Source: Methanoregula sp.
GTDB taxonomy: Archaea > Halobacteriota > Methanomicrobia > Methanomicrobiales > Methanospirillaceae
Assembly (NCBI RefSeq): GCF_003170075.1
Contig: NZ_PMZU01000067.1
Coordinates: 49,592-84,663 of the forward strand
Length of the DNA: 35,072 nucleotides
Direction: 5' to 3'
Made by a program: the position numbers and the translations under genes. Positions 1 to 35,072 of the stretch are shown one piece after another. A model generated the notes under the pieces. That model did not search any database, was not told the DNA's origin, and saw only the letters and a program-made list of their open reading frames with translations. Position 1 is the first letter of the stretch; each line of letters begins with the position of its first letter.

Positions 1-449
1 ACACCATAGGCCATGGGAGAACCGGAACCGGTCGAGACAATATCCTCTTCTTTTGTTGCACCGCCCATCGCGTCCACAGAGTAGACACTGGGCCCATGCT
101 CATCGACACCGCCAACGAGCAGCTGAACATAGTACGGGAAATACCGGTTCTGGTTTAAGTAATTGGAGAGAAGGGTCGAAGCCGCACCGACCGTGATCGC
201 CCGCGACCTGCGTATCTGGTACAGGTTGCACTCGACCGTGATGATCCGGGCCAGCTGCTGGGCATCACCCACGCCACCGGCAATTGTCATCCCGATACGG
301 TTTGCGATCTGATAAACTTTCTTTGCACGCTTGCTTGCAATCATGTATCCCATGGTTGCACGCTTCTCCGTGGCAAGGACTACTCCCCCGGCAAATACCA
401 GACCCACCGTCGTAGTCCCTGTCATAGATTCCTGGGAATGTTCAGGCAT
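1..449 (-). CDS. psmB: Proteasome beta subunit, 5' part (3' end outside window)
   Basis: This is the catalytic beta subunit of the archaeal 20S proteasome, an N-terminal threonine hydrolase that degrades proteins in the cytoplasm. About 149 residues are visible; the family usually has about 200-210, so the C-terminus lies beyond base 1. The short propeptide ends MTG, and cleavage before TTTVG exposes Thr12 (mature Thr1). Glu28 and Lys44 fall at the positions of mature Glu17 and Lys33. Further family motifs are [28 protein letters not shown] and [10 protein letters not shown] at the cut edge. The ATG at 447-449 follows an AGAGGTG ribosome-binding site, which supports this start. The gene reads leftward and has its own TATA-like promoter. 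Confidence 0.96.
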
Positions 450-519
450 ATTACACCTCTAAAAACAAATGAACGCCAAAAATCAATTAAAAGCGCTTTA
501 AGGTATTAGATGATACATA

Positions 520-531
520 AAAATTTAAAGG
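520..531 (-). promoter_or_regulatory. Putative TATA/BRE promoter of psmB
   Basis: On the minus strand the sequence reads CCTTTAAATTTTTATG, a good archaeal BRE/TATA-like element. It lies about 75 nt upstream of the psmB ATG. Transcription would be expected to begin about 25 nt downstream, near 497, leaving a leader of roughly 45 nt that contains the ribosome-binding site. Assigned by pattern and spacing only. Confidence 0.5.
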
Positions 532-579
532 TTGCTATCGGTGCACTAACGCGGGATTAACCCCTGCTTTTCAAAGGTG

Positions 580-1428
580 TTATTCTGCGTCCTCTTTACA
601 GAGAACGCGGATGAGATCACGGTCATAAAGCATGGCCACCAGGCGCTTGTCGCCGTTGACCACCGGCAGCTGGTCAACCCGGGATCTGCGCATCTTTAAC
701 GCACACTCGCTGACCTCGGCATTCTTGGGCACGGTGACGACGTTTTTGACCATAGCAAGTTTCACCGGCCGGTTGGGTAGCTGCACCTTGGAGATCCCGA
801 AACTGATCGTATGGTTGTCCCGTATGCTCTCCCACGTCCACTCGTCGTCATCGGTACCGTTGGAGAAATCGCTTACTCCTACAGAGTCCTCAATACTCGA
901 GCTCCTGATGAGATCGCGTTCCGATATAATGCCCTGCAGAACACTATCTGCATTTAGGATCGGAATCGCGTCCACACCCGAGATCTCCATGACGCGCCCC
1001 ACAAGCGGGAGCGGGGTATCTTCCCAGAGTGCAAAGGTCGTGCTCGTATAGGATTCCTTGATCTCCTCTTTTATTTTCATCTGGGCGATCGCATGAACCA
1101 GGTCAGCAACCGAGAGCAGGCCAATCAGCTTATTGTCCTCGACCACCGGCAGTCTCCGGATCCGGTGCGTGACGAGCAGCCGGGCGGCCTTGCTGATATC
1201 TTCGTCAGGCCCGATGGTGACCGGCTTTGGTGCCATGAGGAGACCAAGCTGGGTCTCTTCCGGTTTTCGCAGCAGATCCTTGCGGGTGATGATCCCGACA
1301 AGTTTCTTGTTTTTTAAGACGGGTACACCTGATATACCGGTCCTTTTGAGGATCTTGAGGACATCGTCACGGTTGCCGGGGATATCCACATGGACGACAT
1401 CCGCGGTCATGTAGTCTTTTACCAGCAT
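580..1428 (-). CDS. Four-CBS-domain protein
   Basis: This is a 282-residue soluble protein built almost wholly of CBS motifs, arranged as two Bateman pairs at roughly residues 1-55, 65-120, 130-185 and 225-280. Repeated signatures are GISGVPVL..KLVGIITRKDL, RRLPVVEDNKLIGLLSVADL, VDAIPILNADSVLQGIISERDL and VDQLPVVNGDKRLVAMLYDRDL. CBS pairs generally bind adenine nucleotides or S-adenosylmethionine and act as energy or ligand sensors. No catalytic domain is attached, so any partner is unknown. The ATG lies 5 nt after the stop of the upstream universal stress protein gene, with GGTGAG inside that gene's end, so the two are probably co-transcribed and both nucleotide-responsive. The specific ligand cannot be read from the sequence. 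Confidence 0.9.
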   Translation of the reverse strand: MLVKDYMTADVVHVDIPGNRDDVLKILKRTGISGVPVLKNKKLVGIITRKDLLRKPEETQLGLLMAPKPVTIGPDEDISKAARLLVTHRIRRLPVVEDNKLIGLLSVADLVHAIAQMKIKEEIKESYTSTTFALWEDTPLPLVGRVMEISGVDAIPILNADSVLQGIISERDLIRSSSIEDSVGVSDFSNGTDDDEWTWESIRDNHTISFGISKVQLPNRPVKLAMVKNVVTVPKNAEVSECALKMRRSRVDQLPVVNGDKRLVAMLYDRDLIRVLCKEDAE

Positions 1429-1433
1429 GTTTG

Positions 1434-1868
1434 TTATGATCTCACCACCATGGTCGTGACCGTGCTATGAGCGGTAATAAAGGTGCTGACACTTCCGATC
1501 AGCAGACGATCAGTCTGGCTTTTCCCATGGGAACCGGCAACAATGAGATCCACTTTCTCGCTCTGTGCAAGCGCGATGATCTCAGTTCCCGCATGACCCT
1601 GTTTCATGTGCGTGACAAGGGCAACACCGCTTTTTGCTGCGGTCTTCTTTGCTTTCTCAAGAACGGCATTCCCCTCGTTCTCAAGCACGCGGTACATGAT
1701 CTCTACGGTGTTGTCTGATGGGAGGGAGGAAAAAAGACCAGTCTCTACCACATAAACGGCATGGATCTTAGCATTCCATACTTTTGCCTCATCGACAGCC
1801 CGTTCGATCGCACGATCACTCGCTTTTGAACCATCGATTGCAACAAGAATGTTAGTAAACACTGGCAT
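1434..1868 (-). CDS. Universal stress protein (UspA family)
   Basis: This is a 144-residue UspA-fold protein. It starts with the strand NILVAIDGSKASDRAI and has the ATP-binding loop signature GxxGxxxxxxxxGS near the C-terminus (VAGSHGKSQTDRLLIGSVS), so ATP binding is likely. I chose the ATG at 1866-1868 because homologues start just before this first strand. A start at 1889 would add seven atypical residues (MACLFWV). Neither start has a well-spaced ribosome-binding site. A TATA-like TTTTTAATTT on the minus strand near 1900-1910 could give a very short leader. The gene sits between the amidohydrolase gene (23 nt gap) and the CBS protein gene (5 nt gap), all on the minus strand. Its role is presumably stress or energy signalling. 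Confidence 0.9.
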   Translation of the reverse strand: MPVFTNILVAIDGSKASDRAIERAVDEAKVWNAKIHAVYVVETGLFSSLPSDNTVEIMYRVLENEGNAVLEKAKKTAAKSGVALVTHMKQGHAGTEIIALAQSEKVDLIVAGSHGKSQTDRLLIGSVSTFITAHSTVTTMVVRS

Positions 1869-1891
1869 CACCCAAAACAAACATGCCATTT

Positions 1892-2938
1892 TTATTGAAT
1901 TTTCAAATTAAAAACGTTATTCCTGATTGCACTCATTGGTGCACGTTTTACAATGGAAATTATGGGATCGCGGCTGAAAGCAAGCGCAGAATGGGATAGA
2001 TCCAGCGTAAAAAGGGCTGCGCGTGCACCTTTACGGATAAAGAACGGCGAGCCGGTGAACTGTGATCCTTCTACTGCGGACCGGAGCACGGTCTTTGGAT
2101 CGAGCCGGTACACCGTGGCGGTAAACGCCATCTCCGAGAACATATCCGGCGGGACAAACATCGCATTGTCCGTGCCGAGCATCACCGTACACCCGAGGTC
2201 AAGCATCAATTTCAGGGAGGGATACCGGGCCGATGCCGTTACGCCCAGCGTCCAGTTGGAACGGGGGCAGACGGCGATCGGGATCTCTTTTTCCGCACAC
2301 GCCCGTAACTGTTTTTTTGTCGCATGGGTCATGTGGATGAGGAGATCCGGTTCAAACGAAAGCGCGGCATCGACATCATCCTTATCCCGCTCTCCTGCAT
2401 GAAACGCGATCCGTTTACCGGCCTTCCTTGCCGCACTGACCTGCAGTTCCACCCCGGCCACGTCACGGGTGCTGCTGATCCCCAGACCATATGCATCGAC
2501 TTCACCGCCTTCCCGGCCGAAGATGACTGGCAGGAAATCAAGGCCTGCCGCTGCCTCCTGGAGCGCATGGACCCCGGGCCTGCCGCCCTCCCGGAAATCA
2601 GCGCACCCAAATGTCCCGGAGCCAATCATGCCGGTGATGGCCGCCCGCATCGCGGCAACCAGTTCTGTATGCGGTGTGGTAGCAAGGATCCGATGCTTAA
2701 GACCGTCAGGGGGTGTAACCATGCTAACCAGATCCCCGGAACTCCCGCAATCCATAGCAACAGTATCTGCAAGGTGGGTGTGGGCGTCAAAGAACGCCGG
2801 ACAGATCCAGAGCGGAGGGGCCCGGGGATTCTCCTCGATCGCAGTGATCAGACCCTGCTCGATCACGATATCGACCGGCCGGAGCGCGAGCTCCTCACCA
2901 AGCAGTGCCTGACCGGATACGATCTGCGGGGCGTTCAT
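1892..2938 (-). CDS. Amidohydrolase-family metal-dependent hydrolase
   Basis: This 348-residue protein of the amidohydrolase superfamily (cytosine deaminase/chlorohydrolase-like group) acts on C-N bonds of an unidentified substrate, probably a cyclic amine, amide or nucleobase derivative. An N-terminal beta-sandwich strand (residues 1-45) leads into the metal site HTH (His53, His55 in FDAHTHLAD). Other likely metal or catalytic residues are His180 (AFHAGERD), His202/His205 (IHMTHAT) and Asp257 (MLGTDNA). A C-terminal sandwich segment contains the usual RKGARAALF. The ATG at 2936-2938 is preferred over an upstream in-frame start at 3001. It removes 21 non-family residues and lies about 24 nt from a TATA box, fitting a leaderless mRNA. 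The universal stress and CBS genes follow in the same direction. Confidence 0.85.
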   Translation of the reverse strand: MNAPQIVSGQALLGEELALRPVDIVIEQGLITAIEENPRAPPLWICPAFFDAHTHLADTVAMDCGSSGDLVSMVTPPDGLKHRILATTPHTELVAAMRAAITGMIGSGTFGCADFREGGRPGVHALQEAAAGLDFLPVIFGREGGEVDAYGLGISSTRDVAGVELQVSAARKAGKRIAFHAGERDKDDVDAALSFEPDLLIHMTHATKKQLRACAEKEIPIAVCPRSNWTLGVTASARYPSLKLMLDLGCTVMLGTDNAMFVPPDMFSEMAFTATVYRLDPKTVLRSAVEGSQFTGSPFFIRKGARAALFTLDLSHSALAFSRDPIISIVKRAPMSAIRNNVFNLKIQ

Positions 2939-2956
2939 AGGATGTCGTGACTCTCC

Positions 2957-2966
2957 TTTATATATC
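2957..2966. promoter_or_regulatory. Symmetric TATA element shared by divergent genes
   Basis: TTTATATATC is nearly self-complementary. Its centre (about 2962) is about 24 nt from the amidohydrolase ATG (2938) and about 25 nt from the Sec61-beta ATG (2987). That is the spacing expected for leaderless archaeal transcription in both directions from one box. No second TATA-like sequence is seen in the 48 bp between the two genes. Confidence 0.5.
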
Positions 2967-2986
2967 GAAAAATGAAATATATTTGC

Positions 2987-3157
2987 ATGGCAAAGAAACA
3001 AGGCGGAAGATTACTCTCATCGGCAGGTCTCGTCAATTATTACGAGAGCGAGGACCGGCGTGCAATTCATATCAGTCCCATAACGGTCATGGTTGTTGCT
3101 GCAGTCATCGGTATCATCGTCATGATCTTTAATCTTCTTTATTCAGCGCATACATAA
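2987..3157 (+). CDS. secG: Preprotein translocase subunit Sec61-beta (archaeal SecG)
   Basis: This 56-residue single-span membrane protein is the beta subunit of the archaeal SecYEG/Sec61 protein-export channel. It has the family layout: a short basic N-terminus (MAKKQGGRL), the conserved LSSAGLVNYYESEDRRAIHI segment, and one C-terminal transmembrane helix (about residues 30-50) ending close to the C-terminus. The ATG at 2987 matches the usual MAKK start. An in-frame ATG at 2972 would add MKYIC, but the TATA box is only about 10 nt from it, so it would lie upstream of the likely transcription start. There is no ribosome-binding site, consistent with a leaderless mRNA. Confidence 0.95.
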   Translation: MAKKQGGRLLSSAGLVNYYESEDRRAIHISPITVMVVAAVIGIIVMIFNLLYSAHT

Positions 3158-3197
3158 ATCCGGTTCATTATTCCGGACATGATCAATCTTTTTTCCC

Positions 3198-3950
3198 TTA
3201 TGAAGGGCAGGTCTTTTTGAGCAGCTGACGGGTAATATCCTCGTCTTTTGAGAAATACAGGTTATCGTGGCCGGCCCATGACGGGCAGTTGCGGAAGTGA
3301 ACGGCCGGGACACCATTGTTGCTCTCACCCATCACGAAGTTTGCAAACCCTGCGAACTCGTCAACCACCGCTTCCTCCGTGATCTTGAGTTCGTGACCAA
3401 AGAGATCGGTGTCGCCCCGAAAATCACGGATGGCCGTAAACCCGCTCCAGCCGATGGCGTGGCCGGTCTGCCCGCGCCGGAAGGATCTCCCGCAGGTATC
3501 GGTAATAATTACACCGACTTTCTTTCCGGTGATCGCTTTGATCTCGTCCCTGATCCCAGCTGCCGCTTTCATCGGATCAGGTGGCAGGAATATCACCATA
3601 CCATCATCGATATTGCTCTGGTCGACCCCGGCTCGTACCCCGATATGGCCAAAAGGGAGTTCCGAGAGGATAAACGGGTGCTCCATGATAATGTCCTTCG
3701 AGGCGTCGAGCACAGCCTGGACAAAACGCGGATCCTCGCCATTGAGTTTTGCCAGCCGCACCGCACGCTCTGATGGCGTAATCTCCGAAAGATGTTTTGT
3801 ATATCCACGTGATTTTGAATACACAGTAGAGGCAATGGAGATAATGTCGCCATCCTCTACCTTCACCCGTTCGCAGATCATCGCTGCAATATTATCACCG
3901 GCCCTGATGAGGGGGAGTCCCCGGATGCCCGTGACAACAATATTTTCCAT
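3198..3950 (-). CDS. cofE: Coenzyme F420-0:L-glutamate ligase
   Basis: CofE adds glutamates to F420-0, using GTP and divalent/monovalent cations, in the last steps of coenzyme F420 synthesis. F420 is the hydride carrier of methanogenesis. The 250-residue protein starts IVVTGIRGLPLI and contains the family motifs SIASTVYSKSRG, ITPSERA, GVRAGVDQSN, DTCGRSFRRGQTGHAIG and the late GESNNGVPAV. Its length matches archaeal CofE (about 250). The ATG at 3948-3950 was chosen over an upstream start at 4016, which adds 22 unrelated residues. A TATA-like CCTATATCG centred near 3981 on the minus strand predicts transcription starting almost at this ATG, so a leaderless mRNA is likely. It converges on secG. 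Confidence 0.95.
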   Translation of the reverse strand: MENIVVTGIRGLPLIRAGDNIAAMICERVKVEDGDIISIASTVYSKSRGYTKHLSEITPSERAVRLAKLNGEDPRFVQAVLDASKDIIMEHPFILSELPFGHIGVRAGVDQSNIDDGMVIFLPPDPMKAAAGIRDEIKAITGKKVGVIITDTCGRSFRRGQTGHAIGWSGFTAIRDFRGDTDLFGHELKITEEAVVDEFAGFANFVMGESNNGVPAVHFRNCPSWAGHDNLYFSKDEDITRQLLKKTCPS

Positions 3951-4109
3951 AGTACTGGTTCTATGAGTTGATCGCACGATATAGGGATTTCGTTTGGTGT
4001 TTTGCATCCCCGGCAAGAGAACATTAATACTCCTGCCTGCAGGACTCCCAGACCTGCAGAAATACCCTCAGGCACCAGTCTCGCTGCTTGTACCGGGACA
4101 TAGATATAT

Positions 4110-4120
4110 TTTTATAAAGG
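4110..4120 (+). promoter_or_regulatory. Putative TATA promoter of the small zinc-ribbon gene
   Basis: TTTTTATAAAGG, preceded by the A/T-rich TAGATATA, is centred about 24 nt upstream of the ATG at 4137 and matches archaeal TATA spacing for a leaderless transcript. Assigned by pattern only. Confidence 0.5.
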
Positions 4121-4136
4121 ATGCACTTATCACCTC

Positions 4137-4412
4137 ATGATTATGTATCATATCCTCCGATGTCCGGGGTGCAGGACTTTTACTTACGTGGACCGGTTCC
4201 AGAAATGGAAACTCTGCCCGGTTTGCGGCAATGCCTACGAAGTGGCAAAATTACCTGCATACCTTGAGGTGGAGGATTACCATGATGCCGAACACATTAT
4301 ACGGCAAATGGAAAAACACCTGCACACCCATAAAAAAAAGGATTTTACTCCGGAAGAGTCCGAGGAACTGCGGCGGCATTATGCCGAGTGGTTCATGAAG
4401 AAGTGTCACTAA
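4137..4412 (+). CDS. Small zinc-ribbon protein (DUF1922-like)
   Basis: This 91-residue protein has an N-terminal zinc ribbon with Cys9, Cys12, Cys27 and Cys30 (RCPGCRTF...KLCPVCGN). A charged helical C-terminal half follows (VEDYHDAEHIIRQMEKHL). The layout resembles the DUF1922 family of methanogens (M. thermautotrophicus MTH1184), a rubredoxin-like zinc-binding fold of unknown function. The helical tail with many His and Lys residues could contact nucleic acid or a protein partner, but nothing shows which. The ATG at 4137 sits about 24 nt after a strong TATA box and no ribosome-binding site is present. An alternative ATG at 4143 would only remove Met-Ile. It is not obviously in an operon. 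Confidence 0.8.
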   Translation: MIMYHILRCPGCRTFTYVDRFQKWKLCPVCGNAYEVAKLPAYLEVEDYHDAEHIIRQMEKHLHTHKKKDFTPEESEELRRHYAEWFMKKCH

Positions 4413-4609
4413 AGACAGATTTTTTTGCCCGCCCACACGGCTGCATCATCTTTAACAAACCAGTCCGATCCGGGAGGCACCGGAATACCTGTGGATGTTT
4501 CTGGCGCTCGGTGCTTTGTGGAGCGTCAGTCAGGTAGTGGGACTGCGATCCGGGCCAAGACTGTAATGTTCATGTGCGATCAAAAGAGATAGTCCGGAAG
4601 AGATGCCCC

Positions 4610-5848
4610 GTGGAACAGTATGACATTGCAGTTATCGGCGCCGGCCCGGCCGGTCTTTTCTGTGCGATCCATTCCATAGGGCCAGGTATCCGCGTGCTTC
4701 TTCTGGAGAAGAACCTGCAGCCCGGGATGAAACTTCGGATATCAGGCACGGGCCAGTGCAACATCACGCATGACGGGGATATACGGATGTTTTTTCCCCG
4801 GTACGGCGCACACGGGCAGTTTCTCAGACCCGCACTTATGTCTTATACAAACCAGATGCTTATCCGGTTTTTTGAGGAGCGAAACCTCCCGATGGAGATA
4901 ACAGAGGGAGGCAAGGTCTTTCCTGTAAGTCATAAGGCCGGGGATGTCTGCGAGGTTCTTATCCGGGAGTGCCAACACCCGGGGGTCGATTTGCGGTGCG
5001 GCGAACCGGTGCACCGGGTTGAAAACACGCCTTTAGGGTTTGTCCTGTATACGGCCGGCGATACATTTTCTGCAAAGAATCTGGTCATTGCTACCGGTGG
5101 GGCATCCTACCCGAAGACCGGATCAACAGGAGATGGCTACCGGCTCGCCGCATCCCTTGGGCATACGATAACCGGGATCGGGCCGGCGCTCACCCCGCTC
5201 CTGATTAGAAACTTCCCGTTTGCAGACCTCGCCGGCATGTCGTTTGCCGGGCTGCCATTCTCGGTCTGGCGGGAGAACCGGAAGATCTTTGACGGGCAGG
5301 GAGACATACTCTTCACGCACACCGGCCTTTCCGGGCCCGGGATCCTTGACCGTTCACGCGATATCCGGGCCGGGGATGAGATCCGGCTCTCGTTTGCCGG
5401 GCCGGTACAGTGCGACACGTTTGAACGGGAGTTCCAGAATATTATCTCCAGAGCCCCGACAAGATCGATAAAAACCATTATTGCCGGTCTTGGGATTCCC
5501 GAACGGCTGGCCCGCCAGCTCCCGGATCTTGCCGGAATTCCGGCGGATAGTACCGGTGCTCACATGACTGCTGCCGGACGTACAATCCTGATCGGCCTCT
5601 TAACAGCATGTCCGCTTGTGGTCTCTTCCCTTGGGGATCTCTCCGTCGCGATGGTAACCCGGGGTGGTGTTGCACTTGGGGAGGTGCATGCAAAGACGAT
5701 GGAATCAAAACAGGTGCCCGGGCTTTTCTTCGCCGGGGAGGTGCTCGATATTGATGGTGACACCGGGGGTTTTAACCTCCAGGCCGCGTTCTCCACGGGT
5801 TTTCTTGCAGCGCTGGGAATCCGCAAACGGGTCGGAAAACGCACGTAA
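4610..5848 (+). CDS. NAD(P)/FAD-dependent oxidoreductase, HI0933/BaiN family
   Basis: This is a flavoprotein of about 412 residues of the HI0933-like (BaiN) family, whose physiological substrates are mostly unknown. The N-terminal Rossmann dinucleotide-binding motif is YDIAVIGAGPAGLFCA with GxGxxG spacing. It is followed by LLLEKN, the family motif GMKLRISGTGQCNITH, a central ATGGASYPKTGSTGDGY, LFTHTGLSGPGIL and the C-terminal FAD-binding signature FAGEVLDIDGDTGGFNLQAAFSTG. I chose the GTG at 4610 (GGAAGAG lies about 13 nt upstream) because the Rossmann strand usually starts two to five residues from the N-terminus. A GTG at 4574 would add MRSKEIVRKRCP. No neighbour suggests a pathway. Confidence 0.88.
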   Translation: MEQYDIAVIGAGPAGLFCAIHSIGPGIRVLLLEKNLQPGMKLRISGTGQCNITHDGDIRMFFPRYGAHGQFLRPALMSYTNQMLIRFFEERNLPMEITEGGKVFPVSHKAGDVCEVLIRECQHPGVDLRCGEPVHRVENTPLGFVLYTAGDTFSAKNLVIATGGASYPKTGSTGDGYRLAASLGHTITGIGPALTPLLIRNFPFADLAGMSFAGLPFSVWRENRKIFDGQGDILFTHTGLSGPGILDRSRDIRAGDEIRLSFAGPVQCDTFEREFQNIISRAPTRSIKTIIAGLGIPERLARQLPDLAGIPADSTGAHMTAAGRTILIGLLTACPLVVSSLGDLSVAMVTRGGVALGEVHAKTMESKQVPGLFFAGEVLDIDGDTGGFNLQAAFSTGFLAALGIRKRVGKRT

Positions 5849-5929
5849 GGATTTTCCTGAAAAGACCGGAAAATATCGCATGCACCCGTTAAAGACACAC
5901 GCCTGACCTTCCACAGCAAGGCTCCAGTC

Positions 5930-6640
5930 TTATTCTTTTATCCATCCCAGTTTTCCCAGTATATACCGGGTCTCGTCCTGTGCCTTGCTTCCCGGCCTGC
6001 GCGGCTGGATCACGATGGTCAGCGCATTTTTAAGCGGGACACCTGCTCTTTTTCCCTTACCCTTGCAGAGCACATAGTCACCGTTGAACCGGTGTAATGC
6101 CTTGACAAAGGTCTTTGCGATCTTCTCCCGGTCCGCAAGATCGCTTTTTTTGAGTTTCATGAGATGCTCAAAGAGCGAGAGATCGATAAGCGTCGAGGCC
6201 ATCCAGCCGATCTCACATGTGTATCCGAAGATCCAGGCGATGCGCGAATTTTTCGTGGTGGACAAAAAATCATCGATGTTATTACCCACGCTGCACGAAC
6301 CGATAACGACCCCCTCGATATTGGAGTAGTTCGCCGCACTCCTGACCACCTTGAACATCGACGGGATCTTCATGCCGGTCTTGGCCTTGAGCCCCCCAAT
6401 CCGTTTGCCGGTCCCGTGGGCCGCTACATAGAGAAAGAGCCGGTCTTCCCGGGTATTGGTGAGGTCCTCTGAAAGCGCCTGTTTAAAACCGTTTTTTTCG
6501 TAGAAGTTGGAATAATAGATATTGAAATCTCCCCGGTAACTCTCAAGTCCTTCCAGAAACGACAACACCGAGGGTCGTTTGGGTTTCTGCTCCGGTGTCC
6601 ACCAGAGCCCTTCAATCACCAGAAGTGCAGTACTACTCAT
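5930..6640 (-). CDS. Putative caspase-like (clan CD) cysteine protease-fold protein
   Basis: This 236-residue cytoplasmic protein has no confident family match by eye. Its layout fits the caspase/CHAT-type fold: strand ALLVIEGL, strand NIYYSNFY, helix KQALSEDL, then strand RLFLYVAAHG with His75-Gly76, and 41 residues later strand EGVVIGSCSVGNN with Cys116. A hydrophobic strand ending in His-Gly and a second ending in small residue-Cys is the arrangement of the catalytic dyad in clan CD peptidases. A basic C-terminal region follows. The ATG at 6640 has GGAG 9 nt upstream. The gene stands alone, converging on the flavoprotein gene, so no partner or substrate is suggested. Fold and activity are inference. 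It could also be an inactive or unrelated alpha/beta protein. Confidence 0.6.
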   Translation of the reverse strand: MSSTALLVIEGLWWTPEQKPKRPSVLSFLEGLESYRGDFNIYYSNFYEKNGFKQALSEDLTNTREDRLFLYVAAHGTGKRIGGLKAKTGMKIPSMFKVVRSAANYSNIEGVVIGSCSVGNNIDDFLSTTKNSRIAWIFGYTCEIGWMASTLIDLSLFEHLMKLKKSDLADREKIAKTFVKALHRFNGDYVLCKGKGKRAGVPLKNALTIVIQPRRPGSKAQDETRYILGKLGWIKE

Positions 6641-6999
6641 GGGTCACACTCCACATTCATCCGGATTTCCTCCAGGGAGTGCCGGACGCGAAAATCCGAC
6701 AAACTGTCTATTGTTTCTGGAGCACATCAAGGCTTGTCACAGGTACGCTGGTTTCCCCTGCCCGAAGGGTGCCATTAAGAAACCGGCCTGTGCGCAGGAA
6801 AACTTTTTTATTGCGGCAGGAACGAGGCTCTCTGATACAGGTGCTGACCCATAACAGGTGACTCATTACGGACAGGAATTCAACCACCCCTCCATCGGCA
6901 GATATAGGAAACGCTGCACCCGAAGAACCACCCTGCTCTCCAAGGGATGGTCAACCGGATGAATGTGGTACAGAAAGTTCCCCGGAACATTTCACCGGT
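6641..6999. other. 359-base stretch without an assigned gene
   Basis: No confident gene, RNA or repeat is seen. The left end holds the leader of the divergent caspase-like gene, including its GGAG ribosome-binding site. From 6862 on, the plus-strand frame of the next gene is open with no ATG or GTG start. It would encode a Pro/Ser/Glu-rich, probably disordered segment. An AGGTGA lies 3-4 nt before an ATT at 6865, so a rare-start N-terminal extension is possible. Confidence 0.5.
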
Positions 7000-7245
7000 A
7001 TGACGCTCGAACAGATCATCGATATAACCGGGGAATTTACGCATCTTCACGAACTGGTGATGATCCATATTGAAAAATCCGGGGGATTTGCCGGACCAGA
7101 TGCCTATTTTAAAACAGTTCAGCCTCTCCTCGACCTGCTCGAAGTCGAGATCCGGGTCCGTTGCCGGCAGAGCATGACGCAGCAGCAGATGAAACTGGTC
7201 ATACAGGACTGGATCGATCAGGAGATTAGAGAGTGCAGGGACTAA
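7000..7245 (+). CDS. Small acidic protein of unknown function
   Basis: I do not recognise this 81-residue protein. It begins MTLEQIIDITGEFTHLHELV, is rich in Glu, Asp and Gln, and is predicted to be mainly helical (LLDLLEVEIRVRCRQ, QQMKLVIQDWIDQEI). It is probably a small cytoplasmic helical bundle. The ATG at 7000 has no good ribosome-binding site. The same frame stays open upstream to 6862, so the true start may be an unusual codon further left. It lies between two minus-strand genes and has no operon partner. The reading frame opposite it is longer, but it has the Trp/Phe/Cys/His-rich composition of a shadow. Confidence 0.5.
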   Translation: MTLEQIIDITGEFTHLHELVMIHIEKSGGFAGPDAYFKTVQPLLDLLEVEIRVRCRQSMTQQQMKLVIQDWIDQEIRECRD

Positions 7246-7381
7246 AAAAACGACAACCTGCATATTCCCGGTAAAAGATCTCTTTTAGAAAGTACCTTCA
7301 GATTCCCTTCGTAAAACAGGAAGCCGGATAACATCGCGACGGGACATATCCACATGACTAAAAAAAACGGGAAAACCGGGA

Positions 7382-8587
7382 TCAGATCCACCCGGTTGCC
7401 CACGCCCACATATTGTGGACACCGGTCGAGATCACGACAACGGGATCGATGTGTAGCAGCGGGAAAACAAAGATGAAGTACAGGATCGTCCCGAGCAGGC
7501 TCCCGAGATTTGCAAGCGCAGCCACCAGCACCACCTTAAAAAGCGGGATGCGTGCCATTTCACGGATCGATTCTGTTTCGTAAATTTTCCGGAAATCCGA
7601 AACCGGCGGTTTTCGTACCTTCGCCTCAACGTACGCGGCAAACCATCCGGCATGGAGTAACGGGTTCAGGGAGGTCATCCACGCCACGCCAAAACAGGTG
7701 AGAGCGGAATACGGGTGCCCCCCGGCAAGGAGGGTAAACGATGCAGCAAGTACTCCGTGGATGATCACCCAGAAGAGGAGTGCGTATAAGAGCACGATCC
7801 AGCCGACACCGGAGAACGCGATCGCCGCAAGCAAAAAGGCAAAAAGCCCCGTGACCGCGAACCCGAATATTTTCGCCCAGGGAAACGATCTCGGCTCCCT
7901 GGTGAGGGCATCAAATGGCGGGAGAGTCTGCGGGTGTTCGACATAGTTCGTGATGCCCTGCCGGTGGCCGGCGCCGACCACGGCAAGGATTCTGCCCTCC
8001 GGCCGCTGCACCTTTAAAATGACGAGCTGGTGGGCGATGAACGCATCCCGTTCATCAATGAGGGCATGAGCGCCGTTGGGCGAGAACTTGCGGAACTCCT
8101 CCATGACCGCATCGATGACGTTCTGCTCCTTGAGCGACTCTATATCGATCTCTTCTCCCTTGTCCACCTCGGCAATGGAGAAGATAAGCGCAAAGATCAT
8201 CTTGATCTTCTCGATGAGCCCCATCGATTTCCAGAACCGCAGGAGCGTGAGCCGTATGTCCCGGTCAACGAGCGCAATCGCAATCCCCCGGCTCTCCGCC
8301 TCCGCAATGGCCAGCTTCATCTCGGCACCCGGCTCGACGCCGACATCGACGCCAATCTTGCGCTGGAGGTAAGAGAGCAGCCACTGGACAAGGAGTGAGT
8401 TGAAGTTCTTTACTTCAAGGACATCATCAACTGTCGGATCCCGGGCCTGTTTTTTTAAGGCGTTGAAACGGGCAGGGTCAAGTTCGATGGCCACAACATC
8501 GGGCCTGAACTCGTCGATCGCTGCCTTTACTTCATCGACACTTTTCTGGGAGACATGTGCAGTCCCGACGATCCTTAAATCAGCCAT
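7382..8587 (-). CDS. TraB/PrgY-family membrane protein
   Basis: This 401-residue protein of the TraB family is related by motif to pheromone-shutdown PrgY/TraB and to the Tiki/TraB protease-like fold. The soluble N-terminal domain begins ADLRIVGTAHVSQKS with the conserved GTAHVS motif. It also has VVAIELDPARF and, near residue 213, VVGAGHRQG with the second conserved GxxH, both proposed as metal or catalytic residues in this fold. From about residue 235 on it carries several hydrophobic transmembrane segments (GLFAFLLAAIAFSGVGWIVLL; VVLVAALANLGSLLGTI; a last one ending VFPLLHI). Archaeal members have the same domain-plus-membrane layout, but their role is unknown. The ATG at 8587 follows GGTGA with proper spacing. 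Confidence 0.88.
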   Translation of the reverse strand: MADLRIVGTAHVSQKSVDEVKAAIDEFRPDVVAIELDPARFNALKKQARDPTVDDVLEVKNFNSLLVQWLLSYLQRKIGVDVGVEPGAEMKLAIAEAESRGIAIALVDRDIRLTLLRFWKSMGLIEKIKMIFALIFSIAEVDKGEEIDIESLKEQNVIDAVMEEFRKFSPNGAHALIDERDAFIAHQLVILKVQRPEGRILAVVGAGHRQGITNYVEHPQTLPPFDALTREPRSFPWAKIFGFAVTGLFAFLLAAIAFSGVGWIVLLYALLFWVIIHGVLAASFTLLAGGHPYSALTCFGVAWMTSLNPLLHAGWFAAYVEAKVRKPPVSDFRKIYETESIREMARIPLFKVVLVAALANLGSLLGTILYFIFVFPLLHIDPVVVISTGVHNMWAWATGWI

Positions 8588-8623
8588 CTGTCACCGTTAT
8601 TCCTGCACTATTGGTGTTTTATC

Positions 8624-8666
8624 CTCTTTAATGGGTGGGGTGAACCCAAAGGAGAGGATTAAAGAG
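8624..8666. repeat. Inverted repeat upstream of the TraB gene
   Basis: CTCTTTAAT at 8624-8632 is matched by ATTAAAGAG at 8658-8666, a perfect 9-bp inverted repeat with a 25-nt spacer. The spacer itself contains GGGT...ACCC. It lies 37 nt upstream of the TraB start, and one arm could double as an A/T-rich promoter box. It may be an operator or a chance match. Confidence 0.4.
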
Positions 8667-8781
8667 ACCTAAGCACTACGATGCCGGTCCATAGTCAATA
8701 AAAAAAGAATGCGAGTAAAAGAGAATTCCTGACCTCACCAGCTCCCGGACCCGGTCCGACAATCCTCAACTAACATTATGG

Positions 8782-9177
8782 TCAGCACTTTTGAGAACAG
8801 TCGAAGAGCATGTTGGGGTTATTGTAGTACGAACTCTTGCACATCTGGACGCAGCTGACGCACTTGTCATACTTCGGATCAGTCACAACTTGGCACGAAC
8901 CGCTCACTATCTGGCAGCTGGCGTACTGGCGGCACCGGTCTCCTGCATCCATATCGTTTGAACAGGCCGTGGCCAGGTTCGGACCGCACGTGACCGTGAG
9001 CCCGTGGCAGTTCTCCACTCCGCATGCAGTAATGGTCGGCACTTCAGTCGGGGCCGCAGTGGCAGTTGGTTCAGCAGTTACTACCGCAGCCGGCGGGGCA
9101 CTTGAGGTACAACCGGCACAAAGGATCACAACAGCAGTCAGGATCAGCAGTAAGACCATGGGGCGGAATATCTTCAT
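8782..9177 (-). CDS. Cysteine-rich lipoprotein of unknown function
   Basis: This is a 131-residue exported protein. The N-terminus is a lipoprotein signal peptide with hydrophobic core VLLLILTAVVILCAGC, and the lipobox Cys is residue 23, so it is probably lipid-anchored outside the membrane. A low-complexity Ala/Thr/Pro linker (about residues 24-48) follows. A compact domain (about 50-131) then carries 13 cysteines, including CGVENC, CRQYASC and CVSCVQMC. Such density suggests a disulfide-stabilised extracellular domain or metal binding. I do not recognise the family. It is divergent from the CooC/Cdh locus, with 155 bp between them, but nothing shows that it functions with Cdh. Confidence 0.75.
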   Translation of the reverse strand: MKIFRPMVLLLILTAVVILCAGCTSSAPPAAVVTAEPTATAAPTEVPTITACGVENCHGLTVTCGPNLATACSNDMDAGDRCRQYASCQIVSGSCQVVTDPKYDKCVSCVQMCKSSYYNNPNMLFDCSQKC

Positions 9178-9332
9178 TACACGTTCATCTCAGACATAGG
9201 TTTTGCGCAGCCCCCCACAAAAAGGTACGCTCATGGATTGAACCGTGTGTATACCAGGGAAAATTGGTATTATAACCGGTTTATTATGCCGGATTCACGT
9301 ATATAGAAATTAAAGGGGATGCAGAGGGTTGT

Positions 9333-10157
9333 ATGAAGATCGCGGTGGCCGGAAAAGGGGGAACCGGTAAAACACTGGTGGCCGGGGGTCTTGCATTCCT
9401 GCTGGCCCGGGCCGGATATACGACCATCGCCATCGATACCGATTCCGCGCCCAACCTCGGGTTCCTGCTTGGACTTGCCTCCCGTGACGCAGGCACGATC
9501 ATTCCGGTCTCGAAAAACGAGGCACTTATCGCAGCAAAGACCGGTACCGGATATCCCGGGGTCTATACCCTGAACTTTACCGTAGATGATGTAGTCCAGA
9601 AGTATGCAGTTCCGACCCCGGCCGGGGTGCACCTGCTTGTCATGGGTACTGTGGTATTTATGGGGGCAGGCTGTACCTGCCCGGCAAACAGCGTGATCCG
9701 CGCCCTGCTCCGCCACCTGATCATCGACCGTGACGAAGTGGTGATACTGGACATGGAGGCAGGTGTCGAGCATCTCGGCCGGGGAACGGCAGAGAGTGTC
9801 GATATGATGCTCGTGGTCAGCGATGCAAACAGGCAATCGCTATCTGTTGCCGGAACAATCGCACAGATGGCGGGAGATGCCGGCATTCCCCGGATCGCGC
9901 TGGTTGGGAACCGGATCGTGGATGCTGGCCATGAACAGGTGATACGGGAGTTCGCAACAGCCAGTGATCTGGAAGTGATTGGTATGATACCCTTCGACCC
10001 TGCCGTGGTTCGGGCCGGTATTGCTGGCGATCCGATTACCTCTCTCGAAGGTTCTGATACACTCCATACCCTCGGTGGGATCCTTTCCCGGATCAAGCAG
10101 GATATAAAAGAAAGATCGCCCGCCCTTCTGGCAGCTGATAGGAGTAACAACTCATGA
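9333..10157 (+). CDS. cooC: CooC-type CODH nickel-insertion ATPase, copy 1
   Basis: This 274-residue MinD/SIMIBI-class P-loop ATPase resembles CooC, which matures the nickel-iron-sulfur C-cluster of carbon monoxide dehydrogenase. A deviant Walker A GKGGTGKT (residues 7-14) is followed by IAIDTDSAPN. The hallmark CxC nickel-binding motif is Cys114-Thr-Cys116 (GAGCTCPAN), and DMEAGVEHLGRG gives the Walker B region. Length is close to CooC (about 250). The ATG at 9333 has GAGGG about 5 nt upstream. Its stop overlaps the start of the second CooC-type gene by ATGA, so they are translationally coupled at the head of the Cdh operon. The client is presumably CdhA. Confidence 0.9.
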   Translation: MKIAVAGKGGTGKTLVAGGLAFLLARAGYTTIAIDTDSAPNLGFLLGLASRDAGTIIPVSKNEALIAAKTGTGYPGVYTLNFTVDDVVQKYAVPTPAGVHLLVMGTVVFMGAGCTCPANSVIRALLRHLIIDRDEVVILDMEAGVEHLGRGTAESVDMMLVVSDANRQSLSVAGTIAQMAGDAGIPRIALVGNRIVDAGHEQVIREFATASDLEVIGMIPFDPAVVRAGIAGDPITSLEGSDTLHTLGGILSRIKQDIKERSPALLAADRSNNS

Positions 10158-10927
10158 AGACGCTGGTCACGATGGGCCGGGGCGGGACCGGCAAGACGAG
10201 TTTTGTCGCGTTGCAGACCAAATTCTTTGTTGAACAAAACGAGACGCCTCTCCTTCTGGTCGATGTCGATCCCGACCAGAACCTTGCAGAGATGGTGGGT
10301 GTCGATCTCGAACGCGAAGGTGTAAAGACCATCGCCGAACTGGTCACGGATACCTTCATCAGAAAAGGGGGGACCATGACAGGAATTGCCCCGACAGAAC
10401 GGATTGAGACCCGGGTTCTTGAAGAGGGACTCTACGAAGGTGACGACTTCGATCTCATTGCAGTCGGAACCAAGTGGATCGAAGGCTGCTACTGTATGCC
10501 CGATGCGGCACTCAAAGGCGCGCTCGAATCGCTTACGAAGAATTACCGGTACGTGCTGATCGATTCCCCGGCAGGCCTTGAACACCTCAACCGTAAGATC
10601 ACCGCACGCGTCAACGATATCTTCGATATCATGGGACCCTCGCACAAGTCGTTTGAACACGTAAAGCGGGCAGACCGGATCACCCGGGAGGTCGGGATCG
10701 GTTTTGATCGTTTCTTTGTGGTCGGGGGTTGTCTCTTTCCTGCAGATCTTGAAGAGACGGCGCGAAAAGAGACCGGGCAGCAGTACCTGGGAAAAATAAT
10801 TTTTGACCCGCTCGTGCAGGAATCGGTGATCGCCGGTCGGTCGCTTCTCGATATCATGGAGAGTTCCCCGGCGTACCGTTCAGTCTCTGCACTCATGGAT
10901 AAGGCCGGGTACGGGAAGGTATCATGA
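10154..10927 (+). CDS. CooC-type nickel-insertion ATPase, copy 2
   Basis: This is a second, clearly diverged CooC-family ATPase of 257 residues. The P-loop is GRGGTGKT (8-15), then LLVDVDPDQNLAEMVG, a CxC motif at Cys112-Tyr-Cys114 (EGCYCMPD) and DSPAGLEHLNRK. The sequence outside these motifs differs from the upstream copy, so this is not a recent duplication. Bacterial acetogens also carry several CooC/AcsF-type ATPases, one acting on CODH and one on the acetyl-CoA synthase A-cluster. By analogy this copy may serve CdhC rather than CdhA, but that split is inference. The ATG overlaps the previous stop (ATGA), and its own stop overlaps a 44-codon ORF, also by ATGA. Confidence 0.85.
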   Translation: MKTLVTMGRGGTGKTSFVALQTKFFVEQNETPLLLVDVDPDQNLAEMVGVDLEREGVKTIAELVTDTFIRKGGTMTGIAPTERIETRVLEEGLYEGDDFDLIAVGTKWIEGCYCMPDAALKGALESLTKNYRYVLIDSPAGLEHLNRKITARVNDIFDIMGPSHKSFEHVKRADRITREVGIGFDRFFVVGGCLFPADLEETARKETGQQYLGKIIFDPLVQESVIAGRSLLDIMESSPAYRSVSALMDKAGYGKVS

Positions 10928-11058
10928 TTGTATCGGAAATGATCCTTTCTGCCGGTGCCCCGGAAGTCCAGTCGATTCGGTTAAAAACCGGTAAGATAAA
11001 TATAAACCAGCATTCCTGTATTCCAGTAGATATTACTCCCCGGTTGTGCTGCCATTGA
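10924..11058 (+). CDS. Possible 44-codon ORF leading into cdhA
   Basis: A small ORF starts at an ATG overlapping the cooC-2 stop (ATGA) with GGAAGGT about 4 nt upstream, and ends with TGA at 11056-11058, 12 nt inside the proposed cdhA start region. It would encode a peptide beginning MIVSEMILSAGAPE and ending LCCH. A TATA-like box for cdhA lies within it, so it may be merely a promoter region that happens to be open. Coupled translation from cooC-2 into cdhA through this ORF is an alternative. No homology is recognised. Confidence 0.3.
   Translation: MIVSEMILSAGAPEVQSIRLKTGKININQHSCIPVDITPRLCCH
10978..11006 (+). promoter_or_regulatory. Putative internal cdhA promoter with adjoining inverted repeat
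   Basis: A perfect inverted repeat CGGTT-AAA-AACCG (10978-10990) is followed directly by an A/T box, GATAAATATAAAC (TATA about 10997-11006). Initiation would be expected near 11027, giving a short leader of about 20 nt before the cdhA GTG. The repeat sits where a regulator or BRE contact would be. This suggests that cdhA-E can be transcribed independently of the two ATPase genes. Confidence 0.45.
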
Positions 11059-13409
11059 CAGAAAAAAAGATCGCGCTTACGATAAAGGAGATGGAGTCCG
11101 GCCTCGGCCGTATCAGGGATCTCTCCATCTCCATCGGGAAACTTTCGGCAGCAGACTGGACCGAGCCTGAGGGTCCGACCCCGTACCCTTCGCTAACTGC
11201 GCTCCGTACCTGGGACCGGACACTCCTCTCCCGGTACCAGCCGTTCTATATGCCGTTCTGCGATCTCTGCTGCCTATGCACGTACGGGAAGTGCGATCTG
11301 ACCGGTACAAAAAAGGGTGCCTGCGGTATCACGATGCCGGCCCAGCAGTCCCGGACCGTCCTCCTTTCTGCCTGCATTGGCGCCGCCACCCACACCAGCC
11401 ATGCGCGTGAACTCGTAACCTATGCGATAAAAAAAGCCGGCCGTGACTGTCCCATAAATCCCGGCGGAAACGCGATAGGAGTGGAGGCCCCGATTATCCG
11501 CCTCGTCTGCGGTGAAAAACCGGAAATCCTTGCCGACCTTGAGACGGTCCTTGACTACTGCGAGAGCCAGATTACCGCTCTCCTCGCGGTGACACATACC
11601 GGCCAGGAAGGCGACCCCCTCGACTTCGAGAGCAAGGTGCTTCACGCCGGCATGATTGACCATGTGGGCATGGAGGTTGCCGATCTTGCGCAGATATCGG
11701 CGCTCGGGTACCCGAAAGCCGACCCGGATGCCCCGCTTGTCGCGCTGGGCATGGGCACGGTCGATACTACAAAACCGGTCATTCTTGTTATCGGACACAA
11801 CGTTCCGCCTTCTGTCGCCATCATCGATTACCTGCACAATGAAAACCTGTCGGATCATGTTGAGGTGACCGGTATCTGCTGCACCTCGATCGACGCGACC
11901 CGGTATTCGCCCCGGGCGAAGATCATCGGCCCCATGTCCTGGCAGCTCCGGTACATCCGGAGCGGGATACCGGACGTCATTGTAGTGGACGAGCAGTGCA
12001 TCCGCACCGATGCACTTGCAGAGGCCGAAGCTATCCATGCACCGTTTATTGCAACCTCGGAAAAGAACTGCCTGGGCCTGCCCGACAGGACAAATGATAC
12101 AGCTGACGCGATTGTTACGGATCTTGTTGGAGGGAAACTTGCAGGCGTCCTCATCCTTGATCCGGAGAAAGCTGGTGAGGTAGCAGTCCGGGTCGCCCGT
12201 ACCGTTGCACCGGCCCGGAAAAATGTCCGTGCATCAACTGACCCGGCAACGATCCGCGAACAGGTAACGGCCTGCACGCAGTGCCGGCTCTGCCAAAGGG
12301 CATGCCCGAACGATCTCAAAATCCCGCAGGGAATGAAAGCCGCCGGCGCGGGCGAACTGTCACTCCTTGCCGGCCTGTACGAGACCTGCGTGGGCTGTGG
12401 CCGGTGCGAGCAGGCCTGCACAAAGAAGATCCCGGTGCATTCGCTGATCGTCGCGGCCGCAGCAGAGAGAATAAAAAACGAGAAATTTGTGATCCGCACC
12501 GGAAGAGGTGCGATCCAGGATATCGAGATCCGCAATGTCGGGGGACCGATCGTTCTTGGCGAGATCCCGGGTGTGATCGGGTTTGTCGGATGCGCCAATT
12601 ACGCAAACGGGGGAAAAGAGGTCGCGGAGATGAGCGTGGAGTTTGCGAAGCGCCGGTACATTGTCTGCACCTCGGGTTGCACCGCGATGTCGATCGGGAT
12701 GTACCGGGACGAGGAAGGCAAGACCCCTTATGAGCAGTTCCCGGGCAGTTTTTCTGCCGGCGGGATCGTGAACGTGGGCTCCTGTGTCGCAAATGCCCAT
12801 ATCGCCGGGGCGACCATCAAGATCGCGAGTGTCTTTGCGCGGCGCAACCTGCGAGGGAACTACGCCGAGATTGCGGATTATGTTCACAACCGGGTCGGTG
12901 CGGTCGGCGTGGCCTGGGGCGCGATGTCCCAAAAGGCGGCGGCAATCGCAGCGGGGTTCTGGCGCCTCGGGATCCCGGTAGTTGTCGGCCCGCACGGGAC
13001 CAAGTACCGGCGGATGCTTCTTGGCCGTGCCGACCATGATGCAGACTGGTACGTGCATGACCAGCGGACGGGGGAGGATGTATATGCAGGCCCGGCACCG
13101 GAACACCTCTTTGTCGCAGCAGAGACTAAAGAAGAGGCGATGGTTCTTGTCGCAAAACTCTGCATGCGGCCCAACGATACGACCCGGGGCCGGGCGATGA
13201 AACTTACGCATTATATCGACCTTTCCCAACGCAACCTCGGGACGATCCCTGACGACATACCCCGTTATGTCCGTACGACCGCGGATATTCCTGTTACCTT
13301 AAAAGGAGAGATCACCCGGATCCTCGCACAGTCTGACTGGAAAGAGCGCCCGATCCCAGACCCAACGCTGCTTTCACGAGATAAGCCGTCACCACCAAAG
13401 GAGCGCTGA
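11046..13409 (+). CDS. cdhA: CODH/ACS alpha subunit (nickel CO dehydrogenase)
   Basis: This 787-residue catalytic subunit oxidises or produces CO in the Cdh complex, feeding CO to acetyl-CoA synthase. Cluster ligands are visible: Cys72/75/76/78/83 for the N-terminal B/D clusters (FCDLCCLCTYGKC); C-cluster ligands His251 (IGHN), Cys278/279, Cys318, Cys516, Cys541/545 and Cys580. Two ferredoxin-type 4Fe-4S sites unique to the archaeal alpha subunit are at Cys410/413/416/420 and Cys448/451/454/458. Length is typical (about 800). The start is uncertain: GTG at 11046 is used, TTG at 11055 and ATG at 11091 are alternatives, and none has a good ribosome-binding site. cdhB follows after 6 nt. Confidence 0.96.
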   Translation: MLPLTEKKIALTIKEMESGLGRIRDLSISIGKLSAADWTEPEGPTPYPSLTALRTWDRTLLSRYQPFYMPFCDLCCLCTYGKCDLTGTKKGACGITMPAQQSRTVLLSACIGAATHTSHARELVTYAIKKAGRDCPINPGGNAIGVEAPIIRLVCGEKPEILADLETVLDYCESQITALLAVTHTGQEGDPLDFESKVLHAGMIDHVGMEVADLAQISALGYPKADPDAPLVALGMGTVDTTKPVILVIGHNVPPSVAIIDYLHNENLSDHVEVTGICCTSIDATRYSPRAKIIGPMSWQLRYIRSGIPDVIVVDEQCIRTDALAEAEAIHAPFIATSEKNCLGLPDRTNDTADAIVTDLVGGKLAGVLILDPEKAGEVAVRVARTVAPARKNVRASTDPATIREQVTACTQCRLCQRACPNDLKIPQGMKAAGAGELSLLAGLYETCVGCGRCEQACTKKIPVHSLIVAAAAERIKNEKFVIRTGRGAIQDIEIRNVGGPIVLGEIPGVIGFVGCANYANGGKEVAEMSVEFAKRRYIVCTSGCTAMSIGMYRDEEGKTPYEQFPGSFSAGGIVNVGSCVANAHIAGATIKIASVFARRNLRGNYAEIADYVHNRVGAVGVAWGAMSQKAAAIAAGFWRLGIPVVVGPHGTKYRRMLLGRADHDADWYVHDQRTGEDVYAGPAPEHLFVAAETKEEAMVLVAKLCMRPNDTTRGRAMKLTHYIDLSQRNLGTIPDDIPRYVRTTADIPVTLKGEITRILAQSDWKERPIPDPTLLSRDKPSPPKER

Positions 13410-13415
13410 TATCCC

Positions 13416-13973
13416 ATGCCTGCCGCAGACCCCTGGCAGACCGCGGAGATTGCCGGTCCAAAAAAGGCATCAGTCATTACAAAGCCTGCAATGGCTCAAG
13501 CAGTCATCCACCGGGCGCAGCACCCGGTGCTCATCATCGGGCATTACGCCGCAACGATCGATATAGGTGAGAGGAAACTTGTCGATTACCTGCTCGATCT
13601 GGCCCGGGCTCATGCAATCCCGGTGATTGCCACGGGTCATGTCAACAGGACATTGAAGGAACGGGGGTATACAGGCGCTGTCATTATGCCGGCTGTTGAG
13701 GCCGGCCACCGGATTGCCGACCCCTGCTGGAACGGACCAGACGGGAAAGGACCCTGTGATCTTGCCATCATCGCCGGCCTGCCGTATCCCATGGAATGGA
13801 CGCTTCTCTCCGGGCTCAAGCACTTCGCCCCGTACATGAAGACGATCACGCTCGACAACACCTACCAGCCCAACGCGAACTGGTCGTTTGCAAACATCCC
13901 TGTCAAAGAATGGCAGGAGAACCTCGAAGCAATCACGGTAACTATCGGAACGGAGGGGCAGACAGATGTTTGA
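13416..13973 (+). CDS. cdhB: CODH/ACS epsilon subunit
   Basis: CdhB is the small structural subunit that binds CdhA in the alpha2-epsilon2 CODH component. It may stabilise the complex or take part in electron transfer. The 185-residue protein has the expected N-terminal helix and Rossmann-like core (HPVLIIGHYAA; LDLARAHAIPVIATGHV; DLAIIAGLPYPMEWTLLSGLKHF), and its length is close to the family norm of about 170. The ATG at 13416 follows an AAGGAG about 13 nt upstream, which lies inside the end of cdhA. Its last codons overlap the cdhC start by 8 nt. Confidence 0.93.
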   Translation: MPAADPWQTAEIAGPKKASVITKPAMAQAVIHRAQHPVLIIGHYAATIDIGERKLVDYLLDLARAHAIPVIATGHVNRTLKERGYTGAVIMPAVEAGHRIADPCWNGPDGKGPCDLAIIAGLPYPMEWTLLSGLKHFAPYMKTITLDNTYQPNANWSFANIPVKEWQENLEAITVTIGTEGQTDV

Positions 13974-15351
13974 GGATATGCCGGTGGATGTGGGGCTCGT
14001 CCATGTCGGCGAGCGGATCAGGAAAAACGATATGTACGTGGAACTGGGCGGCCCGTCAATAGAGGAAAAGTTCGAACTTGTCAGGGTAAAAAAACCAGAC
14101 GAGATACGCGACGGGGCGATCACGGTAGTCGGCCCGGATCTTTCGGAAATGGAAGAGGGGAAGAAGTACCCGCTGGGCATTCTCATCGAAATTGCCGGGC
14201 CCGAACTCGAAGAGGATATCGAAGGCGTCATCGAGCGCCGTATCCACGAATACACCAACTACATCGAAGGGTTCATGCACCTTAACCAGCGTTACGACAT
14301 CTGGGTGAGGGTCTCAAAAAAAGCCTACGCCCGGGGCTTTACGACGCTTGCCTATGTCGGGAACGTCCTGCTTGCGCTCCTCAAGAACGAGCTGCCTATC
14401 ATCGAACAGATGCAGGTTACATTCTTTACGGACCAAGAGAAGATCTCGGCCCGGTATGCCGGTGCAAAAGCGATATATGAGGCGCGGGACGCCCGCGCCC
14501 GGGGACTGACTGATGACGACGTCGATGTTTTCTACGGGTGCGCCCTCTGCCAGTCGTTTGCGCCCAGCCATGTCTGCGTGATCACCCCCCAGCGGTACGC
14601 AAACTGCGGGGCGATCAGCTGGTTTGATGGAAGGGCGGCAGCACGGATCGATCCCAAGGGCCCGATCTTTCCCATAGAGAAGGGAGAATGCCTCGACACG
14701 GTGCGGGGAGAATATACCGGGATAAACGAGAGCGCAAAGAAGCGATCGCTCGGTACCGTCCACCGGATCTACCTGTACAGCGCGTTTGCCTACCCCCACA
14801 CCTCCTGTGGCTGCTTCGAGGGGATCGCGTTCTACATTCCCGAGGTGGAAGGCTTCGGGATCGTGATGAGGGGATACAAGGATGTGACCGTTAATGGCCT
14901 GCCGTTCTCGACAATGGCGGATACGACCGCCGGCGGTCGTCAGGTTGACGGGTTCCACGGGATCTCGCTTGAGTACATGCGATCCCCTAAGTTCCTTGCC
15001 GCTGACGGAGGGTATGCCCGGGTCGCGTGGATGCCGTCCGACTTAAAGGAGCAGATGAGGGAGTTCATCCCGGCGGATCTCTTTTCACGGATTGCCACGG
15101 AAAAAGAGGTCAAAACCGTGAGCGAACTCAGGGACTTCCTCTCCTTGCATGCGCACCCGGTCATAGAGCGGTGGACGGCAGAAGAGAATGTCCCGATGAA
15201 CGGGACTAACGGCGCCATGCAGGTCTTTTCGGGCGGGGACTTTCCGATCACATCGGGAGGTTTTAAGATCATCTTCAAAAACGCCCGGATCACCGCAGAC
15301 CGGGTGATCATCGAGCCTATCCAGCCAAAAAAACCAGGGGCTGACAAATAA
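13966..15351 (+). CDS. cdhC: Acetyl-CoA synthase, CODH/ACS beta subunit
   Basis: CdhC carries the Ni-Ni-4Fe-4S A-cluster where CO, a methyl group from corrinoid and CoA are joined to acetyl-CoA. The 461 residues include A-cluster ligand candidates Cys192 and Cys195 (YGCALCQSFAP), Cys204, Cys214, Cys281 and Cys283 (PHTSCGCFE). Other family motifs are FDGRAAARIDP and SPKFLAADGGY. The N-terminal CODH-binding domain of bacterial AcsB is absent, as in all archaeal CdhC. The C-terminal tail is short, with a small Gly/Asn linker where Methanosarcina CdhC has an acidic and Met/Ala-rich stretch. The ATG at 13966 overlaps cdhB by 8 nt; ATG at 13978 is an alternative. The cdhD ATG follows its stop immediately. 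Confidence 0.96.
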   Translation: MFEDMPVDVGLVHVGERIRKNDMYVELGGPSIEEKFELVRVKKPDEIRDGAITVVGPDLSEMEEGKKYPLGILIEIAGPELEEDIEGVIERRIHEYTNYIEGFMHLNQRYDIWVRVSKKAYARGFTTLAYVGNVLLALLKNELPIIEQMQVTFFTDQEKISARYAGAKAIYEARDARARGLTDDDVDVFYGCALCQSFAPSHVCVITPQRYANCGAISWFDGRAAARIDPKGPIFPIEKGECLDTVRGEYTGINESAKKRSLGTVHRIYLYSAFAYPHTSCGCFEGIAFYIPEVEGFGIVMRGYKDVTVNGLPFSTMADTTAGGRQVDGFHGISLEYMRSPKFLAADGGYARVAWMPSDLKEQMREFIPADLFSRIATEKEVKTVSELRDFLSLHAHPVIERWTAEENVPMNGTNGAMQVFSGGDFPITSGGFKIIFKNARITADRVIIEPIQPKKPGADK

Positions 15352-16590
15352 ATGGCCGACAGAACTACCCACGAGGGAAAAAAGACACAGGTGGCAGATC
15401 AGGCACAGGACGTCGTTCCCCGTCTCCTCGCGATGCTCTCCGGGAAAGAACGGATCGAACTCGAGAATTTTTTGATGGAAATCGGCGACCTCGAACTCTG
15501 GATCCCCACCGGATCTGCCGCAGCACCGCAAGGGACGCCTGCCGCAGCACGACAGAAACCTGTTGCGCTTTTTTCGGAGACGTTTCTCCCCCCGCAAGAA
15601 GAATTCGTGGGCCGTATCCATGAAGTCCGCCTCGGCGCAACAAAAAGCGAGGGTGGCAGCCGGAGCAGATCCCTTGTGATTGGTGGGTCCACGTACCCGC
15701 CGTTTGTAAACGCTGACCACCCGGCGGCCCACCCGCCGGTCTTTGCACTCGACGTTTTTGATATGGAGTTACCACTCCCAAAAGTACTCAAGGAGAACGT
15801 GAAAGACGTGATGAGCGATCCTGCTGAATGGGCACGGATGAACGTGAAGAAATACGGCGCCGATATGATCACCGTCCACCTCATGTCCACAGATCCGCTT
15901 ATCCGGGATGCATCGCCCGAAGCAGCGGCCCATACTGTTGAAGAGGTGTTGCAGGCAGTCGACGTTCCACTGATCATCGGCGGGTGTGGGGATCCACGCA
16001 AGGATGCGCAGGTCTTTTGCAAGGTGGCGGAAGTCGCCGATGGCGAACGGCTGCTCTTAAATTCTGTCACGCTCGGTATGAATGAGGTAAAGACGCTGGA
16101 TATGGTTGCCCGGGCGGCAAAGGAGCATGGCCACGCGGTGCTCGGCTTCACCGGTCTCGAACTTAACCAGGCAAAGGAGCTCAACCGCCGGCTCTACGAG
16201 TATCTCCCACCGGAAGATATCGTGATGGATCTTACGACTGTCGCGCTCGGGTACGGGCTTGAGTACTCGTTTACCATCCACGAACGGGCCCGGCACGCGG
16301 CGCTGATGGGAGATACCGAGCTCCAGCAGCCGACCATCTCCGCGTCCACCAATGCCTGGGCGGCCCGCGAGGCATGGATGAAGATGGACAAGAAATACGG
16401 CTCGCGGGGTCTTCGCGGCCCGCTCTGGGAGACGATCAATGCACTCACGCTTCTCCTTGCCGGGGTCGACATCTTCATGATGATGCACCCGGCTGCTATC
16501 CGGACCTGCAAGGACATGATCTGTATGTTTGCAGAAAAAGATGTGCCGGCGCCGGACGGGGTTTCCCGCTGGGCGACGATGAAGATCTAA
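15352..16590 (+). CDS. cdhD: CODH/ACS delta subunit (corrinoid protein small subunit)
   Basis: CdhD pairs with CdhE to form the corrinoid iron-sulfur protein that passes a methyl group from tetrahydrosarcinapterin to CdhC. The 412-residue protein has a variable N-terminal region with an Ala/Pro-rich linker (about 55-70). A TIM-barrel core follows, with GGSRSRSLVIGGSTYPPF, MNVKKYGADMITVHLMSTDP, VPLIIGGCGDPRKD, LGFTGLELNQAKELNRRL, TTVALGYGLEYSF and LFMMMHP-type motifs (here IFMMMHP). Its length is close to the family's. The ATG at 15352 directly abuts the cdhC TAA, so translation is almost certainly coupled. cdhE follows after 14 nt. Confidence 0.95.
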   Translation: MADRTTHEGKKTQVADQAQDVVPRLLAMLSGKERIELENFLMEIGDLELWIPTGSAAAPQGTPAAARQKPVALFSETFLPPQEEFVGRIHEVRLGATKSEGGSRSRSLVIGGSTYPPFVNADHPAAHPPVFALDVFDMELPLPKVLKENVKDVMSDPAEWARMNVKKYGADMITVHLMSTDPLIRDASPEAAAHTVEEVLQAVDVPLIIGGCGDPRKDAQVFCKVAEVADGERLLLNSVTLGMNEVKTLDMVARAAKEHGHAVLGFTGLELNQAKELNRRLYEYLPPEDIVMDLTTVALGYGLEYSFTIHERARHAALMGDTELQQPTISASTNAWAAREAWMKMDKKYGSRGLRGPLWETINALTLLLAGVDIFMMMHPAAIRTCKDMICMFAEKDVPAPDGVSRWATMKI

Positions 16591-16604
16591 AAAGGGGGGC
16601 AAAG

Positions 16605-18038
16605 ATGTCGGAACGCGAACCCAAAAAAACAATCAAAGAGATCAGCCCAATTGACGTGTACAAACTTCTCCCCAAGACCAACTGCAAGGAGTGCGGCGAG
16701 GCCAACTGCATGGCATTTGCCACCCGGGTGGTCAACGGAGAGCTTGCCGTTGACAACTGCCCACCGGTCACAAAGGAGGAGTACCGGGTCAATTTTTCCA
16801 AACTCGAAGATCTCATGGCACCCCCGGTCAGGACAATTCTGGTCGGGACTGGCGACCGGGCCATGAAACTAGGCGGGAAGTACGTCCTGTACCGGCACGA
16901 GTTCACCTACCACAATCCCACACCGATCGCCATCGACGTATCCGACGATCTGTCTGAAGACGAACGCACCGCACGGGTCAGGGCTATTTCGGACTTCTCC
17001 TATAATTACATCGGGCGTGAGCTGCGGCTGGACGCAGTCGCGATCCGCTCGACCCAGCACGACCCGGCTGCATTCGCATCTGCGGTAACAGCCGTTGCCG
17101 CTCAGACCGATCTGCCGTTCATTCTCTGTACCTACGATACGGCGATCATGGCCGCCGGCCTTGCCCATATCCGGGAACGCCGCCCGCTCCTCTACGCGGC
17201 GACAAAGGACAACTGGAAGGAGATGGCGGAACTCGCCCTCCGTTACGGATGCCCGCTCGTGGTGTCAGCCCCCCATGATATCGCACTCCTGCGATCGCTT
17301 GTCAGGACTCTCGTGGAGTATGGGGTTGTCGATCTCGTGCTCGACCCGGGAACGGCAGTTGAGCCCGGCCTGTCAGGGACGATCCATACCTTCTCGCAGA
17401 TCCGCCGGGCGGTCTTTGCCAATCGCGACGATCTTCTGGGTTACCCGCTTCTCGGCACTCCGATCACCGCATGGCTCTCGCCAGAGATCTCGCACGAACT
17501 GATTCAGTGGAAGGAGGCCTGCGCCGCATCGATGCTGCTCTCCCGGTACGCGGACCTCCTGATCCTCCACAGCCTCGAAGGCTGGGTGCTCCTGCCCCAG
17601 CTGATCTGGCGTTTCAACATCTACACAGACCCGAGAAAACCGGTCTCGGTCGATACCGGCGTCAGGATATTCGGGTCGCCCAAAAAAGACGCGCCGGTGC
17701 TCATTACCACCAACTACGCGCTCACCTATTTCACGGTCGAGAGTGATATCAAGTCTGCGGGTATTGACTGCTTTTTAATTGTCGTTGATACGGGGGGAAA
17801 CAGCGTGGAGAGCGCGGTCGCCGGCCGGTACCTGAACGCGGAGTCAATAGCGGCGGCCCTAAAAGAAACCGGCATTGCCGATCGGGTCAATTACCGGTAC
17901 CTGATCCTCCCGGGGCTTGCCGCCCGCCTGAGCGGCGAGACAGAGGAGGCCAGCGGCTGGCATGTGCTGGTCGGCCCGAAGGATTCATCCGGCATCCCTG
18001 CCTTCCTTAAGGCACACTGGCCACCGAAGAAATGGTGA
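16605..18038 (+). CDS. cdhE: CODH/ACS gamma subunit (corrinoid iron-sulfur protein large subunit)
   Basis: CdhE binds the corrinoid cofactor and a low-potential 4Fe-4S cluster that keeps cobalt reduced. In the 477-residue protein the cluster ligands are Cys27, Cys30, Cys35 and Cys52 (CX2CX4CX16C, in TNCKECGEANC...VDNCP). A TIM-barrel methyl-acceptor domain follows (to about residue 320), then a C-terminal cobalamin-binding domain (PVLITTNYALTYFTVESDI; LIVVDTGGNSVESAVAG; YLILPGLAARLSGE). The ATG at 16605 was chosen because it has a GGGGGG ribosome-binding site 5 nt upstream and matches the family N-terminus. The frame is open further left only because it overlaps cdhD out of phase. Confidence 0.95.
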   Translation: MSEREPKKTIKEISPIDVYKLLPKTNCKECGEANCMAFATRVVNGELAVDNCPPVTKEEYRVNFSKLEDLMAPPVRTILVGTGDRAMKLGGKYVLYRHEFTYHNPTPIAIDVSDDLSEDERTARVRAISDFSYNYIGRELRLDAVAIRSTQHDPAAFASAVTAVAAQTDLPFILCTYDTAIMAAGLAHIRERRPLLYAATKDNWKEMAELALRYGCPLVVSAPHDIALLRSLVRTLVEYGVVDLVLDPGTAVEPGLSGTIHTFSQIRRAVFANRDDLLGYPLLGTPITAWLSPEISHELIQWKEACAASMLLSRYADLLILHSLEGWVLLPQLIWRFNIYTDPRKPVSVDTGVRIFGSPKKDAPVLITTNYALTYFTVESDIKSAGIDCFLIVVDTGGNSVESAVAGRYLNAESIAAALKETGIADRVNYRYLILPGLAARLSGETEEASGWHVLVGPKDSSGIPAFLKAHWPPKKW

Positions 18039-18099
18039 CCGGGTCCCGCCGTTTCAGGTACGGGAAATATGCCGCCCCGGCAGGAATGGCCTGGGCGGT

Positions 18100-19974
18100 A
18101 TGAGTACGAGGGAGCAGACACCTGTGCAGCAAAAAGTTACAAGGGAGATCAGGGTTATCTTCCAGCCGATGAACCGGGTGCTTACCGTACCGACAGGTAC
18201 GCCCCTCTTTGCCGCGATAGGTATGGCCGGGATCGCAATCGAGAGTATCTGTGGCGGTAAAGGCACCTGCGGGAAATGCCGGGTCATATTAACGTCAGGA
18301 ACCTGCATGGCGGCACCGGAGACCGGGACGAGCTGCCGGCTCACACAGAAAGAGCGGGATGAGGGGTACTACCTTGCCTGCCAGGTGACACTGACCGGGG
18401 ATGCAGAGTTTACAATCCCGGTGGAGAGCCGGATCGACTCACCCCAGATCCTGATCACGCTGCCGGTGGCACCCGGCGAGATTGAGCCTGCGGTCGTGCG
18501 TTACCGGGTGGAGACGGCACCATCCGACGGCCTGCCATTTGCCTCTCAGTCGATCCGGTTTGCGGGATACTCCGGGCCCCGGCCCCGCATAACCGATGAA
18601 CAGTACCACGCACTGCTCGCTGCAGAAACCTCACAGGCAGCCACGCTCTCGACTGTCCGGTCGCCACCGACGGTGCTTGCCATTGCCCCTGCCGAAAGGG
18701 TCTCCCCACTGTACGGCGTTGCCATCGATCTCGGTACCACGACCGTGGCCGGCTGCCTCGCCCGCCTCGACACCGGAGCGATCCTTGCCACCGGCTCCAC
18801 CCTGAACCGCCAGATCACGTATGGCGAGGAACTGCTCACCCGGATCGGATATGCCGGTTCGCCTGCGGGGCTTGCCACGCTCCAGAAAGCCGCCGCGAGG
18901 AGCATCAACGACGTCATCGAAACTCTTATCCGGACCGCCGGCATCAGGAGCACGGATATTCTGGATGTCTGCATCGCGGGAAACACGGTGATGAATCATC
19001 TGCTCTGCGGCATCAATCCCCGATACCTGGAGCTTGCAGACGCCCCGGTCTCACGGGTACCGATCCAAAAAACCGCGCAGGAGATCGGGCTTGCCGTACA
19101 CCCCGATGCCGGGGTGTACTGCCTTCCCAATGTCAGCAGGTTCGTGGGCGGAGATGTGATTGGCGATATGATCACGGCAGGGATGCATACGTCAGAAGAG
19201 GTCTCACTCCTGGTCGATCTCGGGACAAATGGCGAGATCGTCCTTGGCACCCGGCACTGGACGGCATCGGTTTCCTGTGCTTCCGGCCCCGCATTTGAAG
19301 GCGCCGGCATCAGGGCCGGGATGAGGGCGATGAAAGGCGCGATCGATCATGTGCACGTCGATCCGGTAACCGGGGAGATCTGCTGGAGCACCCTCGGCTC
19401 TGCCCCGGCCCGGGGCATCTGCGGCTCGGGTATCATCGATCTGGCCGTTGTCATGGTGCAGACCGAAGCCCTTGATTTCGCAGGGAAACTTAATTTCCGG
19501 CATCCCCGGGTCCGCACCGGGCCGGAAGGGGCGGAATATGTGCTTGCTCTGGCCCCTGTGACTGGTACCGGGCGGGATATCATGATCACCCAGCAGGATA
19601 TTGATTACCTCATGGACTCCAAGGCTGCCGCCTGTGGGGCGATCGCGGTGCTCCTGAAGAGATACAAGTGTTCTGTCGCGGGCATCCGGCATCTGTACCT
19701 TGCCGGGGCATTTGGGGCTTATGCCGACATCGGTAATGCCGTCCGCTTCGGCATCCTTCCCAGGTTTACAGCCGCCACCCTCCACTCCATCGGTAACGGC
19801 TCGCTCTCGGGAGCTTATGCAACGCTCGTCTCAACCCGGTATCGGACGGCTGCTGAAGAGTTGGCCCGGCACATGGTCTACATCGACCTCCTGGTAGATA
19901 CCGCATTTGCCGAGGAATATGCTGCAGCCCTCTATATCCCGGGAAAACAGGAGCTCTTTCCCCCGTTGTCCTGA
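18100..19974 (+). CDS. [2Fe-2S] ferredoxin/ASKHA-domain corrinoid reductive activator (RACo-like, DUF4445)
   Basis: This 624-residue protein resembles RACo, which uses ATP to drive electron transfer onto inactive Co(II) corrinoid of the corrinoid iron-sulfur protein. The N-terminal plant-type ferredoxin domain has Cys51, Cys57, Cys60 and Cys94 (CX5CX2CX33C, with CGGKGTCGKC). A linker domain extends to about residue 200. An actin-like ATPase (ASKHA/DUF4445) then starts with AIDLGTTTVAG (about 208-218) and contains CIAGNTVMNHLL, LVDLGTNGEIVLG, GICGSGIIDL and LAGAFGAY. The ATG at 18100 lies 61 nt after cdhE in the same direction, the clearest evidence that CdhD/E is its target. A Met at residue 24 is a less likely alternative start. 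Confidence 0.9.
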   Translation: MSTREQTPVQQKVTREIRVIFQPMNRVLTVPTGTPLFAAIGMAGIAIESICGGKGTCGKCRVILTSGTCMAAPETGTSCRLTQKERDEGYYLACQVTLTGDAEFTIPVESRIDSPQILITLPVAPGEIEPAVVRYRVETAPSDGLPFASQSIRFAGYSGPRPRITDEQYHALLAAETSQAATLSTVRSPPTVLAIAPAERVSPLYGVAIDLGTTTVAGCLARLDTGAILATGSTLNRQITYGEELLTRIGYAGSPAGLATLQKAAARSINDVIETLIRTAGIRSTDILDVCIAGNTVMNHLLCGINPRYLELADAPVSRVPIQKTAQEIGLAVHPDAGVYCLPNVSRFVGGDVIGDMITAGMHTSEEVSLLVDLGTNGEIVLGTRHWTASVSCASGPAFEGAGIRAGMRAMKGAIDHVHVDPVTGEICWSTLGSAPARGICGSGIIDLAVVMVQTEALDFAGKLNFRHPRVRTGPEGAEYVLALAPVTGTGRDIMITQQDIDYLMDSKAAACGAIAVLLKRYKCSVAGIRHLYLAGAFGAYADIGNAVRFGILPRFTAATLHSIGNGSLSGAYATLVSTRYRTAAEELARHMVYIDLLVDTAFAEEYAAALYIPGKQELFPPLS

Positions 19975-19989
19975 AGAGAAGGGGCCGGT

Positions 19990-21516
19990 TCACGCAGGTT
20001 CGTCATTATCCCGCACATAAGACAGTAAAGCCTGAACCGGAGGCTCGGTGAACAACTCATCCCGCACGCCCTTTGCGATGCCCATGACCATGATGATCAC
20101 CGGCACGATCTCAAGCCTTCCCAGCCACATCAGGACGATGAAGATCCATTTGATAGCAACCGGACTTGTCGCCGTGATAAATCCGACCGTTATCCCGGAA
20201 TTGGAGAGCGCAGAAATGCACTCGAAGAGCACCTCGTCGAGACGGAACGTGGTGATGTACAGGTGCAGGCAGAGGATGGCTGCGGTAAATATCGTAAAGA
20301 CATACAAAGCGATCACCAGCATGTTCTTTGAAATCTCCATCTCCGACATCTCCCGGGAGAGCATCCGCCCCTCGTGACGGAACGGCACGATCACCCGGCT
20401 GCTCACAAAGAACCGCCTGAACCACCACTTCACCCCCTCGTACGCGAGTGCCACCCGGTTGACCTTAATCCCCCCGGCCATGCTGCCCATTGCCCCGCCG
20501 ATGAATACCAGAAGCGCAATCACGGCAAGCGGGATTACCGCCCATACATGAAGGTCCGCATTCTGGAAACCGCACGTGCAGAGACCCGAGACGGAGACAA
20601 AGACACCCTCTCGAAGCGCGGTAAGAGGGGTAAGGCCGTCGAAGATGTACAACTCGAGCGAGACGATTGCCGAACCGACAATCGCGATCAAAAGGAGGAG
20701 CCGTATGGTCTTGTCGCGGAAAAGTGCCTCCATCTTCCCCCGGTACATCAGGAAGTACAGCTTGAACGGTATCGCCCCGGCAAACATTACTGGTATGAGA
20801 AGAACTTCGAGCAGGGGATTGTTGTAATAGGTAAGTCCGGCAGAATGGAGGGTAAATCCCCCGGTCGCAATAGCAACCATGACCAGGTTGAGGGCATCCC
20901 AGAGTGGGATACCGGCGAGCATAACGAGACCGGTAAAAATGCAGGTCAGAAAGATGTAGATCTTCCACATCTTCCAGCTGGTGGACATAAGATTTGGCAT
21001 GAGATCCTCGGGCTTTCCCTCGGATCGGAAGATCTGGAAAAGCGAGACCCCGGGCTTCCTGCGCATCGAGATCCCAAACGCAATGATCCCGATGCCACCG
21101 ATCCACTGCATGAACGACCGCCAGAAGAGAAGGGTCTTTGGCGTCAGGTCAACCGACACTAACATGGTAAAGCCGGTGCTCGTCCAGCCCGACATCGCCT
21201 CGAACACGCTGTCCGTATACGACATGCCAAGGCCAAAGACAAAGGGAAGCGCCCCGACAAGGGCGATTAAAAACCATGCGATCGCGATCGCGACAAGCAC
21301 CATCGAAACGGGCGGCTCGAAATCGCGGGCCGGGACCCGGGTGAACAGGTACCCTATCCCGAGAAACGCGAGGGGAGCGCTTGCCATGGGCAGCAACAGG
21401 TCCCATTCCTGGAAGATCACCAGTACAACAAATGGGACCAGTGACACAAATCCGAGGAACCGGCAGATCCGTCCCACGTCGTGCACAATCATTGCGAGGT
21501 GATCGATCCGCTTCAT
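19990..21516 (-). CDS. trkH: TrkH/KtrB-family potassium uptake channel subunit
   Basis: This 508-residue integral membrane protein takes up potassium through four pseudo-symmetric membrane-pore-membrane repeats. The four filter loops are visible at about residues 112-117 (TSTGFT), 217-222 (ATGGFT), 313-318 (CTCGFQ) and 438-443 (SNSGIT). Each has the conserved glycine; the third and fourth deviate from TxxGFT, as is common. The C-terminal LGRLEIVP motif is the TrkH signature. Length is typical (480-510). The soluble nucleotide-binding partner TrkA is not present nearby. The gene converges on the RACo-like gene (15 nt) and is divergent from the PerM-like gene. Confidence 0.93.
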   Translation of the reverse strand: MKRIDHLAMIVHDVGRICRFLGFVSLVPFVVLVIFQEWDLLLPMASAPLAFLGIGYLFTRVPARDFEPPVSMVLVAIAIAWFLIALVGALPFVFGLGMSYTDSVFEAMSGWTSTGFTMLVSVDLTPKTLLFWRSFMQWIGGIGIIAFGISMRRKPGVSLFQIFRSEGKPEDLMPNLMSTSWKMWKIYIFLTCIFTGLVMLAGIPLWDALNLVMVAIATGGFTLHSAGLTYYNNPLLEVLLIPVMFAGAIPFKLYFLMYRGKMEALFRDKTIRLLLLIAIVGSAIVSLELYIFDGLTPLTALREGVFVSVSGLCTCGFQNADLHVWAVIPLAVIALLVFIGGAMGSMAGGIKVNRVALAYEGVKWWFRRFFVSSRVIVPFRHEGRMLSREMSEMEISKNMLVIALYVFTIFTAAILCLHLYITTFRLDEVLFECISALSNSGITVGFITATSPVAIKWIFIVLMWLGRLEIVPVIIMVMGIAKGVRDELFTEPPVQALLSYVRDNDEPA

Positions 21517-21638
21517 CTGATAGTGAAGATGTTTGGCGTTTTGTTATTGTTATGGGTTGTGCTGCTCCTCACAGGAGCCGGTGTTCCCGCCACACGGCAC
21601 CTATATACTGTAATGCTCGCAAACCATCTGGTAAGCAT

Positions 21639-22685
21639 ATGACCCGCATGGACAAGGATCTCTACCCGTTCTTTATCGTACTGTTCCTTACGGTAGTTGC
21701 CCTTGTTATCTTCTGGTCGGTCCTCGATATGGTCGTCCTTGGTGCGTCGCTTGCGGTGGTGCTGCTGCCGCTTCACCGCCGGCTTTTGCAGTACACACGG
21801 CCGGTCCTCTCCTCGGCCATCATCACCATCGGCCTTTTCGCACTCATTGCCGGGATGGCCTGGGCCACCCTGATGATCCTTCAGGCCAATGCGGGACTTT
21901 TAAACCAGATATTTGCCACGATCGGATCGTGGCTTGACAATCCTGCCATCCACCCGGAAGCATTCGGGATACCGATCAGCAGGGGAACCCTTTCAGCATG
22001 GCTTTCAAAAGGGGACTCACTCTTTGTCAATTACTGGGCAACGCTGACAGATAACCTGCTGCTGATCGTCTTAAAAGGACTTATCTTTTTCATCTCGTTC
22101 TTCCTCCTGCTTTTAAAGGGTAAAGCACTCAAGGACCGGGTAGACCAGTTCCTGCCGCAGCCGGTGAAAAATTATGTTGATCAGCTCATGCCGGTCACAG
22201 TGGATACGCTCTATGTCATCTATATCGTCCAGATTGCTATCGCGGTACTGACGTTCTTTATTGCGATCCCGGTCTTTTACCTGCTCGGGTACGGGAATAT
22301 TCTCTTTTACTCATTCCTGGCAGCATTCTGCGAGCTCATCCCCATCCTCGGATCATCGGTCGCGTTTATCATTATCGGCGCATATGCCCTTGCGAGGGGT
22401 GACATGTACGGCGTGCTCATCCTGTTTTTCCTGGGATACCTTGTCGTTTCTGCGCTGCCGGAGATCTCCGTGCGGCCGGTGCTTGTGGGCCGAAGGGTCA
22501 AAATCCACCCGCTTATCATGTTCATCGGTATCATCGGGGGTATTCTGACGATGGGAATTGTCGGTTTTGTTCTCGGGCCGTTGATCATCGTCCTCCTTAT
22601 GAAGAGTTACCGGATCTGGACCGATGACCGCAAGGGTGCGCAGGGAACGGCGGTGCAGGAGACTGCACGGGAAGCCGGCCCGTAA
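21639..22685 (+). CDS. AI-2E/PerM-family membrane transporter
   Basis: This 348-residue polytopic membrane protein of the AI-2E family exporter/PerM group has about seven or eight transmembrane helices. It begins with the pair LYPFFIVLFLTVVALVIFW and VVLGASLAVVLLPLHRRL, has a large loop between about 90 and 140, and has C-terminal helices with the family motif ILGSSVAFIIIGAYAL and VGFVLGPLIIVLL. Members export varied solutes or act in cation/proton exchange; the substrate here is unknown. The ATG at 21639 fits the N-terminal helix and lies about 35 nt after the TATA-like CTATATACTG. ATG at 21648 is an alternative. It lies between two potassium transporters, which may or may not hint at ion homeostasis. 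Confidence 0.85.
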   Translation: MTRMDKDLYPFFIVLFLTVVALVIFWSVLDMVVLGASLAVVLLPLHRRLLQYTRPVLSSAIITIGLFALIAGMAWATLMILQANAGLLNQIFATIGSWLDNPAIHPEAFGIPISRGTLSAWLSKGDSLFVNYWATLTDNLLLIVLKGLIFFISFFLLLLKGKALKDRVDQFLPQPVKNYVDQLMPVTVDTLYVIYIVQIAIAVLTFFIAIPVFYLLGYGNILFYSFLAAFCELIPILGSSVAFIIIGAYALARGDMYGVLILFFLGYLVVSALPEISVRPVLVGRRVKIHPLIMFIGIIGGILTMGIVGFVLGPLIIVLLMKSYRIWTDDRKGAQGTAVQETAREAGP

Positions 22686-22786
22686 CGGACCGGTTTATAT
22701 GGATCCCGGTCGTTCTGGACTGACCTAGTGAATAATCCCCAAAGAGAAAGCAATATACCCTAATTGTCCCCACGGGTAAATCAGGA

Positions 22787-24601
22787 ATGTTCAGGGATTA
22801 TTTCGTAATGCCCGGGATCGTCAAATCGATGGGTCTCGTGTTCGGCGATATCGGGACCAGTCCCATTTATACGTTCACCGCGATTTTTCTTTTGATCGAA
22901 CCCACCCCCCAGAACGTGATGGGCATCCTTTCCCTTATTTTCTGGACGCTCACGATCCTTGTCACGGTCCAGTACACGTTCCTTGCGATGCACCTGGGTA
23001 AGAAAGGTGAAGGCGGGACGATTGTGCTTAAGGAGATTCTGCTGCCGATGCTGAAATCCGGCAACCAGATTGCGTTTGTTTCACTTATCTCCATCATCGG
23101 CATCTCGCTCTTTATCGGAGACGGTGTCATCACGCCGGCAATCAGTATCCTCTCCGCGGTAGAGGGGATCCTTTTGATCCCAGGTTTTGAGAATACCGCA
23201 CAGATTCTTCTCATGCTGATCGCAGCCGTTATCGCTATCTGCCTTTTTGCATTTCAGGCGCGGGGGACAGAAAAGGTGGCGTGGGCGTTTGGCCCGGTCA
23301 TGGTAGTCTGGTTTGCCGTTCTTGCGGTCTCAGGTCTTGTCGCACTCTTCCTGGCACCACAGGTGATATTTGCCGTGAACCCGATGTATGCGATCAACTA
23401 TCTTTTGCATAACGGTCTTGCAGGATTTTTGATCCTCTCGTCTGTGATCCTGTGCGCCACCGGGGGAGAAGCGCTCTACGCGGATATGGGGCATCTCGGA
23501 CGGGAGCCTATCGTGAAGGCCTGGTACCTGGTATTTATCGCCCTTGCGATCAACTATTTCGGGCAGGGCGCGTTCCTGATCGCACATCCCGACACCCAGA
23601 ATGTCCTCTTCGAGATGATTTTCTCCGAAGCAAAACTTCTCTATATTCCCTTCCTTATCTTAAGCATCGCGGCAACGGTGATTGCCTCGCAGGCGATGAT
23701 CTCCGGAATCTTCTCCATCGTGTACCAGGGTATCACTACCCGTATCCTGCCGCTCCTGCGGATCGATTATACCTCTCCCCACCTCAGGTCCCAGATCTAC
23801 ATCGACAGCGTGAACTGGATGCTGCTCTTTGCTGTCCTGCTGATTATTCTGGTGTTTAAGAGCTCCAACAACCTCACCCATGCGTACGGGCTTGCGGTCT
23901 GCGGGACGATGACGATCACAAGTATCCTGATCATCTGGATCCTCGTCCTCCGCGGCGAGATCCTCAAGAGTCTGATCGCAGGGTTTGTTTTTATTGTGAC
24001 CGGGACCTTCCTTTTCTCAAATCTTCACAAAATCCCGCAAGGCGGTTACTGGTCGCTTTTGATCGCTTCTATTCCACTCGCGATCATCCTTATCTACGTG
24101 AACGGCCAGAAGCGCCTCGCGAATTCCTTAAAGCCGGTGCCGCTCGATGAGTTCCTCCAGAAATTCAACGCACTCTACAAATCGGTGAACAGGATCTCGG
24201 GTTCCGCGCTGTACTTCGCCCGGGATTTCCGGCAGATCCCGCAGTACATCCCCCGCACGATGTTCACGAACAACATCGTGTACGAGGAGAACATCATTAT
24301 CTCGATCATCCGTACGGAGCAGCCGTTCGGGGTGACGTGGGGCGTGACCCGGGAGCTGGCAAAGGGGCTCTCCATCTTTGAGATCTACTTGGGGTACATG
24401 GAGATTGTCGATATCTCGACTATCCTGAAAGACGCCGACATTGACGAGAAGACAATCTTTTACGGGATGGAGGATATTGTCACCAACCATGTTATCTGGA
24501 AGATCTTCGGCGCGATCAAGCACCTCACTCCTTCTGTCGTGCAGTTCTACCGGTTGCCGTCGGACAAGATCCACGGCGTCGTGACCAGGGTTGAGATGTA
24601 G
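22787..24601 (+). CDS. kup: KUP-family potassium uptake protein
   Basis: This 604-residue proton-coupled potassium importer has the diagnostic N-terminal motif GLVFGDIGTSPIYTF (about residues 16-30) followed by GKKGEGGTIVLKE. Twelve hydrophobic helices extend to about residue 440, and a soluble C-terminal domain of about 165 residues follows (YEENIIISIIRTEQPFGV, DIVTNHVIWKIF). Its length is close to bacterial Kup (about 620). The ATG at 22787 sits about 30 nt after an AATATACCC box with a weak AGGA. An ATG at 22808 would start MPGIVKS and is possible. A second potassium transporter (TrkH) is 1.3 kb away. Confidence 0.95.
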   Translation: MFRDYFVMPGIVKSMGLVFGDIGTSPIYTFTAIFLLIEPTPQNVMGILSLIFWTLTILVTVQYTFLAMHLGKKGEGGTIVLKEILLPMLKSGNQIAFVSLISIIGISLFIGDGVITPAISILSAVEGILLIPGFENTAQILLMLIAAVIAICLFAFQARGTEKVAWAFGPVMVVWFAVLAVSGLVALFLAPQVIFAVNPMYAINYLLHNGLAGFLILSSVILCATGGEALYADMGHLGREPIVKAWYLVFIALAINYFGQGAFLIAHPDTQNVLFEMIFSEAKLLYIPFLILSIAATVIASQAMISGIFSIVYQGITTRILPLLRIDYTSPHLRSQIYIDSVNWMLLFAVLLIILVFKSSNNLTHAYGLAVCGTMTITSILIIWILVLRGEILKSLIAGFVFIVTGTFLFSNLHKIPQGGYWSLLIASIPLAIILIYVNGQKRLANSLKPVPLDEFLQKFNALYKSVNRISGSALYFARDFRQIPQYIPRTMFTNNIVYEENIIISIIRTEQPFGVTWGVTRELAKGLSIFEIYLGYMEIVDISTILKDADIDEKTIFYGMEDIVTNHVIWKIFGAIKHLTPSVVQFYRLPSDKIHGVVTRVEM

Positions 24602-24676
24602 GGGGGTTAAACTCCGGTCTTTTTTGGCCGCCTGGACGATATGCTCTTAATTCTGCCGGACAAATAGAGACGGTAA

Positions 24677-24761
24677 GCGAGGGTAGTCAAGCCAGGTCAA
24701 AGGCGCTGGATTTAGGGTCCAGTCTCGCAGGAGTTCAAGGGTTCGAATCCCTTCCCTCGCA
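24677..24761 (+). tRNA. tRNA-Leu (anticodon UAG)
   Basis: This 85-nt class II tRNA folds by eye. The acceptor is GCGAGGG (24677-24683) with CCCTCGC (24754-24760) and discriminator A24761. The anticodon stem is CTGGA/TCCAG with loop TTTAGGG, giving anticodon TAG at 24713-24715. The T arm is AAGGG-TTCGAAT-CCCTT. A long variable arm (TCTCGCAGGAGTTC) and a D arm containing AGCCAGGTC are as expected for leucine. The 3' CCA is not encoded. It reads CUN (CUA/CUG) leucine codons. No integrase or att repeat is visible beside it. Confidence 0.96.
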
Positions 24762-24785
24762 TAAAAAGTGGGCACCAGTCCATTG

Positions 24786-24876
24786 GAAGCGGGGGGGCCC
24801 TGCTTCAAGTGATCATGGGGGTTACCCCACAGCATCTAGAGAATTTTTGATGGTTACTACAGATAACCGAAAAATT
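24786..24876 (+). repeat. Run of three hairpins downstream of tRNA-Leu
   Basis: Three potential stem-loops follow the tRNA: GAAGC...GCTTC (24786-24806) enclosing GGGCCC; TGGGG-GTTA-CCCCA (24816-24829); and AATTTTT..GGTTA-ctacaga-TAACC.AAAAATT (24842-24876), with a small asymmetry between the two stem halves. They lie between the tRNA and the promoter of the secreted protein gene. They may act in termination, be part of a small RNA, or be chance structure. Confidence 0.4.
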
Positions 24877-25000
24877 ATTCTGTGTCGAGTCTGCCGGGAA
24901 TTATTTACATAGGGTTTCTTCAGAGATCCGGAGAAAATACATAACCCATTAACGTACAATAGAAAAATACATTTTTGATGTGCAATAAGGAGACCCCCCT

Positions 25001-26296
25001 ATGGCATCGATACGAGCCCAAGCAATCATTCTGATAATACTTACCTCCCTCCTCGTGGTGCCGGCCCTTGCCGGAATAAAATACCTGGATGGCAGTCCGG
25101 ATCTGACCGCGTATATAGCCGGGACCAACGAGTATACAGCCGGCAGCGACATCCAGATTGCAGTAGTGATAGAAAACAACGGAATGAGTCTGGATAAGCA
25201 GGTAGCGTCAAATATTATCGACCGCGACGATCCTCCCACGACGGCAAAATTTGTCACGGTGACCATGACAGCCGGTGACGCCCCGCTGGTCATAGAATCC
25301 GATCCACAGATGATCGGCGATCTCGCCAGCCAGACCCGGAAAACCGTGACAATTCATGCAAAGGTGAACCAGGATGCACCCGCCGACACGTATGCCCTTC
25401 CGCTGAACATCAGTTATACCCGGTTTGATTCTGTCGATCAGTTCGATACCGATTCGTTCCGCTATTACTACGTGCAGGACAACATAACGGTCACGGTTCC
25501 CTTAGTCATAAAACCTGAAGTGATCCCGGAAGTAATTTCGGTGACCTCGGGTCACCTGGTCGCAGGTGCGGACGGATACCTGAACCTGACGATCAAAAAT
25601 ACCGGGTCGCTGGACGGCAGTAAGGCCACCGTCAAAATTACCCGGAACGACAACAGCCCGGTGACTCCTGTTGACAGCAGCGTGTTTGTCGGGGATTTCC
25701 CGGCTGGCAGTACCAGATCCTGCCAGTATAAGGTAACGGTGGCAGATACTGCACAGAACAAGTCCTATCCGGTTGACGTGGCAGTGGTCTACCAGAATAA
25801 GGAAGGCGACGTTGTTACTTCACGAACCGAGACCGTGGGTGTGAACGTGGGTAACAAAGTGGATTTTGTGATCCTGTCACCGCCGGCACAGATGAGCCCG
25901 GGCAGCAAGAAGACCATCCAGGTGGAATACAAGAATATCGGGAATTCCACGATTAAAAGCGCTCAGGCCCGGATCAGTGCCGTCGACCCGTTCACCAGCA
26001 CCTCCGATGTCGCGTACCTGGGAGACCTCGCTCCCGGTCAGTCCGCTGTGGCTTCGTTCCAGATCAGCGTGGCAAGCGATGCGACCATCAAGGAATACGG
26101 CCTTGATTCGGAGATCCGGTACCGCGACGCCCTCGATACCACCTATATCTCGGACCCGATGAAAGTCTCGATCGATGTGAAAGATCTGACCGGTTTCGCA
26201 GGCATCATCTCCCACCCGGTCTACCTTTCTATCCTTATCGCGGTGATCATCGGTATTATCTACACTGCACTTCACTTCATAAAGAAGAAGAGATGA
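25001..26296 (+). CDS. Secreted, C-terminally membrane-anchored beta-sandwich protein (COG1361-like)
   Basis: This 431-residue envelope protein has an N-terminal signal peptide (MASIRAQAIILIILTSLLVV, cleavage probably after PALA near residue 24). Three tandem Ig/CARDB-like beta-sandwich repeats follow, each with a 'NxGxxxxxxxxV.I' type strand (VIENNGMSL, TIKNTGSLDG, EYKNIGNSTI). A single transmembrane helix near 403-425 ends in the basic tail HFIKKKR. This architecture matches archaeal COG1361-type S-layer-associated proteins, in which the repeats face outward and probably mediate binding or transport support. No permease partner is adjacent. A strong AAGGAG (24987-24992) precedes the ATG at 25001. 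Confidence 0.75.
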   Translation: MASIRAQAIILIILTSLLVVPALAGIKYLDGSPDLTAYIAGTNEYTAGSDIQIAVVIENNGMSLDKQVASNIIDRDDPPTTAKFVTVTMTAGDAPLVIESDPQMIGDLASQTRKTVTIHAKVNQDAPADTYALPLNISYTRFDSVDQFDTDSFRYYYVQDNITVTVPLVIKPEVIPEVISVTSGHLVAGADGYLNLTIKNTGSLDGSKATVKITRNDNSPVTPVDSSVFVGDFPAGSTRSCQYKVTVADTAQNKSYPVDVAVVYQNKEGDVVTSRTETVGVNVGNKVDFVILSPPAQMSPGSKKTIQVEYKNIGNSTIKSAQARISAVDPFTSTSDVAYLGDLAPGQSAVASFQISVASDATIKEYGLDSEIRYRDALDTTYISDPMKVSIDVKDLTGFAGIISHPVYLSILIAVIIGIIYTALHFIKKKR

Positions 26297-26428
26297 ATGC
26301 TGTGCGGGATTCCACGTGACTAGCTTTTTATCCGGGCTGGCACAGATCACCCTAATACATAAGACCGCGGATGCACCGGTCATCAGATATGGCCGGTACC
26401 GGTCGCATTAACCGTTTCAACGGTGTAA

Positions 26429-27436
26429 TCAGGGACCATCCTTTTCCAGGATCTCCCCCGCTATCTTTTCAAGAGATGTCGCCAACCGGCGCCGGAATCC
26501 CCCGCAATCTATCGCAGAGGCAACATGCCGGTCGAGCACCATGATCCGGTCGGCCTGTGCAATCAGGGTATCCATGGCGCATGCAGCAAAGACGAGTGTC
26601 GTCTCCCCCATCTTCCCGCGATCATGGGCTAGGATCTCGGATAAAGGCGTGATCTCCCCCGTCTGGAGACAACTTCTCACGAGCAGATTTGCCACTGCCC
26701 GGTCCTCATCGATGATCAGGATCGGGGTGCCCCGCACAATTGCTCTCTGCACCTGGTACGCCATCGTCATCGACCCGCCACCCGTGCCGTATGCAGCCTT
26801 CACCGTCCCGTCCATGCCGGGCGGGAGCGCAGAAAAGAACATACTCACATCGGCGCCGGCAAGCTCACAGTTCGTCGCCTCCGCGCTGCACAGCCCGTGA
26901 ACGGTTACGATCCGTTCCCGCCCGTCACCGGCCGCATGGTCATCCATGCCGGAGATTATGCCTTCAAGGAACGTCGTCTTTCCCTGGGCGTTCGAACCGG
27001 CGACCGCAAATACCTCGCGTTTTTTGATGTCAAGGCCGGTTACCGTCAGGTTACTCGCTTCAAGTTCCAGTTCGACCGGCTCCAGCTCCCGCGGGCATGC
27101 AAATGGCACGCTGACCCCCATTTTGGGACCTGCGGTGCGGAAGAAACACCGGTACTGCGTGCAGGGCCGGGCCGGCTTTGCACCGTCTCCGAAAAATGAG
27201 ACGAGGCCAAGCTCCGGGAGATGTACTCTGAGAAGCTGCTGGTCGAGCGCATTGATCCATGCAGATCCCAGCACCCGCACCGGCCGGGAGAACACGCACG
27301 CAGCAATGGCATCGCGGAGGCATGCAGCTGTTTTTGTAACCCGTGAGACGTCATCTGCGGAGTAGGAATGAGGGCATAAAACGGCCCCGCTAAGGAGAAG
27401 GTGAACGCCCGCTGTATCCACCGAAGTTGCGGTCAT
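26429..27436 (-). CDS. ABC-class P-loop ATPase (COG3044/ABC_ATPase-like), possibly N-terminally short
   Basis: This 335-residue predicted ATPase has Walker A AGSNAQGKTT (about residues 146-155), Walker B ILIIDEDRA (about 239-247) and a serine-rich GTGGGSMTMAYQVQRA loop. The N-terminal half contains INALDQQLLRVHLPELGLVSFF, which resembles the region just before the nucleotide fold in COG3044 (ABC_ATPase family). Those proteins are usually longer (about 550), with an extra N-terminal domain that I cannot see here. The function of the family is unknown. The ATG at 27436 overlaps the preceding minus-strand gene by 47 nt in another frame, and later starts are possible. The gene may therefore be shortened, or its true start lies downstream and the family is only partly matched. 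Confidence 0.65.
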   Translation of the reverse strand: MTATSVDTAGVHLLLSGAVLCPHSYSADDVSRVTKTAACLRDAIAACVFSRPVRVLGSAWINALDQQLLRVHLPELGLVSFFGDGAKPARPCTQYRCFFRTAGPKMGVSVPFACPRELEPVELELEASNLTVTGLDIKKREVFAVAGSNAQGKTTFLEGIISGMDDHAAGDGRERIVTVHGLCSAEATNCELAGADVSMFFSALPPGMDGTVKAAYGTGGGSMTMAYQVQRAIVRGTPILIIDEDRAVANLLVRSCLQTGEITPLSEILAHDRGKMGETTLVFAACAMDTLIAQADRIMVLDRHVASAIDCGGFRRRLATSLEKIAGEILEKDGP

Positions 27437-27731
27437 CTGCGTGCCAGAGATCGGAAGCGAGCGCAGCCGGGGATGCTACAATGGTATAGGGCTCGATAGT
27501 TGACGCATAGTGCTGTGGGAACCGGGTGCCGCGTCCGGCAAGTGAGCCAAGCGCCGCAACTGACGCCACCTGCTCCTTGACATATTCGATGATGAGGGCG
27601 ACCGCTCCCACCGCTCCCTGCACACCAAGCGGGATTTCCGAGAGGAGCGGGCGACGCACGATCACCGGGATGGAGAAACGAAGCGCATCGCCGTCAAACG
27701 ATCGGACCGCATACGCCGTGACGCCCGGCAC
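27390..27731 (-). CDS. Unknown protein upstream of the COG3044-like ATPase
   Basis: This 113-codon frame starts with GTG at 27731. Its composition and codon use look genuinely coding (AYAVRSFDGDALRFSIPVIV; IPLGVQGAVGAVALIIEYV; PYTIVASPAALASDLWH). It is probably a soluble alpha/beta protein; I do not recognise it. The same frame continues protein-like upstream of the GTG but is cut by a TAG at 27753-27755, so the gene may be longer and interrupted, or may start here without a ribosome-binding site. It ends 47 nt inside the ATPase gene, suggesting coupled translation or a frame relation between them. Confidence 0.5.
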   Translation of the reverse strand: MPGVTAYAVRSFDGDALRFSIPVIVRRPLLSEIPLGVQGAVGAVALIIEYVKEQVASVAALGSLAGRGTRFPQHYASTIEPYTIVASPAALASDLWHADDRNFGGYSGRSPSP

Positions 27732-27887
27732 AGTAGGGGCCGCATCGATCCCCTACCGGTCATCACCGGAAAGTGCCAGCATTCCGGAAAGACAGGCTGC
27801 CGGTCCATCATCTGCCACGATACGGAATTGTACCGCGGACCGTAAAAATGCCGGTGCCTGATCACCAAAACGTCCACCTGCAAGTGT
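27732..27887 (-). pseudogene. Upstream continuation of the unknown frame, interrupted by UAG
   Basis: Reading leftward from 27887, the same phase as the downstream gene encodes a plausible stretch (FGDQAPAFLRSAVQ, ADDGPAACLSGMLALSGDDR). It then meets TAG at 27753-27755, after which GIDAAPTV leads into the GTG-initiated frame. No ATG lies near the left boundary, where TAA precedes it, and the only in-frame GTG is internal. This may be a decayed 5' end, a sequencing error, or a UAG read as an amino acid. The lack of a good start favours decay. Confidence 0.4.
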
Positions 27888-27931
27888 TTATCCGCCTGTC
27901 CTTCCAATGGATAGCAGCAGCGTGATAACCC

Positions 27932-29368
27932 ATGGCCGCCCCACAATTTCTCCCGATCCCAAACAATATCCACGCGCTTGCCTGCGAGGCCATCAGCCGC
28001 CGCATCGGACGGCTCCCCTTTACAAGAAACGATGTCGAAATCACCGAAGGACTCATCGGCGTGACCCTGGAGTGCCTGAATGCCGAGGTCAAGCGGACGC
28101 TGCCCCTGTGTGCCGCATCCCGTGATACCGGCTTCCTGACAGGACTTGGAGAGTGCCTCAGCGAACGCCTCGGGAGCGACCAAGGTGCAGCCGCACCGGT
28201 CATCGCAGAGGTCCTAGTCAGCGCCGGTCTTGCCGAGCCGGCCGAAGTGCTCGACGCGGCCACTCACACGCAGATGCGGGGGATCCGGCTGCTCTCCGCA
28301 TGGACCTGGCACATTGCATCGGGAGACATGTTACCCTGTGACGGCACGTGTTCCAGCGGAGGGGAAACAGATGCGTGGCTCGCGCAGTGCCCGATCTGCC
28401 GGACCGGCATCCTCAGCCGGGTGACCGGTAAACGGCTGTTTGGCGTCCCCCCGGCCGATTACTACCTTGACTGCTCGCACTGCGGTGCAAAGTTTATCCC
28501 GGAAAAAGACCGGTTTCGTTTGGTCTCAATTGCCCATATTTCCGATCCGCGCTGGAGGCAGTACCTCAATTCCTGCCGAAAATCCGATGACTGGGCGGCG
28601 CTGGTGCATGAGGAAAAACCCGCACGGCCGGCGTCCCGCATAGCCACATCCCGGTACCGCATGGCCCCAAAAAAAGCCGATATAATAATTCCCCAGCCTG
28701 TTGCGGTTCACCGTCCGGTAAAACCCGCACGGCCAGTCGAAGGAGTCCCGGTCTCGTTTTCCACGCTTAAAGATGGGAGCCTTGTCGTTACCGGCACCGC
28801 AAAAACCCTCTATTTCCGACCCGTAAAGCTCCGGTTTTTACGCGGGGTCCGACATGATCTCTTCAGCCAGTCACAACGCACCGTGCAGCAGGCACTCGAA
28901 GCCCCGGTTTTTGCTGATGTAAAACCGCTTTTTGTAAGGGAATATCTGCGGTACCTCCTGCTCCGGCTCGGCCCGGTAACAGAAGAACTCCAAAAGAAAA
29001 ATGATCCACTGTTCCCTCAGCTCCTGAACCGGTACGGGGATGAAGATTTTGGCTCGTTTGCCTTGCAGAATGAGGATCTGGCACATAAAAAAGGACTCCT
29101 GATCGTGTACGTGCAGGGAAAACTCTGCCATGTTGCCGGCTGCCACTCATCATATGCGGATCTCGTTGACCGTACATTCGGGAATATCACGGCCGACAAG
29201 TGCTATCGTGACGGGGATGAAACCGCATGCCGGATCAACAGTCTTGTTACCGCGTTCCGGAGCACACCGGTCATCTGGCTCCACGAACTTTCTGACGATA
29301 CTGCGATAGATGCCGCGGTTTTTGACCTTCGCAGCCGCTACCTCCAGGTCACTGCCGCATCACAGTAA
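27932..29368 (+). CDS. Zinc-ribbon protein of unknown function
   Basis: I do not recognise this 478-residue protein. Its first 130 residues are mainly helical. A zinc-binding knuckle follows with Cys153/Cys156 (QCPICRTGI) and Cys181/Cys184 (DCSHCGAKF), preceded by Cys136/Cys140. A basic, Pro-rich linker (about 225-275; KPARPASRI, HRPVKPARPVEG) leads to a C-terminal alpha/beta domain of about 200 residues (LVVTGTAKTLYFRPVKLRFLRG, LLIVYVQGKLCHVAGCH, VIWLHELSDD). The arrangement suggests nucleic-acid or protein binding through the ribbon. It starts at an ATG with no clear ribosome-binding site, divergent from the interrupted unknown gene and the ATPase, with about 45 bp between them. Confidence 0.7.
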   Translation: MAAPQFLPIPNNIHALACEAISRRIGRLPFTRNDVEITEGLIGVTLECLNAEVKRTLPLCAASRDTGFLTGLGECLSERLGSDQGAAAPVIAEVLVSAGLAEPAEVLDAATHTQMRGIRLLSAWTWHIASGDMLPCDGTCSSGGETDAWLAQCPICRTGILSRVTGKRLFGVPPADYYLDCSHCGAKFIPEKDRFRLVSIAHISDPRWRQYLNSCRKSDDWAALVHEEKPARPASRIATSRYRMAPKKADIIIPQPVAVHRPVKPARPVEGVPVSFSTLKDGSLVVTGTAKTLYFRPVKLRFLRGVRHDLFSQSQRTVQQALEAPVFADVKPLFVREYLRYLLLRLGPVTEELQKKNDPLFPQLLNRYGDEDFGSFALQNEDLAHKKGLLIVYVQGKLCHVAGCHSSYADLVDRTFGNITADKCYRDGDETACRINSLVTAFRSTPVIWLHELSDDTAIDAAVFDLRSRYLQVTAASQ

Positions 29369-29462
29369 TACGAACAGATCCATGAGAGGATCAGAGAATT
29401 TTTCATATCCTATGTAAACATTATAATTACCTACTCCATTTACAGGACAGAGGAGACATTGG

Positions 29463-30854
29463 ATGAAAAAGTGTCCGCACTGCGGGATGAATATCCGGGA
29501 TAATGTCGAGGTCTGCGGGTACTGCGGGGGCGAAATACCACAGCAGCCGGCAAGATCCGCAGGCAGCAGAGGCGCACAGATCCCGCAGCGGAACACCCCG
29601 CCCCGGCCTGCCCCGAAAATGGCGGCAGCTGCCCCTCCGGTCGATGAACCGGAAAGTGAAGAGGAAGGCGGGCTCTCTGCCATCCTCCAGCCGGGCGAGC
29701 AGGTGCTGATTGGCTCCCTCAATATCTCGGTAAAAAAGTTTTTTTTCCACGCATACCTGACGAACAAGCGCATTTTTTTAATCGATACGCAGGAAAAGAA
29801 AATCAGGGTAACTGCAAAAGATATCACGCGCGACACGATTGCCGACAGTATCGTGGAATACTCGGAGAATTCCGATCCGGTGCTGGTGCTCTCCATAAGA
29901 TCAGCTGACGATGAGATCAAGACCATGAAACTGGTCTTTACCCAGAACGGCACTGACCGGGCCGGTGAGATCGACGACTGGATGGCACTGCTCCAGGAGC
30001 AGCCGGAAGCAAAAAAATTACGCCGGGAGGCACCCCCACAAAAAGAGTTGGAGCAGCCGGAGGAGGAGCGCGAAGAAGAGCCGGCAGAAGAACCCCCGGC
30101 ACGGCCGGTAAGACCCCAAGTCCGCCACGAGGAATTGCACCCAACAAGAAAACCCCTCAAAGAGCTCGAACGCCAGCCCCCGGTAAAACGGCTGATCGCA
30201 CTTACCCGTGAACCGGAACCTGAACCAGAGGCCGAACCGGGAACCCCGCCCCAGAGACGGGTGCAGATAAGGACAACAGAGGAGCCGCAGAAACCCAGGC
30301 TCCAGTTAACCCATGCGATTCCCGCACCCGCGAGAAGTGACTCTCAGGTCGTCAGGAGACCAGAAGTCCATGCAGCGATGCGAACCGCGATGAATAATCC
30401 CGTACAGCCGGTGCGACAGACCGGCGTCCACCCGGTAAGGAGCGTAACCGCTGAACCCGTACGCCGTCCCGTGCCGGAACACGAACCTATACGGGAGATC
30501 GCCCCGGAGGAGTTCCCTGCCGTTCACAGGAGAGCAGTACCGGAAGAGCCTGCCGACAACCCGCAGTTCTGCCATAACTGCGGAAAGAGACTTCCGGGAG
30601 AAGCAAATTTCTGTCCGGGATGCGGGACACGGCTCGGTCGTTCGAGAACCGATCCGGGGGCGCGCTTGTCAAAGACTGTCCCCCGCCCGGTCCCTGCGGC
30701 TGCCGCAACCACCCAACCCCATCTGCACAAGGTCCCGCGGATTGAAGAGGTCCATGACGACGAGGAAGAGGATCTGCCACCAAGGAGACCACCGGTCAAA
30801 AAGACCCCCAAGGGCAGCGATATGACCATCCTGCAGAAATTCCTGCGGCGCTGA
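29463..30854 (+). CDS. Double zinc-ribbon protein with PH-like domain and disordered linker
   Basis: This 463-residue protein has an N-terminal zinc ribbon (Cys4, Cys7, Cys18, Cys21: KKCPHCGMN...EVCGYCGGE). A domain at about residues 75-180 has strands typical of a bacterial PH/GRAM-like fold (LQPGEQVLIGSLNIS, FFHAYLTNKRIFLIDTQEK, DPVLVLSIRSADDEIKTMKLVF). A long low-complexity Glu/Pro/Arg linker (about 180-355) and a second zinc ribbon (FCHNCGKRLPGEANFCPGCG) follow. Double-ribbon proteins of this form are common in methanogens and are presumed adaptors; the function is unknown. The ATG at 29463 has an AGAGGAG ribosome-binding site 7 nt upstream and the TATA-like TTATAATTA near 29421-29429. 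Confidence 0.8.
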   Translation: MKKCPHCGMNIRDNVEVCGYCGGEIPQQPARSAGSRGAQIPQRNTPPRPAPKMAAAAPPVDEPESEEEGGLSAILQPGEQVLIGSLNISVKKFFFHAYLTNKRIFLIDTQEKKIRVTAKDITRDTIADSIVEYSENSDPVLVLSIRSADDEIKTMKLVFTQNGTDRAGEIDDWMALLQEQPEAKKLRREAPPQKELEQPEEEREEEPAEEPPARPVRPQVRHEELHPTRKPLKELERQPPVKRLIALTREPEPEPEAEPGTPPQRRVQIRTTEEPQKPRLQLTHAIPAPARSDSQVVRRPEVHAAMRTAMNNPVQPVRQTGVHPVRSVTAEPVRRPVPEHEPIREIAPEEFPAVHRRAVPEEPADNPQFCHNCGKRLPGEANFCPGCGTRLGRSRTDPGARLSKTVPRPVPAAAATTQPHLHKVPRIEEVHDDEEEDLPPRRPPVKKTPKGSDMTILQKFLRR

Positions 30855-30865
30855 TCATAAACCCG

Positions 30866-30948
30866 AATATCCGTATTTCATTTCAATTTTTAATTCGGCC
30901 AGATAAACGCCGGATATTTCTGTTTTACCTAAGAAGAAATCGTTATAT
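30866..30948 (+). promoter_or_regulatory. metK upstream region: inverted repeat and TATA-like box
   Basis: A perfect 8-bp inverted repeat, AATATCCG (30866-30873) and CGGATATT (30911-30918), precedes a TATA-like TTATAT at 30943-30948. The TATA would start transcription near 30970, about 30 nt before the metK ATG, whose leader has GAGGAAG. The repeat could be an operator. No SAM-riboswitch fold is apparent. Confidence 0.4.
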
Positions 30949-30999
30949 GAAAGCCAGTCTCTTGTATTAGTACGATTACGGAGAAACTGAGGAAGTTTA

Positions 31000-32202
31000 A
31001 TGAAAAGAAATATTCAGATTGAAGCGTTGAATCAGATCCCTCTGGAAAAACAGCGGATTGAACTTGTTGAGCGCAAATGCCTCGGTCATCCCGACAGCAT
31101 TGCAGATGGAATTGCAGAGTCGATTTCACAGGCACTCTGCAAGGTGTACCTTGAAGAGTTCGGCGCCGTCCTGCACCACAACACCGACCAGGGCGAGGTC
31201 GTTGCCGGAGAATCGTGCCCGAAATTCGGTGGCGGAAAGATGATCCGGCCGATTTATGTTTTAATTGACGGCCGGGCGACAAAGCAGTTCAATGGCATCA
31301 CGGTTCCGACCGATGTGGTTGCGATTGAAGCGGCGCACACGTACCTCCACAAGATCCTTCCCGAACTCAACCTGACCCGGGATGTCATGATCGACAGCCG
31401 GCTCGGGAACGGTTCAACCGATCTCCGGGACGTGTTCAAGCCCCGACAGGGCAAAGTCCCCCGTTCCAACGATACTTCATTTGGCGTCGGGCATGCACCG
31501 TTCTCCGAAGTGGAGACGATCATCCGGAACACGTCAAATTATATTGATACCAAGCTCCGCAAGAAATACCCAGCCATCGGGCAGGATATCAAGATCATGG
31601 GCCTGCGGGACGGGGACAAAATTACCCTCACCATAGCCTGCGCCATTGTCGACAAGTACTGCGCGGGCATAAAAGAATACCAGGACTACATGGCACTCCT
31701 GTCCGAAGAGATCGGGAAGGTGGCAAAGAAGAGCACGAAGCGCAAGATCGTGGTCAATGTTAACACCGCGGACGATATCAAGAACAAGAGTGTTTTCCTG
31801 ACAGTCACCGGCACATCGGCTGAGATGGGCGACGATGGCTCGGTCGGCCGTGGTAACCGGTGCAACGGACTTATCACCCCCAACCGCCCGATGAGCATGG
31901 AAGCAACCAGCGGCAAGAACCCGATCAACCATATCGGCAAGATCTACAACCTCCTCTCGACCCAGATCGCGCAGGAGTCAGTCAAAAAGGTCGACGGCAT
32001 CGAGGAGATGTACGTTCGCCTGCTCTCCCAGATAGGAAAACCGATCGATCTCCCGCTCGTGGCAAGCGTCCAGGTACTGCCCAAGAAAGGGGTTACCCTG
32101 CAGGAGATCAACAGCGAAATCAATGCGATCGTTGACGACAACCTTGCAAACGTGACCAGCATCACGGAGAAGGTAATCCGTGGCGAACTCAAGACCTTCT
32201 AA
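31000..32202 (+). CDS. metK: Archaeal S-adenosylmethionine synthetase
   Basis: This 400-residue methionine adenosyltransferase of the archaeal type makes SAM from methionine and ATP in the cytoplasm. Archaeal signatures are [18 protein letters not shown] near the N-terminus, [38 protein letters not shown] and [20 protein letters not shown]. Length matches the family (about 400), which is distinct in sequence from bacterial MetK. The ATG at 31000 has GAGGAAG about 5 nt upstream. hisG follows 64 nt downstream in the same direction. Functionally SAM supply is not directly tied to histidine synthesis, so co-location may only be convenience. Confidence 0.97.
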
Positions 32203-32266
32203 AAAGAAACAAGGCGAAAAAAGGGCATCCGCACCGGCACCGGGCGGACTCTCTTCTTTTTCCGGC

Positions 32267-33124
32267 ATGATCCGGCTTGCCATTCCCAACAAGGGGAGGA
32301 TCGCAGCGCCGATCATGGACCTGATGGAAAAGAGCGGGCTTCACCTGCCGGACATTGCCGAGCGCCGGCTTATCGCCCGCACGCTCGACCCTCATGTGGA
32401 GATCCTCTTTGCCCGGCCCATCGATATCCCTGAATACGTGGCAACCGGCGCGGCAGATCTCGGCATCACCGGCCACGACATGGTAGTCGAACGCGGATCC
32501 GATGTTGAGGAACTCCTCGATCTCCAGATCGGGAAAGCAAAACTCGTGCTTGCCGTACGCGATGATGCGGATATCTCCACCATCCACGATCTCAAAGGGG
32601 CAAAGATCGCAACCGAGTTCCCCACCATCACAAAGCAGTATTTTGCAAAACGGCACGTGCCGGTCACGATCGTCCTCGTCGGAGGGGCCTGCGAGGCAAC
32701 ACCCCATCTCGGGATTGCCGATGCAATTGTCGATCTCTCGAGTTCAGGTAATACCTTAAAAACCAACCGGCTCCGGGTGCTCGACGAGGTTCTTGTGACC
32801 TCAACCCATCTGATCGCAAACCGCCGGTCGATGGAGACAAAACGCGAAAAAATCGATGAGATCCACCTTGCCCTCGAAAGCGTGATACGGGCACGCGGGC
32901 AGTGCTACCTGATGATGAACGTAAAACGGGTGTCGCTTGAGAAGATAAAAAGCGTGCTGCCCGGGCTCTCCGGCCCGACTGTCATGGACGTCGCTTCGAT
33001 AGAGGATATGGTCGCCGTCCACGCGGTCGTAAACGAGGAACGGGTCTATGCGCTGATCAACGCGTTGAAAAGGGCGGGCGCACGGGACATCCTTGTCATG
33101 TCTATCGAGCGGATGATCCGCTGA
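32267..33124 (+). CDS. hisG: ATP phosphoribosyltransferase, long form
   Basis: HisG catalyses the first, feedback-controlled step of histidine synthesis: ATP plus phosphoribosyl pyrophosphate. The 285-residue protein is the long form, which does not need HisZ. It begins with [11 protein letters not shown], has [11 protein letters not shown] and the PRPP-binding loop [13 protein letters not shown], and ends with a ferredoxin-like histidine-binding regulatory domain (about 205-285, [10 protein letters not shown]...[12 protein letters not shown]). The ATG at 32267 is used because family proteins start exactly there. The frame stays open back to a GTG at 32180, which would add a Lys/Ala/Pro-rich tail and overlap metK. 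Neither start has a clear ribosome-binding site. hisA follows after 5 nt. Confidence 0.94.
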
Positions 33125-33129
33125 TAATC

Positions 33130-33840
33130 ATGAGAATTTTTCCCGCCGTAGACATCCTCGGGGGCAGGTGTGTCCAGCTCGTGCAGGGAAAACGGGAGAG
33201 CGCAACCGCATACGGCGATCCGCTTTCCTGTGCCCGCCACTGGCTTGATGCCGGTGCCGAGGCATTGCACGTGGTCAACCTTGACGGTGCATTCGGAGAG
33301 TCGGCAAAGAATGCCGACCTGATCCGGGCATTGGTAAAAGATACCGGGGTCGAGATCGAGCTTGGCGGTGGGATCCGCTCCGTTGAGGATGGGAGCCGCT
33401 GGCTCGGGACCGGTGTAACCCGGATTATCCTGTCCACGCTTGCAATCCAGAATCCTGATAGCATCCGGCAGCTTGCCACAGAATTCGGCAGCGACCGGGT
33501 GATGGCCGGCGTGGATGCAAAGGGGGGCAAGGTCGCGATCCATGGCTGGCAGGAAACCGCAGGTGATTACATCGGTTGGGCGAAAACCTTTGAAAAACTC
33601 GGCGCCGGCTCGCTGCTCTATACGAATGTGGATGTCGAGGGGCTGCAACAGGGCGTTGCCATCGAACCAGTCCGGCAGCTTATTTCCCATGTCCGTGTGC
33701 CGGTGGTTGTTGCCGGTGGTGTGTCCGGGCGTGCGGATGTTGCCGCATTGCGGGATGCCGGGGCGTACGGTGCAGTGCTCGGCTCGGCGCTATACAGCGG
33801 TAAGATTAACCTTTCAGAGGCACTAGAGGAATCTCAATGA
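33130..33840 (+). CDS. hisA: ProFAR isomerase (HisA)
   Basis: HisA is the (beta-alpha)8-barrel isomerase of histidine synthesis that converts ProFAR to PRFAR. The 236-residue protein has the catalytic aspartates Asp8 (PAVDILGG) and Asp168 (LYTNVDVEG), and the two phosphate-binding Gly-rich loops IELGGGIRS and [11 protein letters not shown]. Length is typical (about 240). The ATG at 33130 follows hisG by 5 nt, and its stop overlaps the hisB start by ATGA, so translation is coupled. Confidence 0.96.
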
Positions 33841-34418
33841 GAAAAGTTACCATTGCACGAGAGACAAAGGAAACAACAATCGCACTCACACTCAACCCTG
33901 ACGGGACCGGGAAGGTGTCAGTGGAGACCGGCATCCCGTTCTTCGACCACATGCTCACCGGAATGGCAAAACACGGGGGGTTCGATCTCACCTGCAGGGC
34001 TACCGGTGATCTTGATGTGGACTGCCACCACACGATCGAAGATACAGGGATCGTGATCGGCGATGCGGTGAAGCAGTCGATCGGGGACGGCCGGGGCGTC
34101 CGGCGGTTTGCACACGCGATTATCCCGATGGACGAGTCCCTTGCGCAGGTGGCGCTTGACTGCGGGGGTCGCGGGTATCTTGTCTATACCGGCACCTTCG
34201 GCAACAAAACACTCGGGAACATCCCGTCCGATCTCTTCGAGCACTTCTTCTACTCCCTCTGCATGCACGCCAATATCACTGCCCACATCACCTTCTCCGG
34301 CAGGAACGATCACCACCAGTGCGAGGCGGCGTTCAAAGCATTCGGAATTGCACTGGGAGATGCGATGGCAAAGAGCGGGAAAGCAAAGGGCATCCCAAGC
34401 ACGAAGGGAACATTCTGA
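33837..34418 (+). CDS. hisB: Imidazoleglycerol-phosphate dehydratase
   Basis: This monofunctional HisB removes water from imidazoleglycerol phosphate in histidine synthesis. The 193-residue protein has the manganese-binding motifs [34 protein letters not shown] and the second [12 protein letters not shown]. There is no fused histidinol-phosphate phosphatase domain, as expected outside enterobacteria. Its ATG overlaps the hisA stop (ATGA). Just downstream are two overlapping, mutually exclusive hairpins. Confidence 0.96.
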
Positions 34419-34419
34419 A

Positions 34420-34444
34420 CCGGCAAGCCTGCCGGCGTGCAGGC
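34420..34444 (+). terminator. Overlapping alternative hairpins after hisB
   Basis: CCGGCA (34420-34425) pairs with TGCCGG (34430-34435) around AGCC. GCCTGC (34427-34432) pairs with GCAGGC (34439-34444) around CGGCGT. The two stems share bases and cannot form together. A weak T-rich stretch (ATTCTTTC) follows. This could be a terminator for the his operon or a switch for the downstream gene. Archaeal termination usually relies on T-runs, so the role is uncertain. Confidence 0.35.
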
Positions 34445-34461
34445 ATTCTTTCGTGTGACTG

Positions 34462-34806
34462 GTGGAAGAGCCCACCTCCCGATCTTCTTTACGGTACAAC
34501 CAGTGGGTGATTACAACGGGTGTTTTCCGGTACGACAACAAGTATGCGGCGCCGACAAAAGAGCAGCGCGAACGGTACATGAAAGGGGACAGCGAAGAGC
34601 ATCTCTTCGGGCCGGGCAACCAGATCATGCTTATCGTCTATGACGAGGCGGCGTACCTCAAGGACGACATCGATGGTACGAGGATCCTCTTTACCGGGGC
34701 AAAGGACAAGGGAAAAGTGTATGATGAAATAAAACGCCTGCTCGACTACCATGAGCACAAAGAGGATGGCAGTCGGTCTTTTGTGAACGGACGGGAGATT
34801 GAGTAA
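34462..34806 (+). CDS. Unknown protein downstream of hisB
   Basis: This 114-codon frame encodes an acidic/basic-mixed soluble protein I do not recognise. It has GVFRYDNKYAAPTKEQRERY, a hydrophobic strand IMLIVYDEAAYL, ILFTGAKDKGKVYDEIKRLL and a charged C-terminus. The start is uncertain: GTG at 34462 adds about 15 atypical residues, and GTG at 34507 (giving MITTGVFRYD) may be the real start. Neither has a good ribosome-binding site. It follows hisB after 43 nt and could share its transcript, but nothing links it to histidine synthesis. Confidence 0.6.
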   Translation: MEEPTSRSSLRYNQWVITTGVFRYDNKYAAPTKEQRERYMKGDSEEHLFGPGNQIMLIVYDEAAYLKDDIDGTRILFTGAKDKGKVYDEIKRLLDYHEHKEDGSRSFVNGREIE

Positions 34807-34831
34807 GATTTGCAGAAACAATATTCTGTTC

Positions 34832-34843
34832 TTTTTTAAAAAA
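34832..34843. terminator. Candidate bidirectional T/A terminator
   Basis: TTTTTTAAAAAA is a perfect 12-bp palindrome giving a T-run on both strands. It lies between two convergent genes, 26 nt after the stop of the unknown plus-strand gene and 74 nt after the histone stop. Archaeal RNA polymerase terminates at T-runs, so one element could serve both. Confidence 0.5.
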
Positions 34844-34916
34844 CCCATCTCCTCGAAGAACGGCTTTACAAGAAACGATCCCGCACCGGTGCAGGCTCAT
34901 ACGAAAAAAGAGTTGA

Positions 34917-35072
34917 TCAGTTGGACTTGGACGCGAGATCAACGTCTTCTTTCTTGATGGTCTTTCTTCCGGCATGCTCGGCAAGCTTGTTTGATTCCTT
35001 GGTGAGCTGGGCGATGTACTTCTCAGCTTTAACCACAAGTGCCTCGGCAGCATCGCTGCCCACTCTTTCGGC
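34917..35072 (-). CDS. Archaeal histone, C-terminal part (5' end outside window)
   Basis: The last 51 residues of an archaeal HMf-type histone are present, with about 15-20 N-terminal residues missing beyond 35072. The visible part starts AERVGSDAAEALVVKAEKYI and ends with the histone-fold motif HAGRKTIKKEDVDLASKSN, stop TGA at 34917-34919. Archaeal histones wrap and compact DNA as dimers and larger assemblies. The AGRKTIKKEDVDLA match to HMfA/HMfB is close, so identification is secure. Confidence 0.96.
   Translation of the reverse strand, partial: AERVGSDAAEALVVKAEKYIAQLTKESNKLAEHAGRKTIKKEDVDLASKSN

Follow-up and report, generated by a model that had tools for sequence, protein, structure and literature searches.

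Clan CD cysteine peptidases are built on a core of strands 1–4 and helices 1–3 with the sheet order 2-1-3-4 (PMC4357240). The described families closest to the protein reported here are Peptidase_C13 (legumain or asparaginyl endopeptidase, PF01650), CHAT (PF12770, including the SAVED-CHAT and TPR-CHAT effectors) and the caspases and orthocaspases (Peptidase_C14, PF00656). Archaeal extracts have been reported to show caspase-like activity, and archaeal genomes are said to be without clear homologues (PMC3615174). We analyzed a 35,072-nt stretch of a Methanoregula genome, hereafter the window, and our results indicate with good confidence that it encodes a cytosolic, single-domain clan CD cysteine peptidase, an accessory gene product whose activity is predicted.

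The gene (P0001, 236 aa) is located on the minus strand at 5930–6640, with its codons at 5933–6640 and the stop codon at 5930–5932. The open reading frame starts with ATG, and a GGAG stretch can be read from the sequence 8 nt 5′ of it. A first-pass annotation of this DNA had noted the motifs AAHG (with His75) and GSCSVG (with Cys116) and proposed a caspase-like peptidase. Both motifs are present in the 236-aa frame, and the caspase-like reading is well supported by the invariance of the dyad, by profile scores against C13 and CHAT, and by the fold matches of an orthologue model (L014). The two codons (His75, 6416–6418; Cys116, 6293–6295; both minus strand) place the residues 41 positions apart, as that annotation had stated. 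Strand 1 lies almost at the N-terminus of the protein, which has neither a sensor domain nor a prodomain. In nine pairs of family members, four of which include the window gene, dN/dS ranged from 0.05 to 0.10; the gene is under purifying selection.

A bare HG…SC pattern could arise by chance. For the conservation analysis, we aligned 33 distinct full-length sequences, namely the 37 loci without three exact duplicates and the fragment L015, with the later-found carriers G394, G399 and G403 left out; the set includes bacterial plasmid homologues at only 25–34% identity. Twelve residues were invariant (E10, W13, A55, L60, Y71, H75, G76, G110, C116, W136, Y140 and W146). The protein contains His at 75, 159 and 183 and Cys at 116, 142 and 192, and the conservation does not look like chance because only His75 and Cys116 among these are invariant. 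When the duplicates and the fragment were kept, His75 was present in 36 of 36 covering loci and Cys116 in 37 of 37. Conservation of both residues, which the first-pass annotation had named as a check on its proposal, thus held in orthologues and remote bacterial homologues alike (33/33). His75, directly followed by Gly76, is the predicted catalytic histidine after strand 3 and Cys116 the predicted catalytic cysteine after strand 4; His75 would activate Cys116, which would then attack the peptide bond of the substrate. We infer that the protein is probably an active peptidase.

Among the alternatives, the one that survives best accepts the caspase fold and lets the His and Cys serve other chemistry or binding, such as thiol-based ligand sensing or acyl transfer, instead of peptide cleavage. 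No activity is known for any member, and we found no biochemical evidence for one; the invariant Glu10, Trp13 and Trp146 are not known to correspond to a clan CD signature; and the sensor, prodomain or partner gene that peptidase effectors often have is absent, all of which would suit such a role. We nevertheless consider it improbable, since the dyad is strictly invariant even across very divergent members, whereas the dyad residues of pseudo-orthocaspases, according to PMC6426788, are replaced by Tyr and Ser.

No model in Pfam, NCBIfam or PADLOC matched the window protein over cut-off, and none of these collections held a naming model for the 33 members. PADLOC-DB 2.0.0 contained no family for the window protein, and PHROGs gave no convincing match for the four members tried. 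In PADLOC searches at E ≤ 1, only 2 of the 33 members matched any model (DpdD, best E 0.027), which we read as chance. The first-pass annotation had looked to Peptidase_C14 and CHAT as the models to search, and in this respect it was not borne out: cut-offs were not reached for either family, and neither was listed for the window protein at E ≤ 10 or for any of the 33 members at E ≤ 1. The nearest named family was instead Peptidase_C13, likewise below its cut-off. Out of 24,736 models, it ranked best below threshold with the window protein as query (E 0.026; residues 57–126, spanning His75 and Cys116), scoring 14.5 bits against a gathering cut-off of 22.8, and it appeared at E ≤ 1 in 23 of the 33 members (best E 0.0072). 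The remote Rhizobium homologue also matched it (E 0.023), and no match was seen in the other three plasmid homologues or in the two divergent archaeal members tried.

Profile–profile comparison also placed C13 first. Using hhalign with alignments of archaeal C13, CHAT, C14 and C11 regions (n = 5, 13, 13 and 11, respectively), the family profile gave P values of 1.8e-4 against C13, 1e-3 against CHAT, 0.021 against C14 and 0.72 against C11, and the family's H and C fell in register with the H and C of C13. Reversed alignments, used as a control, gave P values of 0.16–0.63. The real score was reached by none of 200 block-shuffles for C13 or for CHAT, and by 4 of 200 for C14. Accepted clan CD pairs were weaker in the same test (C13/CHAT, P 0.0086; C13/C11, P 0.043). 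C11 was rejected as a relative for want of a profile signal, and a PDB sequence search by profile yielded no chain from clan CD at E ≤ 10. Within the window's genome, searches with the C13, C14, CHAT and C11 models gave no match, which leaves the caspase-like gene as the sole clan CD-like one found there. Full-length Peptidase_C13 (legumain-like) domains were observed separately in five genomes of the window's order, three of them of the same genus (L049–L053); these archaeal C13 proteins are encoded in open frames of 394–760 aa, whereas the caspase-like protein is a single domain of 236 aa.

Structure prediction followed by fold search, which the first-pass annotation had expected to return caspase, CHAT or gingipain matches, led to caspases for one model and not for the other. 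The AlphaFold model of the window protein itself was of low quality (pLDDT 49.4), and searching with it was uninformative: nothing reached E ≤ 0.001, and the 50 matches listed included three plant legumain-type endopeptidases and no caspase. For the 55%-identical orthologue L014, modeled from much the same sequences, the best run reached pLDDT 73.7 and pTM 0.72, and the remaining four of five runs gave pLDDT 50–58. The order of elements in this moderate-confidence prediction (strand 4–10, helix 25–34, strand 39–45, helix 52–60, strand 67–73, helix 97–108, strand 113–119) fits that of the clan CD core, with His75 following strand 67–73 and Cys121, the equivalent of Cys116 in the window protein, following strand 113–119. 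Foldseek against the PDB with the L014 model ranked caspase-11, caspase-7, caspase-3 and CED-3 highest (E 2.6e-4 to 2.7e-3; probability of the best match 1.00), and the better model thereby passed the fold check named in the first-pass annotation. The 50 matches listed comprised 33 caspases, 2 legumain entries, 14 lumazine synthases and 1 pilin, with modest query-normalized TM-scores to the listed caspases (0.26–0.49). With VIA-align, which was less specific than Foldseek, generic alpha/beta proteins led (Z up to 9.6); SAVED-CHAT ranked fourth (Z 9.1, rmsd 4.9, 185 aligned residues) and legumain 48th (Z 7.9), and the 50 matches listed held no C14, C11 or CHAT protein besides SAVED-CHAT, an absence that excludes nothing. 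Among viral structure models, the best match was an uncharacterized phage protein (E 4.3e-5), with a clostripain and several caspase-named proteins lower down.

The protein thus shares different features with each of the three families. It resembles C13 in the best sub-threshold Pfam match, the best profile–profile match and the registered HG and C. It resembles CHAT in a profile match that beats all shuffles and in the SAVED-CHAT alignment over 185 residues, and differs from it in that no Pfam CHAT match is listed for the members and no TPR, SAVED or CRISPR partner was seen. With caspases and orthocaspases it shares the top Foldseek matches and a dyad whose His follows strand 3 and whose Cys follows strand 4; the absence of a C14 HMM match and the weak profile match, equaled by some shuffles, set it apart. 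The predictions support the fold and the dyad placement, and a clan CD fold is very likely. A second alternative, a generic Rossmann-like alpha/beta protein outside clan CD in which the conserved His and Cys are functionally unrelated, draws on the moderate model confidence and on the lumazine synthases, receiver domains and sugar-binding proteins that also match the L014 model. It appears very unlikely, given that the best Pfam model, the shuffle-tested profile comparisons and the top Foldseek matches all point towards clan CD and keep the dyad in register.

Returning to the clan CD peptidase, the L014 model places E10, W13, H75, G76, C116, Y140 and W146 at or soon past the C-terminal ends of strands 1, 3, 4 and 5, where the active site of clan CD would be expected to lie. 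The invariant pair Glu10 (6611–6613) and Trp13 (6602–6604), both minus strand and 33/33, is found at the end of strand 1 and, judged by strand order (strand 4–10 of the orthologue model), may lie on the rim that also carries the dyad. Trp136 (6233–6235), Tyr140 (6221–6223) and Trp146 (6203–6205), also on the minus strand and invariant in 33/33, belong to strand 5 and the loop after it, and we infer that these aromatics are candidates for the wall of a substrate pocket. Glu10, Trp13, Tyr140 and Trp146 would line the dyad rim, probably forming that pocket. Glu10 was also considered as a possible S1 acid for Arg/Lys specificity, although it lies at the very end of strand 1 and the S1 Asp of metacaspases further into the loop.

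We then examined the gene neighborhood. The caspase-like gene is convergent with a gene at 4574–5848, which we take to encode an HI0933-type oxidoreductase, and divergent from an 81-aa gene at 7000–7245 on the plus strand; next past the latter is a gene at 7382–8587, presumably of the TraB type. The 81-aa protein is an orphan with no Pfam match. Further along, the window contains at 8782–9177 (minus strand) a 131-aa secreted or lipoprotein-like open reading frame with a signal-like N-terminus (ILCAGCTSS), 14 cysteines and no Pfam family over cut-off. Clustering of flanking open reading frames at the 37 loci found the 81-aa gene nearby in at least 19 and the TraB-type gene in at least 13, with other neighbors elsewhere; these counts are lower bounds because many loci have only 1.5 kb of flank. 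In a congener (G056), the TraB-type, 81-aa and oxidoreductase genes occur in the same order with no room for the caspase-like gene, the 81-aa and oxidoreductase genes being separated by 87 bp if the former is read at its longest and by <200 bp in its shorter reading. This locus is an empty site, and the caspase-like gene was therefore gained or lost alone. The stand-alone status claimed in the first-pass annotation agrees with this clean empty site and with the lack of a conserved partner gene. The idea that the gene forms a two-gene system with its divergent 81-aa neighbor, whether toxin–antitoxin-like or protease–regulator, is prompted by their proximity in 19 of 37 loci and is largely refuted, leaving it extremely unlikely, by their independent occurrence in the 61 genomes of the window's family (both genes in 8, the 81-aa gene alone in 6 of its 14 carriers, the caspase-like gene alone in 9 of its 17), so that the 81-aa gene is a syntenic neighbor outside the system.

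Without a sensor domain, a prodomain or a partner gene, the single-domain peptidase would probably depend for its control on expression, oligomerization or a small ligand, and not on a fixed partner protein.

The gene has a patchy distribution. When one genome per species was scanned, 14 homologous loci were recovered, all from records bearing the names Methanoregula, Methanolinea, Methanoregulaceae or Methanomicrobiales. The caspase-like gene was present in 17 of 61 genomes of the window's family and in 18 of 392 genomes of the phylum, the same 18 being recovered with a broader profile, and all 18 fall within the window's own family or order. The family does not explain the Haloferax activity, because the phylum sample has it only in the window's own order. 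One genome (G290) carries a second, 45%-identical caspase-like copy elsewhere (L034/L048/L145, G290:C53:37336-38034) with unrelated neighbors. A tblastn search of 72,556 plasmids identified four remote homologues (25–33% identity, E 2e-36 to 5e-8) in Pseudomonas veronii, Vibrio cyclitrophicus, V. parahaemolyticus and Rhizobium phaseoli. The description of the protein as archaeal accordingly holds for its methanogen carriers and fails as an exclusive label, as four proteobacterial plasmids carry homologues. The Pseudomonas homologue is annotated with a 99-aa N-terminal extension that has no counterpart in six other aligned sequences, and we take it to be a misplaced start. A distant DNA search with one plasmid homologue as query found no homologue in E. 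coli. The idea of a phage-borne gene was dropped, as phage records and four IMG/VR scans contained no homologue.

We also inspected the surroundings of the plasmid homologues, scanning 9 neighbor proteins against PADLOC and 10 against Pfam, 8 of them plasmid neighbors. On the P. veronii plasmid, a 986-aa UvrD-type helicase (L035:3053-6013, minus) lies two genes from the homologue, and its GajB-type PADLOC matches fall mostly in the C-terminal third. On the V. cyclitrophicus plasmid, an ATP-binding protein adjoining a response regulator, past a transposase gene, matches PDC-M43B. A defense island was rejected, there being no pattern common to the four plasmids, and PADLOC searches of the members and of the plasmid neighbors found no link to defense.

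Our literature search on archaeal or methanogen caspase-like, clan CD and anti-phage proteins, with subscription papers mostly outside its scope, listed no paper whose title or abstract opening points to this family. Because no named family tested claims the protein, it looks like a real, uncharacterized branch of the caspase superfamily, most likely a new, patchily distributed family of clan CD. As a 236-aa single domain with a predicted dyad, it lends itself readily to a direct assay of activity. The patchy, single-gene distribution across domains is more in keeping with an accessory gene for stress or conflict than with a housekeeping gene, and the gene, gained or lost alone and common to methanogens and bacteria, would probably serve such a role. 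A bolder proposal, which we regard as doubtful, is that this horizontally mobile, partnerless caspase-fold peptidase acts as a self-contained death effector, in stress or against invaders, in methanogens and on proteobacterial plasmids; if true, it would represent a minimal partnerless caspase-type module across two domains of life.
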